Part shown: piece after piece, positions 1-51,888 of the stretch
Layout: the number at the start of each line of letters is the position of its first letter
How positions within the stretch are numbered: position 1 is the first letter of the stretch
Source of the DNA: a virus
Virus record (IMG/VR): IMGVR_UViG_3300037245_002962
Span: 1 to 51,888 of that record
DNA: 51,888 nt
Reading direction: 5' to 3' (one strand)
The notes under the pieces: generated by a model
Told to the model about the DNA's origin: nothing
The model's database searches: none
The model's input: the letters and a program-made list of their open reading frames with translations, nothing else
Made by a program: the position numbers and the translations under genes

Positions 1-1
1 A

Positions 2-52
2 GAAATGAACGCTAATAGATAGGTTGTAAAAATATTAGCAGTAAACTAAACA
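2..52 (+). repeat. Left-end copy of the orphan-gene boundary repeat
   Basis: Two blocks recur at the other end in inverted orientation: GAAATGAACGCTAA (2-15; complement at 51874-51887) and TAGCAGTAAACTAAACA (36-52; complement at 51839-51855). The 32 bases 21-52 recur as a direct copy at 581-612 with one mismatch, and in shortened form at 33849-33870. Each copy lies upstream of a small orphan gene. Whether these are recombination boundaries or regulatory leaders is not settled by sequence. Confidence 0.75.
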
Positions 53-93
53 TAGGCTATTATTTTTAGCTTGTGTTACAAACTTTTAAAATT

Positions 94-234
94 ATGAATA
101 GATTTAAAGGATTAAACCTAAGTAACATTTTTGTAGTATTGTGTGTGATAGCACTAATGATTGAGGGAACGATGGAGTGGTTTTACGGACTTATGATAAT
201 TGTATATCTGCTTGAAATTAAACTAAACGAATAA
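94..234 (+). CDS. Small predicted membrane protein (46 aa)
   Basis: ATG follows an A-rich leader downstream of the left-end boundary repeat. The product has a basic start (MNRFKG), a hydrophobic stretch at about residues 11-23, a short polar gap (EGTMEW) and a second hydrophobic stretch at about 29-40, as expected for a two-pass micro-membrane protein. No family recognised. Reading-frame length and hydrophobic pattern support it; its isolation among other orphan genes suggests an accessory role. Confidence 0.5.
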   Translation: MNRFKGLNLSNIFVVLCVIALMIEGTMEWFYGLMIIVYLLEIKLNE

Positions 235-316
235 TTTTTATTGTTTGTAATGATAGGTGTAACAGCCGTTTTAATGGCTTGGTTACATGATGTTATGTGT
301 GTTTTAAATTTTAATT

Positions 317-565
317 ATGAGGTATTTAGATTTTGAAAATCAAGAAAAAGGATATAAAAAATTTTACTTGAATAGAGAAAACATAAGAAAAAACATAGGT
401 AAGCAAATATGTTTTGTTGATAAAAGAGATATAGACCCTTACAGAGGTTATTATAATGTTGATTATGGGATATTACATAGTGTAAGGTATTCTCGCCTTT
501 TTCTTAATGATGGTAATAGGGAGGTTGATATAAGAGATGTTGTTGAATGTGGAATTAAAATTTAA
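317..565 (+). CDS. Conserved hypothetical phage protein (82 aa)
   Basis: Soluble, charged 82-residue protein with the core GKQICFVDKRDIDPYRGYY, then DVV near the C terminus. I associate this pattern with small hypothetical proteins of Bacteroidetes phages, but no function is known to me. The gene lies between two direct copies of the boundary repeat (21-52 and 581-612), so it and the 94-234 gene form one repeat-bounded unit of about 560 bp. A 28-codon frame (250-336) overlaps its start and is probably not a gene. Confidence 0.7.
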   Translation: MRYLDFENQEKGYKKFYLNRENIRKNIGKQICFVDKRDIDPYRGYYNVDYGILHSVRYSRLFLNDGNREVDIRDVVECGIKI

Positions 566-580
566 TTACACATAATGGAG

Positions 581-684
581 AGGTTGTAAAAATATTAGCA
601 GTAGACTAAACACAATAATAGCAGCTAAAAAGACCCATAACACCTGCTATTATTTTTGACAACGTGTTATGTGGCGTAATTATT
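581..684 (+). promoter_or_regulatory. Conserved structured leader with possible H-type pseudoknot
   Basis: Boundary repeat 581-612 continues into two interleaved stems. Stem 1 pairs AATAGCAG (617-624) with CTGCTATT (644-651). Stem 2 pairs CATAACAC (636-643) with GTGTTATG (664-671). The 5' strand of stem 2 sits inside stem 1's loop, the geometry of an H-type pseudoknot. The layout recurs inverted at 51767-51855, with one C-G to T-A compensatory change in stem 2. The ATG of the next gene is 13 nt downstream. The sequence TATTTTTG (650-657) also fits the Bacteroidetes -7 consensus. It could be a leader RNA, a promoter region or a recombination site. Confidence 0.5.
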
Positions 685-849
685 ATGAAACCTAAGAAAC
701 GAAGAAGTAAGGACGAAGAAATTGTTTTAAACGAAAACAACATAACATGGCATAGTGTATTTGGCTATGTATTTAAAAATTCTATCACGGAGGATTCGTG
801 CCAAATGTGCACGTACACTGATGTAATTCAAGTTTTAAGTGAATTTTAA
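685..849 (+). CDS. Hypothetical protein (54 aa)
   Basis: I start at ATG 685 rather than the in-frame GTG at 664 because 664 lies inside the conserved leader stem. The product begins with a basic patch (MKPKKRRSKDEE) followed by a mixed region with two Cys (CQMC). No family recognised. The leader is shared with the gene at the right end of the window (51541-51768), but the proteins are not obviously similar, so the leader rather than the coding region is conserved. Confidence 0.55.
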   Translation: MKPKKRRSKDEEIVLNENNITWHSVFGYVFKNSITEDSCQMCTYTDVIQVLSEF

Positions 850-859
850 TATTAATATC

Positions 860-1162
860 ATGAATATAGTAGAAATATTACAGCATTTGGACGAAAAAGA
901 AATAGATTATAGACTTGAGAGCAACCATTGTGTTGGATATATATTTTATTTCTTAGATGGATCTATTTTTCCGAGAAGATTCCATGATCATGATTTAGAT
1001 GAAACGATAGATTTCAAAATAGTTTCTGAATCTACTGATCATTTATTAGAGAGAATTACACATACTGAGCTTGAAAAAGATTGGAAGCATAGGATAGTTA
1101 GTGACGACATTTCAGATACTTTTAAAAAGGTTGAAGAATATCTATTCCTTAATGCCACATAA
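860..1162 (+). CDS. Hypothetical acidic protein (100 aa)
   Basis: ATG 860 (MNIVEILQHL) follows AT-rich sequence 11 nt after the previous stop; an upstream in-frame GTG at 839 is less likely because it overlaps the previous gene. The protein is acidic, with His and Asp clusters (FHDHDLDE), and looks globular without membrane segments. No family recognised. The stop is followed by a boundary-type sequence, CCACATAACG. Confidence 0.6.
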   Translation: MNIVEILQHLDEKEIDYRLESNHCVGYIFYFLDGSIFPRRFHDHDLDETIDFKIVSESTDHLLERITHTELEKDWKHRIVSDDISDTFKKVEEYLFLNAT

Positions 1163-1216
1163 CGTTTTGGCTAAGGAATTTAATTTTACGTACAAATAAA
1201 AACTAATATAAATATT

Positions 1217-1477
1217 ATGGAAGAAATTATCAAAAAGTGGAAAGATAAGTTGGCTGAAGATAAAAGAGAAGATGTTTACTATACAAGGGAATTACTGGAT
1301 GAAATGATTAGCGACTTTAAACAGCAAGTAAAATTATTTTCTTTAGCTCGTGTTACCCAGCAACGCGAATCGTTCATAGATTTTGGCTTGTGGATTCATA
1401 AACTTGCAGGTGAAAACGACACCGAAAAAGTTACCAAATTAGTAGACTTATATTTAAAATCTATTAATGATGGGTAA
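1217..1477 (+). CDS. Hypothetical helical protein (86 aa)
   Basis: Charged, probably all-helical protein starting MEEIIKKWKDKLAEDKRED. It is preceded by the A-rich leader usual here and by an AACG-containing boundary after the previous stop. It ends the rightward orphan group; leftward transcription from the lysis genes converges on it from the right. No family recognised. Confidence 0.6.
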   Translation: MEEIIKKWKDKLAEDKREDVYYTRELLDEMISDFKQQVKLFSLARVTQQRESFIDFGLWIHKLAGENDTEKVTKLVDLYLKSINDG

Positions 1478-1659
1478 CACCAAAATAAAGCACGTTTTTC
1501 CATGTGCTTTCATCGACTGTTGTCGTCCGTTTCAATGGACGAAACGAAGCCCCACGGCTAACATGTAGCGGTAGGGCTTACGAAAAGAAAAAAAAAGAAA
1601 AAGATATTACCACAAAGGTATCAAATATATTTTAGTAAGTAGTGGATATTTGTGAAATT
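1478..1659. other. Convergent intergenic region with three hairpins
   Basis: No gene seen. Three inverted repeats occur in a row: AAAGCAC/GTGCTTT (about 1486-1510), CGTCC/GGACG (about 1524-1541), and a long imperfect stem AAGCCC/GGGCTT with inner GCTA/TAGC (1547-1579). None is followed by a clear T-run on either strand, so they are not textbook intrinsic terminators. They lie where rightward and leftward transcripts meet and may still act in bidirectional termination or RNA 3' end protection. Confidence 0.4.
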
Positions 1660-2136
1660 TTATTTCATTTTTCTGAAGATGCTTTGATTTTTATCTTGGG
1701 ATCCTTGAGAAGTACCTCGATGGAAATTCCATGTAGCCCCCATATATCCAAATATTGTTCCAGCTCCTAAATACAGGATTTCTTTATTACCTTCAGGTAT
1801 GTTTATAAAAATAAGCGCAGTCATGAGTGCTACCACTAATGTAAATATGCCCAGATCAAGCATGTACGCTGTATTTTTAGCCAGCCAAGAAGCGTTTTCG
1901 GACTCTTGAATTCTCACGTTTGATTCTCTAGCCTGTTGAAGATCCTTTAAATCCTCTTGATGTTTTGCTAAGGCAATCTCGGCATTCTCGGGGGACATTT
2001 TACCACCTGTAACTGCACTCAATATAGCTCTGACTGGATCTTTGCCAGATACAATATCAGCCACAACATCCAAGGCTCCACCTCCTATAGTTTGGAGGAA
2101 TTTTCCTACTTTTGTTTTTCTTTCTTTTCCTGCCAT
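1660..2136 (-). CDS. Holin-like membrane protein
   Basis: The 158-aa protein has a Gly/Ala-rich N terminus, a charged helical middle (about residues 55-85) and two hydrophobic segments at about 93-113 and 119-135, ending in a polar basic tail (GTSQGSQDKNQS). That architecture, and position after a lysis-type gene at the end of the late operon, match holin-like proteins of Bacteroidetes phages. Start ATG 2136 overlaps the upstream gene's stop, implying translational coupling. It probably permeabilises the inner membrane; function is inferred from topology and context. Confidence 0.6.
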   Translation of the reverse strand: MAGKERKTKVGKFLQTIGGGALDVVADIVSGKDPVRAILSAVTGGKMSPENAEIALAKHQEDLKDLQQARESNVRIQESENASWLAKNTAYMLDLGIFTLVVALMTALIFINIPEGNKEILYLGAGTIFGYMGATWNFHRGTSQGSQDKNQSIFRKMK

Positions 2137-2627
2137 CAGTTCTCTTGTTTTAAATTAATAACTACCCATCTAACTTCATTTCCTTTCGCGATCTCTGCGT
2201 CATACCAGTCCATCAAATCAAGATCCGAACGACCCTGAATTCTATAATCACCATTAACATCCTGACCAGCTAAATTATATGCAGTCAAAGGGCATCCTTC
2301 GGTATTTTTATGGGTATTGCCTCCATGATTCCTCACACCAGTAAAATAAATACCACCCGCCTTAAGGGATAGATCTTTATCTTCTGTAAATAATTGGAGA
2401 GTAAATCTTTTAAATCTATTTGACCAAGTCTTACGAACCTTATATCCTAATAAGTTTTCACATATAGCTGTATGCTTTTTTACTTTGATACCAATAGCCC
2501 TAACAGTATCTTCAAGTGAATGTGAGAAAAATTTATCCCTGTATTCATCATTAGTTAAAGCTATCTTACCAAGAGTGGATTGAGGTGCATAACCATGTCT
2601 CCTGCAAATTATATAACTTGTACTCAT
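2136..2627 (-). CDS. DUF5675-like lysis-associated protein
   Basis: The C-terminal half has GGIYFTGVRNHGGNT followed by EGCPLTAYNL, resembling the DUF5675 core (a small beta domain with His and Cys in a GNT-x-EGC context, possibly acting on peptidoglycan). I start at ATG 2627 because GGAGG lies just upstream; the longer frame begins at a TTG at 2645. It is packed between two membrane-protein genes at the end of the tail operon, the usual place for an endolysin. Catalytic activity is an inference, and I see no lysozyme or amidase motif. Confidence 0.55.
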   Translation of the reverse strand: MSTSYIICRRHGYAPQSTLGKIALTNDEYRDKFFSHSLEDTVRAIGIKVKKHTAICENLLGYKVRKTWSNRFKRFTLQLFTEDKDLSLKAGGIYFTGVRNHGGNTHKNTEGCPLTAYNLAGQDVNGDYRIQGRSDLDLMDWYDAEIAKGNEVRWVVINLKQEN

Positions 2628-2628
2628 A

Positions 2629-2955
2629 TCAATCCTCCGTATCAATTCCCATTTTAGCTATAAGCACCAATATTTGTGTTACTTTATTATTAGTGTCTAC
2701 GCTACGATCTCTCGATTCTCTCAAATCAATATCGTGACCATCGACTCTTTTCCCCAGATTATCCAGATCTGATTGATTAGCTTTCAATTCGATTTTTTTG
2801 TTTATATTCATAGTTAATCCTTTCCAGAAAGCTATCAGTGCTAAGCCTATTGTGCATAACCCTGCCATTATAACTGTCCATGAAATTAATATAGTTTTGC
2901 CAGATTCGGCTACCTGTGGGTCTATCATTACCTGAAAATGTTTTAATGTGTACAT
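2629..2955 (-). CDS. Small membrane protein with coiled coil, lysis cassette
   Basis: One hydrophobic segment at about residues 20-45 is followed by a charged, heptad-like region (KIELKANQSDLDNLGKR). This topology fits holin-associated or spanin-like proteins. The in-frame ATG at residue 10 (MIDPQV) is an alternative start. It opens the lysis cassette after the tail hub. Without a lipobox or second spanin partner I leave the role open. Confidence 0.55.
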   Translation of the reverse strand: MYTLKHFQVMIDPQVAESGKTILISWTVIMAGLCTIGLALIAFWKGLTMNINKKIELKANQSDLDNLGKRVDGHDIDLRESRDRSVDTNNKVTQILVLIAKMGIDTED

Positions 2956-3012
2956 ATTGTGGAATATAGATAAAGGTACTAAAAATTACTCATTGGGATA
3001 TGGACTAATATC

Positions 3013-5703
3013 TTAATAATTTCCTCCAGTTTTCTTAATCCAAGCACTTCCGAATTTAATCCAAGTAACCCATTCTATTTCTGAAGACATAGAGTATGTT
3101 TCATCTCCCTCTTCGGGAGAATCATCCCAATTTAAACGTCTACCATCCCTGCTTAATATATTAATATTGCGCGCTTGTGTACCAATACTTATCTCAGTAC
3201 CATCATATACATCTGCGGTAAGAGGTAGGCATACATATAACGCTGAACCTAGTCCACCCTGCCAATAACTGTTACGCTCCATATTTAAATAAGTAGGACT
3301 GGAAGATGATGTTGACCATGCTGCTGCGTCAAGCGAGTCACCTCCACCATGTATATACCCATCACCAGTTTGAGGAAATTCAATCTTATCAGTTTTCAAT
3401 TCTGGCGTTCGCATGGAATCTTCAGTCATCCATACGCTCTGAACACCATTTTTATGTATTACAATAATGCCATCGTATACTGCTATACCGCTTTGCCCTA
3501 TAAAAATCTCATCATCAATAGCTACCTTTAAATCTCCATTTTCATCATACCATCTAAGGTTGTTTTCATCCCCAATAAGCTCAACTCTTTTACCAGTGTC
3601 AGCCGTTTTAAGATTTCTAACCCCAAGATTTTCAATATAAGCTAATTCTGCAAATAGTAAATCGGTAGCTATTGATCCAATTTCCAGTTCGAATGGACAC
3701 CAGTAATCTCTATCCGTAGGCGAAGTGCCAATAGGAATATCACCAACATCAACGCGAGCATAATATCTTGCATCATCAGTATGCTTAACTATATCTATGG
3801 CTGTTGCAATTCCATTATATTGAGTATTTATATCCCATTGACCTTTATATCTAGGCACTACACTGCTTGTGTTAACACCTCTCTTGCCTTCTGGCTCAGA
3901 CCAAGTATCTTCTACTAAACGATCTGTAACTCCACTAATTTCAGCTTGTATCATCCAGACAGTTTCCAGTGTAGCCCCAACAGGTTTGTCAAAACCCCAT
4001 AAGCTTGGATTCCTTTCAGACATTACGAGAGGAGGAGCTTTTAAATAACTTCCGTTTTTGGCATATCTGGTTTCTATGAAGTTGCCTTTTTTGATTTCCT
4101 TCGTTATCCTTCTCGTATCTTGTTCCTGCTCCCTTATTTTCTCATCCATTGATTGAGAGATCGCATATTGAGCTTTCTCTAAATTTGTGAATCTATTACT
4201 CAGGATTGATTTGGATACAGCAACATCATAAGTGGGTAATACTGCATCTGCTTTATAAGTAATAGTTAGTTGCTGAATAGGTATATCTTCGTTAACGTCA
4301 TTTTTAACATCAACGATTCTCATTAAATTACCCTCTAAAATATCACCCTCGTTTATCTGTTCTTCACCCATTAACCCTAATGTTACTTCTTCGAAGCCTA
4401 ATGTTACTTCCTCGAAACCTAGTGTTACATTAGATCCGAGAGTGCCACGGGCAATTTGCTCCTCAGCTAATTTAATTGCATAAGTAACAGTAGCCTTATC
4501 AATACCTTTTTCAGAAAACTGATTACGACCCCACAATAACAATCTATTCTGAGCATCAATCATGTAAGATTCAGGTAGATCTATGCCGAGTATAACATAC
4601 CTGTCACCGCTACGAACTGCTGTAATATTATTAGGGAGCGGCTGATTTTCTATATCCGTATTTCTTATTAAGGTAAGAGTTTGCCCATCGATTTCATGAA
4701 TATCAAAAGCATATCCTTCCAGAAATCCAGATGTCATTTCTATTTGAGGGGTATGCCCTGCAATTATATTATCCCATATGTCAAATCCTAAATCTTTTAT
4801 TTCAACAACAAATCCAGCATCGGTTTCTTCTATTGTCTGAACAGATACGATTTCGTTCTGGCCTGTACTATTTTCGATAGATGGGAATATGTCTTTATTT
4901 TCCAAAACACCCTCTTTGATATTTGATAGATCAATATTAGTTGAGTCAATATAATTCGTTTTAGCTTCTGCTGGAGGAGGTAACATTAATTTAGGATTAT
5001 ATAAATCTGTAGCAGTAACACGATAGTTGGGTGGAATGTTTCTGCTTGAACTGTTAATATATAATCTTGTGATTATTTTTTTAGATTCCGAAGCCCTTGT
5101 CATCTCGCAAATACCATCATTTTTCCCATATTGAAATATCCCATTTATTTTAATGGCAGTGCCGCCAATATAAACGGTCTTGTTTATGATCCAGTAATCC
5201 AGATTAAATAACGATTTAATAAGCCCTATCGCATCCATGCAAGTACCGTCAATCAATAAGACATGTTTATACTCTATGAAAACAGATGGATCTATAACAT
5301 AAGACCAGCCAGTATAAGATATATCCATGTTAGCCATAATCCTACCTATTAAAGTTTCTACACTTCCTATGAAAGTCACATCCGATGTACGGTTGTTGTA
5401 ATACTCATTATCGGGATTATTAGGAACTATATCTTTAAATAATAAATTATCGAATTGATATTGCTCATGGACAAATGTAAGCGTATATGTCAATTGCTCC
5501 TTATCGAAAACTTCATGCTCTGTAGGCTCATTAATTAAATAGTAATTATCACCCCTGAACACAACAAAATCACCTTCACCGAAAACTATAGGGGATAGAG
5601 AATATACTGTGACGATAATTTTCTTTTCGTCCATGAATACACCAGTATATGTATAATCTATGGTTTCAGCTATCGTTAATAACCCTCTTTTGATTTCTAG
5701 CAT
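3013..5703 (-). CDS. Tail hub / tail-associated structural protein
   Basis: An 896-residue protein starting with a beta-rich region (MLEIKRGLLTIAETIDYTYTG), with a charged helical stretch at about residues 495-530 and a beta-rich C terminus ending in a VTWIKFGSAWIKKTGG-type motif. Position after tape measure and distal-tail genes, and its length, fit a phage tail hub or Tal-like protein that caps the tail tip and holds fibres. It carries a short tandem repeat, VTLGFEE VTLGFEE VTLGL, near residues 425-442. No peptidase motif is visible. Assignment rests mainly on order and size. Confidence 0.6.
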   Translation of the reverse strand: MLEIKRGLLTIAETIDYTYTGVFMDEKKIIVTVYSLSPIVFGEGDFVVFRGDNYYLINEPTEHEVFDKEQLTYTLTFVHEQYQFDNLLFKDIVPNNPDNEYYNNRTSDVTFIGSVETLIGRIMANMDISYTGWSYVIDPSVFIEYKHVLLIDGTCMDAIGLIKSLFNLDYWIINKTVYIGGTAIKINGIFQYGKNDGICEMTRASESKKIITRLYINSSSRNIPPNYRVTATDLYNPKLMLPPPAEAKTNYIDSTNIDLSNIKEGVLENKDIFPSIENSTGQNEIVSVQTIEETDAGFVVEIKDLGFDIWDNIIAGHTPQIEMTSGFLEGYAFDIHEIDGQTLTLIRNTDIENQPLPNNITAVRSGDRYVILGIDLPESYMIDAQNRLLLWGRNQFSEKGIDKATVTYAIKLAEEQIARGTLGSNVTLGFEEVTLGFEEVTLGLMGEEQINEGDILEGNLMRIVDVKNDVNEDIPIQQLTITYKADAVLPTYDVAVSKSILSNRFTNLEKAQYAISQSMDEKIREQEQDTRRITKEIKKGNFIETRYAKNGSYLKAPPLVMSERNPSLWGFDKPVGATLETVWMIQAEISGVTDRLVEDTWSEPEGKRGVNTSSVVPRYKGQWDINTQYNGIATAIDIVKHTDDARYYARVDVGDIPIGTSPTDRDYWCPFELEIGSIATDLLFAELAYIENLGVRNLKTADTGKRVELIGDENNLRWYDENGDLKVAIDDEIFIGQSGIAVYDGIIVIHKNGVQSVWMTEDSMRTPELKTDKIEFPQTGDGYIHGGGDSLDAAAWSTSSSSPTYLNMERNSYWQGGLGSALYVCLPLTADVYDGTEISIGTQARNINILSRDGRRLNWDDSPEEGDETYSMSSEIEWVTWIKFGSAWIKKTGGNY

Positions 5704-5735
5704 TTAATATATTTTGAATTTATTTTAATATGAAT

Positions 5736-6914
5736 TTAATCTAGCTGCACCCATGCCGTGCCGTTGTAATAATATATATGATTATCCGAATTATTTACAT
5801 ACATCCAACCTAAGGATGGAGATGATGGAGCTGAAGCCCTTGGTGTAAGTTTAATTACTGTTGAAATTTCTATATCTCCGAAAATACGCCTTCCACCTTG
5901 ATCAATATTATCGTGTGGAACATCGTTAAATTCAGTCTCACCAGAGGTCATTACTCTATCTCCAGTACCAGTATTTGATAAAGCAACAAACATTCCATTT
6001 CCATAGGCTACAGTATACCAATTATTAGCAACAGGATTAATCCTGCTAGTCCAATTTATACCGTCAGGACTGGTCATTACTCTATTTGTACCATCAAAAC
6101 CAACTACTACAAACAACCCCTTTCCATAGATAATCCCAATCCAACCATTAGTAATACTAACTTGAGAAGTCCAATTTATACCGTCAGGACTGGTCATTAT
6201 ATCATTACTTCCTCCTTGACTTGATATAGCAACAAACAACCCATTTCCATAGGTAATACTACTCCAGCTTCTAGATGGACTAGCTTGAGAAGTCCAATTT
6301 ATACCGTCAGGACTGGTCATTACTCTATTGCCTGCACCGCTATTTGCACCTGCTACAAATAACCCATTTCCATATGTAATACATCTCCAATTACTATCGA
6401 GTGCACTAGCTTGAGAAGTCCAATTTATACCGTCAGGACTGGTCATTACTCTATTGCCTGCACCATCACCCGATATAGCAACAAACAATCCCTTTCCATA
6501 GGTAATACCCTTCCACTGATTATCAGATGCACCAGTTTGAGAAGTCCAATTTATACCGTCAGGACTGGTCATTACTCTATTTGTACCAGTACCATTACTT
6601 GATACAGCAACAAACAACCCATTTCCATAGGTAATACTAGTCCAATCATTATCAGCTGCACTAGTTTGAGATGTCCAATTTACGCCATCAGGACTGGTCA
6701 TTACTCTATTGTTAGTTCCAGTCTGAGATACAGCAACAAACAATCCATTTCCATAGGCAATACTATTCCACTGATTATCAGCTGCACTAGTTTGAATAGT
6801 CCAACTTATACCACCAGCAGTATCGATATCCCAACTATCCCTAAATTTCTGCTTTAGAGTATCATTAAATTCTTCCCCATCTTTACTGGTTGGTGTTGTG
6901 TTAAATTCTGCCAT
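5736..6914 (-). CDS. Seven-repeat propeller-like tail protein
   Basis: Seven repeats of about 40-43 residues fill residues 36-330. Each has a core like SITYGNGLFVAVSS, then MTSPDGINWTSQ. Seven repeats with SPDG turns suggest a seven-bladed beta-propeller. The C terminus (GWMYVNNSDNHIYYYNGTAW) resembles the tip motif of phage tail fibres, and the N terminus could anchor to the tail. It lies between a distal-tail-like gene and the tail hub, so it is probably an adsorption or carbohydrate-binding tail component. Its start overlaps the upstream stop. Fold and ligand are inference. Confidence 0.7.
   Translation of the reverse strand: MAEFNTTPTSKDGEEFNDTLKQKFRDSWDIDTAGGISWTIQTSAADNQWNSIAYGNGLFVAVSQTGTNNRVMTSPDGVNWTSQTSAADNDWTSITYGNGLFVAVSSNGTGTNRVMTSPDGINWTSQTGASDNQWKGITYGKGLFVAISGDGAGNRVMTSPDGINWTSQASALDSNWRCITYGNGLFVAGANSGAGNRVMTSPDGINWTSQASPSRSWSSITYGNGLFVAISSQGGSNDIMTSPDGINWTSQVSITNGWIGIIYGKGLFVVVGFDGTNRVMTSPDGINWTSRINPVANNWYTVAYGNGMFVALSNTGTGDRVMTSGETEFNDVPHDNIDQGGRRIFGDIEISTVIKLTPRASAPSSPSLGWMYVNNSDNHIYYYNGTAWVQLD
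6048..6703 (-). repeat. Intragenic tandem DNA repeat in the propeller gene
   Basis: A segment of about 31 bases encoding MTSPDGINWTS recurs at about 6048, 6168, 6291, 6417, 6543 and, diverged, 6673, with a period of 120-130 bp. Five copies are almost identical at DNA level while the intervening codons differ. This suggests unequal recombination or gene conversion rather than amino-acid selection alone. Confidence 0.85.
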
Positions 6915-7330
6915 TATATAGTAGTATTTCTTCCTGAATAATTCAGGAATGTTATTTTAAATTGTAATTGATTACTCGTGTACTGTATCCACTCTGGAGT
7001 ATTGGCAGAGTCGAAAACAAGAGCTACTTTTTTTCCTCTTAAGGTATCCCAATAATCGAATTTTTTCTCACTAACAAAGATAACGAAATTTTCATAGTTA
7101 TCTAGATAATTAACTCCAGTCATGTAGATAGTTATAGTAACGTTTCTGGACTTTGTTTTTCTTATAGCAGGGAAAAGTATATCCACCCCATCTTCAGTAG
7201 CCCAGTCCCTCTTAAAAATGGGCTTATAGTCACTGGGGTGTAACCCTTCGACATGCACAACCCTCATTTCATATATATCTTCTATATCTACAGCCGATTC
7301 ACCCTCTCTTTGTATATAAAAATTTACCAT
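6914..7330 (-). CDS. Distal-tail-like protein (138 aa)
   Basis: A beta-rich 138-residue protein with no membrane segment (MVNFYIQREGESAVDIEDIYEMR) follows the tape measure gene by 11 nt. Small beta proteins between tape measure and tail hub usually form the distal tail ring. No diagnostic motif is visible, so the role comes from order. Its last codon overlaps the start of the propeller gene. Confidence 0.5.
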   Translation of the reverse strand: MVNFYIQREGESAVDIEDIYEMRVVHVEGLHPSDYKPIFKRDWATEDGVDILFPAIRKTKSRNVTITIYMTGVNYLDNYENFVIFVSEKKFDYWDTLRGKKVALVFDSANTPEWIQYTSNQLQFKITFLNYSGRNTTI

Positions 7331-7341
7331 TATTCTCTATA

Positions 7342-10300
7342 TTAATTTACATATGTTCTGATTCCACTTCCATCAGATCCCTGTTTTACGATACTGTTGA
7401 ACGTCTTGATATATCCAACTAGATTATTGTTCATTGTTTGTAAAGTGCCCAATATCTGACTGTTTATTCTGTTAGATGCGCCCATGTTTTCAATTATAAT
7501 ATTTAACTTGGCACTATCCTGAATATTAATCTCTCTGTTTGAATTAAACAAAGCCTCAAGTCTACGTCCAGTATCTTCACTCAACCCTTGTATACCTTTA
7601 GTTAATGCAGATAAATCTTTATCCATACCGAAAAAATCATACCCGCGTTCCTTACCCCACTCTTCTATTTTTCTCAAAGCTTCGTTAGCTCCAAACATAC
7701 TATCTTCTGATGCCTTGAAAAATCTATCAAGATCATCAAGCCAATCCTCATCGCCAGCTATATCGAATGATTTTTCCATATCATCCTCTAATTGTGAAAA
7801 TAAATCTCCGAAATACTTTTGAATAATTTTTTGTTTAATGATATTCATCATAACATCTTCAACAGCTTTTCTAAATCCCTCAGCAGCATCAATACCTCTG
7901 GCGAATGAGTCTACCAATACATCTCCTATCTGAGCGCCTAAATCCCCAGCTATTGAGGATATAATTTCTCTCATTTGCTCTTTAGCTGCCAAGAGTGCTT
8001 CATATTGTTTTCTGGCTAATTCGACCATAGCCTTGGTTCCTTCATCAGTTATGTGTCCTTGTTTTTCCAGTATGGTGTAGAAATCGAGCCACTCCTGAGT
8101 ACTAAATTGAGCTACATCAGACGCAGTTTTACCCATCGTGGTTAAAGCATCGTCAAATCCTTCTCGTAGATCCCTGACAGCTCTTTTCATTGCTCTTTTA
8201 CTTCGCTTACTGCCAGTAATATCAAAAATAAGTTCAAATTTATCCCAAAGTGATATGTCTGGATCTTCTACACCAGCAACAAGATCTTCCATTGATGCTG
8301 AAAACTCCCTAGTTCTCTTACCCCACAAGTTTCTGGCACTACCTTCCCCAGTTAGTAACCCTTCTGTGTAGATAGCATCCATTGTCTCTTTGAGATTAAC
8401 AGTCTCTTCTTTAATTATAGCTAATGCATCTTTCATGCCTTTGCCGAAATCTTGAACTAGAAATGCACTTTTCTCCTGCAGGGCTATTCTTTCTTTATGT
8501 ATTTGATTAATTTCATATTCAATATCCAATCTCTCACTAACTCTTTTTGAATTCTCAGCTAATGCTTCCTGTTCATCCCGTATACTATCAGAGAATCTCT
8601 GTAAGCCCTGAATGATTTGTAATGCAGCTCCGACAACAGCTAATATAACGGATGCTTTTTCTATGCCTTTAACCGCACCAGTAGCTAGTATTGCAGTTTT
8701 TTCAATAAGAGTGATTATACCCACGGAGGCAGCTTGTATAGCCCTAAGAGCTTCCATTGCTTTTCCTCCTACGGACATACCGAATGCACTGCCCAGATCT
8801 TCAACAACGCCTATTAGTTCATTAATTTCACCAGTTAGTTTTTTCCATTCTGCTGCCTGTTTTTTTATTTTGAAAAGGGTAACAGTTCTGGCAGCATTTT
8901 CAGACGCTATACCGAAAGTCTCAAGAAGAGTTATCAGGTTTCTCAACTTAACAACATCGGATTCATCAACCTCGATTCCTCCTAACTTATCTCCAGCTTT
9001 CAATCCAGATAATTCAGATTTAAGGTCAATTATTTTGAGATTGAAATCTTCAATATCCTTGCTATCGAAAATATCATCGAACACCCCTTTGTATTGAGAA
9101 AAATCTACATCTGCTCCTTCAAAGAAACCTTTTAAATTCTCCCCTCTAAATAAATCAGCACTGGCTTTGTTTATTACTGCTATTATTTTATTGATATCAT
9201 CTAAAGATGCATTGGTCATATTGGCATAAGCATCTCCTAGATGATTTACAGCCATCTGCTCCTTTATATAAGCATCACCCATTTTTTCTATTCGTTGCCT
9301 AGCTTCTTCGTTTATAGCTGCCGACTTTAATTTAAATACGGCATTTATCTCCTGTTTTTCAAGCTCCGTGGCGCCTTTGGTTATTGCGACCATTTCGGCT
9401 TTCAGCTTACCTATTTTCGTATTTAAGTCTGATATTATTTTATCAAAATTAAATTCAAGCCCAATACCCTCTGGGATATCCACTCTGATGAATTTCAGTC
9501 TTCTGATCAAAGTATTATCTACAGAGGTTGAGATTAATTTCTCAATCGAAAGTATGCTTTTTCTTAATTCTTCGGGTAAACTGTCTATTTGTGCTTTTAA
9601 AGCTTCATAATCCAACTCTATATCCATGACTATAGCCTTTTCTTCGACCATGGATTTGAGTGTTTTTTCTAAATCTTTTTTGGCAGCACTCCCATCGAAA
9701 GCTAATTTAATAGCCAATTTTTCATCTCCCGTAAGACCCAATATTTCTTCAAATAATTTATGCTTAGCCTTATATAGGGCAATCTCTTCGTCTATTTCCT
9801 TTAAAGCCTTCTTGGTTTCCTTAATAAGATCTTCAGCTTTTAATTTAGCGATCTCAATCCTGACAGCATCAGCCCATTTTTTACCGACACCTTTACCTAT
9901 TTTTTCGGCTCTATCAACCAAATCTTCCATTTTGGCTATAAGTTCTTCGCTTTTTAAATCGACTGGGATTTCTATTTTTAAATCCTCAGCTTGCTTTCCG
10001 AACAGCTCATCTATGGTTAATTTGGTTTTCTTAATCCCCAAAGTTTTTCTTAGATCTTCATTAACTCTTTTAATCTCTTTGTAAAACTTTAATCTGATTC
10101 TTAAATTATTAAGTAATTTAATCTCTTCTTCTTTTTCGTCTTTTTTAGTTCCTAAAGCTAACCCTAAGGCATCAGCTATTGCTTTTGTTACAAGTAAATT
10201 AGCTTTTAATGTCTTAAGTTCACTTTCTGAAACTTTAACAGCTCTTTGCCATCCCTCTTGTTGTGTTTTTCTATATGCTTTTACAACACCTTCTGTTTGT

Positions 10301-12795
10301 TCAATTAACTTCTTGTAATCCTTATATTCGGCCACAATACGCTTCATATGAATAGCTGTATCTTCACTTTCTAAAACTTCAAGCTTAATACCAATTTTTT
10401 CATCTTCACCCCTAGCTTCTTTAATTATTTTGCTTATTAGTTTCTGATAAGCACCACCCTCTTTATTTAGAGCTTCCAGTTGCTTTGTATATTGTGTTAT
10501 TCTACCTGTTGCGTATATTTTATTTTCACCTTCTTCGATTGTTTTGTAGTAATCAATTCGGGCTTGTAGTTCCCGCTTAGTTAATTCTACAGATTTATCA
10601 GCGTATTCTTTTTTAGATAAAGTCATACCCTTAAGCTTCATCTCAGCTTTCTCATAGGTAGATGTGATTTCCTCCATAGCTATTCTCTCGCCAATAAGTA
10701 CAGCACTAACACTGTCGTATGCAGCTTCCATACTAGCTTTGAAATTATCTTGAGCTTGTGTTGTTTTTAATAATATAGCACCATAACCATATGCGCCTCT
10801 GGCTATTTCATTAAACCCAGTAAGTAAGCTATTTAAATCTGTAGTAAGACCTTTAGTTTTTAATGATACGGTTTCCCCTAAGTAAGATCTAGCTACTTTC
10901 TGGAGTACTTTCCCAGCATCACCACCGCTTTTTATAAGCTCATCTCTGAATATTTTAACGATATTAACCGCATCTTTTTTCGCTACATCTACGTCCACTA
11001 ATCCCGCGATAAGAAAGTCCGTGGCTTTACCTGTTTCTTTTTGTAGCTCAGCAGTTATTTTCTCCTGACCTTTTTCAAAAGCTCTTGCCCTTGCTTTATT
11101 ATAAATAGCTTTAGTTAATGATTCATAATTACCTTTTAAATCTTTAAGATTTTGAATATTCATCTCCTGAAGTGGCAGATATTCTTTATAGGTTCTTTTA
11201 AGCTCATCAACAGCCTCTCTTTGATTATGCGATCCATCAGTCGCACCTACAGCAGCCTTGGCTAAGCGATTAAAATTTTCGACTAAATCTTGAGATTTTA
11301 CAAACCCACTGGTGGCGATATCGTCCAATTCATTCCTTAATCTATTAGCCTCCTTTGCAGCTCGATATAGAGCTAATCCTACTGCCGCGATAGCTGTAAT
11401 ACCCAGAAGTAAAGCATTACTTTTCATGAATATACCCGCCTTTTTAATACTTAAACCTAAAGTACTCCATGCTCCAGCAGAAGCTCTTAATGTAACTATT
11501 TGTCTCTTTTGAGCAAATGTAAGCTGATTCACATTCATAGTGCCAGCTTTTACGAGTACATTCCCTACAGCGCGCTGTTTATTTAAGAATAATAATGCTA
11601 CTCTGTAAGCACCATAAGCTCTTATGATAACCCATAATGTAGCCAAAACTGCCCTCCAACTATCAACTAATGATGTAGCCAACTCGACAGTACCTTTGAG
11701 AATGTTTATATCTTTATCTCCGATTGCGCTCATAGCTTTATCAAGAGCATCTTGGAAGATACTCATCATACCCGCTAATGTTTTAGCTTGAACCAGTTGA
11801 GCTTCGAAGAATATCCCCCCTCTGGCTGTCATTTCATCAAAAATTTCAGATACCATACCAAACGATATCATTCTTTTCGATATCTTGGTAAATACTTCAT
11901 TTGTAGATACAGCAACACCTTCTAGATCGCTTAATTTATCAGCAAGTAAGGCGATTATTGGAATTCCAGCCTCAGTAAATTGTCTTACTTCTTGACCCCT
12001 AAGAACACTCGCGGCTTTAACTTGACCGAAAGCCAAAATAAGTCTACTCATATCGACTCCTAAACCCGCCGATACATCACCAAGTTTACCCAATGTTGAT
12101 ATTAGCTCGCTCGATTCTATACGATATGCAGCTAACATTTTAGTGTAGCTAAGCAAGTTCTTTATATTAAATGGGGATTTTAAAGCCACTTCCGTAACCC
12201 TAGTAAATAATTTGTCAGCTTCATCCTTGCTTTGGATTATCGCAGCAAGAGCTTTTCGCTGCAATTCGAATTCACCTGTTATTTTAGCAATTTGTTTACT
12301 TAAATTCAGAGCTGCGAAAACAGACAAGTAAGTACCAGCCATGGTTTTTAAATTCTGTAAATACATGCCCTGCTTTTTATATGCAGTATTAACCCTGTTG
12401 ACGGCTGTTAGGCTTTTTTTCTGAGCATTAACAAGTCTTAATTGACTGGCAGCAGTCTGATTTTTCGCCAATCTAAGCTTCTCCTCAACCATAAGCTGTT
12501 TATTGGCTGCATCAACAGACAGGTTCGCATTCTTTCGCGTAGCCGCAGTAGTCCTAGCTTCAGCAACGGCAACTTTCTCGGCATTAACCAGCCTCTGAGT
12601 TGTTGTAACATTGATCATCCTGAGTTGCTTTTGCTCCTCAGATAAACTCTTGGTTCTCTTAGTATCGATTGTTAATAACTTCTCAGCTTTTTTATTAAAA
12701 TTTTCTAATTTTTTCTCTATGTCAGCGATAGTTTTATCTAACTTCTCCTCACTAATTCTGAGATCATATTCTAAAGCGCCTAATTTTTCAGCCAT
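7342..12795 (-). CDS. Tape measure protein
   Basis: At 1817 residues this is the largest gene here. It has long heptad-like helical regions (about residues 5-140, 700-1250), a typical tape-measure domain with LRGQEVRQFTEAGIPIIALL (about residues 266-285), a hydrophobic Ala/Gly/Leu segment at about 455-475, and another Ala/Ile-rich region around 1370-1400. Tape measures set tail length and help DNA enter the cell. At roughly 1.5 angstrom per residue it would specify a tail near 270 nm. It sits directly after the chaperone-like pair, as usual. Many antisense frames inside it are shadows. Confidence 0.92.
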   Translation of the reverse strand: MAEKLGALEYDLRISEEKLDKTIADIEKKLENFNKKAEKLLTIDTKRTKSLSEEQKQLRMINVTTTQRLVNAEKVAVAEARTTAATRKNANLSVDAANKQLMVEEKLRLAKNQTAASQLRLVNAQKKSLTAVNRVNTAYKKQGMYLQNLKTMAGTYLSVFAALNLSKQIAKITGEFELQRKALAAIIQSKDEADKLFTRVTEVALKSPFNIKNLLSYTKMLAAYRIESSELISTLGKLGDVSAGLGVDMSRLILAFGQVKAASVLRGQEVRQFTEAGIPIIALLADKLSDLEGVAVSTNEVFTKISKRMISFGMVSEIFDEMTARGGIFFEAQLVQAKTLAGMMSIFQDALDKAMSAIGDKDINILKGTVELATSLVDSWRAVLATLWVIIRAYGAYRVALLFLNKQRAVGNVLVKAGTMNVNQLTFAQKRQIVTLRASAGAWSTLGLSIKKAGIFMKSNALLLGITAIAAVGLALYRAAKEANRLRNELDDIATSGFVKSQDLVENFNRLAKAAVGATDGSHNQREAVDELKRTYKEYLPLQEMNIQNLKDLKGNYESLTKAIYNKARARAFEKGQEKITAELQKETGKATDFLIAGLVDVDVAKKDAVNIVKIFRDELIKSGGDAGKVLQKVARSYLGETVSLKTKGLTTDLNSLLTGFNEIARGAYGYGAILLKTTQAQDNFKASMEAAYDSVSAVLIGERIAMEEITSTYEKAEMKLKGMTLSKKEYADKSVELTKRELQARIDYYKTIEEGENKIYATGRITQYTKQLEALNKEGGAYQKLISKIIKEARGEDEKIGIKLEVLESEDTAIHMKRIVAEYKDYKKLIEQTEGVVKAYRKTQQEGWQRAVKVSESELKTLKANLLVTKAIADALGLALGTKKDEKEEEIKLLNNLRIRLKFYKEIKRVNEDLRKTLGIKKTKLTIDELFGKQAEDLKIEIPVDLKSEELIAKMEDLVDRAEKIGKGVGKKWADAVRIEIAKLKAEDLIKETKKALKEIDEEIALYKAKHKLFEEILGLTGDEKLAIKLAFDGSAAKKDLEKTLKSMVEEKAIVMDIELDYEALKAQIDSLPEELRKSILSIEKLISTSVDNTLIRRLKFIRVDIPEGIGLEFNFDKIISDLNTKIGKLKAEMVAITKGATELEKQEINAVFKLKSAAINEEARQRIEKMGDAYIKEQMAVNHLGDAYANMTNASLDDINKIIAVINKASADLFRGENLKGFFEGADVDFSQYKGVFDDIFDSKDIEDFNLKIIDLKSELSGLKAGDKLGGIEVDESDVVKLRNLITLLETFGIASENAARTVTLFKIKKQAAEWKKLTGEINELIGVVEDLGSAFGMSVGGKAMEALRAIQAASVGIITLIEKTAILATGAVKGIEKASVILAVVGAALQIIQGLQRFSDSIRDEQEALAENSKRVSERLDIEYEINQIHKERIALQEKSAFLVQDFGKGMKDALAIIKEETVNLKETMDAIYTEGLLTGEGSARNLWGKRTREFSASMEDLVAGVEDPDISLWDKFELIFDITGSKRSKRAMKRAVRDLREGFDDALTTMGKTASDVAQFSTQEWLDFYTILEKQGHITDEGTKAMVELARKQYEALLAAKEQMREIISSIAGDLGAQIGDVLVDSFARGIDAAEGFRKAVEDVMMNIIKQKIIQKYFGDLFSQLEDDMEKSFDIAGDEDWLDDLDRFFKASEDSMFGANEALRKIEEWGKERGYDFFGMDKDLSALTKGIQGLSEDTGRRLEALFNSNREINIQDSAKLNIIIENMGASNRINSQILGTLQTMNNNLVGYIKTFNSIVKQGSDGSGIRTYVN

Positions 12796-12806
12796 TATTA
12801 TTTGGG

Positions 12807-13016
12807 TTAATCAGATTTGTTTTGTTCATTTTCTTTTTTCTCTTTCAGCATCTTTTTGAATTTTTTTCCAATCTCAGCATTTTTCTTCTTGGCAATGCTC
12901 ATTTCTTTCTTGGTTATCCTTTTTTTACCTGCATCATAATCTACGCGAGGTAGATCGGCACACATTAACATTTTGTATTGGATTGAATATTTATGGTAAA
13001 ATTCGTAGGTTGTCAT
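12807..13016 (-). CDS. Tail assembly chaperone-like small protein (69 aa)
   Basis: A very basic 69-residue protein (KKRITKKEMSIAKKKNAEIGKK) overlaps the end of the upstream gene by 4 nt (ATGA) and lies just before the tape measure. Two-gene chaperone pairs at this position are often linked by a programmed frameshift; here I find an ATGA overlap and no clear slippery heptamer, so re-initiation is more likely. Role inferred from order. Confidence 0.5.
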   Translation of the reverse strand: MTTYEFYHKYSIQYKMLMCADLPRVDYDAGKKRITKKEMSIAKKKNAEIGKKFKKMLKEKKENEQNKSD

Positions 13017-13510
13017 CCATGGGAACTGGTTTCTGAAGGCTGCTTCTTCTCCGATTGTAGTTCTGCTTGAAATGATCTTGCTTCCTCCTGAGTCATCTGC
13101 ATCCTCAACGTATTCATCGCTTCTGCTAATCGAATATTCAAAAAAAAACTGCCCATATCCATGGCTTCCATGATTTCAGATAATCCATTTGAATAATCTC
13201 TTGGAGTACATGTAATGTAGATATATCTCCATAAAATCCAATGAAACAATTTTATCTTTAAATATGACCCTAAAATAAGCATGGAGATCATCTTGGGAGC
13301 CATCGTACCAGATTTTGATATGAATCTGACAGTCTCCTTCATATCGCCATGCGGAGACACGTCAGAGAGGACTATGATGGATGCAATCTGATCTGATGTC
13401 CATGTCTTTAAATATTTGCATTTATAAGATCTTTTACCTACATTAACCTTAAATGGTTTGTCATGCTTTAGATCATATTGCCTTTTCTGTTCTTTTCGTT
13501 TTTTATTCAT
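13013..13510 (-). CDS. Tail assembly chaperone-like protein (165 aa)
   Basis: A 165-residue protein with a basic N terminus, a helical middle and a polar Gln/Ser/Glu C terminus. Position between tail tube and tape measure matches the major tail assembly chaperone. It starts a new transcript: TATCTTTG lies about 24 nt upstream after a terminator. No family motif recognised. Confidence 0.5.
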   Translation of the reverse strand: MNKKRKEQKRQYDLKHDKPFKVNVGKRSYKCKYLKTWTSDQIASIIVLSDVSPHGDMKETVRFISKSGTMAPKMISMLILGSYLKIKLFHWILWRYIYITCTPRDYSNGLSEIMEAMDMGSFFLNIRLAEAMNTLRMQMTQEEARSFQAELQSEKKQPSETSSHG

Positions 13511-13533
13511 TTTTTTTCTTTTTAGCTATTGAG

Positions 13534-13541
13534 CAAAGATA
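13534..13541 (-). promoter_or_regulatory. Promoter for chaperone/tape-measure operon
   Basis: On the minus strand this reads TATCTTTG, matching the Bacteroidetes -7 consensus TAnnTTTG. It comes right after a terminator and 23 nt before the start codon at 13510. No TTG is visible at the -33 spacing. The same TATCTTTG form precedes the scaffold operon and the portal. Confidence 0.55.
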
Positions 13542-13547
13542 ATAAAA

Positions 13548-13573
13548 AAACACCGCAGGGATGTGCGGTGTTT
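13548..13573 (-). terminator. Intrinsic terminator after the zinc-ribbon gene
   Basis: Perfect stem AAACACCGCA/TGCGGTGTTT with a 6-nt loop. On the minus strand it runs into a T-rich tract, as expected for ending leftward transcription of the 13603-13755 gene. Confidence 0.85.
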
Positions 13574-13602
13574 AGTTTTCCATTAGTCATGGCTATAAGC
13601 TT

Positions 13603-13755
13603 CTACTTATCGTCCTCCTCTACTTTAATGAGCTTATCATTTTCGCCACATTTTTGACACCAAGGCTGGGTGGTGCCGAAAGAGAATGCAAAACCTACGT
13701 AATTACAATCGTCATGTTCGCATTTGCAGTAATCGCCATTTTTTATTTTATCCAT
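13603..13755 (-). CDS. Small zinc-ribbon protein (50 aa)
   Basis: Starts MDKIKNGDYCKCEHDDC and continues to PWCQKCGEND, giving Cys pairs spaced as in a zinc ribbon. It is a monocistronic unit: TATATTTG promoter upstream, terminator downstream, inserted between tail tube and chaperone genes. It could be a nucleic-acid-binding regulator; function unknown. Confidence 0.7.
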   Translation of the reverse strand: MDKIKNGDYCKCEHDDCNYVGFAFSFGTTQPWCQKCGENDKLIKVEEDDK

Positions 13756-13797
13756 AGGATATATCATTTAGTTTAATCTAAAATACAATTATTTTTT

Positions 13798-13805
13798 CAA
13801 ATATA
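13798..13805 (-). promoter_or_regulatory. Promoter for the zinc-ribbon gene
   Basis: Minus strand TATATTTG, a match to TAnnTTTG, placed directly after the tail-tube terminator and 43 nt before the start codon. Confidence 0.5.
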
Positions 13806-13809
13806 AAAG

Positions 13810-13837
13810 AAAATCCCATACTTTCGCACGGGATTTT
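13810..13837 (-). terminator. Intrinsic terminator after tail-tube gene
   Basis: Perfect 8-bp stem AAAATCCC/GGGATTTT with a 12-nt loop. Read leftward it is followed by CTTTTATATTTG. It separates head and tail-tube transcripts from the tape-measure transcript. Confidence 0.8.
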
Positions 13838-13854
13838 AATAGAATTCTCATATA

Positions 13855-14385
13855 TTATGAAGAAGTATAAAAAATAACTTCAGTAGGTTCGTATCCAGCA
13901 CCTCTGCTTGCCAGAACTGTTCCTTCAAAATGAACAGCAAAAGCGCCATCAGCAGCTTTCGAAAGTGTAGCTGTTAATTCACAGTTAGGAGCCAAGAATG
14001 AATGACCCTCAGCATAATCAATACGAATCATTTTACTAATCAACTTAAGAGTTGTAGATATACCCGTAGCAACTTTGTCTGCTGGAGCATAAGATGGTGT
14101 AGACGTATTGAATGCGAAGCCCAACACATCGGGACTAACATCAGGTGCATCGAAAGAGAATGTAAATGTGCCAGCCGAACGTTTAGATGCTATTGCAATA
14201 GTTTTTTGATCTACCAAAACTTCGGTAACATCACCTATCGTTTGCTCGATTACTACACTATTCTCAAGTGAGAAAAAATATTCAACCCAATCAGTATCGG
14301 CATCGATTACTTCTAGATCAGCTAAATATATGGATCCAGTGGTTACTGCAACCTTCAGATCGTGGGATAAATTTGTGTCTGCCAT
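13855..14385 (-). CDS. Major tail (tube) protein
   Basis: A 176-residue beta-rich protein with repeated Thr/Ser/Val strands and TGSIYLADLEVIDADTDW near the N terminus, no Cys-rich or membrane features. Size, composition and place between the tail-terminator-like gene and the tape measure fit the tail-tube subunit. A strong terminator follows, consistent with high expression. Confidence 0.7.
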   Translation of the reverse strand: MADTNLSHDLKVAVTTGSIYLADLEVIDADTDWVEYFFSLENSVVIEQTIGDVTEVLVDQKTIAIASKRSAGTFTFSFDAPDVSPDVLGFAFNTSTPSYAPADKVATGISTTLKLISKMIRIDYAEGHSFLAPNCELTATLSKAADGAFAVHFEGTVLASRGAGYEPTEVIFYTSS

Positions 14386-14398
14386 AATAATTATAATT

Positions 14399-14803
14399 TT
14401 AGATTATTGTACATTTAATGTTTATATATTTTCCATGAAATCCTAAATGATCCCTAGTGCCAACTTCGTCGCTATAAGTAAACCTATAATCAGGCGTAGT
14501 TGCTGGAAGAACGCTAAGTAAAATTTCTCTCACCCATGTTTCGTTGTTCATATTTTTGAATCCGTTCTGGATTTCACGAGTCCATATTTGTACAGAACAC
14601 ATCACTTGGGATGAAATAACTTTATCATTTGCGATTATACTTCTACCGCTATTACCATTTGCTTTAATTACTACATATTGATTAAGTTTAAAATCTTGTT
14701 TGTGAGGTCTATTCCCACAATAAATATCACCAGTATATACGGAATCAAGTATCTCGTAAAATGCAGTTTCGATTGAATTAGTATCAAGTTTAGACTCAAT
14801 CAT
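14399..14803 (-). CDS. Tail terminator-like protein (134 aa)
   Basis: A 134-residue alpha/beta protein (TAFYEILDSVYTGDIYCG; later CSVQIWTRE) whose size and position before the tube gene match the tail terminator that caps the tube at the head junction. It overlaps the upstream gene by 4 nt. Assignment by synteny. Confidence 0.55.
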   Translation of the reverse strand: MIESKLDTNSIETAFYEILDSVYTGDIYCGNRPHKQDFKLNQYVVIKANGNSGRSIIANDKVISSQVMCSVQIWTREIQNGFKNMNNETWVREILLSVLPATTPDYRFTYSDEVGTRDHLGFHGKYINIKCTII

Positions 14804-15258
14804 AGGTTAAGAGTATGTATATGAGTTTGAAAAATTGGTTTAATAAGCTCATCCCTGAGCACATTAACCCCTTCGTCTTGTTTTATTTTTGAATAAGGCA
14901 TTGCTGCAACGTAATATAAAGACCATCCTCTATGACTTAAGATTCTTACAGGTGGATTTTCTATCATGTCCTGTAGTTCTTCAATTCCCCAATATTCACG
15001 ATCTGGAACATTTATATCGTAAATTTCAGTTCGCGGAACGTCGGCAATTGGATCTGGAAAACTGATTTTCATCAATACTCCATTATAGTAAATACCACAT
15101 CCAATACTATCCCATAAATTATGTGTTACTATTGGCACTTTGGTCTTTCTAACTAAATCCCAAGCAACTCTTTCTAAAATAGACAGTAGCCGTTTATTTT
15201 TGATAGCTTCAAATCTGCTTCTAAATCCTCTTATTAGCTCTTGGTTTCCCTTATCCAT
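14800..15258 (-). CDS. HK97 gp10-like head-tail connector (152 aa)
   Basis: A basic N-terminal helix (FRSRFEAIKNKRLLSILERVAWDL) is followed by a compact beta region; this resembles HK97 gp10-type tail-completion proteins. It overlaps both neighbours (25 nt upstream, 4 nt downstream), typical of tightly coupled connector genes. Family call is tentative. Confidence 0.5.
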   Translation of the reverse strand: MDKGNQELIRGFRSRFEAIKNKRLLSILERVAWDLVRKTKVPIVTHNLWDSIGCGIYYNGVLMKISFPDPIADVPRTEIYDINVPDREYWGIEELQDMIENPPVRILSHRGWSLYYVAAMPYSKIKQDEGVNVLRDELIKPIFQTHIHTLNL

Positions 15259-15584
15259 ATTGTCGTACCGTAAATGACACCATTATCTTCAAATATATTT
15301 GCAGATTCGGACTGTACTATTTTGCCATAAATAGGTAATCCCGCATCTTCTTTGATTATCGTAACAAGATCATCCTGAATTATATTAGTAGGTATTTTTT
15401 CACAAAAAACAATATATGTTGACTCTGCTACAAACTGCTTGTCATATGTCGATACTATTTGATAATCACAGGAACCTGACCATATTGAAGAACTATAAAG
15501 CGCTCCTGAGTATGGGGGGACACTTGAAATTACACCATCCCTAGTTATAATAATAAGGTGCGGAAAATCCTCCTTACCAAGCAT
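15234..15584 (-). CDS. Head closure-like connector (116 aa)
   Basis: A small beta-rich protein (GVISSVPPYSGALYSSSIW) of the size of head-closure connectors, located third after the capsid gene. It overlaps the upstream connector gene by 11 nt. No diagnostic motif; role from order. Confidence 0.45.
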   Translation of the reverse strand: MLGKEDFPHLIIITRDGVISSVPPYSGALYSSSIWSGSCDYQIVSTYDKQFVAESTYIVFCEKIPTNIIQDDLVTIIKEDAGLPIYGKIVQSESANIFEDNGVIYGTTIWIRETKS

Positions 15585-15915
15585 TAGTTCTGTCCCTTCC
15601 TAAATATTTAGCCTCTTCCCCATGTTTTTCGTACAGGAAATTAGCGGATTCTCGGAATGCCAATCTATCTTGCTCGGTTATAATAATACCTCCGACAGAT
15701 CTAGCCCAATTGCCTCTTTTAATACTATTGGTTCCATGCGAAAATAAAGTGAACATGATTTCATATAAATCAGCCTTAGCTAAATCCAACTGCTTTTCAG
15801 TAGCCTGATCAAACATGGCGTTTACAGGAATACCTCTTTCTAGCATTACGGCTAAAATTTGGTTATCTGTAAATTCATAGACGAATTTTGCTTTTAAAAA
15901 ATCCTTAATATTCAT
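15574..15915 (-). CDS. Head-tail adaptor-like protein (113 aa)
   Basis: A helical 113-residue protein (LDLAKADLYEIMFTLFSHG) placed directly after the capsid gene, where gp6-like adaptors that bind the portal usually lie. A hairpin between capsid and this gene may reduce its transcription. Confidence 0.5.
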   Translation of the reverse strand: MNIKDFLKAKFVYEFTDNQILAVMLERGIPVNAMFDQATEKQLDLAKADLYEIMFTLFSHGTNSIKRGNWARSVGGIIITEQDRLAFRESANFLYEKHGEEAKYLGRDRTNAW

Positions 15916-15929
15916 TTAAATTATATTAA

Positions 15930-15947
15930 AGGCGGCTCTCACCGCCT
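15930..15947 (-). terminator. Hairpin after capsid gene (attenuator)
   Basis: Stem AGGCGG/CCGCCT with a 6-nt loop. Read leftward it is followed by only a short TTTAAT, so it is probably a partial terminator that raises capsid relative to connector expression. Confidence 0.6.
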
Positions 15948-15954
15948 ATTATTT

Positions 15955-17121
15955 TTAAGATGCTACAGCCGTAGTGTCAAGAATTATAAAATTTCTAGAT
16001 TTATTAGGAACAACCAGAGCGGTTAATTCTGACTTTATTTCCTGAACGATAGTATCTGAGTTAAAAGTTTGAACGATTTTAGTACGTCCACCATTAAATT
16101 CAGAAACTCTTGCAGCAGGATCAGCTATGATAATAGGCTTGACAGCCTTGATAGTACCAAGATCACCATTAGGTATAAGTACCACAACGTCCTGATCAAA
16201 AGAAGGAATCATATTGAAGTCAATCTTTCTGGTTACTGTGTTAAACTCTTCTACAGAACACATATCATCTTCAACCACTGTAATAACAGGAAGTCTCATC
16301 CCGACCAAGAAGCCTTTAATAACTTCCTCAGGAATCATCATTGTTGGTACATTGGCGGCAACGGCAGTAGGATTCAATGTCGTAATAACCGATTCGCGTA
16401 CTTTTGGGTGCTGAATGAATTGAGTCCATTTAGCTTCACACATTTCAAAACGGCCATACTCAAGGTGATTCGCTATTGCGTATGCTTTCATGTCGCGAAG
16501 ATCACCAATAGGATCAGCGTCAACATCGCTCCAAGCTAATTTAGCGCCATAAGCACCAGAACCAGTTTTCAAGAAATTATCTGCTGGAACGTTGAAATCA
16601 AAAGTTAAGGCTTGGATTCCACCTTTATTATTCTCTGGAGTTACTACGTATTTACCTGTGGACACTGCTTGGTTTCTCTGATATTTCAAACTGGCAATAT
16701 TACCACCAAGTAATTTATCAACATTTGTGAATAATAGATTATCAATCACATTCTGCATAGATTGTGATATAGTTCGGAATTCCATAGCCATAAGAGTTTT
16801 AGTTCTTATAGTATCCTCGTCAATCACGAACGAGTGGCGTAAGCGAGGAATTTTACCTTGGCTCATTTCCATCGTTCTATATGATTTCACGTTACCTTGT
16901 GCATCATAGTCAACCAAAGTAGCCATAGTGTATACTCCAGCTTCAGCTTCGATCTGACTGTAAGTATAATCCAATTGAATTTCAGGATCCCAATCAAAAT
17001 TGGGGATTTTAGGGTCATTATATTTCTCCGCAAAGAAGAAATCTACATACTCCGTAAAGTTTTTAAAACCTTGGAGGCCGAATTTTAGAATATCGGCAAA
17101 ATCTTGAGGTCTGTGTATCAT
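15955..17121 (-). CDS. Major capsid protein
   Basis: A 388-residue protein with the layout of phage major capsid proteins: amphipathic N-terminal region (FADILKFGLQGFKNFTEYVD), a long helix (about residues 115-140), a central domain ending KVRESVITTLNPTA, and a C-terminal domain with MIPEEVIKGFLVGMRLPVI and VVVLIPNGDLGTIKAV, which resembles capsid E-type/HK97-fold proteins. It lies between a head-protein gene and the connector genes and is followed by an attenuator-like hairpin. It builds the icosahedral shell. I see no capsid-fused protease. Confidence 0.82.
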   Translation of the reverse strand: MIHRPQDFADILKFGLQGFKNFTEYVDFFFAEKYNDPKIPNFDWDPEIQLDYTYSQIEAEAGVYTMATLVDYDAQGNVKSYRTMEMSQGKIPRLRHSFVIDEDTIRTKTLMAMEFRTISQSMQNVIDNLLFTNVDKLLGGNIASLKYQRNQAVSTGKYVVTPENNKGGIQALTFDFNVPADNFLKTGSGAYGAKLAWSDVDADPIGDLRDMKAYAIANHLEYGRFEMCEAKWTQFIQHPKVRESVITTLNPTAVAANVPTMMIPEEVIKGFLVGMRLPVITVVEDDMCSVEEFNTVTRKIDFNMIPSFDQDVVVLIPNGDLGTIKAVKPIIIADPAARVSEFNGGRTKIVQTFNSDTIVQEIKSELTALVVPNKSRNFIILDTTAVAS

Positions 17122-17127
17122 GGTTTA

Positions 17128-17742
17128 TTAAATATTATATTCGAAATGAATTAATTTACAAGCATCCTCAACTTCTTGAGTGTGGAATGGAAGCCTGATA
17201 GAATAAGCAGTGCCGCGAACAACACCTGTTGCTGAAGCAGCAGTGTCACCTTCTTCTAAGAAAATATCTCTCCTAGTAATAGCATCGGGAGCAACATAAA
17301 CTTTAGCGGTAGAGGCATGTAATGAATCTGCATCACACAATAAATCACCATCAACAAGAGATCCTAGATCAGATGATAATGTTAAGGTGTAATAAGTATC
17401 TGACTCTACAATCGCATCGATAGATACGCTTTTCCCAGCAGTTGCAAATGTAGCTGGTTCTGCCATAATATTACGATCCAAAACAGGTACAGCAAGACCT
17501 TCGCCTTTATATACACGAACAGTCGATGTGGCTGAATCGGTTTCAACTTTAAAGTAGTTCAATAATTTGATAACACCAGCCGTAGCCATCTTGCATGGTG
17601 TTCCTGCGGGAATAATAAATGGCCTTGCAACAGGAAGTCTATCAGCTAAACCCCCGAATGCACCATTTTCATCCACTTTCCTGAAGATATCAAAACCGCC
17701 GCCTAAGCTTCTAGTTCTATATCCAAAAACATTTTGTGCCAT
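17128..17742 (-). CDS. Head decoration or head fibre-like protein (204 aa)
   Basis: A Gly/Ala/Thr-rich protein with RPFIIPAGTPCKMATAG and beta-rich repeats, 6 nt upstream of the capsid gene. Proteins at this place, between scaffold and capsid, are often shell decoration or stabilising proteins. An alternative is a capsid maturation partner. No catalytic motif. Confidence 0.5.
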   Translation of the reverse strand: MAQNVFGYRTRSLGGGFDIFRKVDENGAFGGLADRLPVARPFIIPAGTPCKMATAGVIKLLNYFKVETDSATSTVRVYKGEGLAVPVLDRNIMAEPATFATAGKSVSIDAIVESDTYYTLTLSSDLGSLVDGDLLCDADSLHASTAKVYVAPDAITRRDIFLEEGDTAASATGVVRGTAYSIRLPFHTQEVEDACKLIHFEYNI

Positions 17743-17765
17743 AATTAGTTTTTATTTTAAATAAG

Positions 17766-18470
17766 TTATTGTTTTGATTTTGGCAACTTACCTCTATTCT
17801 GCTGATGTTCCTTAAACTTCTGAGCACCAGAAGGTATGTTGTCTTCTCCACCGCCCTGAGCTTCTTTCGGCTTAAGGTCTGATAACCCAAAGCTAGAAGA
17901 GATAGAGTTGTATTCATTTTTCCAATCTTTAAGCAGGGTCTCTGCATCTTTTGGATCTTTACTAATTAAAAGGACATTGCGCATTGCCATGTCACTTCTA
18001 TTTTGCTCATTCTCATTTAATGAGCCGTATTCATTCTCGATTAATTTAGCAGCATCAGCTTTAATACCCTTAAGAGTTTTAGCTTTTTCAGAACTTGCCA
18101 GTTCAGCTTTAAGTGGATCCAACATTTCCGCCATCATTGTTTTAATAGCTTCCATATCTACACCACCAGCCGCAATTCTAGCAGCTTTTTTATCAGCTTC
18201 TGCCTTTTCTACAGCAAGTTCCTCTGGAGTTTTAACTTTAGGAATAGGATTATCCAATTTAAACTTCTCAATAGCTTGCTTTTCGTTGAAATAAATATTA
18301 CCTTGCAAGCTATCAAGGATAGGTTTCTGAGCTGCAATAGCTGCTTCAATCTGACCTTCTTCGGTCACTGTTAATGCCATTTGGGTAGCGAATACCCCAA
18401 GTGTTTGTTCTGATACGCCCGTAAGGTCTTTACATATAGCGACCAATTGTGCTAAGATTTTTTCTCTCAT
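17766..18470 (-). CDS. Scaffold-like internal head protein
   Basis: Starting at ATG 18470 (MREKILAQLVAICKDLTG), the protein has a short conserved N-terminal helix, long charged helical stretches (KAEADKKAARIAAGG) and a Gln/Gly/Lys-rich tail. Low complexity, high charge and position before the capsid gene fit a scaffolding protein. The longer frame starts with TTG at 18533, which I reject because the MREKIL start matches Bacteroidetes phage relatives as I remember them. Confidence 0.6.
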   Translation of the reverse strand: MREKILAQLVAICKDLTGVSEQTLGVFATQMALTVTEEGQIEAAIAAQKPILDSLQGNIYFNEKQAIEKFKLDNPIPKVKTPEELAVEKAEADKKAARIAAGGVDMEAIKTMMAEMLDPLKAELASSEKAKTLKGIKADAAKLIENEYGSLNENEQNRSDMAMRNVLLISKDPKDAETLLKDWKNEYNSISSSFGLSDLKPKEAQGGGEDNIPSGAQKFKEHQQNRGKLPKSKQ

Positions 18471-18529
18471 GCTTATATAAATAAAGATTGAATCCACGGG
18501 TGTCTCCCACTTAATCTCTCTTGTTAAAT

Positions 18530-18766
18530 TCAAACTCTTTTCTTACCGTCTTTTCTTTCTAGAGTTACTACTTCAAGTTCACTATAAATGCTTTCAAACA
18601 TATAATACTCAGACTGTATTGAAAGATTGTCTATATCTCTCTTCCTCTGTATAATATAAAGAAATAAATCATCGATATCTCCCTTAAGCTTGGTATTTTC
18701 AATCGCAAGCCTCTCTAATGCTCCATGCATTGTTTCTATATCTGCGTTTCTCTTTTCATCTTTCAT
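18530..18766 (-). CDS. Small coiled-coil protein, first gene of head operon
   Basis: A 78-residue, strongly charged helical protein (LERLAIENTKLKGDIDDLF) starts the leftward structural operon. It follows a TATCTTTG promoter by 27 nt. The coiled coil could serve in head assembly. A small-terminase role is possible, as none is recognised elsewhere, but it faces away from the large terminase. Confidence 0.55.
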   Translation of the reverse strand: MKDEKRNADIETMHGALERLAIENTKLKGDIDDLFLYIIQRKRDIDNLSIQSEYYMFESIYSELEVVTLERKDGKKRV

Positions 18767-18793
18767 GCGCTTCTTGTTAAATTCTCATTACTG

Positions 18794-18801
18794 CAAAGAT
18801 A
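18794..18801 (-). promoter_or_regulatory. Promoter for leftward head operon
   Basis: Minus-strand TATCTTTG, same form as at 13534 and 23698, 27 nt before ATG 18766. No -33 TTG at the usual spacing. Divergent from the terminase promoter. Confidence 0.55.
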
Positions 18802-18817
18802 ATAATTTTATTTGATG

Positions 18818-18860
18818 CTATTGGCGGATCTTACATCCGTTAGTGGAGTGGTTTTTTTTT
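18818..18860 (+). terminator. Terminator insulating the terminase transcript
   Basis: A 12-bp stem with G-T pairs, centred on CGGAT/ATCCG (18825-18839), is followed after 5 nt by a T-run at 18852-18860. It lies between two divergent promoters and would block rightward read-through or antisense RNA entering the terminase operon. Confidence 0.55.
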
Positions 18861-18862
18861 GG

Positions 18863-18870
18863 TATTTTTG
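18863..18870 (+). promoter_or_regulatory. Promoter for terminase operon
   Basis: TATTTTTG matches TAnnTTTG and is the nearest such box to the terminase start, 77 nt downstream. Confidence 0.4.
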
Positions 18871-18946
18871 TAGGAACACACGGAATGGTTTGATTTCAAA
18901 GGTAGGTTTGATATTAGAGAGGTCGATAATGAGATAAAAAAACTTT

Positions 18947-20512
18947 ATGATAAAATATAGATACGACATAGATATTAGATCTAAAATAGACATAATACCA
19001 CAGATAGGAATGCAAGAGGCAGCTCTCCTGTCTAGTGCTAGTTTTGTCGTAGTTGGCGGAAATCGAGGCGGCGGGAAAAGCCATATAATCATAACTGATC
19101 CTTTGTACGATATTAACAATAAGAATTTTACAGCACAATTTTTTCGTAAGGAAACGGGAGAAATTATAAAAGGCGGAGGATTATATAGTAAAGCAGAAGA
19201 AATATATCCCCATTTAGGAGGTAAAGGTACTGCTCTCAAATTTAAATTTCCGAGTGGATCAATCATAACTTTCGACCATATTCAGAATGAATCACAGTCT
19301 GAGGTAGAGAAAAGATTTCGCGGTCTGGAGCTTCCAGCAATTTATATAGACGAAATTAATCAATTTAAATTCAGCACTATACTTAAATTAATGGAATCCA
19401 ATAGGAATTCCCATGGCATAAGAAATAGAATGATAGGAACCTGTAATCCAGATCCAGATTCTTGGTTGCGCCATTTCCTCAGTTGGTACATAGATGAAGG
19501 AACAGGATACATAATCCCAGAAAGAGATAGGGCTATACGTTATTTCTATATATATGGGAAAACCGTAGAGGATATAATATGGGGTAATTCAAAAGATGAA
19601 GTTTATGAATCTGCTAAAATATTCATAGATAATGCATGGGACAAAAGATTTGAGGACGCAGGTATGCATAAATATGACCTAATAAAATCATTTCAATTTA
19701 TAAAAGGGGATCTTGCTGAAAACAAAAAATTATTAGAATCAGATCCATCCTACTTGGCTAATATCGCACAAGGAGGAGCTGCCAGCATAGCTGTAAACCT
19801 ACAAGGGAATTGGAATATAAAAGATGATATTGGAGAGGAAATGGTCAGCAAATTATGTATGGATGATATGTTTGATAATTCATCTCAAACTACTGGGCGA
19901 AAAAGAATGTCCGTAGATGTAGCTTTAGAAGGTAAGGACTCGTGCGTTATATTCGTGTGGGACGGGCTTCATATTATTGATGTTATAGAAAGACCATATT
20001 TAAAATCGGACGATCTGAGAGCATTGGTTGTTAGGATTAAAGAGCAGTATGATATCCGTGAAACTGATGTTTATTATGACAAAGTCGGTAATGGTAGCGC
20101 TGCAATGGATATTTTTCCGAGCGCCGTTGGGATTGAGGCTAACGGGCAGCAGTATAATGAAGATAGGAGTTTTGATAAAAACAGATCTAAGATATTGTGG
20201 AAATTAGGAATATTATTACAGGAAGGCAAGATAAGTTGCGACGAGCAGTTGTCGTATAAGCTTTTTAATTACGGAATAGGTACTAAGAAAGCAAAAAAAA
20301 CCTTAAGAGAAATATTATTTAATGAGCGGCGAGTCTTAATAATAGATGAGTCTTCGGGGAAAACTAAAATGCTTAAGAAAAAAGGACAGAACAGTATGTT
20401 GTCAATGCTGGGATTTTCACCGAATTTTCTGGATGCTTTTGCATATGGAATAGTTCACACTCTAATAAACCAGAAGAAAGGAAAAGAAGTCGAAGGATTA
20501 GAAAATTTATAA
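18947..20512 (+). CDS. terL: Terminase large subunit (DNA packaging ATPase/nuclease)
   Basis: A 521-residue TerL. Walker A is GGNRGGGKS at residues 37-45, Walker B is AIYIDEIN at 131-138, and a coupling-type motif GTCNPDPDSW follows. The C-terminal RNase H-like nuclease starts at VDVAL (about residue 322), continues with YYDKVGNG (about 375) and ends with FLDAFAYG (about 497). The motor translocates DNA through the portal and cuts the concatemer. It opens the rightward packaging group. I find no recognised small subunit; the 76 nt upstream hold a start-less coding-like frame. Confidence 0.95.
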   Translation: MIKYRYDIDIRSKIDIIPQIGMQEAALLSSASFVVVGGNRGGGKSHIIITDPLYDINNKNFTAQFFRKETGEIIKGGGLYSKAEEIYPHLGGKGTALKFKFPSGSIITFDHIQNESQSEVEKRFRGLELPAIYIDEINQFKFSTILKLMESNRNSHGIRNRMIGTCNPDPDSWLRHFLSWYIDEGTGYIIPERDRAIRYFYIYGKTVEDIIWGNSKDEVYESAKIFIDNAWDKRFEDAGMHKYDLIKSFQFIKGDLAENKKLLESDPSYLANIAQGGAASIAVNLQGNWNIKDDIGEEMVSKLCMDDMFDNSSQTTGRKRMSVDVALEGKDSCVIFVWDGLHIIDVIERPYLKSDDLRALVVRIKEQYDIRETDVYYDKVGNGSAAMDIFPSAVGIEANGQQYNEDRSFDKNRSKILWKLGILLQEGKISCDEQLSYKLFNYGIGTKKAKKTLREILFNERRVLIIDESSGKTKMLKKKGQNSMLSMLGFSPNFLDAFAYGIVHTLINQKKGKEVEGLENL

Positions 20513-20531
20513 CAAACATTAATAATTGATT

Positions 20532-21941
20532 ATGATTAAGAAAATTTATTTAAATATAAATGGCTCACTTGAAATCAAGGATGATTCAGTGATCCGCACA
20601 TTGTCTGGCAGTGGACATACTGCAAGATGGGATCTTGAAAATGAAATGTTTAGCATAGATGGTGGAACACTTAAACCAATCTCAATAGATGAAATACAAG
20701 ACGAAAACGGTGATCCTTATGCTACCTTTAATATATTTAAGGGAGCGATAGACCCTTTTTTCGTTAGAGCCACTGGTCTCGGTGGCTTCATAGATTTTAT
20801 TTACTCTGGTGATGATCAAGGTATTATTATAAAGCATGAATTACAAGTCGGATCACCATCGGCACCAAAAGAATCTACGTTTGGAGAAGGTGATTCGTAT
20901 CCAATACCATTAGCATTTCATTATGATGGAGTATCTACATATATGGATGTTACGACTATACTGGAATCCGATAATGGGAGTACAACTGGCTTTTTTGGAG
21001 GAATAACGGCGGGTTCTACACTTATGGCTATGTCTGACAATTCATATGGTAGTGTTAGAATCAAAATAGACACGCTTGGTGATGTGAATCCAGATAATAT
21101 AATATCTGAATATTTAGATGCTATTGGGACGTGGAGAGTTGTTAATTTCATGTCTGCTGATGATACATTCATATACACGCAAAGTGGATATAATATCTTA
21201 GCATGTTCATCATGTGTTGAACAAATCAATTTTGATCCATCACCCATAATAGCATTCCCTTGGGGTAAAAGAACATTAAATATAAACGGTACAGATTATG
21301 ATGGCTATTGGTCTAGATTTAGAGTTGTATCAGATATAACACTGGATGCTGTTATAGAACAGGTGAAATTAGGAAGTAATCATACCAAGATAGCAGCAGA
21401 TGGGCAGATATTAAAAAAGGGAAGGCAAAGAATAGCTACATATTATCCTATCCCTGTAGTGAAAAGCGTCATTTCTGGCAGTGCACCATCAAACACGGAC
21501 ATACAATGGGCAGATGAGATCACGGAGACTGGAACGTCCAATACTTTCAGAGATAGTCAAGCCGATGGGTTTATGCTGACTGGCGTTATCCCAGAAGGAT
21601 TCGATACATCCATACCTTTTCAGTTAAAGGTTTGGTATTACGCCGATGCATTCGGTGGAGATATAGAGCTATTGGTAGATTATACTCAGATTAGACTAGG
21701 CGATCCTGTCAATGGCAGCATACCTTCAGCAACGTTGTCTAAAATCGTAACAATAAATGAGGGTGATGAAGATAAATGGATCGAAATAGTATTTTTATTA
21801 AATGTTAATAAATTATTAGCTGGAAATAGATTCATAGTAAAATTACACAGAGATGGTCAAATCGGAAATACTAATGATACATTATCTGGATCTGCCATAC
21901 TAGCTATGCCAGCAGTATTTGGAGCTAGATGGAAACTTTAA
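20532..21941 (+). CDS. Structural-looking beta-rich protein (469 aa)
   Basis: I start at ATG 20532 (MIKKIYLNIN), since the frame's upstream start is TTG. The protein is Gly/Thr/Ser/Asp-rich and beta-rich with no enzyme motif. The C-terminal half (IELLVDYTQIRLGDP; LAMPAVFGARW) looks like a jelly-roll domain. Between terminase and portal it may be a head fibre, capsid surface or receptor-binding protein. No family recognised. Confidence 0.55.
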   Translation: MIKKIYLNINGSLEIKDDSVIRTLSGSGHTARWDLENEMFSIDGGTLKPISIDEIQDENGDPYATFNIFKGAIDPFFVRATGLGGFIDFIYSGDDQGIIIKHELQVGSPSAPKESTFGEGDSYPIPLAFHYDGVSTYMDVTTILESDNGSTTGFFGGITAGSTLMAMSDNSYGSVRIKIDTLGDVNPDNIISEYLDAIGTWRVVNFMSADDTFIYTQSGYNILACSSCVEQINFDPSPIIAFPWGKRTLNINGTDYDGYWSRFRVVSDITLDAVIEQVKLGSNHTKIAADGQILKKGRQRIATYYPIPVVKSVISGSAPSNTDIQWADEITETGTSNTFRDSQADGFMLTGVIPEGFDTSIPFQLKVWYYADAFGGDIELLVDYTQIRLGDPVNGSIPSATLSKIVTINEGDEDKWIEIVFLLNVNKLLAGNRFIVKLHRDGQIGNTNDTLSGSAILAMPAVFGARWKL

Positions 21942-22014
21942 TAATCATAAAATATAAACCAAAGAATTAGAAATTTATAACATATCAGCCCATATTAGTT
22001 TCAGAAAAAATGAC

Positions 22015-22022
22015 TATATTTG
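22015..22022 (+). promoter_or_regulatory. Promoter of the 22.0 kb RNA
   Basis: TATATTTG fits TAnnTTTG and is preceded by GAC, the same context as the box at 36268-36275. Expected start is near 22028, at the first base of a hairpin arm. Confidence 0.55.
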
Positions 22023-22027
22023 CACAA

Positions 22028-22133
22028 GGTTTGGCGACTGAAGGTGCGCACTTTAATTCAGCTAAACCGAAAAGCCAAACCCGTTTAATAATATAAATAC
22101 ACATTTGCCAAATCGTAGGGTTTGGCTTTTTTT
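22028..22133 (+). ncRNA. Candidate structured RNA with alternative hairpins and terminator
   Basis: A 106-nt transcript is framed by the TATATTTG box and a T-run at 22127-22133. GGTTTGGC (22028-22035) can pair with GCCAAACC (22074-22081). The same GCCAAACCC can instead pair with GGGTTTGGC (22118-22126). A third option, GCCAAA (22107-22112) with TTTGGC (22121-22126), makes a compact terminator. These structures exclude one another, as in attenuators and riboswitches. It may be a free small RNA or control the Gly-rich gene 80 nt downstream. No open frame of note inside. Confidence 0.55.
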
Positions 22134-22213
22134 ATGTCTAAATTTTGTTGAGCCTATCAACATTGAATCTTACCCAATATTGGGATACAATTAATATATA
22201 GGAGATTAAAATT

Positions 22214-22762
22214 ATGGCAGATAATATGAATTATGGTGCAGGTATCGATGTCGCTTCCTTGCTTTTAGCTAGGGGAGTTGGCGGCGGTTATGGTGGCGGC
22301 TACGGTGGATTCGGCGGTCATGGCGGTTATGGCGGCAGCTATGGTGGCGGAAATAGTTTTTTAGCGGCTGAAGCTCATGCGAATGGAACAGCAGTTAAGG
22401 AGGCTATTGACGGCAATAGAGATTTATTTAATGTTGGTATTGATCGAATATCAGCTCAGAATAAAGAAGGTCGTGATAATTTTCTTTTTTCACAAACACT
22501 TAAGGCTATTGCAGATACAGAGCTTAGAAGTCTTGATCGTCAGCGTGACATCGAGAGACTGATTGGTAGTAATGCTACTGAGTTTGCTAAGTGCTGTTGT
22601 GAAACTCAAAAACTTATCGTCTCTGAAAGTACTCAAACTCGTGAATTGATTCTTGAGGTTGAAGGACGTGCTAATATCAGATTACTAGATGCAGCTAATG
22701 CTAAGATTACCCAACTTGAAACGATCAATGCCCTTAGTGGTAATGGTCATCACGGTGGATGA
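22214..22762 (+). CDS. Gly-rich phage protein with CCCETQ motif
   Basis: Residues 23-46 are almost only Gly, Tyr, His and Ser (GGGYGGGYGGFGGHGGYGG). The rest is helical: GNRDLFNVGIDRISAQ, then RSLDRQRDIERLIGSN, then EFAKCCCETQKLIVSES. I recall similar CC-ETQ helical proteins in many phages, without known function. GGAG lies 10 nt before the ATG. It is followed after 3 nt by the collagen-like gene, suggesting they act together, perhaps as a virion surface component. Confidence 0.65.
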   Translation: MADNMNYGAGIDVASLLLARGVGGGYGGGYGGFGGHGGYGGSYGGGNSFLAAEAHANGTAVKEAIDGNRDLFNVGIDRISAQNKEGRDNFLFSQTLKAIADTELRSLDRQRDIERLIGSNATEFAKCCCETQKLIVSESTQTRELILEVEGRANIRLLDAANAKITQLETINALSGNGHHGG

Positions 22763-22765
22763 GTA

Positions 22766-23053
22766 ATGTGGTGTTATAGATGTAACTGTAAATGTTGTAA
22801 AGATGGCAAGGATGGCAAGGATGGTGAGAATGGCAAGGATGGCAAGGATGGCAAGGATGGTGAGAATGGAACATGCGAATGCGGAAACATCAAAATGCCT
22901 ATGTGTCATAACGGGAATAATATCGAGGTAGCATTACCTGCCGTAGCCGCTCATTTGAATCATGGCGATACCTTAGGCTTGTGTCCGACAATACAGCCGA
23001 TAACTAATGAATCGGATGATAAAAAACCAACAGGAGACACTGAAAAGGAGTAA
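22766..23053 (+). CDS. Collagen-like protein with CHNG/HLNHGDTLG motif
   Basis: A Cys-rich start (CYRCNCKCC) is followed by about eight Gly-x-y triplets (KDGKDGENG), a short collagen-like stretch at about residues 12-34. Then comes MCHNGNNIEVALPAV followed by HLNHGDTLGLC, a Cys-bounded motif familiar from secreted Bacteroidetes proteins. The product could be a trimeric fibre or decoration on the virion. Terminator downstream. Function unproven. Confidence 0.65.
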   Translation: MWCYRCNCKCCKDGKDGKDGENGKDGKDGKDGENGTCECGNIKMPMCHNGNNIEVALPAVAAHLNHGDTLGLCPTIQPITNESDDKKPTGDTEKE

Positions 23054-23066
23054 TTTTCTAATCTAG

Positions 23067-23090
23067 AAAGGGCGGATCCTTCGCCCTTTT
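23067..23090 (+). terminator. Intrinsic terminator after collagen-like gene
   Basis: Stem AAAGGGCG/CGCCCTTT followed by a seven-base T-run. Confidence 0.85.
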
Positions 23091-23106
23091 TTTCAAACTT
23101 AATCTA

Positions 23107-23307
23107 ATGGAGAATAGAAGTGAAATGCTGATGATCATCGACCTTTTAGAGGAGGAAGTTGCTGGGATTGAAGCATATAATGAGATGTTAAAATCTGTTA
23201 AAAATGAAATGTTATCCAGAATAATAATGGATATAGTTAAAGAAGAAAAACAACATGCAGTAGCCCTCGCTAACTGGATAAGCGAAAAGGCGAAAAGTTT
23301 AATTTAA
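23107..23307 (+). CDS. Ferritin-like mini-protein (66 aa)
   Basis: A 66-residue, all-helical protein with LLEEEVAGIEAYNEML in helix one and KEEKQHAVALANWI in helix two. The E-x-x-Y and E-E-x-x-H pattern resembles half of a rubrerythrin/ferritin-like four-helix bundle, as in short 'demi-ferritin' or encapsulated-ferritin-type proteins that dimerise to make a diiron site. Iron binding is an inference. Located among virion-type genes. Confidence 0.6.
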   Translation: MENRSEMLMIIDLLEEEVAGIEAYNEMLKSVKNEMLSRIIMDIVKEEKQHAVALANWISEKAKSLI

Positions 23308-23318
23308 AAATAAGATAT

Positions 23319-23597
23319 ATGGAACCTATTTGTAATTGCAATGACGAATTCAGGACTGAACCATGTCCAGTTCATCACAAAGATATTAAAATCGATAAAG
23401 ATATTATCCTTACCGATAATGAATTAATTCCTGAACAATATGGTAGATGGGAGGGTCTTATATTCATGTGCCCCCAATGCGGCAAACCTGCCGTAATGGA
23501 TTTCAGTAAATTCTGCGCAAATTGTGGAGTTAAAGTCAGAATCCATTCTAAAATTCTCACGGATGTTGTAAAAAAATCCATAGAAATGAAAAAATAA
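23319..23597 (+). CDS. Zinc-ribbon protein (92 aa)
   Basis: Two Cys clusters: CNCNDEFRTEPCPVHH near the N terminus, and CPQCGKP followed by FCANCG, a classic zinc ribbon, at residues 49-69. Follows the ferritin-like gene by 11 nt, and a terminator closes the unit. Possibly a DNA- or RNA-binding accessory; function unknown. Confidence 0.65.
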   Translation: MEPICNCNDEFRTEPCPVHHKDIKIDKDIILTDNELIPEQYGRWEGLIFMCPQCGKPAVMDFSKFCANCGVKVRIHSKILTDVVKKSIEMKK

Positions 23598-23634
23598 TTA
23601 AGTGTGCTTTATATTGATGGAATATTGGCGCAAC

Positions 23635-23660
23635 AAAACCTCTCTGTATTGAGAGGTTTT
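23635..23660 (+). terminator. Intrinsic terminator before portal gene
   Basis: Perfect 10-bp stem AAAACCTCTC/GAGAGGTTTT with a 6-nt loop and TTTTCTT tail. Confidence 0.85.
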
Positions 23661-23697
23661 CTTATTAAGAGCCATTATTACCAATTTTTTTTTTAAC

Positions 23698-23705
23698 TAT
23701 CTTTG
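23698..23705 (+). promoter_or_regulatory. Promoter for portal gene
   Basis: TATCTTTG, the same -7 form as on the head and tape-measure operons. It ends only 4 nt before ATG 23710, implying a leaderless or nearly leaderless mRNA, or use of a downstream start. Confidence 0.5.
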
Positions 23706-23709
23706 CACA

Positions 23710-25164
23710 ATGACTATATCAGCAGCAAATATAAAGAAACTACTTAAGAAAAAAGTGTTCACAAGGAAAGCTCCTATGAATATTTTACCAACACTGGATA
23801 TTGTAGGCAACATTAATGAGCGCAAAGAAGCGGAATTGCCTCGGGATCAGAATTTGTTCAATATAACCCAAGAACAAATGACTCAGGAACTTGATCCAAA
23901 CTCCCATGATATCAACAATGTATTAATATACCCAGATAAAATCAAAGAAAATAAGGACGGTTCAAAAGAATTGGTTCTTATAGCCAGAGTAGCTTTACCT
24001 ATACAGGAATTTATTGCAAACAGGCAAGCCATCCATTTATGGGGAAATCCATTAACTTTCACTAAAACAAAAGAAAGCTCCGAAAATACATTTAGCGATT
24101 TCACAGAATACTGGAAATTCAAAAATACTGACGAATTAGCATTAGATGTAATAAAATCTGCCAAAAAGACAGGCGACGGCGCTATGGTATTCTTTTTTGA
24201 TGACGATAAAGAATTATCTTATAAAGTGTTATCATATTTAAAAGGAGATGTATTAATACCGCATTATAAACCAGATGGGGTTACATTAAAAATTTTTGTT
24301 CGCCGATTCTCTGATCTGGATAAAGATGGCAATACCGTCGGAGCTGTGGAGATTTACGACGAAAAGTACAGATATTTATTTCATGAAGAAGATGGTAAAT
24401 GGGAACAACAGGACGGTCCCGTAACGCATGGCTTTACGAGAGTTCCTGTCGCATATTACAGAGAAGATGATGCGGCATGGGGTTCAGTACAGGGTTTAAT
24501 CGATAAATTAGAACGCAGTCTATCTGACTTCAGAGATTCGAACGCATACTTTACTTACGGTATTTTGTTTTTAGCTGGTGCTGATATAAAGATTATGCCA
24601 GATAAGACTACTCAGGGTAAAGTAATCACATCTATTAATTCAGATGCGAATGCCAATCTAATCGAACAGGGTGATGTAGCCCCAGGATTTAAATTCGAGT
24701 ATGAGACTTATTGGCAGCAGATTAAAGACATGACTGGAACTGTAATTATAAAACCAGAAGATTTTAAAGGTGGTGATGTTTCTGGAGCTACCACTAAATC
24801 ATATTATGATCCAGCTATTCAACAGGCTATCCTGAGTAAACCTACCATACAATTATTCATAAAGCAATTAATTAAATTAGTAAAAGAAGCCTATGGTGCT
24901 GAAAATACGAAGGCTACGTCTATGCTGAAATTAAAGGTTAGGGGTAATGTTGATATTTACGTACCGCGAAATGCGCTAGAAGAAAATATGATGCTGAATA
25001 ACTCAGTAATGGCTAAAACTTTATCAATACAGACTGGTACAGAGAGGAATAAATTAGCTGCATCTGATGAATTCAAGCGAGTGAAAGATGAGGTAGAAGA
25101 TAAGGCGAAAGCTGAAGCTGAGATTGAGAAAGCCAAGACTATCGTACCTAAAGTAGATAATTAA
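23710..25164 (+). CDS. Portal protein
   Basis: A 484-residue protein with the layout of phage portals: basic N terminus, mixed alpha/beta wing (SDFTEYWKFKNTDELALDVI), then VQGLIDKLERSLSDFRDSNA (stem-type helix), a clip-like segment, and C-terminal helices ending in Lys/Glu-rich sequence. It forms the dodecameric gate bound by terminase and adaptor. The predicted promoter abuts ATG 23710; an in-frame ATG at 23776 has AAGGAAA upstream, but the basic N terminus would be lost. It stands alone between two terminators. Confidence 0.8.
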   Translation: MTISAANIKKLLKKKVFTRKAPMNILPTLDIVGNINERKEAELPRDQNLFNITQEQMTQELDPNSHDINNVLIYPDKIKENKDGSKELVLIARVALPIQEFIANRQAIHLWGNPLTFTKTKESSENTFSDFTEYWKFKNTDELALDVIKSAKKTGDGAMVFFFDDDKELSYKVLSYLKGDVLIPHYKPDGVTLKIFVRRFSDLDKDGNTVGAVEIYDEKYRYLFHEEDGKWEQQDGPVTHGFTRVPVAYYREDDAAWGSVQGLIDKLERSLSDFRDSNAYFTYGILFLAGADIKIMPDKTTQGKVITSINSDANANLIEQGDVAPGFKFEYETYWQQIKDMTGTVIIKPEDFKGGDVSGATTKSYYDPAIQQAILSKPTIQLFIKQLIKLVKEAYGAENTKATSMLKLKVRGNVDIYVPRNALEENMMLNNSVMAKTLSIQTGTERNKLAASDEFKRVKDEVEDKAKAEAEIEKAKTIVPKVDN

Positions 25165-25176
25165 TAGAAATATAAT

Positions 25177-25206
25177 AATAAGCAATCATTTATTTGGTTG
25201 CTTATT
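25177..25206 (+). terminator. Terminator after portal gene
   Basis: Stem AATAAGCAA/TTGCTTATT with T-run. The right arm also supplies the TTG of the next promoter, so end and start of transcription are fused. Confidence 0.8.
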
Positions 25207-25224
25207 TTTTTATGCGTAAATTTG
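25198..25224 (+). promoter_or_regulatory. Promoter for DNA-metabolism operon
   Basis: TTG at 25198-25200 and TAAATTTG at 25217-25224 make a close match to the Bacteroidetes -33/-7 layout. The leader to the ATG at 25246 is nearly identical to that at 27710-27735. Confidence 0.65.
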
Positions 25225-25245
25225 TGTAAATTAAAGAAAGAAAAT

Positions 25246-25842
25246 ATGAGTGCAACTTGGTATGCGTGTAAAATAAAGTACCTCAAGACAGAAGAGGATG
25301 GGAAACAGAAAAAGGCGATAGGACAATATTTACTGGATGCTATTTCCTTCACTGAGGCTGAGGCTAGGATTATATCTGAAGCTGAAAAATTTACTGATAG
25401 TGGTTTTGAAGTAACCGATATTAGTAAGACAAATATTTGCGAACTATTCCCGAATAAGAATGGTGATCGCTGGTTTAAAGCCAAGGTTAAATTCATTATT
25501 ACTGATGAAAATAATGGGAAGGAGAAGAAAACCAATAATTATATGCTTGTTGAGGCGAATACTGTAAAGGAAGCTTATGATTTCCTGACTGAAAAGCTGT
25601 CAGGTATGATTATACCGTTTATCATATCTGATATTGATGAATCGCCTGTATTGGATGTATTTCCATTCTTTAGCGATAAGGAAGAGATTCCAGAGAAGTT
25701 AAAACCACTTATTAAAAAAGAGGTTGTAATTCCCGAATATGACACCAAGGAAAAGTATATAGTTGGGGATACTGTAATGTTTGGTGGATGTGAATGTATA
25801 ATTATAAGTAATGGTACTAACGCTGACTTTAGGAGGAAATAA
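25246..25842 (+). CDS. DUF4494 protein
   Basis: Starts MSATWYACKIKYLKTEEDGK and continues with YLLDAISFTEAEARII, a signature I associate with DUF4494, a family of unknown function common in Bacteroidetes phages and mobile elements. I choose ATG 25246, after AAAGAAAG, over an in-frame TTG at 25198 that lies in the terminator. First gene of the rightward DNA-metabolism operon, so probably early. Confidence 0.8.
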   Translation: MSATWYACKIKYLKTEEDGKQKKAIGQYLLDAISFTEAEARIISEAEKFTDSGFEVTDISKTNICELFPNKNGDRWFKAKVKFIITDENNGKEKKTNNYMLVEANTVKEAYDFLTEKLSGMIIPFIISDIDESPVLDVFPFFSDKEEIPEKLKPLIKKEVVIPEYDTKEKYIVGDTVMFGGCECIIISNGTNADFRRK

Positions 25843-25844
25843 TA

Positions 25845-26030
25845 ATGGCAAATGAAAGATCAGTATTAATTAATCGTATAGACAAGATTGAATCAAAAAT
25901 GAATCAGCCTAATAATAGCATGATATATGTTCTTGACTCTGACGATTGGGATTTAGTAAAACCTATACTTACTGAGAAGTGGAATAAAGAATTAAAGAAA
26001 TATACGTCTGAATTAAAAAAAATATTGTAA
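25845..26030 (+). CDS. Hypothetical protein (61 aa)
   Basis: Charged 61-residue protein (MANERSVLINRIDKIESKMN) with a good Shine-Dalgarno-like AGGAGG upstream and a 2-nt gap from the preceding gene. No family recognised. Confidence 0.65.
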   Translation: MANERSVLINRIDKIESKMNQPNNSMIYVLDSDDWDLVKPILTEKWNKELKKYTSELKKIL

Positions 26031-26031
26031 T

Positions 26032-26439
26032 ATGAAAAAGAAAAAAGGAAATAAAGACATTACATTAAGAACGGTTGAAGTTGGTCAGTTCGTGATACGT
26101 GTCGCGTTATCTAAGGTTGAGATCGAAACGACTTCGAAAAACTGGAAACATGTTTATAAGGAAGGGAGTGCAGCCTATAATGTTATATCATCGTTGGTTG
26201 ATAGCAGTTCTGTGGACTCATTAAGAACACTTGTATTGGCATTATATACCACGACAATGTTTTTTATCGATGCTGGATTTGTTAAAGATTTTCTTGATCT
26301 TATTCAGAAACATCAGCTTATAAATATGGACAAACCTCTATCTGAAGAGGAGGATCAGGTAATACTTGAAGAAGAAAAACGTTTACATGAAAATAAGGAG
26401 GAGGATAAAGATGGTGAAGACGCATTGGAGAAAGAATAA
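26032..26439 (+). CDS. Hypothetical protein (135 aa)
   Basis: Basic start (MKKKKGNKDI), a central hydrophobic helix around residues 63-85 and a very acidic C terminus (EEEDQVILEEEKRL). The next gene starts inside its last 29 bases. No family recognised; expression with exonuclease and helicase suggests DNA metabolism. Confidence 0.6.
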   Translation: MKKKKGNKDITLRTVEVGQFVIRVALSKVEIETTSKNWKHVYKEGSAAYNVISSLVDSSSVDSLRTLVLALYTTTMFFIDAGFVKDFLDLIQKHQLINMDKPLSEEEDQVILEEEKRLHENKEEDKDGEDALEKE

Positions 26440-26935
26440 GGATCCGAAATTCCTATCAGGAGAGGATTTGAAATTTGGATTAATCAAAGATATGCCTGAT
26501 GGGGTGATTGTGAAGATCGCATCAGTCAGACAAGATGAAGCATATCAGCAAGGTGAAGGTATAGTGCCAGTAAGTGTGCTTATGTTTGAAAGTATTAATG
26601 GAGAACCTTTATCAAAGGGTGTAATTCCCGCCAAATGGACACTTGAGTTCATGAGAAAATTAGGTATTACATCTCCGTATCTTGAGGATTGGATTAGTCA
26701 AAAAATGATTATTTATGCCAGACCTCATAGTAAATTCGGTTACGTTGTTCGATTCAAGGAATATAAGGATCCTAATTTCAAACCTAAGTTGACACATGAG
26801 TCTGAAAGCTGGAATGACATTATTGCATGGCTTAAAGATCCTAAGCACACAATGAAAATGCTTCTAGCTAAATATGATATGAGTAAAACTGATCAGAAAA
26901 AATTAAAGGAAGAATGCAAGACTGGGAAGAAATAG
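26411..26935 (+). CDS. Recombination-associated phage protein (OB-like)
   Basis: Starting at ATG 26411 (MVKTHWRKNKDPKFLSGEDL), preceded by GGAGGAGG, it has FLSGEDLKFGLI, then KWTLEFMRKLG and WISQKMIIYARP. This order resembles a family of phage proteins found next to recombination exonucleases, possibly with an OB-like fold. The exonuclease starts inside its 3' end (22-nt overlap), implying coupled work. Biochemistry unknown. Confidence 0.6.
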   Translation: MVKTHWRKNKDPKFLSGEDLKFGLIKDMPDGVIVKIASVRQDEAYQQGEGIVPVSVLMFESINGEPLSKGVIPAKWTLEFMRKLGITSPYLEDWISQKMIIYARPHSKFGYVVRFKEYKDPNFKPKLTHESESWNDIIAWLKDPKHTMKMLLAKYDMSKTDQKKLKEECKTGKK

Positions 26936-27657
26936 ATGACGAACGAGAACTGGAATGGCTTATCGATAGGTCAACCAGAATAACTTCAAGTAATATCCAT
27001 AAATTAAAAATGAAAGGTCGGGGTGTTAGATTTGGGAAAGTAGCGATAGGCTACATAGCAGAACTCGTATTTCAAATAAAGAGAGGTGATCTTATAGACA
27101 GTAAAGATGCTTGGCAATTAAGATTCGGCAAGGATAATGAGCCTCTGGCAATTCGATGGTTACGTGCTCGCTGTGGAATGGACAGTATTAAATCAGGCAC
27201 AAATGATGGTGACAAAATACTATTCAGAAAAGAATTAGGTGAAGCATTCGGTGACAGTACCGATTATGATGTGCATAATTTCGAAGGTATCCATTATGCT
27301 ATTGGTGAGATTAAGATTCCAGCCAATAAAGTTAAAGCCTGCGATGCTATCGATAATTGGACTCGCGAAAGCTGTGTTGGTGAATATTGTGATCAATTCT
27401 CAGGTCACTTTATAGCTGCACCATGGATCAGCGAGCTGCATTACACTGTTTATAATGCCCACAGGAATAAACTAACTGGAAAATACTATGACGAAGGTGT
27501 TACTTTCATTTATACCAGAGATGAATTCCAAGGCCTGATTGATGAGAATAAATACCTGATCCCCAGAGTTCATGAATTCGTGCTACTTTGCGTTAAACGG
27601 CTATATGTGCCCGAGGATATCAATAAATGGTGGGCTGAAAAAGAATACCGAGTTTAA
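26914..27657 (+). CDS. YqaJ-like phage exonuclease
   Basis: A 247-residue PD-(D/E)xK nuclease. ITSSN at residues 23-27 corresponds to the YqaJ N-terminal motif, RFGKDNEPLA around 67-77 is the RGxxxEP motif, and FGDSTDYD (about 111-118) with GEIKIP (about 130-135) supplies the D and ExK catalytic residues. Such enzymes resect double-stranded ends for recombination. It acts with the preceding OB-like protein, and possibly the SSB-like protein at 33401. I see no RecT or Erf annealing protein. Confidence 0.78.
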   Translation: MQDWEEIDDERELEWLIDRSTRITSSNIHKLKMKGRGVRFGKVAIGYIAELVFQIKRGDLIDSKDAWQLRFGKDNEPLAIRWLRARCGMDSIKSGTNDGDKILFRKELGEAFGDSTDYDVHNFEGIHYAIGEIKIPANKVKACDAIDNWTRESCVGEYCDQFSGHFIAAPWISELHYTVYNAHRNKLTGKYYDEGVTFIYTRDEFQGLIDENKYLIPRVHEFVLLCVKRLYVPEDINKWWAEKEYRV

Positions 27658-27665
27658 TTAAAAAG

Positions 27666-27690
27666 AAGACTACTTTTATTTGGTAGTCTT
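27666..27690 (+). terminator. Terminator after exonuclease gene
   Basis: Stem AAGACTAC/GTAGTCTT with a T-run. Confidence 0.85.
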
Positions 27691-27702
27691 TTTTTTTATG
27701 CC

Positions 27703-27710
27703 TAACTTTG
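27703..27710 (+). promoter_or_regulatory. Promoter of second DNA-metabolism transcript
   Basis: TAACTTTG after a T-run, followed by a leader almost the same as at 25224-25246 (TAAATTAAAGAAAG). Repeated use of one terminator-promoter-RBS module. Confidence 0.6.
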
Positions 27711-27734
27711 ACTTAAATTAAAGAAAGGAAAGTT

Positions 27735-28538
27735 ATGAGTATATTTAATTTATTTAAAACCAAGACTAAAAGCAATAATGAATTAGTAGCTGAAATTCAT
27801 GAAAGTTTCAACACTGAAGTTGATAGGATTTTGTATGAAACTGGTTTAAAGAAAGACATTCCTGCTGTAGACGAAAAATTATCAGATAAGGTATCCAGAT
27901 TGAAAAAAATGGGCTTTAGTAGCGCTAAGGGTATTTCTGAACTTAAGGCTAAGGCTATGACTGTACAAAATATTGAGAGAGATAATCGACGTAAGGATGA
28001 ATTAAGGGAAGCTGCATTGTATTTCTCACAAAAATATCCTCTAAATAAGTTCATTACTAAAGAATCTGTGATGAAAATATGTGAAAAATATGGTCTTATC
28101 TATGGGGGAGTAGAATATTATGAAGGTGATGTCCCTGATAAGAATCTACGTGAGATTGAATCATTTAAATTACATAAAGAGGATTCGGTTTGGCAAAAAT
28201 CCAGTCGTGACAGGAGCATGATGATGGATTGGGGGATGTCTCATAAGAAAATGAAGAAAGAAGTAGCCCGTGGTCATTCTTTTACTACGGATGATTCTGA
28301 GAGAATTTATAGCGATAATCATGTTTATATATCAGTATCGCTTATAATAGCTGCACCTCCCAGTGATTTCAATATGGAGAATATGAATATCAGACATTTT
28401 GAGATTGTCAAGCAAGAAATTCCTGATCCAGTAGTGATGCAACCCGTAATGTTTGAAGAGAAAGAATATTACTTGATACTTTCAGCTTGGGGTGAAGAAG
28501 CAAGTGACGATTCAGTTGTAAACCAAAAATTTAATTAA
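27735..28538 (+). CDS. Hypothetical phage protein (267 aa)
   Basis: Helical N-terminal half (NELVAEIHESFNTEVDRILY; later KVSRLKKMGFSSAKG) and a beta-rich C-terminal half ending EKEYYLILSAWGEEASDD. I recall similar proteins in Bacteroidetes phages and mobile elements but no function. First gene of its transcript. Confidence 0.7.
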   Translation: MSIFNLFKTKTKSNNELVAEIHESFNTEVDRILYETGLKKDIPAVDEKLSDKVSRLKKMGFSSAKGISELKAKAMTVQNIERDNRRKDELREAALYFSQKYPLNKFITKESVMKICEKYGLIYGGVEYYEGDVPDKNLREIESFKLHKEDSVWQKSSRDRSMMMDWGMSHKKMKKEVARGHSFTTDDSERIYSDNHVYISVSLIIAAPPSDFNMENMNIRHFEIVKQEIPDPVVMQPVMFEEKEYYLILSAWGEEASDDSVVNQKFN

Positions 28539-28551
28539 TCTATAAAGAGAG

Positions 28552-28920
28552 ATGAAGAAGATATTTAATTTTATATTTAACCTGATAGACCCAATCAACT
28601 GTAAGACTAATTGGTTTTCGATAAGATTCCACAGATGGGGTTCTGAAAATATTAAGAATTCCAATAAAATATTTAAGTCGCAAACATTTGAGGAATTTAA
28701 GTATTTCAATGTACGTGGGGCTGGCGAATTAGCTATAGGTAGGAATTACGGCAATCAGTATAATGATGCCAGAATAAGTATTGGTGCTGAGTGGGGTGAC
28801 TACGGGTTTATTGGCGGTTGGATGGAAAAAGATGAAGCAGTAAAAATGGCTGAATTCATACTGAAAGAATGCTCTAGGGATATTATTAATGATGCTTTAA
28901 AACACGGCAAATTAAATTAA
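28552..28920 (+). CDS. Hypothetical protein (122 aa)
   Basis: Globular alpha/beta protein with NVRGAGELAIGRNYG in the middle and a helical C terminus. The stop is followed by TCTATAAAGA, the same spacer as follows the previous gene's stop, suggesting a duplicated intergenic segment. No family recognised. Confidence 0.65.
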   Translation: MKKIFNFIFNLIDPINCKTNWFSIRFHRWGSENIKNSNKIFKSQTFEEFKYFNVRGAGELAIGRNYGNQYNDARISIGAEWGDYGFIGGWMEKDEAVKMAEFILKECSRDIINDALKHGKLN

Positions 28921-28932
28921 TCTATAAAGAAG

Positions 28933-29112
28933 ATGGATGAGGATATAAAAGCAATATATGATTTCGTATGTAAACAGGAAGATCTTAATCATAAGGTTTC
29001 TGATGCTATGCAACTGGATGCGCTTAAAAGCCATTATTCAGATATGGCTACAGTTTTTTGGACGGTAAAATCATTCATTGAGGTTAATTTCAAGGGAGAT
29101 AGCGATGGATAA
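28933..29112 (+). CDS. Small helical protein (59 aa)
   Basis: Begins MDEDIKAIYDFVCKQEDLNH and is charged and helical. RBS-like AAGAAG lies just before the ATG. Its end overlaps the next start (ATGGATAA), indicating coupled translation. No family recognised. Confidence 0.65.
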   Translation: MDEDIKAIYDFVCKQEDLNHKVSDAMQLDALKSHYSDMATVFWTVKSFIEVNFKGDSDG

Positions 29113-29281
29113 TTACAATTACCCAGAGGGAAGTGACACTCCTGATGCTCCATGGAATCAACCCGACATCCCGTGTTGTATAGAGTGCAAAAGTGATAAT
29201 ATCAAACCTGATGAATTTGGATATGAATGCCTTGATTGCGGATTCATGTTAAGTAATGAACCAGATTGGGGCGATAAGTAA
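29105..29281 (+). CDS. Zinc-ribbon protein (58 aa)
   Basis: I start at ATG 29105 (MDNYNYPEGSDTPDAPW), after AAGGGAG, rather than an upstream TTG. CCIECKS and YECLDCG give two CxxC pairs, a short zinc ribbon with an acidic Pro-rich N-terminal tail. Probably a small regulator; function unknown. Confidence 0.65.
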   Translation: MDNYNYPEGSDTPDAPWNQPDIPCCIECKSDNIKPDEFGYECLDCGFMLSNEPDWGDK

Positions 29282-29314
29282 AATCAGCCCGATTAGGTAT
29301 AAAATAGCTAATAT

Positions 29315-29965
29315 ATGAACTGTAAACTAAGAGGTTTAGTAGATAGTAATGAAAAAAGAAGAATTACTGCTAAAATAAAATATGAAGGTATGATTTTTAG
29401 TAATTCTGATGGATATGAATTTATTATCGCCGAATACAATAATGCATTTGATGTAAATATTACATTCATTAAAACTGGCTTTAAATCAAATATAGAAATT
29501 AGTCAAGCTAAGAAAGGTAACGTTCAAGACTACTCTATACCATCGGTATGCAGTGTTGGTATTTTAGGTAGAAGGATGATTAAGGGTTGCGACTTAACTA
29601 TCGTTAATGTTTGGAGAGGTATGATATATAGGGTGTATTGTGAATCATACCTCAAGACGAATGCTTCTTACAGGGGTGTTGAGGTATGTGCTGACTGGTT
29701 ATATTTTGAGATATTTGAAAAATGGTATCATGATAACTATCCTGAATCTGACGATATTGAGATGCAATTAGATAAGGATTTATTATCTGGTGATCGAAAG
29801 ATATACTCACCAGAAACGTGTTGTTTTTTGCCTGAGGAATTGAATTTATTGTTCAGACGCAATATAAAGAAAGATAAAGCTAAGATTATACTTGCCGCAA
29901 ATAAATACAGGGACAGCATAACGGTAAGTACTTATAGCGCATTGATTAATTACAAAATAGATTGA
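29315..29965 (+). CDS. HNH/AP2-type homing endonuclease-like protein
   Basis: The N-terminal half (EFIIAEYNNAFDVNITFIKT; then SVGILG) resembles the AP2-like module of phage-borne endonucleases. The C-terminal half has YRGVEVCADWLYFEIFEKWY, DKDLL, and KIYSPETCCFLPEELNLLF, a pattern I know from HNH-like putative homing endonucleases in tailed phages. The catalytic set is not fully recognisable, so activity is uncertain. Freestanding, not inside an intron as far as I can see. Confidence 0.68.
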   Translation: MNCKLRGLVDSNEKRRITAKIKYEGMIFSNSDGYEFIIAEYNNAFDVNITFIKTGFKSNIEISQAKKGNVQDYSIPSVCSVGILGRRMIKGCDLTIVNVWRGMIYRVYCESYLKTNASYRGVEVCADWLYFEIFEKWYHDNYPESDDIEMQLDKDLLSGDRKIYSPETCCFLPEELNLLFRRNIKKDKAKIILAANKYRDSITVSTYSALINYKID

Positions 29966-29969
29966 TGTT

Positions 29970-30212
29970 ATGAAAAAGAAATTTCTGGAAATTATTAGAA
30001 TGCATGGTTTCACACTCGTTGATTATGAAACTTGGAGATTAACGTTTGATTGGCGTAGCTATCAGATCAAATATAAAAATAGAAAGGGCATTCAATTCGA
30101 TTGGTTTGGCAGGATTGACCGCTTAGATGATGATATGAATAGTATGGAGAACAAGCATGGTATCCTTATTGATTTCGAGAAACATGTAATATTAAGCCGA
30201 GGAGGTTTATGA
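29970..30212 (+). CDS. Hypothetical protein (80 aa)
   Basis: Small alpha/beta protein rich in Trp and Phe (TWRLTFDWRSYQIKYKN), overlapping the helicase start by 4 nt (ATGA). No family recognised; coupling suggests work with the helicase. Confidence 0.65.
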   Translation: MKKKFLEIIRMHGFTLVDYETWRLTFDWRSYQIKYKNRKGIQFDWFGRIDRLDDDMNSMENKHGILIDFEKHVILSRGGL

Positions 30213-31798
30213 TTAAACTTTGGAATCATCAGGTAGTGTTTAAAAATGCAATCCTGAAAGAAATGAGGAAAGGTAGCCGACACATAATTGGGTCGGCTGC
30301 TCCTGCTTTCGGGAAATCGTTTGTGATAGCCTCAATATCAGCAGATGCAATAAAGAAAGGTAATTCTGTATTACTTTTGACCCATAGGCTTAAAATTCTC
30401 AGTCAGAATAATGGTGCACTTAAGTCTTTTAATATTGAGCCGATTATTTTAAATGACGAAAAGAAAAACAAACTTCCTAATGGTAAAATGTATTCATCAT
30501 CAGCTCAAACTCTCAAAAGCAGATTCTTTGATGAAGATGTCCAAAATTTACTATCTAGGAACGATTTGTTGGTCTTAATCGATGAGTGTCATACTCAAGA
30601 CTGCAACTTCCTGCTTGAGACTGGGATTCTTGATAATAATTGGGTTCTAGGCTTCACTGGCACTGCGAGAAGATCGGGGCAGCAAAGACAGCTCGGATTG
30701 GATTATGATGTTATCGTGGAAACTATGAAAAAATCAGAACTTGTAGATTCTGGCAAACTCCCCAGATGTAGATATTTTGAAGTTCCAATCGACATATCCA
30801 AGGTTGCTAAAAATGCTGAAACTGGAGATTATCAAGCTAAATCAGTGTATAAAACATTTGATGACAGGACAGTATATCGGGGTGTAATTAAAAATTACAA
30901 ATTATATGGAGAAGGGAAGCAATTTGTTTGCTTTTGCGCCAATATAAGTCATGCAGTCAAAACTTGCGTTGAATTAAACAAGGCTGGTTTGAAAACAAAA
31001 TTTGTAGTATCTACTGTCAATAAACCGAATGAACCTGAAGATAAGAATAGCGCTGAATATATTCGTTACTTAGATCATCTTGAAACATACAATCTAGTTC
31101 GTGATAATGCTCATTTAAGGTCTACTCCAGAAGTTATAAATGATGAATTAGCTTCGGGTGAAATCGATGGCATTACTACAATAGAGGTGTTGTCTACGGG
31201 ATGGTCTTATGATCCTTTAACAGTTTTAATAATGGCTCGATGCACCATGTCACCCTCTCTATGGAGACAAATCGGCGGTAGAATAGAACGCCTTCATAAA
31301 GATAAGCCATATGGTATTGTTATTGATTTAGGGGATAATATTAGAAGATTAGGTAAATTCGATGAAGACCTTATTCCTTGTTTATGGCACGAAATGAGTG
31401 ATTCTATTGGATTGCCAGCCCAAAAAACATGCGGTGAGAAAGGTATCGATAAGAATGGCAATAAAGGCTGTAAAAGATTGATATTAGCATCCTATTCTAT
31501 TTGCCCCAGATGTGGACATATATTCAAAACTGAACGAGAAGAGAGGGAGGTTATATTGGTTGAAAGGCTTGCTCAGGAACCAAAGAAATTTAAGGACATG
31601 TCACCTCGGGCTTTACTTGATTATGCTGAACTTAATAATTATAGCAAGTCATGGTGTTTTCGGCAATTCTGGGTGAGAGCTGAAATTGAGAGAGATTTTA
31701 TTGATGATATGATTGCAATTGGTTATAAATATCCTTATATTTACAGAAAGATCAAGATGTATAAATCTAAAAGAAGAAAAAGGAATGAAAGAAAATGA
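30209..31798 (+). CDS. SF2 DNA helicase (DECH-box)
   Basis: A 529-residue superfamily 2 helicase: motif I APAFGKS at residues 31-37, motif II DECH at 126-129, motif III TGTARRSG at 151-158, motif VI WRQIGGRIERLH near 350-361. A Cys cluster (CGEKG, GCKR, CPRCG; about residues 410-437) is probably a zinc finger. Phage SF2 helicases of this kind unwind branched DNA in recombination-dependent replication. Neighbouring exonuclease, VRR-NUC and SSB-like genes fit that role. Confidence 0.85.
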   Translation: MIKLWNHQVVFKNAILKEMRKGSRHIIGSAAPAFGKSFVIASISADAIKKGNSVLLLTHRLKILSQNNGALKSFNIEPIILNDEKKNKLPNGKMYSSSAQTLKSRFFDEDVQNLLSRNDLLVLIDECHTQDCNFLLETGILDNNWVLGFTGTARRSGQQRQLGLDYDVIVETMKKSELVDSGKLPRCRYFEVPIDISKVAKNAETGDYQAKSVYKTFDDRTVYRGVIKNYKLYGEGKQFVCFCANISHAVKTCVELNKAGLKTKFVVSTVNKPNEPEDKNSAEYIRYLDHLETYNLVRDNAHLRSTPEVINDELASGEIDGITTIEVLSTGWSYDPLTVLIMARCTMSPSLWRQIGGRIERLHKDKPYGIVIDLGDNIRRLGKFDEDLIPCLWHEMSDSIGLPAQKTCGEKGIDKNGNKGCKRLILASYSICPRCGHIFKTEREEREVILVERLAQEPKKFKDMSPRALLDYAELNNYSKSWCFRQFWVRAEIERDFIDDMIAIGYKYPYIYRKIKMYKSKRRKRNERK

Positions 31799-31997
31799 AG
31801 AATTATGGGCAACGCCGAAAGCGGTTGTTTTTTTAAGCTTAGGTGGTTTTTCTGAGTCCAGAACTGATATTACACTGCATAACACACAGTTGGTTATAGA
31901 TGCTCTTAATAAGTTTATGAGTAAAAACTCAATGGCTTTAATGTCTATCAATGACGAGCTTAGTTTTGTAGATATAAGTAAGTCGAACAGTAATTAA
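31785..31997 (+). CDS. Hypothetical protein (70 aa)
   Basis: Starts at ATG 31785 (MKENEELWATPKAVVFLSLG), overlapping the helicase by 14 nt; GGAA precedes it. The longer in-frame version from 31713 lies wholly in helicase coding sequence. No family recognised. Confidence 0.6.
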   Translation: MKENEELWATPKAVVFLSLGGFSESRTDITLHNTQLVIDALNKFMSKNSMALMSINDELSFVDISKSNSN

Positions 31998-32005
31998 CGG
32001 AAAGT

Positions 32006-32386
32006 ATGAAGAAGCCACCAATTGTCGATATTCCAGAAGTATATACGCTGTATGAAAGAAGTCATTATAACGGTATTGCATATCGAACTAAAGATATGCA
32101 TGCTATGGTAAAAGGGTGTGATACGTTTGATATGCCGTTAGCTGGAATCGATATAAGCCATAACCCTTGGAATGATAGTCTGGAAAATATGGCTGATTTC
32201 ATATGGCATATGAAAAGAGTTGAAGATGCTGATCTGAAATGGGCTATTATTTTAAGCCCAGAGGGATGTATTATAGATGGCTATCATAGAGTTTGTAAGG
32301 CTATCATAGAAGGGCGAACTACTATCAGGGCTGTTCGATTAAATGAGATGCCAAGATCAATAAAAGAACAAGATGATAATGTATAA
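32006..32386 (+). CDS. ParB/sulfiredoxin-like domain protein
   Basis: A 126-residue protein with DMPLAGIDISHNPWND, LKWAIILSPEGCIIDGYHRVC and KAIIEGRTTIRAV. The IIDGYHR segment matches the ParB-like nuclease/sulfiredoxin fold signature (DGxHR). Phage versions are standalone domains of unsure role, possibly nuclease or nucleotide-dependent regulator. No HTH is fused. Confidence 0.7.
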   Translation: MKKPPIVDIPEVYTLYERSHYNGIAYRTKDMHAMVKGCDTFDMPLAGIDISHNPWNDSLENMADFIWHMKRVEDADLKWAIILSPEGCIIDGYHRVCKAIIEGRTTIRAVRLNEMPRSIKEQDDNV

Positions 32387-32404
32387 ATCTAAAAGGAAGA
32401 AGAA

Positions 32405-32671
32405 ATGAATTTAAAAGATGGTATTTTGGTAAGTTGTATGAAACAGATACAGAATGATAATACTGTATTCAATATGAAGATAGATATAAATCATGTCATG
32501 TTCAGTGCAACTAGAAAAAAATTAATTGGTGAATTTGAATTAGAAACAGATAAATTTTATGAATTATTAAGCTCACAGATAGATACGCAGTGTATTTTCT
32601 CTATCTGGTTTGGTAATGCATATAATAATTTACTGGAGAAAGAAGGTGGTGATATTAGACTTATGTGTTAA
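32405..32671 (+). CDS. Hypothetical protein (88 aa)
   Basis: Alpha/beta 88-residue protein (MNLKDGILVSCMKQIQND) with an A-rich RBS region. No family recognised; coexpressed with ParB-like and VRR-NUC genes. Confidence 0.6.
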   Translation: MNLKDGILVSCMKQIQNDNTVFNMKIDINHVMFSATRKKLIGEFELETDKFYELLSSQIDTQCIFSIWFGNAYNNLLEKEGGDIRLMC

Positions 32672-32680
32672 AATTATAAG

Positions 32681-33187
32681 ATGGTAAAAAGAATACCAAG
32701 GAATAAGAAAGAGGCGAGAGAGATGGCTAAAAGGAGGCAGGAGAATATCGATCTCCCTCCAGAGGATCATCTCCAAGCTTCGATTATCACATCATGGTAC
32801 GATAAGTACCCAGAAAACATTAATGATCTTATAGGTTATGATGCGAATGGTACTGATGGGAGAGATGGAGCTAGAAAGCAAGCTATGGGAACCAGACCGA
32901 AGGTTAGTGATCTCATGTGGTTTAAAGATCATGTATGTCATGGCCTGGAGGTTAAATTAACATATAAGCCTCATGATGCTGAACATGTATTGGGTCAATG
33001 TAAATTTATACTTGAAAAGTGTGGTCGTGGAGCTTTCATCACAAGTCTTGAAATGTTTTGGGATTATGTAGAAGGTAGAGGTGTCGGGATTCCAGCTCAA
33101 TTCGTGAAAGATTATATCCTACATACTGGGGTTAAGACAGTATTATTTTCGAATGTATTAAAATTATGGGAAAATGAAAGACAATGA
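32681..33187 (+). CDS. VRR-NUC-like nuclease
   Basis: Residues 28-50 have HLQASIITSWYDKYPE, then GTRPKVSDLMWF near 70-81 and HGLEVKLTY near 87-95. The D followed by ExK matches the PD-(D/E)xK core of VRR-NUC nucleases, which cut branched or flapped DNA. It likely acts as a junction resolvase in the recombination set. The next gene starts inside its last 14 bases. Confidence 0.7.
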   Translation: MVKRIPRNKKEAREMAKRRQENIDLPPEDHLQASIITSWYDKYPENINDLIGYDANGTDGRDGARKQAMGTRPKVSDLMWFKDHVCHGLEVKLTYKPHDAEHVLGQCKFILEKCGRGAFITSLEMFWDYVEGRGVGIPAQFVKDYILHTGVKTVLFSNVLKLWENERQ

Positions 33188-33383
33188 GAAACTTAGGGAA
33201 AAGATAATTGAAGCTCTAAATCGATTTATACGTGACGTTGAGACTCATAAAGGTGATTTTGGATCGGCTACCATTAAAATGAAACCTAGATATGACAAAA
33301 TTTATATAGAATCTTATGAGGTTCCTATATCAAATATACATGTAAGTGACACTGTTATATTAAGTGTTGAATTTTATAAATAA
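33174..33383 (+). CDS. Hypothetical protein (69 aa)
   Basis: Starts MKDNEKLREKIIEALNRFIR, helical then beta. Overlaps the nuclease gene by 14 nt. No family recognised. Confidence 0.6.
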   Translation: MKDNEKLREKIIEALNRFIRDVETHKGDFGSATIKMKPRYDKIYIESYEVPISNIHVSDTVILSVEFYK

Positions 33384-33400
33384 TTAAAACAAGAAAAACG

Positions 33401-33760
33401 ATGAAATTTGAAATTAAAGGAAAGATCATCTTGATTGATGATACGCAACAAATTACTGACAACTTCAAGAAACGTGAATTCGTAATTGAGGTTGAAAATG
33501 AGAGAAATTCTGACTGGAATGATTTTGTCAAATTCCAAGTCACACAGGATCGTTGTGACATATTGGATGCCTGTCATGTTGGTCAAGAAATTAATGTGCA
33601 TTTCAATATCAGAGGCAGGAGATGGGAAAAAGATGGAAAAGTTAATTACTTCTCTAATTTGGAGTGCTGGAGAATCGAGAAGCTTCAGGATACTACCCCT
33701 CCAGAGTTTGATGCAACTAAAATGCCACCTCCTCTTGAAGAAGATGACTTGCCATTTTAG
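33401..33760 (+). CDS. DUF3127 protein, probable ssDNA-binding protein
   Basis: The KKREFVIEVEN segment and the later strand INVHFNIRGRRWEKDGK with YFSNLECWRIEKL fit DUF3127, an OB-fold-like family in Bacteroidetes. The C terminus is acidic and ends EEDDLPF, closely resembling the partner-binding tail of bacterial SSB. I infer a phage single-stranded DNA-binding protein for replication and recombination. It closes the operon. Confidence 0.75.
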   Translation: MKFEIKGKIILIDDTQQITDNFKKREFVIEVENERNSDWNDFVKFQVTQDRCDILDACHVGQEINVHFNIRGRRWEKDGKVNYFSNLECWRIEKLQDTTPPEFDATKMPPPLEEDDLPF

Positions 33761-33778
33761 TTATGTTAAATAATAAAA

Positions 33779-33805
33779 TAATCTCAGTAGAAATATTGGG
33801 ATTTT
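33779..33805 (+). terminator. Terminator after SSB-like gene
   Basis: Weak stem AATCTCA/TGGGATT (one G-T pair) followed by TTTCTT. It separates the DNA-metabolism operon from the orphan array. Confidence 0.55.
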
Positions 33806-33848
33806 CTTGCTTTTTAAACAGAATATTTGTAATTTTATAATAATAAAT

Positions 33849-33870
33849 AGGTTTAAAATATTAGCAGTAA
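33849..33870 (+). repeat. Internal copy of the boundary repeat
   Basis: AGGTTTAAAATATTAGCAG and following TAA match the repeat at 21-52 and 581-612 apart from a short deletion. It lies just before the first gene of the second orphan array (ATG 33877), the same position as in the terminal arrays. Confidence 0.6.
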
Positions 33871-33876
33871 AAAATT

Positions 33877-34059
33877 ATGTATCAAAAAACAATAAAACTA
33901 AAGAAAGGTACACCATCAGAAACATATACTGCATTCTGCAATAAAGCTGAAAAAGATGGTGTTTTTGTGGCTTGCGGAAACTTAGACGATATGTGGATAA
34001 TGGTGAGATTCGATAATGAGATGAGTTTTAAAGCATGGATAGTTGCTCTATCTAAATAA
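33877..34059 (+). CDS. Orphan protein (60 aa)
   Basis: Begins MYQKTIKLKKGTPSETYTAF and is alpha/beta with two Cys. It follows the boundary repeat; a boundary-like sequence (GCCACGCACTGGGCGCTGAA) follows its stop. No family recognised. First member of the second array. Confidence 0.6.
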   Translation: MYQKTIKLKKGTPSETYTAFCNKAEKDGVFVACGNLDDMWIMVRFDNEMSFKAWIVALSK

Positions 34060-34083
34060 TGCCACGCACTGGGCGCTGAATGT

Positions 34084-34185
34084 ATGAAAAAATATGACAT
34101 TCCGCGTGATAAAATAAAATACGTGGAAAATATGTATTCTCCAATAAGCGCTAATGGAGAGGCGGTATGGTTTGTAAATAGCTAA
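34084..34185 (+). CDS. Possible short orphan peptide (33 aa)
   Basis: A 33-codon frame (MKKYDIPRDKIKYVENMYSP) whose 3' end runs through the left arm of an inverted repeat. It may be a real short gene ending in a boundary, or chance coding in a repeat. Confidence 0.3.
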   Translation: MKKYDIPRDKIKYVENMYSPISANGEAVWFVNS

Positions 34186-34239
34186 ACCGCTTGGAATTTG
34201 AGATAAATTAAATTAATATAAACTATACCGCTTGTTAGC
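34150..34239 (+). repeat. Imperfect long-range inverted repeat in orphan array
   Basis: Left arm GCTAA (34150-34154) and GCGGTAT (34162-34168) pair with ATACCGC (34225-34231) and TTAGC (34235-34239). Inside is GGTTT/AAACC. Two-box arms flanking a spacer recall integron attC sites, but no R-box consensus can be assigned. Confidence 0.5.
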
Positions 34240-34273
34240 TTTTCGTTTTTGATCGGTGGGAAAATTTAAAAAT

Positions 34274-34459
34274 ATGTTACAGATAACAGGAATGGACGCA
34301 ACCGACAAGAAAGAATTTGAAACAGTTGCAAAATATTTAGAGCAAAAGCATGATGACTTAGCTAAAAAGAAAAAAGATAGAACGCCAGACAGCCCGAAAC
34401 AACTGTTACAAATGGCAAATACAATACGAAGAGCTTTAGCGTTGGCAAATGAAAGCTAA
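34274..34459 (+). CDS. Orphan protein (61 aa)
   Basis: Begins MLQITGMDATDKKEFETVAK, charged and helical. I use ATG 34274 rather than an in-frame GTG at 34256 next to the repeat. The 3' end has AAAGCTAATGGATAGG, similar to boundary sequence at 9-22. No family recognised. Confidence 0.6.
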   Translation: MLQITGMDATDKKEFETVAKYLEQKHDDLAKKKKDRTPDSPKQLLQMANTIRRALALANES

Positions 34460-34524
34460 TGGATAGGCGCTATATTGCGGTTAACTGAGATGAAAACGAG
34501 AATATTAACTTTAAAAACGGTGTG

Positions 34525-34707
34525 ATGGCAAATAAATTTGATTACCAGAATATGCTTAATAGAATTAGAGATCATAAGATAAGCAAAACAAAAACACCCC
34601 AATTTACAAATGAAGAGATTGAGGCATGGAATAATGCTATAGAACTGTGCTATGAAATAGTAGAGCGCAGGAGAAGTAGATTTGAACGAGCTACTAACGC
34701 GATATAA
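34525..34707 (+). CDS. Orphan protein (60 aa)
   Basis: Begins MANKFDYQNMLNRIRDHKIS, helical and basic. The stop is followed by CGCATATTAGCGGTA, the left arm of an inverted repeat. No family recognised. Confidence 0.6.
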   Translation: MANKFDYQNMLNRIRDHKISKTKTPQFTNEEIEAWNNAIELCYEIVERRRSRFERATNAI

Positions 34708-34712
34708 CGCAT

Positions 34713-34807
34713 ATTAGCGGTAGTGATATTGTTGAGCAGCAGGAAAATACATATAAGTTTGTCAAAGATGTGTTGGGCGGTAAGATTCAATAATTATTAC
34801 CGCTAAT
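34713..34807 (+). repeat. Inverted repeat between orphan genes
   Basis: Perfect 10-bp arms ATTAGCGGTA (34713-34722) and TACCGCTAAT (34798-34807) are separated by 75 nt. The right arm overlaps the next start codon. Same general design as 34150-34239. Confidence 0.65.
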
Positions 34808-35192
34808 GAGCGAAGGTATGGTTAGAAAATTTAACGACTTTAAAAGACAAAGGATGATAACAAAAAAAGAATTTAGACGAAATTGGATACTAGACCCTTC
34901 AAAAGAAATGGTTGTTGAGTCCGAAATAGATATAGCATATGATAAATATAAGTTAAATTTATTAACTATACCTGTTGTTAGCGTTTCGTGCGCGAATGCA
35001 GATAGTTTTAAGTTAATAGAGACAGCAGATGAAAATTGCTGTAACTGTAAAGGGAATGGTGATGTATGCGACGGTGGCGGTGCGTGGGTATATTGCGAGA
35101 CTAGAAATGATAATGACGAACAGTTTAATGGTGACTGTGGCGAAACGCTAGGTTGCAATCTATTTGTGCGCAGGAATGGGAATGAACGCTAA
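34806..35192 (+). CDS. Orphan Cys-rich protein (128 aa)
   Basis: Begins MSEGMVRKFNDFKRQRMITK, basic, with a Cys-rich C-terminal half (CCNCKGNGDVCDGGG, later DCGETLGC). ATG 34806 sits in the repeat arm; ATG 34818 is an alternative. The zinc- or disulfide-type cluster is the only feature I can name. Confidence 0.55.
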   Translation: MSEGMVRKFNDFKRQRMITKKEFRRNWILDPSKEMVVESEIDIAYDKYKLNLLTIPVVSVSCANADSFKLIETADENCCNCKGNGDVCDGGGAWVYCETRNDNDEQFNGDCGETLGCNLFVRRNGNER

Positions 35193-35196
35193 CGTT
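35181..35196 (+). repeat. Boundary sequence shared with right window end
   Basis: AATGAACGCTAACGTT is identical to the sequence read leftward from position 51886. It overlaps the stop of the previous gene, as boundary sequences do elsewhere. Confidence 0.65.
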
Positions 35197-35256
35197 AAAT
35201 CTATGTTGCGTGACCCTAAATGAAACCTAAATAATAAACTTACCGTAAGAAAGAAT

Positions 35257-35550
35257 ATGGAAAATGAAAAGAACAAAATACCTCAGTCATGCAATATAGA
35301 TAGTGTTATCAAATGTAAGGTAGATAAACGGAAAACAATCTCATATAGAGATGCAAGAGAGTTGGCTTTCGGTTTAGTTCAATCTGCCCTAATGAGAGAA
35401 CGTCTTGTAAGAACACAAGAAATACTTCTTAGAGCGAAAGAAAAAGACCCTACTTTGGATATTGGTGACTCTGTTGTTTATAAAAGGTTTGATGAACTTG
35501 ATTTTGGAAAGGAGTTTGATGGGAGAGCAACGGAGAGTGGTTGTTTTTGA
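35257..35550 (+). CDS. Orphan protein (97 aa)
   Basis: Charged helical protein (SYRDARELAFGLVQSALMRE), starting after an A-rich leader. No family recognised. Last member of the array with a repeat boundary upstream. Confidence 0.6.
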   Translation: MENEKNKIPQSCNIDSVIKCKVDKRKTISYRDARELAFGLVQSALMRERLVRTQEILLRAKEKDPTLDIGDSVVYKRFDELDFGKEFDGRATESGCF

Positions 35551-35585
35551 TAACAACTGAGCAAACACACTTTTACATCCTGTTT

Positions 35586-35810
35586 ATGAATTCATTCACA
35601 ATAACTTATACGGTAAAATTTGTGCTTTCAACACATCCTGAATATGTGTGGAATAAATTTGACGAATGTTTTAATTTAAAGACAGAAAGAAGAATTAGGC
35701 AAATATCTAAGAATGGTATGATAGGTTACTGTATTAAGGGGAAATTTAAAAGTCTTAAAGTATTGCGACCATTACTCAGGAGACCCATTGAATCTCATTG
35801 TCCATTTTAA
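35586..35810 (+). CDS. Hypothetical phage protein (74 aa)
   Basis: I start at ATG 35586 (MNSFTITYTVKFVLS). IGYCIKGKFKSLKVLRPLL near the C terminus is a pattern I recall from Bacteroidetes phage proteins that also end in a Cys-Pro-Phe. The longer frame from TTG 35541 overlaps the previous gene. Confidence 0.65.
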   Translation: MNSFTITYTVKFVLSTHPEYVWNKFDECFNLKTERRIRQISKNGMIGYCIKGKFKSLKVLRPLLRRPIESHCPF

Positions 35811-35812
35811 AT

Positions 35813-35992
35813 ATGCTGATTCCAGATAAAACATACCTTCAATACAATATTTTCGGAACCATGGATCTCGTATCTTTAAAATCTGGAAAAATTCTTATAC
35901 ACGACTATTATGACGAAACAGAAACAAACTCCAAAAGGGAAGCCTCGTATCTACAAAAACAGGAAGGGGATGATTCCAGTCGAAAAAGATGA
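35813..35992 (+). CDS. Hypothetical protein (59 aa)
   Basis: Begins MLIPDKTYLQYNIFGTMDLV, beta-rich to about residue 35, then a polar tail that is read in overlap with the next gene (83 nt). Either a true overlap or a short gene truncated by a frameshift; its first half looks like protein, its tail does not. Confidence 0.45.
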   Translation: MLIPDKTYLQYNIFGTMDLVSLKSGKILIHDYYDETETNSKREASYLQKQEGDDSSRKR

Positions 35993-36266
35993 GGCGGGTA
36001 AGAAGAAGATTCCTTTCCAGATAAAATATATCTCTCCTGCTCCGTATGTATCAGATTTGTCGCATTCCTGTATCGATTCGTACCATATTAGATCGATACT
36101 GATATGTGACGTGAGGCTGGACGGCATTAAATCAAAAAAGAGTATAGTAATGTGTCCGTTCAGAGATAAGGTCTTAGAAACGCTTAAATTCAAATTTGGA
36201 GTTAAGAAATTCTACTTAGCCGAAATCACAGTACTGAAGTCCGTTGGTGTCGCTAATAAAAATTGA
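35910..36266 (+). CDS. Hypothetical basic protein (118 aa)
   Basis: Basic N terminus (KQKQTPKGKPRIYKNRKG) then alpha/beta with VSDLSHSCIDSYHIRSILIC. No family recognised. Followed at once by a promoter-like box. Confidence 0.6.
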   Translation: MTKQKQTPKGKPRIYKNRKGMIPVEKDEAGKKKIPFQIKYISPAPYVSDLSHSCIDSYHIRSILICDVRLDGIKSKKSIVMCPFRDKVLETLKFKFGVKKFYLAEITVLKSVGVANKN

Positions 36267-36267
36267 C

Positions 36268-36275
36268 TATATTTG
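36268..36275 (+). promoter_or_regulatory. Promoter of a short transcript
   Basis: TATATTTG preceded by GAC, as at 22015-22022; TTG at 36244-36246 gives a 21-nt spacer. Confidence 0.5.
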
Positions 36276-36280
36276 TGTTA

Positions 36281-36350
36281 GATACTTGGAACAATGGATG
36301 CTTTGATATACCGTTCAGTATTAACCCGATCTTAATGATCGGGTTTTTTG
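36281..36350 (+). ncRNA. Candidate short RNA (about 70 nt)
   Basis: Runs from the TATATTTG box to a terminator with perfect stem AACCCGATC/GATCGGGTT (36323-36345) and T-run. A 13-codon frame (ATG 36294) runs into the terminator stem and is unlikely to be the product. An alternative is that this is only the terminator of the orphan array. Confidence 0.4.
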
Positions 36351-36436
36351 GCTCATATATTAGCTGTATTGAGTGAGTTTAGTGATAATGGCTAATATAT
36401 TATACCTATAAAACCACCTGTTAAATGTGCAAAGAA

Positions 36437-36462
36437 AAAGGATGTCCGTTAAGACATCCTTT
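36437..36462 (-). terminator. Terminator after HNH gene
   Basis: Perfect 10-bp stem AAAGGATGTC/GACATCCTTT; read leftward it is followed by TTTCTTT. Confidence 0.8.
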
Positions 36463-36502
36463 ATTACTTGTATTAATTGATCTTAAAGTATCATTGGTTC
36501 TA

Positions 36503-37048
36503 TTATGGCTTATTAATAACCTTCTTGAAATATTCAGTTCTGTTTATTAATTGATGTATTCTGGATGCTGTTGAGCCATATATATCAGCTATAACCTTGT
36601 ATGTAGATCCACCGTTTCTTAAATTATTTATAGCAATGCATTCATCGTCAGAAAAAGCATTTATTCTCTTTCTGGATGAAGCTCCTCTTCTGCTATTTTC
36701 AGAATGAGTTACCCATTCCATATTATTAATTGAATACCCAAAATCAGAATCTTTCCTGTCTACAGATGGGGTTAATTTTCTTTCGTAGCCTGATGATTCC
36801 CAAACTCTAAACAACTCATGAAACGCTTCGGAGCTTTTGGACCATTCGTAAAATTCATCTCTTGGCAATAATTCACAGCCTCTGTAAAGATGGAATTTCT
36901 GCTTCTGAATCCCTGATGTTCGGCTTTGCATATTTCTATACAGACGCATCAGGAAGCCGTTCTTTGTTTTTTCGTAACGTACAGTTACTTTATTCCCATT
37001 TTTACGTCTATACTCTCTTTGTTTTGCGTTACTTTCTTCTTTATTCAT
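36503..37048 (-). CDS. HNH-like homing endonuclease with HTH
   Basis: A 181-residue basic protein. LTPSVDRKDSDFGYSINNM with WVTHSENSRRG (about residues 91-122) resembles the HNH core of phage endonucleases (the D-R-x-D...Y-x-x-x-N motif). The C terminus (ECIAINNLRNGGSTYKVIAD) looks like a helix-turn-helix specificity module. Own promoter and palindromic operator upstream, terminator downstream: a free-standing, mobile-type unit. Activity inferred. Confidence 0.68.
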   Translation of the reverse strand: MNKEESNAKQREYRRKNGNKVTVRYEKTKNGFLMRLYRNMQSRTSGIQKQKFHLYRGCELLPRDEFYEWSKSSEAFHELFRVWESSGYERKLTPSVDRKDSDFGYSINNMEWVTHSENSRRGASSRKRINAFSDDECIAINNLRNGGSTYKVIADIYGSTASRIHQLINRTEYFKKVINKP

Positions 37049-37061
37049 ATTTATTAGCTTA

Positions 37062-37076
37062 TCATGTTAAACATGA
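37062..37076 (-). promoter_or_regulatory. Palindromic operator at HNH promoter
   Basis: TCATGTTAAACATGA is a perfect palindrome (7+1+7) lying directly downstream of the -7 box, across the expected start of transcription. A repressor bound there would block the promoter; the HNH protein's own HTH is a candidate. Confidence 0.6.
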
Positions 37077-37107
37077 CAAAGGTAATGAATAATTGCGAAT
37101 AAAACAA
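37077..37107 (-). promoter_or_regulatory. Promoter for HNH gene
   Basis: Minus strand: TTG (37105-37107), 20-nt spacer, TACCTTTG (37077-37084). Full match to the -33/-7 layout of Bacteroidetes. Confidence 0.7.
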
Positions 37108-37148
37108 ACTGTAAATTCACATATCATGAAAATACAGTCTGATGATTT

Positions 37149-38840
37149 TTAATATAAAGTTGTGTAAGTTAAACTTTTCTTATTCAGTAATATCATCTGT
37201 CTCTTACCGTATTTATTCAAAGTACAACTGGCATAACCCCAACTCGAAAGCCCTTTGTTATATCCGTGATCCATGTCGCAGGAAATTCCAACTTGATAGC
37301 ATCCTCCTTTAATTTTTGGAGAATGACTATGCCCGATTATAGTCCTTACTGAAAGTTTAGCAAATTGACTAATATTACCCCTTGATCCATTAGGCCCTTT
37401 ATGTCCATGTAGAGCTAATTCAACGCCTTTGTAAATAAATGAATCATCTAAACTAAGTGCCCTAACCTTTTCATACCTTTTGTTAATATAATACGGAATT
37501 AAGCCATCTTCGGCTTTCTTATTGAGTTTAAGCGTAAGCATTTCAACAAATATTAGGGCATTTTTCAAATTGTCCCTCCAATCTCCTTTAATCATAGCTC
37601 TATCAACCATATCATCATGATTAGATGCAACAACCAATACTTGATCCATGTTCTCTTCGAACCAATCCAACTCTGAATACATGTGATTTAATTCTCTCCT
37701 GAAGTCATCACGACCCGCTTGCTGTAGTTCGTGTTGTATTACAGGATCCTTCATATTGTGAGTATTCATACTTTCACTATCAAAAACATCATGTAATACC
37801 GATTTTCTTATACCTAAATCCTTGCATATATCCCTAAATGCATTTGTAACATTTTGATTTTTTTGAGCAAAGTGACTGTCCCCCCATATTAAATACTCAA
37901 TATCTTCTTCTGTGATAGTTTGATTAGATATTTTATATTTTAAATCATTAAAGCATCCGTCCTTTTGAGCTGACACACTTCTTACATGTACGATTTCATC
38001 ATTCTCAATTTCAACTACTATAAAACCATATGAGTGATGTTCGGCAGCTTTTCCGCCCGCTACCGTATCTGTAAATGATGGTGCTGTTACTGATCCTGTA
38101 GAATAGATAAATTTCTGATGCTGCTCTTTAAGTGATGATAGCGGATGCATTTCAATTTTAGGAGCGCCTACGATACATGTTTTATCATCCCCAAATAATT
38201 CTGTAGATCTGGTTGGATTAGGTGCGGTGGCTTGGATTTTTAGATCAGCTAGTAATACTAATCTCGGATGCAATACTTGGCGTTTAGCTGTTAGGTACTT
38301 ATCGACCTCTAAAGACCATACATCCCCAGACTCTTTCCATATTGAAGTCGGGTTTCTATATCTAGTTGCTATAATACCTATTTCGGCTCCAATAAATTTC
38401 GCGTAAGCTTCTATATTTTTAAGAAACTCAGTGTGAACCATACTGGCTGTTTGAGCAGAAGAAATTATATATCGTTTACTTTTCTTTATTTTTCGATTTT
38501 TAGCCTTAAAGAACTGAGTCGGCATTAAAGATAATCCCATGGCTGAAACCCATTGTTCAACATTTTCATGATTAACCTTTAAATTTTCTGAAAGCAACTC
38601 TAATTTCTCTGAATGAGATAAAGTTTGATTTCTACAAATCTTCCTTACATATGCTTTATGTTCCTTAGGTACTAGTATTTTCTTTCTAGGAGCCGTCACG
38701 GTTGCGAATACAACATCTTGATTATCTCTAATAGCACACATAGCTCTTGCATCGCTTTCAGAAATATTAAATCTTTTAGTGATTTCTTTACGACCTACGC
38801 CATGCATTTCTAGAACCTGCTTGAGAATTTCCTTATTCAT
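37149..38840 (-). CDS. HTH-metallophosphoesterase, T5 A1-like
   Basis: A 563-residue protein. The N terminus (GVGRKEITKRFNISESDARA) looks like a helix-turn-helix. The C-terminal half carries metallophosphoesterase motifs in order: GDSHF (near residue 317), HDVFDSES (near 350), ASNHDD (near 405), LALHGHKGPNGSRGN (near 475) and IIGHSHSP (near 500). The GHxGPNG and GHSHSP combination resembles the T5 A1 protein as I remember it, which has roles in host DNA degradation and takeover. Overlaps the upstream kinase gene by 8 nt. A1 homology needs testing. Confidence 0.6.
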   Translation of the reverse strand: MNKEILKQVLEMHGVGRKEITKRFNISESDARAMCAIRDNQDVVFATVTAPRKKILVPKEHKAYVRKICRNQTLSHSEKLELLSENLKVNHENVEQWVSAMGLSLMPTQFFKAKNRKIKKSKRYIISSAQTASMVHTEFLKNIEAYAKFIGAEIGIIATRYRNPTSIWKESGDVWSLEVDKYLTAKRQVLHPRLVLLADLKIQATAPNPTRSTELFGDDKTCIVGAPKIEMHPLSSLKEQHQKFIYSTGSVTAPSFTDTVAGGKAAEHHSYGFIVVEIENDEIVHVRSVSAQKDGCFNDLKYKISNQTITEEDIEYLIWGDSHFAQKNQNVTNAFRDICKDLGIRKSVLHDVFDSESMNTHNMKDPVIQHELQQAGRDDFRRELNHMYSELDWFEENMDQVLVVASNHDDMVDRAMIKGDWRDNLKNALIFVEMLTLKLNKKAEDGLIPYYINKRYEKVRALSLDDSFIYKGVELALHGHKGPNGSRGNISQFAKLSVRTIIGHSHSPKIKGGCYQVGISCDMDHGYNKGLSSWGYASCTLNKYGKRQMILLNKKSLTYTTLY

Positions 38841-39720
38841 TGATTCTTTTTTTAAGTATTTTTTTTATAATTTTATTCATTTGGCGTTGACTATCTGCTT
38901 TACTGCGCTTGGTGTTTACATAGTAGTCATAGCGGGATAGCCATAGAAAAAGCGGGCGGAAGAAGCTGAATTTGCCTTTATCTCTGGCGGCTCTTTCCTT
39001 ACCTATGCGTTTCTTTAATTCTCTCCTTGGGCAGTACATTCTGATTGCTATTACATCATATTTGGATTTATCGAGCATTAACAGCCCATGTTCATCAATA
39101 ACATAACTATTTCTTCTCTTCAAGTCTGATTTCAAACAACAATAACGCTTGTTTCCAAAGCTAGTGCTTGCGATCATATCCTCTTCCTTAAACTCATCAA
39201 ATTCTTCCTTAGTATGAAAAGTGTGATCGTTATCATTTATATGGCGCTGATCCCTATCGGTGTGACTCCGAATCATCACGATACCGAATTCACGCTCTAT
39301 ATGTTCAGCCATGGTTGTTTTACCTGAACCTGACTTTCCAACAATTGCAATAATTAGCGGATTCTCAGTAGATAATCTATCTACTCGCTTAGCTTCTATA
39401 TCCCAATCTATACAATCTTCTGAATTTCTATCATCGATATGTATATCTGCACTAATTTTACGACAATCCATGCCGTAAAAATCAATAAGCTTAGGATCAT
39501 TCTCATTGATGAGATCAAAATAAATATCATTCTCATTAAGAAACTTGATTACATCCGCTTCAGCTAACCCACTTCTACAGGTATTGATAATGATCATATG
39601 ACCAAGATCATGCCATTTATTAATATAATATTTAGCCCTATTTCGGAGTACACCTAAAAACGGGTAATTTTCCGAAATAAGAGTTCCATCAACATCTATT
39701 GCAATGCGTAACTTTTTCAT
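38833..39720 (-). CDS. HAD hydrolase fused to nucleotide kinase
   Basis: Residues 1-105 form a HAD-like domain: DVDGT at 9-13, NTCRSG near 46-51, HIDDRN near 94-99. Residues 121-295 form a P-loop kinase: IVGKSGSGKTT at 126-136, then SHTDRDQRHINDNDHTFH, whose TxRxxR and DHTFHT features resemble guanylate kinase. This would join a phosphatase and a nucleoside monophosphate kinase, suited to nucleotide-pool remodelling. Fusions of this kind are uncommon to my knowledge. It has its own promoter. Confidence 0.7.
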   Translation of the reverse strand: MKKLRIAIDVDGTLISENYPFLGVLRNRAKYYINKWHDLGHMIIINTCRSGLAEADVIKFLNENDIYFDLINENDPKLIDFYGMDCRKISADIHIDDRNSEDCIDWDIEAKRVDRLSTENPLIIAIVGKSGSGKTTMAEHIEREFGIVMIRSHTDRDQRHINDNDHTFHTKEEFDEFKEEDMIASTSFGNKRYCCLKSDLKRRNSYVIDEHGLLMLDKSKYDVIAIRMYCPRRELKKRIGKERAARDKGKFSFFRPLFLWLSRYDYYVNTKRSKADSQRQMNKIIKKILKKRINE

Positions 39721-39741
39721 TCAATGTATATTAGTGTGAAG

Positions 39742-39772
39742 TAAAGGTACGTATAATTTACTTACTGTGCAA
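39742..39772 (-). promoter_or_regulatory. Promoter for HAD-kinase gene
   Basis: Minus strand TTG (39770-39772), 20-nt spacer, TACCTTTA (39742-39749), one base off TAnnTTTG. It lies in the 3' end of the primase gene. Confidence 0.5.
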
Positions 39773-40663
39773 ATTTTTAATCCTTTCTCTTATTATAGTA
39801 TCGCCAATATCTTCGCCTATTTGAATATTCTCATACGAATTCCACCATTCAATACCACCCTTTGTAATCCACTGTTTCCCTGCTTTATCATAATCTGGAA
39901 GTAATATAAATTTCCTATCTGTCTGTAATAGACAATTAGAACCACCTGTTGCAAGACATAATTTCCCATACATCAGATAAAAAAGCAAGGCTGTCTTCTC
40001 TGACTCAACTAAATAAATCTCACCTTCATAATTCGGAACTAAGTGCATTCCAAAATAAGTAAGTCCAGTGAATCCTTTATCCTGTTTGAAAAAGCGATAA
40101 GGCCATTCATCTTTATCTCGATGTCCGTCATTCTTGTAGGCTATCCGCTTATCATGGCATATTTGATTTTTTTCATTCACAAACCAGTAAACTACGTCAT
40201 TATTATCACCTGAAGATCCAACATGATACAGATCGAATACTTTCCTGACTCGATCCTCGGGGAATAAGGTGCACAGGAAGCGATATAAGCTATCCGAATA
40301 TAAACCTAACGTATGGTTCATAAATTTTCTGTAAACGTAAATACGGGGCGGAGGCGTGTACTCGGGAGCGACTATTCCATTACCAGACTCTTCTTCCAGC
40401 GCTTTGAATATTTCTCTATCATTTGCGTAGCTGCCATACGTTTTCATCCATGTTATAAGGTCATCGTAAAACCCACCTTGCTCAATTATCATGATCTTAC
40501 CTTTCTTGAATGTAGCTACGGTTTTATCTCTTCTTTTATGAGCCGTTCCGTCAGCGTAACATTTCGCGTAATATTTGCCTTTATGAAATCGAAACGGGAG
40601 ACCTGTAAATAAAGCTAAATTTCCCCAAATCGCATTCCAGTTAATTTTGCTTCGCTCTTGCAT
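39758..40663 (-). CDS. TOPRIM (DUF6371-like) primase
   Basis: A 301-residue protein: an N-terminal domain with His/Cys residues but no clear CHC2 zinc finger, then a TOPRIM domain with IYLVESEKTALLFYLMYG (E of TOPRIM), ATGGSN and ILLPDYDKAG (DxD). Family resemblance to DUF6371/primase-like proteins in Bacteroidetes mobile elements. Primes replication with the SF3 helicase in the neighbouring module. Confidence 0.72.
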   Translation of the reverse strand: MQERSKINWNAIWGNLALFTGLPFRFHKGKYYAKCYADGTAHKRRDKTVATFKKGKIMIIEQGGFYDDLITWMKTYGSYANDREIFKALEEESGNGIVAPEYTPPPRIYVYRKFMNHTLGLYSDSLYRFLCTLFPEDRVRKVFDLYHVGSSGDNNDVVYWFVNEKNQICHDKRIAYKNDGHRDKDEWPYRFFKQDKGFTGLTYFGMHLVPNYEGEIYLVESEKTALLFYLMYGKLCLATGGSNCLLQTDRKFILLPDYDKAGKQWITKGGIEWWNSYENIQIGEDIGDTIIRERIKNLHSK

Positions 40664-40811
40664 TTAACATGTATTTTTTAGCTTTCATCAGTATTTCACT
40701 TATACTGCCTTCTGATTCAAACCAGGTTTTAACAGAACCGTCGGGGTTCTTGAAGCGTTTTTTAACTCCATCAACCTCGACGATTACTTTCCATTTATGC
40801 TTTTCAGCCAT
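40641..40811 (-). CDS. Small basic protein (56 aa)
   Basis: Begins MAEKHKWKVIVEVDGVKKRF and ends in a basic helix. Its start overlaps the upstream stop (TAATG) and its end overlaps the primase start by 23 nt, so translation is coupled. Missed by simple length cut-offs. No family recognised. Confidence 0.65.
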   Translation of the reverse strand: MAEKHKWKVIVEVDGVKKRFKNPDGSVKTWFESEGSISEILMKAKKYMLNARAKQN

Positions 40812-41062
40812 TATTTTGATGTGATCTTACTGGTAGTGACCACTTCCAACTCGTAGGTTTTGTACAGCAAAAATAATTGATACTTCTCACCTTCCTTAAT
40901 CTCCTTTTCAAGATAAGCTTCAGCAAGCTCTTTGTCGTCAAAGTTCAGTATATTCTCACCATGAATTAATACTACTGGATTGTCATGAATAGTTTTGCGG
41001 GTTCTTTTAGCCTTACCACCTGCTTCTACATTCTCGACTTTTTTACCTTCTTCGTTTGCCAT
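40811..41062 (-). CDS. Hypothetical protein (83 aa)
   Basis: Basic/polar N terminus (ENVEAGGKAKRTRKTIHDNP), then ELAEAYLEKEIKEGEKYQLF. No family recognised. First gene of the primase group, downstream of the tRNA genes and read in the same direction, perhaps on the same transcript. Confidence 0.6.
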   Translation of the reverse strand: MANEEGKKVENVEAGGKAKRTRKTIHDNPVVLIHGENILNFDDKELAEAYLEKEIKEGEKYQLFLLYKTYELEVVTTSKITSK

Positions 41063-41161
41063 CTTTTCTTTTCTTTAAGTTAATGTATAGATTGATAATT
41101 AATTTGGTGCGGAGGAATTTGCTGCTCAATCAATATTTTCCTCCTTCCTTAGGTTAATTGA

Positions 41162-41234
41162 GCCTCCTGCAGGATTCAAACCCACGACACTCTCAGTACA
41201 AATGAGATGCTCTGATCACCTGAGCTAAGGAGGC
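41162..41234 (-). tRNA. tRNA-Thr (TGT)
   Basis: Acceptor GCCTCCT/AGGAGGC, D arm GCTC/GAGC, anticodon arm TCTCA-TTTGTAC-TGAGA with anticodon TGT (reads ACA), T arm GTGGG-TTTGAAT-CCTGC. No encoded CCA. Probably supplements the host for the AT-rich phage codons. Confidence 0.93.
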
Positions 41235-41353
41235 ATTTTTATTATAAATAAGGAGTTTTGTATCTCCTTTTCTTCTTCTTTTGAAAACTCGGATCTCGCA
41301 ACCCGAGTTCTAACCTTATCGGGTAAGTTCCAAACGTTAGTCTGGGTAATAGG
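41235..41353 (-). other. Spacer between tRNA genes with two hairpins
   Basis: No gene. Read leftward it has stem AACTCGG/CCGAGTT (about 41285-41308) and stem AAGGAG/CTCCTT (about 41250-41271, T-rich tail), probably processing or termination sites. The first hairpin contains GGTTGCGAGATCC, which looks like a distorted T arm, so remnants of another tRNA are possible. Confidence 0.4.
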
Positions 41354-41436
41354 GGGCGTGGGAGAGCCTGAGTCCCCAACCTCTTTCTGCCTATTTAAAT
41401 TCAGAAAGCGCTCTACCTGTATTGAGCTACACACCC
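41354..41436 (-). tRNA. Aberrant tRNA-like element (large anticodon loop)
   Basis: Acceptor GGGTGTG/CACGCCC (one G-T pair), D arm GCTC/GAGC after TA, stem CTTTC/GAAAG with a 16-nt loop (or 7-bp stem CTTTCTG/CAGAAAG with a 12-nt loop) in place of the normal 7, and T arm GGGGA-CTCAGGC-TCTCC, which lacks the TTC and conserved A58. The anticodon cannot be assigned. It may be a decaying tRNA, an intron-bearing tRNA or a tRNA mimic. Confidence 0.6.
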
Positions 41437-41489
41437 TAGTGTTATTCTACGCCAATCGTTTCATAAATGCCATCCTTTCTTACGCACTA

Positions 41490-41518
41490 TAAAGGTAATG
41501 CTTTTTTCCGAATTACAA
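41490..41518 (-). promoter_or_regulatory. Promoter for tRNA region
   Basis: Minus strand TTG (41516-41518), 18-nt spacer, TACCTTTA (41490-41497), one base off consensus. Confidence 0.5.
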
Positions 41519-41579
41519 AACTTTTATGAGATTATTTTTAAAATTCCACTGTCATTCCATATATCACACTATTTTTTTT

Positions 41580-44189
41580 TTAAATCAAATTAACCCACGC
41601 ACTATTTTCGTAACCTTGAAATTTATTAAGTGTAGTATTATATATCATCATCCCGTTAACTGCAGCTAAAGCATCTCTCTGGGTTGTGGTCATACTTCCT
41701 GCCTGAACCGCACCATTAGTTGATATGATTGAACCCTTCACTTCTAAGCCCAAATCGTATGCATATACCCCCTCTGGAGTGCTGGTTCCTACCATATAAA
41801 TAGTCGAATTATCTGATCTTACATAGAGTCCTTGAGGACTTCCGTTCTCTGCATTAACATTAAAGAGGTTCACTAATACCGCAGTACTAACCATCCAAGG
41901 AGTGTGTAAATGGTACTCGTGGATATCATCTTCAGCGGAACCGTCCATGACGTACATGCGCCGACCATCCGAACTAAACCGAACAGCAGTTGGATTATCT
42001 ATATCGGTCCCAAATGTGTTTACATGAATCACATCTCCTAGCTCCCACGGTGTACTTAAACTAAATTGCTGTACCGCCTTACTTCCAGTGCCGATGACAT
42101 ACATTCTAGTTCCATCAGGACTAAGTACAACCCCGTCAGGAGATGTTTCCCAAGCGCTGACATCAAAGGATTCGGCCAAATTAAATGTAGCGAGATTCCA
42201 CGCAAGGATCGATGTCCATCTAGTGACCGTATCGTCTCCCGCATCACATAGATACATCGTTCTACCATCGGTCGCAAAGTGGATTCCAGTAGCATTCGTA
42301 CTATCAGAGTCAATATCCTTCGTCGTTGGAGAACCAACTGTACTTAAGTCCCAAGGAGTGGTTAGTGGGTATTCCCATATTGTACTATTACCAACACCGC
42401 CATTAGTTATTCCAACGATATACATTTTCTCCCCATCCCAACTAAAGGTAAGATCTCGTTCGGCAATATTTTCCGCGCTACTATCATAATAGCCATTTAG
42501 AACTGCGGTATGTGTATGACCGACGCATGAAACCCGTTCTGCGGCTTCGCACTGCGTGGAATTATCGTGAAAGTTAAGACTGTTTGCTATGGTTACGCCC
42601 CCTGAAAATGAGGGGCTATCCTGTGGGGCTTTCGTGTCTACAAAAGCATCCAGTGCCTCAATATCAATGCCGTTAATTAATCCATCGACTGTGATATTAC
42701 TGCTAACCCATAGATTACCATTACTATCTACGAAGGCAACTGCAACGCCATTACTGTCTTTAAAATAAACCTTTTTACTGCCATTCGCATCCCCTACTTT
42801 GAGGTTTATATCTTTCGTAACAGAATTGATTGTAAACGTGGCTTGCCCTTGCATTGTTAAGTCATTGCTAGAATGGATCATGCCCGTGCGAGAAGCTGTG
42901 ATGTATAATCGGAAAGATTCATCACCTTCTGGGGCTCTTCTCCAGATCCTAAGATCTCTTCCGTCTTCATTATCCGCCACTTCAGACACACCAAAGCAAT
43001 CCACATCCCCGTCTGCCTTGGGCATTAGCTTCATCGGAACATCAGAAACAGTAGGAATTACTAGATAGTCAGTGCTACCTGTGGCGCTCGTGAATCTTAT
43101 AACATCAGCATTGGCTCGAATTTGCCCGACAGAAGATCCATTATAAGTAAGATGTATAAAAGGGTTGTTGCCAGTTCGAGCCAGCCGTAGTCCGCCATCA
43201 GCAATCGATAAATCTGAGCCGTCGAATGTGAGAGCACTGCCCGTTTCTAGACCATTCCCTAGATCTGAACCAAAGGCTACCTGACCTGCCGTAGCCCCTT
43301 TTAAGTCTGATATATATCCACCTGAAGAACCGAGCAAGTCCCATTTAGCCGAATTTTCCGCAAATGTTCCATTTTGGACTCCTGATGTATTACAGATATA
43401 AATCTTTCTGTCACGAATCAGCCATTGTCCGAGTTCGTAAGTACCTCCATCTTCATATGGTTCAGTTTGTAATAATTGATCTTCCTTAATAAAAGAAGTA
43501 TCTGCTGCAATCCATATATTTGTATTGGTAGCATCCATTTTAAAAGAGAAGTCTCCATCACTCGAATATCTCACAAAATAAGTAGCGTCCTCTTCATATT
43601 CTATATATCCACTATAAGCGGCCTGAACCTCGCTATCAGCGGGGAATTGACTAGCGGGATAGATTTGATCAAAAACGTTTAATCTAGTATCATCATTACC
43701 TTTCCAAATTTGAATCCTTACAGGTTTTGTTGCTGCTGTTGAGTGTGTCTTATAGTACACATTATTGGATATTATACGAGCGGGGGAATAGATGGAAAGC
43801 TCTAGCAATTTACCTGTAAAACTTCCTGACTCATCTGATTGATATACCATTCTGGGAGAATACGCATACGCATCAATTATCTGCAATTCTGCTGTGGATA
43901 CTCCATTTTTAAACTCAGTATGAGGAATAAAGCGGAGGTGTCCATCCCTAGTCTCAATAGCTAAATGAGGCCCAACACCAGCCATTCCAGCATTACGCCC
44001 TATCCATAATGTATCTGCACCAGTTTCTAAAGATGATGGTTGCCATATACCTTCTATAAGTTTTTGTATCTCTGGAAATCCAGTTTCTGAATCTATAGAA
44101 AATCTTCTACTTCCTTCAATAAATTCATCTCCATTTATATAAATACAATCTCCTTTGTTATATTTTGATACTCCTTTAAAATAAGTCAT
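41580..44189 (-). CDS. Large tail fibre/spike with propeller-like repeats
   Basis: An 869-residue protein. The N-terminal third is beta-rich (TYELGQWLIRDRKIYICNTS, a typical carbohydrate/fibre segment), the middle has GxTAGQVAFG and fibre repeats, and about residues 565-800 carry five or so repeats of the form SPDGTRMYVIGTGSKAVQQF (propeller-type). The C terminus (ALAAVNGMMIYNTTLNKFQG) is a fibre-tip motif shared in style with the 5736-6914 protein. Likely receptor binding. Not near the tail genes but in a separate fibre module. Confidence 0.7.
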   Translation of the reverse strand: MTYFKGVSKYNKGDCIYINGDEFIEGSRRFSIDSETGFPEIQKLIEGIWQPSSLETGADTLWIGRNAGMAGVGPHLAIETRDGHLRFIPHTEFKNGVSTAELQIIDAYAYSPRMVYQSDESGSFTGKLLELSIYSPARIISNNVYYKTHSTAATKPVRIQIWKGNDDTRLNVFDQIYPASQFPADSEVQAAYSGYIEYEEDATYFVRYSSDGDFSFKMDATNTNIWIAADTSFIKEDQLLQTEPYEDGGTYELGQWLIRDRKIYICNTSGVQNGTFAENSAKWDLLGSSGGYISDLKGATAGQVAFGSDLGNGLETGSALTFDGSDLSIADGGLRLARTGNNPFIHLTYNGSSVGQIRANADVIRFTSATGSTDYLVIPTVSDVPMKLMPKADGDVDCFGVSEVADNEDGRDLRIWRRAPEGDESFRLYITASRTGMIHSSNDLTMQGQATFTINSVTKDINLKVGDANGSKKVYFKDSNGVAVAFVDSNGNLWVSSNITVDGLINGIDIEALDAFVDTKAPQDSPSFSGGVTIANSLNFHDNSTQCEAAERVSCVGHTHTAVLNGYYDSSAENIAERDLTFSWDGEKMYIVGITNGGVGNSTIWEYPLTTPWDLSTVGSPTTKDIDSDSTNATGIHFATDGRTMYLCDAGDDTVTRWTSILAWNLATFNLAESFDVSAWETSPDGVVLSPDGTRMYVIGTGSKAVQQFSLSTPWELGDVIHVNTFGTDIDNPTAVRFSSDGRRMYVMDGSAEDDIHEYHLHTPWMVSTAVLVNLFNVNAENGSPQGLYVRSDNSTIYMVGTSTPEGVYAYDLGLEVKGSIISTNGAVQAGSMTTTQRDALAAVNGMMIYNTTLNKFQGYENSAWVNLI

Positions 44190-44198
44190 ATTTTTAAT

Positions 44199-46058
44199 TT
44201 ATATTATTGCCCAACCAAATCCTGAAATGTATTGTAAAGATATTGATTCCATATCTAGTAAGTTATGGTTAGTTCCAGAACCATCTATATTATTACCATT
44301 TGGATTTATATCACATGTAAATGTATTATCTATACATTTTATATTACACAGTCTTCCATGAACAGGCGATGATTCTAATGTTATTGTCACTGTATTATTT
44401 GTAGCATCTGCAAATATAGTATAATCAGTTGATGCCATGGTATAATCTGCTGTTTTTATAGATAGTGGTCTCGCAGGTGCTATTAGGGTATCAGTAATCT
44501 CAAGATCACCAGTAGTTTTAGCACCTGCTAGGGTGGTTTCCATGCGAGTATTTCCACCGTAACTCAATTTGACTCCCGCATCTATCCCATCCTCACCAAA
44601 CCATATTGCATCATGGTATTCTGCGCCCAAACCTCTAACTTGGATAGCTTTCCCTCCACCACTATCATAATTAAATCTAGCCCCATACGTACCACCCACT
44701 CTTGTGAAAGATAAAGGAATTGATCCAACATCTTTTTTAAAAACACCACTTCCTCCATCAAAGTTTCCTGAAGCATCTATTACTACTATGTCTCCAATAG
44801 ATAATGTCTGAGCGTTCCAAGGGATGTCCGATCTGTTCGCAGTTGCCGAGCTGTAGTATCCGACTGCACTGTGGTCGCCCCAACTATATGCAGAATCGTA
44901 ATTTGCCAAATCTGTCGCTGTAATATTATCGAGATCCGATTTATTAGTGTGTGTATGCTCATTAGGTATGTTTGTCAGATTACTGGCATTTAAAACAGGA
45001 AGCTTACCATCGGATTCAGTTTTAACCAATTGCGAATTCCCATTAAACGCATTCCCCTCCAGCGTTGTATTCGCATCATTCTTTTCAGCATCCGAAGGAG
45101 CGTGAGCCGATCCTGAGTGAGTTGTATTCGTATTAACTTCAGCCTGAATAGCAGTGTCGTCATAAACTGTGTCGGTAAATTCCGCACCTACTGGCACTGC
45201 TGTCTCAACAAGCGGGTGAGCAATGTTGGTTTCTTTGGCGGTATTCGTATTAACTTCAGCCTGCAAGGTATCGTGTAGATCTTTCAAGACCTTACCCTGT
45301 CTGGCATCCAAGACGCTTCCAGCAGCGGTTGTGAGCAGATCATTAACAATTGCAGATATATTTATCTTATTAGTTGTTATAGAATCAATTAAATCTTTAT
45401 TTGCCTTAATATAATCAACAAGCTCCTGTACGGTATCAAGGTCGAGATCGTCAGATCCTAATATCGCATTTATACTCTGAATTAAAGTGTGGAGTTTAGC
45501 TAAAGTGTCGCCCTCTGGTTCTACTGCACCTTTTACGCCAGTGATAGCATCACTTACTTCAGTATTATGCCCATGAGTTGTAACGTCACTGGAGGTCTCG
45601 TTGACTTCAGCACCTTCGTCTATGAGATCTAATTTATCCTTCAATACTGTTGTGAAATTTTCTTCGGTCTGTTCGAATGCGTTGAAATGCAACACACCAG
45701 ATAGATCGCTGTATCCAACACTCATGCGAGTTTGAACGCCATCAGTAGCCATCGCGGCTGCAATATCCTGAACCTGTTCTACTGGTAGGGCGGTCAGATT
45801 ACCACCACCAATCTCAGGGAGGTCTCCGTAGTAATCAAGTTTCACGAGTCCGTATTTACTATTTGTGGCATTCCCCAGCATCGTAGTATCTGGATGATTA
45901 GCCTCAGCATCCGAAGGAGCATGAACGGCTGTATGTGTATTCATTAATTCTTCAGTATAATCAGCTAAATTACTCAGAGTGTTAAGTAACCAAGTTCTCC
46001 AATTTGCGAATAAGGTTACTCCGTTTTCATATAAATCGTTAAATGTAGGTCTTGCCAT
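44199..46058 (-). CDS. Tail fibre protein (619 aa)
   Basis: N terminus MARPTFNDLYENGVTLFANW is likely a tail-attachment segment. The shaft has repeats such as TAVHAPSDAEANHPDTT (twice, with variation) and AEVNTNT. The C terminus (TITLESSPVHGRLCNIKC; then SISLQYISGFGW) resembles the beta domain at phage spike ends. It and the 869-residue protein form the distal adsorption module. Confidence 0.7.
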   Translation of the reverse strand: MARPTFNDLYENGVTLFANWRTWLLNTLSNLADYTEELMNTHTAVHAPSDAEANHPDTTMLGNATNSKYGLVKLDYYGDLPEIGGGNLTALPVEQVQDIAAAMATDGVQTRMSVGYSDLSGVLHFNAFEQTEENFTTVLKDKLDLIDEGAEVNETSSDVTTHGHNTEVSDAITGVKGAVEPEGDTLAKLHTLIQSINAILGSDDLDLDTVQELVDYIKANKDLIDSITTNKINISAIVNDLLTTAAGSVLDARQGKVLKDLHDTLQAEVNTNTAKETNIAHPLVETAVPVGAEFTDTVYDDTAIQAEVNTNTTHSGSAHAPSDAEKNDANTTLEGNAFNGNSQLVKTESDGKLPVLNASNLTNIPNEHTHTNKSDLDNITATDLANYDSAYSWGDHSAVGYYSSATANRSDIPWNAQTLSIGDIVVIDASGNFDGGSGVFKKDVGSIPLSFTRVGGTYGARFNYDSGGGKAIQVRGLGAEYHDAIWFGEDGIDAGVKLSYGGNTRMETTLAGAKTTGDLEITDTLIAPARPLSIKTADYTMASTDYTIFADATNNTVTITLESSPVHGRLCNIKCIDNTFTCDINPNGNNIDGSGTNHNLLDMESISLQYISGFGWAII

Positions 46059-46060
46059 TA

Positions 46061-46258
46061 TTATAAAATTAAATTGTCATTTAGAATTAACGTGTCGTGT
46101 AAGACTAATTTATACCGTAATCTTATACTGACCTCGTCGGTATCTGCCGAGACAGAGCCAATAGGGGTCGGAGTAGGTGATGATATGATCACATACTCTA
46201 GATTGGATGCTATTATCTTTATATCCGTTACCGTATCGCCTATAAGCTTGCTACTCAT
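46061..46258 (-). CDS. Small fibre-module protein (65 aa)
   Basis: Beta-type 65-residue protein (MSSKLIGDTVTDIKIIASNL) packed 2 nt before the fibre gene. Possible fibre chaperone or baseplate link; no family recognised. Confidence 0.5.
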   Translation of the reverse strand: MSSKLIGDTVTDIKIIASNLEYVIISSPTPTPIGSVSADTDEVSIRLRYKLVLHDTLILNDNLIL

Positions 46259-46607
46259 TTATAATTATTTCATCATCGAAAGGTGCATATCTTCTACATG
46301 AGCCGTCCGAAAAGTTAGTATCTTCTTCAAAATAATACGCATGAATAGTATATATTCCTGCGATATAACCATCTAATTCATCGCCATCCACTATTAAGAG
46401 AAAATGTATATTGTCTGCCACCACAAGTAAATCAACTGCACCATCAGGTGTACCTTGGGTTGAATTCCATACATCGTTTGTGAATATTTTAACAATGTCA
46501 ATACCCCTTCGTAATTCTATACGAAGAGGTATATTTCCAATGTCTAATTCAGTACCATCACTTTTTAAGAGATGAAGCGTACGTTTTATTCTGTCTTGAC
46601 TTTTCAT
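46251..46607 (-). CDS. Baseplate/fibre-link-like protein (118 aa)
   Basis: A beta-rich 118-residue protein (RTLHLLKSDGTELDIGNIPL) resembling the N-terminal beta-sandwich of baseplate upper proteins (BppU-type), in weak terms. It overlaps the next gene by 8 nt and starts the fibre module. Role tentative. Confidence 0.5.
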   Translation of the reverse strand: MKSQDRIKRTLHLLKSDGTELDIGNIPLRIELRRGIDIVKIFTNDVWNSTQGTPDGAVDLLVVADNIHFLLIVDGDELDGYIAGIYTIHAYYFEEDTNFSDGSCRRYAPFDDEIIINE

Positions 46608-46665
46608 ATTTGCGCTTTAAATAACTTATGCAAGTTACGAAAAAATCACGACATATTCCTCGGGT

Positions 46666-48240
46666 TTAAAAATTCGGAATATCCATCTGGTCACCATCAG
46701 GAGACTCATCTTCGGATGTAAATTCATCAGGTATCGAATCCGATTCAATATCTTCGATTATAACTATACCGTTGTGATCAGTATTTATATTAGCCCCTTT
46801 TAAAACTCTATGCAACTTATCGATATCATCGACAATGAAGTGATAATGCCTTGCATTAACTCCCTCTATTCTTATTTGTGTTCCATTACTACTCTTAAGC
46901 CCTATAGCTTCCATAGCCCTCTTGAATGCTTTCCATCCAGCATCTTTAAATTTACCCGTTATTTTACTCACTATGTCAGTCCATTCAGTATGCGCAAGTG
47001 CACATTCTTCACCCAAATATTTAGCATAATTATCAGTGCAATACTCCATTAAATCTGGGTTTTGAGCATTAGCCAGTGCTCTTGTTTCGATAGTTGTATG
47101 ATTGTAATTTTCAACATCACAATTATTTTCGAAATATAATTTAACGCATTCAGCCATGAAGCCAATGCAATACTGCCATTCTATAGCTTTATCACCCACC
47201 CAATCCCTAAAGAAATTATGACCAAATTCATCAAATGGTGTTAAATGCTCCCCGTAATAACTAGTGATACCTATAACTCTTCGTCTTCTTCGATCTGATC
47301 CATCATTAGCAATTAGTCCGTAATTAGAAGTAATTACAAATTTCCCAGATTGGCTAAATGCAACCTGTTTTGGCTGTATTTGTTTTCTCTCTATAGTCAT
47401 TACATTAGTAGAACTTGGATATAAACCTTTGTAATTAAACTTCTGAGTAACATCATCAATCAGTATTATATCCGAATAAGGATTGATGCTTTGGAAATTA
47501 AATTGGCTGTCTTCCTTATATTTTTTACCATCAATGAAGCTGACGTTTCTAATAAGACTAAGAAAATCATTAGCAATCAAACTCTTACCAGTTCCACCAT
47601 TCGATTTATTATTATCATTTTCATCACCATCACTAAATACTATAATGTACGGTTTAGATTCATCCTTAAAGCTATGCATCAAATATCCTAATGCGATCAT
47701 TAAGGCTTTAATACCATCTGTACTAACAGCATTTTGACAGAATTTATAGAATACGCCTTTTTTATAATCCTTAAATAAATCAGGATTAACTGAGACTTCA
47801 TTGACATTTTCAGCCCATACCTTACAGTCGTTTAATTCAAATAAATCCCATGGAGTTAATTTATGGGACGTACTATTCCTGTCTATTTCAATTATTCCGT
47901 TTTGGAAAAACAACCTACATGTGTTTCTATCATCCTTATAGGGAGTGTATTGTATCCTGTCAAGGTGAGCAACTATTCGTTGTAGCATATTTTCCTTGTA
48001 CTTGCGAATCAATTCTTCTTTATGCTCATTACCTTCAGCAAATGAAAGTATATAATTCCACATATCATCAAGATTGGCAAGCTCAATTTTATTGCTGCTC
48101 TCCCTGCATAATATAGAATCTTTTAACATGCCCCCATCAGATAAATTTCTGTATCCAGCATTCCTTAATAGGTTGATAATAGCAGTTCGACGAATCCCAT
48201 TATACGCTCCTTCTTTGTTTTTAGTAAATAGGTTCATCAT
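46666..48240 (-). CDS. SF3 replicative helicase (D5/primase-helicase type)
   Basis: A 524-residue protein: Walker A NGGTGKSLI near residue 213, Walker B IILIDDVTQ near 258, and SF3 motif C GKFVITSNYG near 302, followed by DRRRRRVIG (arginine finger region). The N-terminal half may be a D5_N-like domain. SF3 helicases unwind DNA at phage origins. No primase motif seen; the TOPRIM protein at 39758 would supply that. A second ATG follows the first. Confidence 0.85.
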   Translation of the reverse strand: MMNLFTKNKEGAYNGIRRTAIINLLRNAGYRNLSDGGMLKDSILCRESSNKIELANLDDMWNYILSFAEGNEHKEELIRKYKENMLQRIVAHLDRIQYTPYKDDRNTCRLFFQNGIIEIDRNSTSHKLTPWDLFELNDCKVWAENVNEVSVNPDLFKDYKKGVFYKFCQNAVSTDGIKALMIALGYLMHSFKDESKPYIIVFSDGDENDNNKSNGGTGKSLIANDFLSLIRNVSFIDGKKYKEDSQFNFQSINPYSDIILIDDVTQKFNYKGLYPSSTNVMTIERKQIQPKQVAFSQSGKFVITSNYGLIANDGSDRRRRRVIGITSYYGEHLTPFDEFGHNFFRDWVGDKAIEWQYCIGFMAECVKLYFENNCDVENYNHTTIETRALANAQNPDLMEYCTDNYAKYLGEECALAHTEWTDIVSKITGKFKDAGWKAFKRAMEAIGLKSSNGTQIRIEGVNARHYHFIVDDIDKLHRVLKGANINTDHNGIVIIEDIESDSIPDEFTSEDESPDGDQMDIPNF

Positions 48241-48302
48241 TCCGCATTTTCCTCCTCAGCATGTATATGTATATCTATATTCATATTCGATCTTATAGTT
48301 TC

Positions 48303-48310
48303 CAAAGGTA
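48303..48310 (-). promoter_or_regulatory. Promoter for SF3 helicase
   Basis: Minus strand TACCTTTG, a full match to TAnnTTTG, 63 nt upstream of the ATG. A 15-codon leader frame (48237-48284) stops in overlap with the helicase start. Confidence 0.55.
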
Positions 48311-48430
48311 GTTAAAAATATTTACATTAAATATCATCCTTAATATGATGGCAAACTCCGTTCGCTTCAGGCTTACTCCACTTTTTTGTTTTAATTAAAA
48401 TACCTTAAGACTGAAGAAGATTCGACTTTG

Positions 48431-48820
48431 CTATAGCTCCTCCTCTGTTATATAGAATTCTCTTGGAATTCCTACGGCATATCCGAGTTCACGAAGTAAA
48501 TCTGCTATGGTAGAAGATATATCTCCAGTACTATTAAATTTGGCTATAAATATAGGTTTTACATTCACATCATATTGCCTTTGCGGATCCTTCGTTAAAG
48601 ACATGACGAGATCGAATGTCTTCCTGAAATCCTCATCACTGAGATCATTGAATTCTTTCAAGACCAATTCGCAGGAATCATATTCCCCATACTTAATACA
48701 CTCAAGTTGCGTTGGAGATAATTTAACTATCGTGACATCACTATCCCCTTTGTATGTGATGCGGACGAGACAGGATTCTAAATAACGTCCCGCCCATTTA
48801 AGTAATTCTATGTCTTTCAT
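48431..48820 (-). CDS. Hypothetical protein (129 aa)
   Basis: Alpha/beta protein (MKDIELLKWAGRYLESCLVR) with LRELGYAVGIPREFYI near the C terminus. It is the last gene of the small-gene group and sits upstream of the helicase. No family recognised. Confidence 0.6.
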   Translation of the reverse strand: MKDIELLKWAGRYLESCLVRITYKGDSDVTIVKLSPTQLECIKYGEYDSCELVLKEFNDLSDEDFRKTFDLVMSLTKDPQRQYDVNVKPIFIAKFNSTGDISSTIADLLRELGYAVGIPREFYITEEEL

Positions 48821-48837
48821 ATCATTTGTATTTTGGT

Positions 48838-48921
48838 TTATATGTCTGCCATTCTGGCAGTCTCTCCTGACATTTTGTCATGTATTTCATTCCATCTCGT
48901 TATTAGATGGTGATCTGCCAT
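48838..48921 (-). CDS. Possible 27-residue peptide over the palindromic repeats
   Basis: Frame MADHHLITRWNEIHDKMSG and so on, ending ARMADI. It overlaps two of the four palindromes and is just long enough to be real in this packed region. No RBS is clear. Confidence 0.25.
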   Translation of the reverse strand: MADHHLITRWNEIHDKMSGETARMADI

Positions 48922-48947
48922 TATGTCATCATGCTGCCATTTTGACA
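48847..48947. repeat. Four TGnCA-nnn-TGnCA palindromes (operators or iterons)
   Basis: On the plus strand: TGCCATTCTGGCA (48847-48859), TGACATTTTGTCA (48868-48880), TGCCATTATGTCA (48916-48928) and TGCCATTTTGACA (48935-48947). The first two are perfect dyads. Centres are 21, 48 and 19 bp apart, so pairs sit near two helical turns. A further dyad CCATCT/AGATGG lies at 48892-48910. The array is upstream of the helicase gene. Confidence 0.6.
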
Positions 48948-48959
48948 GTGATGGTATGA

Positions 48960-49103
48960 TTAACCAAGAAGGTGTTCGAATAAAATGAATTCAAGTTGAG
49001 TTCCGCAATCCCCATTTGGCATGTATATGCCTATAGGAGTGAATATGCCTCTCCTGAAATATCCCACCTGTAATGTTATTATGTCCATATAATATTCACG
49101 CAT
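48960..49103 (-). CDS. Small protein (47 aa)
   Basis: Begins MREYYMDIITLQVGYFRRGI, beta-type, overlapping the upstream stop by 8 nt (ATGCGTGA). Translational overlap supports it. No family recognised. Confidence 0.5.
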   Translation of the reverse strand: MREYYMDIITLQVGYFRRGIFTPIGIYMPNGDCGTQLEFILFEHLLG

Positions 49104-49287
49104 GGTATATTTTTTTAGCTGATTCCAAAACAAACTCGATTAACGCTTTCTGATTCTGCATCCTAGCTGGATAGTACAGGCATCGCATACATACGATACC
49201 GCTACAGCCTACCCTGTCGCATAAATCCCCTTTTCTCGGGGCATCTACTAATGGAGGTGGAATTATAAATCCTTTGAATTTTTTCAT
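49096..49287 (-). CDS. Small Cys protein (63 aa)
   Basis: Contains CDRVGCSGIVCMRCLYYPAR, a compact set of four Cys that may bind zinc. Overlaps the upstream gene by 4 nt. No family recognised. Confidence 0.6.
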   Translation of the reverse strand: MKKFKGFIIPPPLVDAPRKGDLCDRVGCSGIVCMRCLYYPARMQNQKALIEFVLESAKKIYHA

Positions 49288-49544
49288 GATATCTTTCTTT
49301 TAAATAAATAATCCTTAGTTGTGTATCCAAAGACAGGTGAGTTGAGATAGACCCTTACAACATGAACTGCTTCCCATCCATCCTCTCCTATTTCCAGAAG
49401 TATATCTACGTATTCATTCAAATCCCTGAAGCTAACTGGAGCGATCATATATTCGATTTCACCTATTGGACGATTCGTTGAAATAACCCTTATTGGTGGC
49501 TGATCAAACAAATCTTTGATAAATTTATTAAATGCCTTCTTCAT
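49284..49544 (-). CDS. Hypothetical protein (86 aa)
   Basis: MKKAFNKFIKDLFDQPPIRV followed by an alpha/beta region (EDGWEAVHVVRVYLNSP). Coupled to the next gene by an ATGA overlap. No family recognised. Confidence 0.6.
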   Translation of the reverse strand: MKKAFNKFIKDLFDQPPIRVISTNRPIGEIEYMIAPVSFRDLNEYVDILLEIGEDGWEAVHVVRVYLNSPVFGYTTKDYLFKRKIS

Positions 49545-49552
49545 ATCTTCTT

Positions 49553-49747
49553 TTATTGATTTCCTTTATGAATGTGAATAACCTGTTCTCCTTTGCAAAT
49601 TGGACAGCAATTAGGATCATGGAAACAGGGTCTTGTCATTACGGAATAAATTCCCACAGGAATCTCTGTGACTGCATCAGGATTAATGCCAGTTCCATAA
49701 CAATGAGGACATGTTTTAGTCCCTATTTTATATCTTATATGTGCCAT
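49553..49747 (-). CDS. Zinc-ribbon protein (64 aa)
   Basis: CPHCYGTG near the N terminus and CCPICKG near the C terminus, a split zinc ribbon like those of DnaJ-type CxxCxGxG modules. I use ATG 49747; an in-frame GTG precedes it. Function unknown. Confidence 0.62.
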   Translation of the reverse strand: MAHIRYKIGTKTCPHCYGTGINPDAVTEIPVGIYSVMTRPCFHDPNCCPICKGEQVIHIHKGNQ

Positions 49748-49974
49748 CACATGTTATTAATAAAATGATGAATTTCCCTCGCATAATAATCCAACTTATA
49801 TTCTGGGATTAAGTTTGTATTCAAATTCATACCATCTATTACCTTGAATGTAGTATCCATATCCCCTTCGATACCAAAATCAAATGTGTCGTTTAAAATT
49901 CTACGGAATATCAACTTAACACCATTACGGGTTATTCCATATCTAACGATCCTATCAATCTTCTCTTGCTTCAT
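49747..49974 (-). CDS. Hypothetical protein (75 aa)
   Basis: ATG 49974 (MKQEKIDRIVRYGITRNGVK); an in-frame GTG at 49980 is also possible. Alpha/beta protein, overlapping both neighbours. No family recognised. Confidence 0.55.
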   Translation of the reverse strand: MKQEKIDRIVRYGITRNGVKLIFRRILNDTFDFGIEGDMDTTFKVIDGMNLNTNLIPEYKLDYYAREIHHFINNM

Positions 49975-50272
49975 CTTCACCCTCTAATGCTTTAGTTATT
50001 ACTCTTTCGCCCTCTTTCTTAACCCACTCTATGTAGGAGTAATTCTTAAACACTGCCTGAGCGAATTGCAATAGAGCTTTAGAAGCAACCATTAATCTTG
50101 CATTCGCAAGTGATTGCTCTGATGTATCCCAAATCCCAGCAATAACTAAATCATTCCTGTCTTCGCCTTTATCAAAGTTGTTTTCATCTCGTCGGATCGA
50201 AATTATTCTGATACCATCCTGTCTGACAATTCTAAAAAACCACTCTCCTCCTGTTCCTTTAAATTTTTCCAT
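49955..50272 (-). CDS. Conserved phage hypothetical (105 aa)
   Basis: Starts MEKFKGTGGEWFFRIVRQDG and has SEQSLANARLMVASKALLQF. The pattern of a W-F start with later A-N-A-x-L-x-x-A/S-x-x-L-L resembles a widespread phage hypothetical family ('LIAAAPELLEAL' type). Function unknown. Confidence 0.65.
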   Translation of the reverse strand: MEKFKGTGGEWFFRIVRQDGIRIISIRRDENNFDKGEDRNDLVIAGIWDTSEQSLANARLMVASKALLQFAQAVFKNYSYIEWVKKEGERVITKALEGEDEARED

Positions 50273-50468
50273 CCTTATCTCCTTTTTTAATTCTTATAAA
50301 AATTACATCTTGACGATCTGCGCGCTGACATGGCATGCATGCCGTGCCAAGACAGCCGTCATCTACGAAATGACATTCATTACAAGCGCCTGTACCTTCG
50401 GCTAATACACATTTGATTTTAGCCCACCTATATTCAAAAATTTCTCCTACTACCCGTTCTTTTGCCAT
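50259..50468 (-). CDS. Small Cys-rich phage protein (69 aa)
   Basis: GEIFEYRWAKIKCVLAEG, then CNECHF, CLGTACMPCQR, and DVIFIRI. Cys spacing suggests a zinc site. I recall similar phage proteins, function unknown. Overlaps the next gene by 14 nt. Confidence 0.65.
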   Translation of the reverse strand: MAKERVVGEIFEYRWAKIKCVLAEGTGACNECHFVDDGCLGTACMPCQRADRQDVIFIRIKKGDKDGKI

Positions 50469-50707
50469 CTCTTTTTCAATTTACCTGTTCTGATTATTCT
50501 GTTCCTTAATGCACTCTTGGCCTTTTCAGCCACAGTCTTCTTTTTGTATAAAAGTTCTCTATTGGACATGAAATCATCATAGATCTGATCTATGAAAAAA
50601 TTTCTTACTTCTACTGGTGCTTTTATCCATGACGTAATGCCATTTTTCTTCATGTAGTCTTGTATCGCCTTGGCAAGATGTCTTTGGAATTGAATTGATT
50701 TCCTCAT
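50450..50707 (-). CDS. Basic helical protein (85 aa)
   Basis: I start at ATG 50707 (MRKSIQFQRHLAKAIQDYMK), after an A-rich leader, because the upstream ATG at 50740 lies next to the inverted repeat and within a boundary-like GGTAACG. Very basic C terminus. May bind nucleic acid. Confidence 0.55.
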   Translation of the reverse strand: MRKSIQFQRHLAKAIQDYMKKNGITSWIKAPVEVRNFFIDQIYDDFMSNRELLYKKKTVAEKAKSALRNRIIRTGKLKKRWQKNG

Positions 50708-50742
50708 TTTAATTATATTGATATTAAATTGCGTTACCATTC

Positions 50743-50805
50743 ATTAAAACGAAATGGTAGCAAGGGTTTTATTATTTATAGCCCTTGCTACCATTTCGTT
50801 TTAAT
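50743..50805. repeat. Perfect 24-bp inverted repeat
   Basis: Arms at 50743-50766 and 50782-50805 are perfectly complementary, with a 15-nt AT-rich loop. It sits between two leftward small genes, and its right arm overlaps the stop of the upstream gene. It can form a cruciform or a long RNA hairpin. The GGG-T-rich-CCC core recurs at 51018-51040. Confidence 0.9.
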
Positions 50806-50971
50806 CACCTACGTAATCTTCAGTCCTAAAAGTCATAGAGCTTTGTAATATTTCAGCATCACTATAATCAATTATGGCTTTTACGTGTGGGTCAAAATTT
50901 TCACCCATCCATTCCATTAGTGGTCTTGCTTTTTCCTCAAATTCCTTTTGTTGTTCTTTCGTAAGTATCAT
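50801..50971 (-). CDS. Conserved small phage protein (56 aa)
   Basis: ATG 50971 (MILTKEQQKEFEEKARPLME) is right because the rest matches a family I recall in Bacteroidetes phages: ARPLMEWMGENFDPHVKAII followed by an acidic C terminus with an EDY. Function unknown. The longer upstream frame is repeat-type sequence. Confidence 0.65.
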   Translation of the reverse strand: MILTKEQQKEFEEKARPLMEWMGENFDPHVKAIIDYSDAEILQSSMTFRTEDYVGD

Positions 50972-51059
50972 TATTTTATATTTAAGTTTCGTGCGTTTAA
51001 TCCCTCTGCACAAAAAAGGGTTTTTACTATTCATAGCCCCATACGTTACCAAACATATA

Positions 51060-51260
51060 CTATTCAATAGTATTTATTAGCTTAATAACATCTTCTATTT
51101 TAATGTAATCACCATCTTCATCGTAATACATATAACTACCACCACTATCGCAACCACAATTTAATCGCTTGTCTTTGGACTCTTTAATACGTTTGGTAAC
51201 ACTACCTATAAGTAATGCTCTTTGCTCTTTTTCTTCTTGCTTGTTGTATTCTTTAAACAT
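51060..51260 (-). CDS. Orphan protein (66 aa)
   Basis: Charged N-terminal helix (NKQEEKEQRALLIGSVTKRI) and a Cys/Gly/Tyr/Asp C-terminal half (CGCDSGGSYMYYDEDGDY). Flanked by boundary sequences. No family recognised. Confidence 0.6.
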   Translation of the reverse strand: MFKEYNKQEEKEQRALLIGSVTKRIKESKDKRLNCGCDSGGSYMYYDEDGDYIKIEDVIKLINTIE

Positions 51261-51326
51261 CTTTTTATATTTTAAGTTAATTTCTGTTTTATCGCACTAC
51301 TCATAGCTATGGCACGTTATAGGCCA

Positions 51327-51485
51327 TTACAGTAACCAACATTTTATTCCATTTTCAGCCATCAGATTGATAAAATCTTTGGCGTGTTTCTTTTGCCACC
51401 TACCATAAAATGTTCTGAAGGTGAAACCGTGTTGTTTGTTTTCTACTTTAACAAGTGTCTGCATATCTCTAGTATTTAACGGCAT
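51327..51485 (-). CDS. Orphan basic protein (52 aa)
   Basis: Begins MPLNTRDMQTLVKVENKQHG and continues FRTFYGRWQKKHAKDF. Its stop is followed by the boundary GGCCTATAACG. Sits between two similar boundary sequences, like its neighbours. No family recognised. Confidence 0.55.
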   Translation of the reverse strand: MPLNTRDMQTLVKVENKQHGFTFRTFYGRWQKKHAKDFINLMAENGIKCWLL

Positions 51486-51540
51486 ACAATACAAAATAAA
51501 TTGCATTGAAACGCCAATTTATTCAAGCCGTTATAGGGCA

Positions 51541-51768
51541 TTAAAGCGTATCAATACCATTCACATACCTTTCGTCTTTTCCATGGAATCCTTTATAAAG
51601 TAAACCATCATCAAATTTAAGTAATTCTCGAGGGTTTACTTTGTCTACTACCAACCAACTGCCGCCAAATTTATTATTCAGAAATAATTGTATACCTCTA
51701 ACTTGTTCATTTTTACATACTATTAAAACCTTCTTAGTAGTTTGGTGCTTTGCAAATATTTTAATCAT
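51541..51768 (-). CDS. Orphan protein behind structured leader (75 aa)
   Basis: Begins MIKIFAKHQTTKKVLIVCKN, alpha/beta. The start codon comes right after the right-end copy of the structured leader. Its stop is followed by GCCCTATAACG, the same boundary type as after the 51327-51485 gene. No family recognised. Confidence 0.6.
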   Translation of the reverse strand: MIKIFAKHQTTKKVLIVCKNEQVRGIQLFLNNKFGGSWLVVDKVNPRELLKFDDGLLYKGFHGKDERYVNGIDTL

Positions 51769-51887
51769 AAAATAACGCCCTATAACATGTTGTCAAAAAC
51801 AATAGCAGATGTTATGGGACTTTTAACTGCTGTTGTCATGTTTAGTTTACTGCTACTATTCTTAGCAGCAACGTTAGCGTTCATTTC
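51767..51887 (-). promoter_or_regulatory. Right-end copy of structured leader and terminal repeat
   Basis: Inverted counterpart of 581-684. Stem 1: CAACAGCAG (51827-51835) with CTGCTATTG (51800-51808), one mismatch. Stem 2: CATAACAT (51809-51816) with ATGTTATA (51781-51788), seven pairs, one a T-A in place of the C-G of the left copy. The repeat at 51839-51855 and 51874-51887 matches the left end. Confidence 0.5.
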
Positions 51888-51888
51888 C

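Follow-up and report, generated by a model that had tools for sequence, protein, structure and literature searches.

A Bacteroidota-type tailed phage very probably carries integron-type cassette arrays, with a host recombinase proposed to serve them

Introduction

Can a phage that encodes no integrase carry and exchange gene cassettes? The question was raised by a 51,888-nt stretch of viral DNA (IMG/VR record IMGVR_UViG_3300037245_002962, here called the window), in which an initial annotation had noted related boundary sequences with small orphan genes strung between them. The arrangement had been likened to a cassette array in a phage lacking an integrase, a route by which phages may collect small genes.

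CALINs have already been published in phages, including Polaribacter phage P12002L, whose attC2 recombines with IntI1 and whose attC direction is divergent; Flavobacterium phages and Bacteroidota go unmentioned in that paper (PMC9892861). IntegronFinder 2 gave one complete Bacteroidetes integron, in Salinibacter ruber, and integrons were also found in Chlorobi (PMC9024848); intI was reported in Bacteroidetes/Chlorobi (PMC2426708). The 11 taxa with attC models include no Bacteroidota model (PMC8352920).

Results

The TerL of the window phage was 33% identical to that of the Bacteroides LoVEphage. Small ORFs were present between the boundaries, as had been described, and these orphan ORFs formed the cassettes of three arrays: A (1-1163, + strand), B (~34.1-35.6 kb, +) and C (51.0-51.9 kb, -). 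About 10 attC-like sites were spread over the three arrays (Table 1).

Related sequence was found at the boundaries reported at 2-52, 581-612, 35181-35196 and 51839-51887, in each case as part of an attC-like hairpin. Positions 13-52 and 573-612 were 93% identical over 40 nt, 27-53 was 93% complementary to 51838-51864 (reverse complement), and a AATGAACGCTAAC core was common to 35181-35196 and the right-hand end (51874-51887, -). The repeat reported at 33849-33870 was real, with 33855-33871 identical to site A1, but it proved to be a half-site without a partner arm and not a whole boundary. At 2-52 the hairpin part was confirmed and only the upstream cassette was missing, as it lies off the contig. 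The contig ends, 1-16 and 51873-51888, were inverted copies of each other (GAAATGAACGCTAA), located inside the R'' boxes of off-contig cassettes. A stop codon followed by a (T)ATAACG sequence, also pointed out initially, recurred at four places on both strands (1159 and 34704, +; 51534 and 51320, -).

The real unit was a hairpin of 40-180 nt with outer boxes nnnnTAA[C/T] ... GTTAnnnn, of which the initial annotation had one arm per element; sites A2, B2, B4 (34690-34722), B4b, C2 and C3 came in addition. In the clearest sites, ~6 unpaired bases separated the nnnnTAA[C/T] box from the 5' arm. The loop measured 8 to >100 nt and the 3' arm often had one extra base, with ~2 bases between this arm and GTTAnnnn in A3 and B2. 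The layout of A3 was ACACATAAT-GGAGAG-GTTGTAAAAATATTAGCAG...CTGCTATTATTTTTGACAAC-GT-GTTATGTGG (box plus 5' arm, ACACATAATGGAGAG-GTTGTAAAAATATTAGCAG) and that of B2 was GCTAAT-GGAGAG-GCGGTATGGTTT...AAACTATACCGC-TT-GTTAGC. Five window boxes read TAAT, and host sites had an invariant TAAC. Sites B3 and A4 had no clear second arm and cassette C2 (ORF 51327-51464) had no own-box match, indicating that part of the arrays has decayed. The segment between A4 and ORF 1217-1477, as well as C4/C5, was left unassigned.

Table 1 Cassette features of the window. Own match, R'/R'' match within one cassette; R1, host-built covariance model.
Feature	Position	Strand	Composition	Evidence
Site A1	8..83	+	attC-like; R'' CGCTAAT from off-contig cassette; arms GGTTGTAAAAATATTAGC / GCTATTATTTTTAGC; R' GTTACAAAC	Repeat comparison, fold; own match of next cassette
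Cassette A1	94..234	+	ORF, 46 aa, no family	Pfam/PHROGs searches
Site A2	245..300	+	attC-like; R'' TTTGTAAT; arms TGTAACAGCC / GGCTTGGTTACA; R' GTTATGTGT	Fold; box match
Cassette A2	317..565	+	ORF, 82 aa	59-63% identity to filifjonk9-1 gp04 and L011 ORF, both in cassettes
Site A3	569..672	+	attC-like	Fold below all 200 shuffles; 5th best R1 match, E 1.3
Cassette A3	685..1163	+	ORFs 685-849 (54 aa) and 860-1162 (100 aa); ends in R'' GCCACATAAC	9-nt own match
Half-site B1	33841..33871	+	5' arm alone	17/17 nt to A1
Site B2	34148..34240	+	attC-like	4th best R1 match, E 0.66; fold
Cassette B2	34274..34460	+	ORF, 61 aa; R'' GAAAGCTAAT	8-nt own match
Site and cassette B4	34690..34807	+	Short site, ~95-nt cassette, no clear ORF	9-nt own match; fold
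Site B4b	34798..34986	+	attC-like, long loop	Fold
Cassette B4b	34977..35193	+	Inside ORF 34806-35192 (128 aa); R'' GAACGCTAAC	8-nt own match
Site B5	35186..35311	+	attC-like	R1 E 3.6e-3
Cassette B5	35305..35554	+	ORF 35257-35550 (97 aa); R'' TTTGATAAC	8-nt own match
Site C1	51780..51880	-	attC-like	R1 E 9.8e-4; fold below all 200 shuffles
Cassette C1	51530..51786	-	ORF 51541-51768 (75 aa); R'' GCCCTATAAC	9-nt own match
Site C2	51472..51538	-	attC-like; stem AATAAATTG / CAATTTATT; R' GTTAAAT	Fold
Site C3	51194..51323	-	attC-like	Best R1 match, 43.4 bits, E 1.3e-7
Cassette C3	51045..51200	-	Inside ORF 51060-51260 (66 aa); R'' GTTTGGTAAC	9-nt own match

Comparison of the boxes showed that the start box R' was complementary to the end box R'' over 8-9 contiguous nt in 9/10 window cassettes, C2 being the sole exception. 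None of 1,000,000 permutations gave a match as good, a figure that serves as a guide since the choice of window boxes and cassettes was partly visual. An unbiased scan of the window returned the same R'/R'' pairs, among chance pairs elsewhere. In host arrays, own matches of at least 8 nt were found in 190 cassettes out of 295 (6.5 expected). If a unit was once a circle, its two boxes flanked one hairpin and are expected to be complementary, so the match is read as the trace left by an integron cassette in circular form.

Covariance model R1 was built from 57 host sites, all from bacterial chromosomes and with the window excluded; its alignment contained 23 pairs, 16 of which were doubly covarying (two-sided changes with pairing kept). 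The five best R1 matches over both strands of the window (104 kb) all corresponded to boundaries on the correct strand, with rough E-values from a short calibration (Table 1). The two weakest are not significant alone; they are suggestive, but in place. The best match in LoVEphage, an unrelated phage, had an E-value of 5.3. Folding of single sequences is a weak test on window sites: A3 and C1 beat all shuffles, and A1, B5 and C3 alone failed to do so.

A CALIN comprises at least 2 attC within ~4 kb, all of them folding into hairpins that have R''/R' and L''/L' arms, and the element contains no intI. The window displayed five R1 matches at boundaries, together with folds, in three clusters, and no intI was detected within the contig. 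No match to PF00589 or TIGR02249 (tyrosine recombinase/IntI) was found in the window, which is possibly an incomplete contig. The initial proposal, that an integrase-free phage carries a cassette array, was thus supported by box complementarity, by the host-built model and by the lack of these two profiles. An Rfam search of the window matched a tRNA alone and no attC-like family; the cassette proteins gave no convincing match to Pfam and PHROGs and no match to plasmids.

Two other repeats were detected in the window. In the region of array C, 50743-50805 (-) is a 24-bp perfect inverted repeat (z -11) with a 15-nt loop, CTATAAATAATAAAA, resembling the C3/C4 stretches CTATGAGTAGT and CTATGAATAGT; it was not counted among the sites. 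At 5962-6836, ~7 repeats of 123-129 nt occupy part of ORF 5736-6914 (-); they likely encode a domain that is repeated in a tail protein or adhesin.

Searches of Bacteroidetes phages and hosts, as initially suggested, revealed the sites in many genomes and phages. R1 matched Flavobacterium phages 6H and hattifnatt and, weakly (best E 1.7e-4), the published CALIN of P12002L. Among the cassette proteins, only that of ORF 317-565 was related to a phage protein, which was gp04 (59%) from Flavobacterium phage filifjonk9-1; the gp04 gene is likewise flanked by attC-like hairpins. A further relative was found in a cassette of the metagenomic virus contig L011. The repeats were therefore neither confined to one phage nor always associated with the same genes, as this ORF had other neighbours in filifjonk9-1 and L011. 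Sequences L010 and L011 were alike from TAACG in the hairpin preceding the ORF as far as TTCTTATAAC downstream of it, where the homology of the shared gene stopped exactly and different neighbours followed; L011 contained 3.7 kb of other cassettes where filifjonk has none. Phages filifjonk9-1 and hattifnatt9-1, from one host strain, shared a backbone 99.8% identical from TATAAC|TACAAT onwards, preceded by a different cassette in each.

Exact scans of IMG/VR with window boundary motifs gave 0 matches for two patterns, and a genome scan with a two-sequence protein alignment found no relative. Boundary-motif matches in L006, L007 and L009 were rejected as chance matches because they lie inside ordinary genes. 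Virus L008 has a CTAATGGATAGGCGCTATAAG box at 8698-8715 (-) after a methyltransferase gene, intergenic and plausible, and an R1 match at 9593-9673 (-; E 1.6e-7).

In bacteria, GTDB genomes contained 82 exact matches to a motif derived from the filifjonk sites, almost all of them in Bacteroidota, and the R1 site family was detected in 83/148 Bacteroidota genomes at E<=1e-5. An IntI above cut-off was identified in 1/16 site-bearing genomes, the Ignavibacteria MAG G015 (427 bits). Most of the others encoded a recombinase that matches the IntI profile in the parts flanking the IntI-specific insertion, lacks the insertion itself and keeps the catalytic R-K-H-R-H-Y. Recombinases adjoining the arrays likewise lacked this insertion, unlike the integrase of a canonical integron. 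The patch-less recombinase was present in 52/148 genomes, and sites occurred in 48 of these 52 compared with 35 of the 96 others (Fisher 8e-12, uncorrected for kinship). In many genomes the arrays adjoined this gene and read toward it, the last box lying 72-169 nt from the gene edge at five loci.

Several host loci stood out. In G008, at least 150 attC-like sites occupied one strand over ~500 kb (C1:3486429-3982500), an unusually large array that ends beside a recombinase gene (3985825-3986625, -). In G007:C1 (L104, L106, L116), at least 7 truncated tyrosine recombinases of 224 aa were found, nearly identical to one another and containing in-frame stops; those of L116 each lie shortly downstream of an R1 site, possibly reflecting a recombinase gene that moves around either as a cassette or as an insertion element. 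Some recombinase genes (G054, G035, G023, L113) were co-directional with the array and not convergent, and those of G054, G035 and G023 lacked the N-terminal ~65-aa domain.

Polarity was analysed in 37 pairs of duplicated host cassettes from 11 families, mostly from one genome (G008), the others being from G014 and L115 (G016), plus two phage comparisons. The upstream hairpin was 0.95 identical between duplicates, compared with 0.62 for the downstream hairpin and a background of 0.60; the upstream hairpin was favoured in 33 pairs and the downstream one in 0. This conservation indicated that a gene takes along the hairpin upstream of it, and an attC at the 3' end of the moved gene, the canonical polarity, was found neither in hosts nor in the phage comparisons. 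A canonical attC carries an extra unpaired base in L''; its position in the 3' arm here independently points to reversed polarity. Judging from these relatives, hairpins in the window would also move with the downstream gene.

Discussion

Collectively, these data indicate that the window very probably derives from a Bacteroidota-type tailed phage with three integron-type cassette clusters and no integrase, whose cassettes would be traded by a host recombinase. The mobile unit is most likely composed of hairpin, R' box, small ORF and R'' box. We propose that an attC-recognising tyrosine recombinase encoded on the host chromosome acts in trans on single strands folded during phage replication, cutting the single-stranded hairpins at TAA|C (= G|TTA). 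Cassettes would then be swapped, inserted or lost among phages and chromosomal arrays, and the phage would gain and pass on small accessory genes. Three arrays, partial decay and the cut-off at both contig ends would fit a variable region that an assembler could not cross. Since many Bacteroidota have gene-swapping arrays built from this kind of site, viruses and hosts probably trade genes through the hairpin.

An alternative is that a single acquisition from a chromosomal array of a host brought in the cassettes, which no longer move and are carried along as inert cargo. The degenerate sites (half-site B1, B3, A4 and the C2 mismatch) and the absence of a recombinase from the contig are what such relics would leave, yet closely related Flavobacterium phages differ in cassette content at the box, and a single genome with three separate arrays implies repeated events; we consider this explanation unlikely. 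It is far less probable that the hairpins resemble PeSL elements, the promoter/stem-loop elements of T4-type phages, and that homologous recombination between repeats, without a dedicated recombinase, spread them together with small early genes. Homology between repeats would also place breakpoints in the repeats, the orphan genes are small and of early type, and motifs resembling the Bacteroidota -7 element TAnnTTTG (e.g. CTATTATTTTTGACAAC) were seen in some arms. However, complementary R' and R'' boxes in each cassette, structure kept under sequence change, and host arrays that terminate next to a tyrosine recombinase are not what homologous recombination predicts. That the hairpins are terminators, or inverted repeats arising by chance in AT-rich DNA, is suggested by other strong hairpins such as 50743-50805 and by the three sites that do not beat shuffles, but is extremely improbable given the box complementarity and given that R1, blind to the window, picked the boundaries and found no matches in LoVEphage.

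The exchange of cassettes through a host recombinase thus remains our preferred reading, and its closest published counterpart is the CALIN of P12002L, a virulent phage of Bacteroidota in which attC-like hairpins likewise separate small genes or methyltransferase genes and no integrase is present. Unlike that CALIN, the window has three arrays and ~10 sites of another subfamily. The divergent attC direction of P12002L might be explained by reversed polarity. As in class 1 and Vibrio integrons, small-ORF cassettes occur in tandem, with RYYYAAC/GTTRRRY-like boxes, complementarity between the boxes of one cassette and an imperfect hairpin with an unpaired extra base. In contrast to canonical integrons, the Bacteroidota hairpin precedes the gene moved, the arrays read toward the recombinase and the IntI-specific insertion is absent. 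The Salinibacter and Chlorobi integrons belong to the same phylum or superphylum, whereas the present array family goes with a patch-less recombinase.

A search of the openly accessible literature returned no description of a reversed, patch-less integron type. Phage CALINs are known, and the window adds one more to them, belonging to a variant type; what looks new is the Bacteroidota integron type seen in host data, with its reversed polarity and patch-less recombinase. We think it reasonably probable that this type is phylum-wide, with ~130-nt attC sites, reversed genes, arrays of up to ~500 kb running toward a convergent, patch-less IntI-like tyrosine recombinase, insertion beside the 3' end of its gene, and phages tapping the pool.

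Such a system would give phages that infect a phylum of major importance in the environment and the gut a concrete route to gain and shuffle small accessory genes, which in the Flavobacterium relatives include anti-restriction methyltransferases. It also points to a large Bacteroidota cassette pool that is unrepresented among taxon-specific attC models (PMC8352920). Finally, the recombinase may be able to recombine attC although it lacks the IntI patch, a point relevant to the origin of integron integrases from Xer-like enzymes.

Follow-up and report, generated by a model that had tools for sequence, protein, structure and literature searches.

Clusters of attC sites lacking an integrase (CALINs) have been published from phages, including Polaribacter phage P12002L, for which attC sites of divergent direction were mentioned, and IntI1 recombined five of the six phage attC sites tested, P12002L_attC2 among them (PMC9892861). 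The integron site attI1 was once proposed to be an aminoglycoside riboswitch, and attC hairpins in mRNA are reported to hinder ribosomes and the translation of the next cassette, an effect relieved by short ORFs inside attC (PMC8876359). The present phage adds a case to the phage CALINs already known. The window, i.e. the whole stretch of 51,888 nt analyzed here (IMG/VR record IMGVR_UViG_3300037245_002962, positions 1–51,888), includes a repeated leader that is very probably an integron-type attC site, the phage then carrying integrase-less attC clusters both at the two window ends and at 34.1–35.3 kb. Most likely about nine attC sites are present, flanking small orphan genes that resemble mobile gene cassettes.

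The phage is similar to P12002L in being a tailed phage of Bacteroidota type with attC sites without an integrase and single small genes between the sites. The sites that our scan found beside the methyltransferase genes of P12002L also share the spacer geometry (6/3 in gene direction) and show complementarity within their own cassette (GTTACCTA/TAGGTAAC), and both phages encode an A1-like DNA transfer protein. They differ in that no close DNA homology was found between them, the present phage has two clusters and more sites, and its cassettes are orphans instead of methyltransferases. Chromosomal Bacteroidota arrays (e.g. L151, L175, L180 and L183) share with the phage the R'' box ending in TAAC, the imperfect L''/L' helix, the variable terminal loop, the R' box starting with GTTA and the complementarity of R' and R'' within each cassette; R' GTTATGTGGC of cassette B was also found in L183. 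In contrast to the phage, they are linked to an integrase gene, their attC sequences are unrelated and their spacer asymmetry is mirrored. Among the loci of the integrase-bearing genomes (L145–L205), L183 has attC sites as long as about 216 nt, and a spacer asymmetry of 2/6, read in gene direction, is shared. The attI1 of class 1 integrons resembles the present case in that a recombination site of an integron, located ahead of a cassette gene, was read as structured regulatory RNA, but the present sites would be attC sites in a phage.

According to the preliminary description, the leader at 581–684 can fold as an H-type pseudoknot and occurs twice, and it could be either a regulatory RNA of a phage orphan regulon or a folded-DNA recombination site. 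The stems and the repeat do exist, but what the copies conserve is a fold other than the pseudoknot. Stem 2 was exactly as described, with its end 13 nt 5' of the ATG at 685, while stem 1 proved longer, 11 bp instead of 8. The inverted copy ahead of the gene at 51768 was confirmed (100 nt, 83% identity, E 2e-24), and a third copy was found in addition to the two known ones, the three being A (13–92, + strand), B (573–684, +) and C (51768–51888, −). Copy A shares two segments with B, one of 40 nt (93%) and the other CTATTATTTTT...GTGTTA, but it lacks the 5' arms of both pseudoknot stems. The preliminary description correctly noted a conserved leader in front of unrelated genes, which is what the attC/cassette arrangement predicts.

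The fold kept by A, B and C is nested and has the order R''-spacer-L''-loop-L'-R', with TAAY and GTTA on the two sides of an imperfect stem of 15–19 bp. The long helix of B is formed by GTTGTAAAAATATTAGCAG (583–601) and CTGCTATTATTTTTGACAAC (644–663), of which the 3' arm is also used by stem 1. Its L''/L' helix has 18 of 19 positions paired, with one mismatch and a bulged G658; in C all 18 positions pair, three of them as wobbles, and an internal loop is present, and in A 13 of 16 pair. As an extrahelical base, A and B each have a single G bulged at the corresponding position, and several other sites have none. In all three copies the L helix is flanked, beyond a spacer, by TAAT or TAAC to the left and by GTTA to the right. 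The bottom strand of site B folds with R''/R' and the lower part of L paired (z −2.6, 1 of 200 shuffles as stable), while the fold of site A alone was no more stable than shuffles (z −0.8).

The architecture scan, with the pattern TAA[CT]–helix–GTTA, found seven raw matches (six non-overlapping) with a score of at least 16 on the + strand, where shuffles gave 0.05 per strand. At a score of at least 15, the two window strands together had eight matches, while the rate in 1.01 Mb of other viral contigs was about 0.6 per 52 kb. The scan motifs and several cassette boundaries had been picked after the sites had been seen. The matches fall at the two ends of the window and within a second cluster, 34.1–35.3 kb, amid small orphan genes (Table 1). 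As positive controls, the scan recovered the arrays adjoining chromosomal integron integrases and the sites in P12002L. An earlier fold-based attC finder was too loose, but did show typical attC sites beside integrases. The motif TAATRGAKAGG is exact at sites A, B, 34152 and 34457, these being its only four exact matches in the window. A scan match at 36333–36423 (score 15) was dropped; a terminator-like hairpin was present there and its R' was without a partner.

Table 1. Proposed attC sites, pseudoknot stems, and cassette genes of the window, in order of position; numbers in brackets after a site name are its handle in the text.
Feature	Position	Strand	Details
attC site A	8..86	+	R''-spacer-L'' TAATAGATAGG GTTGTAAAAATATTAGC; L'-R' as in B; short terminal loop; no pseudoknot arms
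Orphan gene A1	93..234	+	flanks GTTACAAAC / GTTTGTAAT
attC site after gene A1	243..301	+	TGTAAT-GATAG-GTGTAACAGCC ... GGCTTGGTTACAT-GAT-GTTATGTG; z −3.3
Orphan gene A2	317..565	+	flanks GTTATGTGT / ACACATAAT
attC site B	566..675	+	R'' ACATAAT 570–576, spacer GGAGAG, L'' 583–601, variable terminal loop 602–643
attC site B, 3' half	L' 644–663, R' 664–671	+	R' GTGTTATG; scan score 16.9; spacers 6/2
Stem 1	614..654 (614–624/644–654, 11 bp)	+	within terminal loop; 3' arm shared with L'; nested with R''/R'
Stem 2	636..671 (636–643/664–671, 8 bp)	+	3' arm is the R' box
Cassette B, two small orphan genes (685–849, 860–1162)	685..1162	+	flanks GTTATGTGGC / GCCACATAAC
attC site after B cassette (1160)	1154..1362	+	R'' GCCACATAACG, L'' 1169–1189, L' 1328–1347, R' GTGTTACCC; score 16.2
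R''-spacer-L'' relic TAATAAATAGGTTTAAAATATTAGCAGTAA	33841..33870	+	ahead of gene 33877–34059
attC site, second cluster (34152)	34146..34243	+	GCTAATGGAGAGGCGGTATGG ... ACTATACCGCTTGTTAGC; score 16.3, z −1.85
R''-like half site AAAGCTAATGGATAGG (34457)	34450..34480	+	3' of gene 34256–34459; no matching 3' half identified
attC-like site, second cluster	34689..34828	+	score 17.8
attC site, second cluster (34804)	34798..34986	+	CGCTAAT-GAGCGA-AGGTATGGTTA ... TAACTATACCT-GTT-GTTAGCG; score 19.5
Orphan ORF	34806..35192	+	starts within preceding cassette's attC; last 72 codons in cassette flanked by GTTAGCG / CGCTAAC
attC site, second cluster (35190)	35181..35314	+	GAACGCTAACG ... ATAGATAGTGTTATCAAA; score 16.2
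Orphan ORF	35257..35550	+	cassette flanks GTTATCAAA / TTTGATAAC; start within preceding attC
attC site after gene D	51190..51327	−	GGCCTATAACG, L'' CTATGAGTAGTGC, L' GCATTACTTATAG, R' GTGTTACC; score 13.5
Short attC-like site after gene C	51471..51543	−	CCTATAACGGC-TTGAATAAATTG ... CAATTTATT-GCCGTTAAAT; under counting cut-off of scan
Orphan gene C	51541..51768	−	flanks GTTATAGGGC / GCCCTATAAC
attC site C, inverted copy	51770..51882	−	scan score 14.8; fold z −2.75

The textbook consensus of the attC boxes is GTTRRRY/RYYYAAC. The R''/R' boxes of the phage have AAC/GTT at the crossover, but do not follow the strict consensus, most R' boxes being GTTATR, GTTACM or GTTAGC (e.g. GTTATG, GTTATA and GTTACC). 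Chromosomal Bacteroidota sites depart from GTTRRRY likewise, and the departure was therefore treated as a lineage difference. All full sites have GTTA in R', and R'' is TAAC at 35190, 1160, C and the sites after genes C and D, and TAAT at A, B, 34152, 34804 and the site after A1. The imperfect L''/L' helix, the unpaired spacers between it and the R boxes and the variable terminal structure are all as in attC sites; two sites have 173–192 nt between the boxes, which is longer than in most attC sites.

Directly 3' of each leader-led gene lies the reverse complement of the end of its leader, i.e. GTTATGTGGC/GCCACATAAC in cassette B and GTTATAGGGC/GCCCTATAAC in C, and the corresponding pair of elements around A1 is TTACAAAC/GTTTGTAA. 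These flanking boxes vary from gene to gene with the complementarity kept. An integron cassette inserts at G|TTA, and its own attC thus supplies the bases after GTT, which pair with the terminal R'' of the same cassette, so that complementarity within each cassette follows from the insertion mechanism. Altogether 52 of the 60 outer positions of ten genes were complementary, compared to 23.4 ± 4.6 for mismatched genes (5.2 and 2.0 of six positions per gene, respectively), and none of 20,000 permutations reached as high a value, some of the boundaries in this test having been chosen by eye. In the same test, chromosomal arrays gave 4.3–6.0 of six positions within their own cassettes and 2.1–4.3 with others. 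When the test was based on the scan matches alone, a complementary R'' was found within 800 nt for 9 of the 13 window matches, against 17% in control viral contigs. Each gene therefore ends, like a gene cassette, at its own R'' that is complementary to the R' ahead of it. Promoter, transposon-end and telomere readings fail to explain complementary boxes that differ between genes.

Nearly all the cassette genes are orphans, and the search for chromosomal homologues of two cassette ORFs found none that were convincing. Four ORFs (1217–1477, 34806–35192 and 35257–35550 on the + strand, 51260–51060 on the −) start inside the preceding attC-like site and cross its GTTA (R') box, and recombination would therefore swap N-termini, joining new C-termini to a fixed N-terminus.

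Neither an integron integrase nor another tyrosine recombinase was detected in the window (no TIGR02249 or PF00589 match). The window thus lacks the integrase gene and attI of a complete integron and its clusters are of the CALIN type, so that any recombination must be in trans or belong to the past. The helicase and the DNA transfer protein of the window are most similar to proteins of Cellulophaga and Flavobacterium phages, which suggests a Bacteroidota host as the likely one. Of the 396 genomes that were sampled from the phylum to which a Cytophagales genome belongs, 105 had an integron integrase above the curated TIGR02249 cut-off. The DNA transfer protein (phrog_1745, A1-like; 37149–38840, −), also present in P12002L and the Elemovirus phages, suggests staged DNA entry.

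When the DNA is single-stranded, e.g. during replication or injection, one strand could fold back through R''/R' and L''/L' into the hairpin. The host would provide the integron integrase that then cuts at the R' box (GTTA), and one gene with one attC would be inserted or removed as a small circular cassette. In this scheme the hairpin architecture of the three copies and the further sites and the inverted repeat of each gene are observed, while the single-stranded state of the substrate, the action of an integrase in trans, the position of the cut and any present-day mobility are inferred. A side effect of attC on the translation of the next gene is possible.

Such an effect could even be the main one. 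The sites may be attC in origin, but now kept mainly as mRNA structure that tunes the translation of the next gene, with mobility lost; we consider this a minor possibility. It overlaps with the explanation preferred here, as both take the sites as attC in origin. The ribosome-hindering attC hairpins relieved by internal short ORFs (PMC8876359) would fit with it, as would the 34-codon ORF that runs through site C with its stop about 12 nt ahead of the gene, and the lack of an integrase in the window. However, the gene-by-gene complementarity of R' and R'' concerns a DNA site, and no sign of conserved codons or of a start-site hairpin was seen across the sites.

The spacers raise another question. 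Read in gene direction, sites B, 1160, 34804, 35190 and the site after gene D have 5–6 nt between R'' and L'' and 2–3 nt between L' and R', whereas in 10 of the 11 chromosomal arrays with clear gene direction the order is the reverse (2 and 5–6 nt), L202 being nearly symmetric. Relative to gene direction, the strand and orientation asymmetry is thus not that of known arrays, and either the phage cassette genes are opposite in orientation to their attC or the geometry rule differs. The attC-like sites of Bacteroidota phages might be systematically mirrored, with cassettes exchanged by a distinct route; under this reading, which we find unlikely, the mirrored spacers of the present phage and P12002L would mean a recombinogenic strand or an enzyme unlike that of chromosomal integrons. 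It is highly unlikely that the sites are phage-specific single-strand recombination or gene-swapping sites that are attC-like but use another enzyme, although the mirrored asymmetry here and in P12002L and the absence of IntI from the window would suit such an enzyme. The R/L architecture and the complementarity within cassettes otherwise match chromosomal integrons, phage sites including P12002L_attC2 were used by IntI1 in five of six cases (PMC9892861), and no candidate enzyme was seen.

The regulatory RNA of the preliminary description, a riboswitch- or repressor-like pseudoknot acting in cis and common to a phage orphan regulon, retains a very slight probability. Its interleaved stems of 11 and 8 bp lie just 5' of start codons, and H-type pseudoknots with both stems of at least 8 bp occurred in only 8 of 3000 dinucleotide-Markov shuffles of 566–684 and 2 of 863 window tiles, so that such a stem pair is unlikely to arise by chance. 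Between B and C each stem has one compensatory change (C-G to T-A in stem 2, as had been described, and T-A to C-G in stem 1), but one outer pair of stem 2 is broken, and stem 1 has in addition a G.T wobble and a C.A mismatch. Against the regulon also stand copy A without either 5' arm, the nested R/L fold that all copies share with unrelated sequences elsewhere in the window, and the complementary elements 3' of each gene, which it leaves unexplained. In the nested fold stem 1 is an upper stem of the variable terminal loop, compatible with R''/R' pairing, while stem 2, with the R' box as one of its arms, competes with that pairing. The potential for a pseudoknot arises as a by-product from a terminal loop that in two of the three copies contains sequence similar to L'' and R''. 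The attC architecture and the gene-by-gene inverted repeats instead point to the other option of the preliminary description, a folded-DNA recombination site.

Searches for relatives of the leader gave little, which also counts against the regulon. The Rfam search produced chance-level matches only, also at the E-value threshold, and no Rfam family was assigned. Exact-pattern scans for the leader core found unrelated sequence only, both in viral contigs (AGCAGTARACTAAACA and CATAACAYCTGCTATT) and in viral and genome contigs together (TTTTGACAACRTGTTATR). With blastn against phages, plasmids and the 396 genomes, only short and weak matches were obtained and no homologous leader was found. Neither the terminase nor the A1-like protein revealed a close phage relative among the viral contigs, the one terminase match being distant (33%).

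The contig ends (1–16 and 51873–51888) carry GAAATGAACGCTAA in inverted orientation, and nearly the same R'' sequence, GGGAATGAACGCTAACG, is internal at 35181–35193. The ends probably break inside cassette arrays, and the genome may therefore continue or be circular. A linear phage genome with terminal inverted repeats or telomere-like ends, as this shared sequence and copies A and C lying head to head at the two ends might suggest, is hardly credible, since the 34 kb cluster and copy B have the same architecture at internal positions, and GGGAATGAACGCTAACG serves at 35181 as an R'' box.

Other repeats were also observed in the window. A nearly perfect hairpin of 29 nt lies at 50743–50805, 3' of the gene 50801–50971, and its loop segment GGGCTATAAATAATAAAACCC recurs as GGGCTATGAATAGTAAAAACC at 51019–51039, after the next gene upstream. 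A 123–129 nt repeat at 5962–6836, present in about seven copies within a 392-aa ORF (5736–6914, −), probably forms a structural-protein repeat domain. The 9-nt tandem repeat AAGGATGGC at 22790–22878, at the start of a small ORF, encodes a KDG-type collagen-like repeat.

Taken as attC sites, the repeated pseudoknot leaders are no longer puzzling and belong to an integron cassette system carried by a phage. The mirrored spacer geometry remains a testable oddity of that system. The case is also a warning that an attC site ahead of a small gene can be mistaken for a riboswitch-like leader, as happened with attI1. For the orphan genes, the cassettes would offer a concrete route of movement between phages and Bacteroidota chromosomes.
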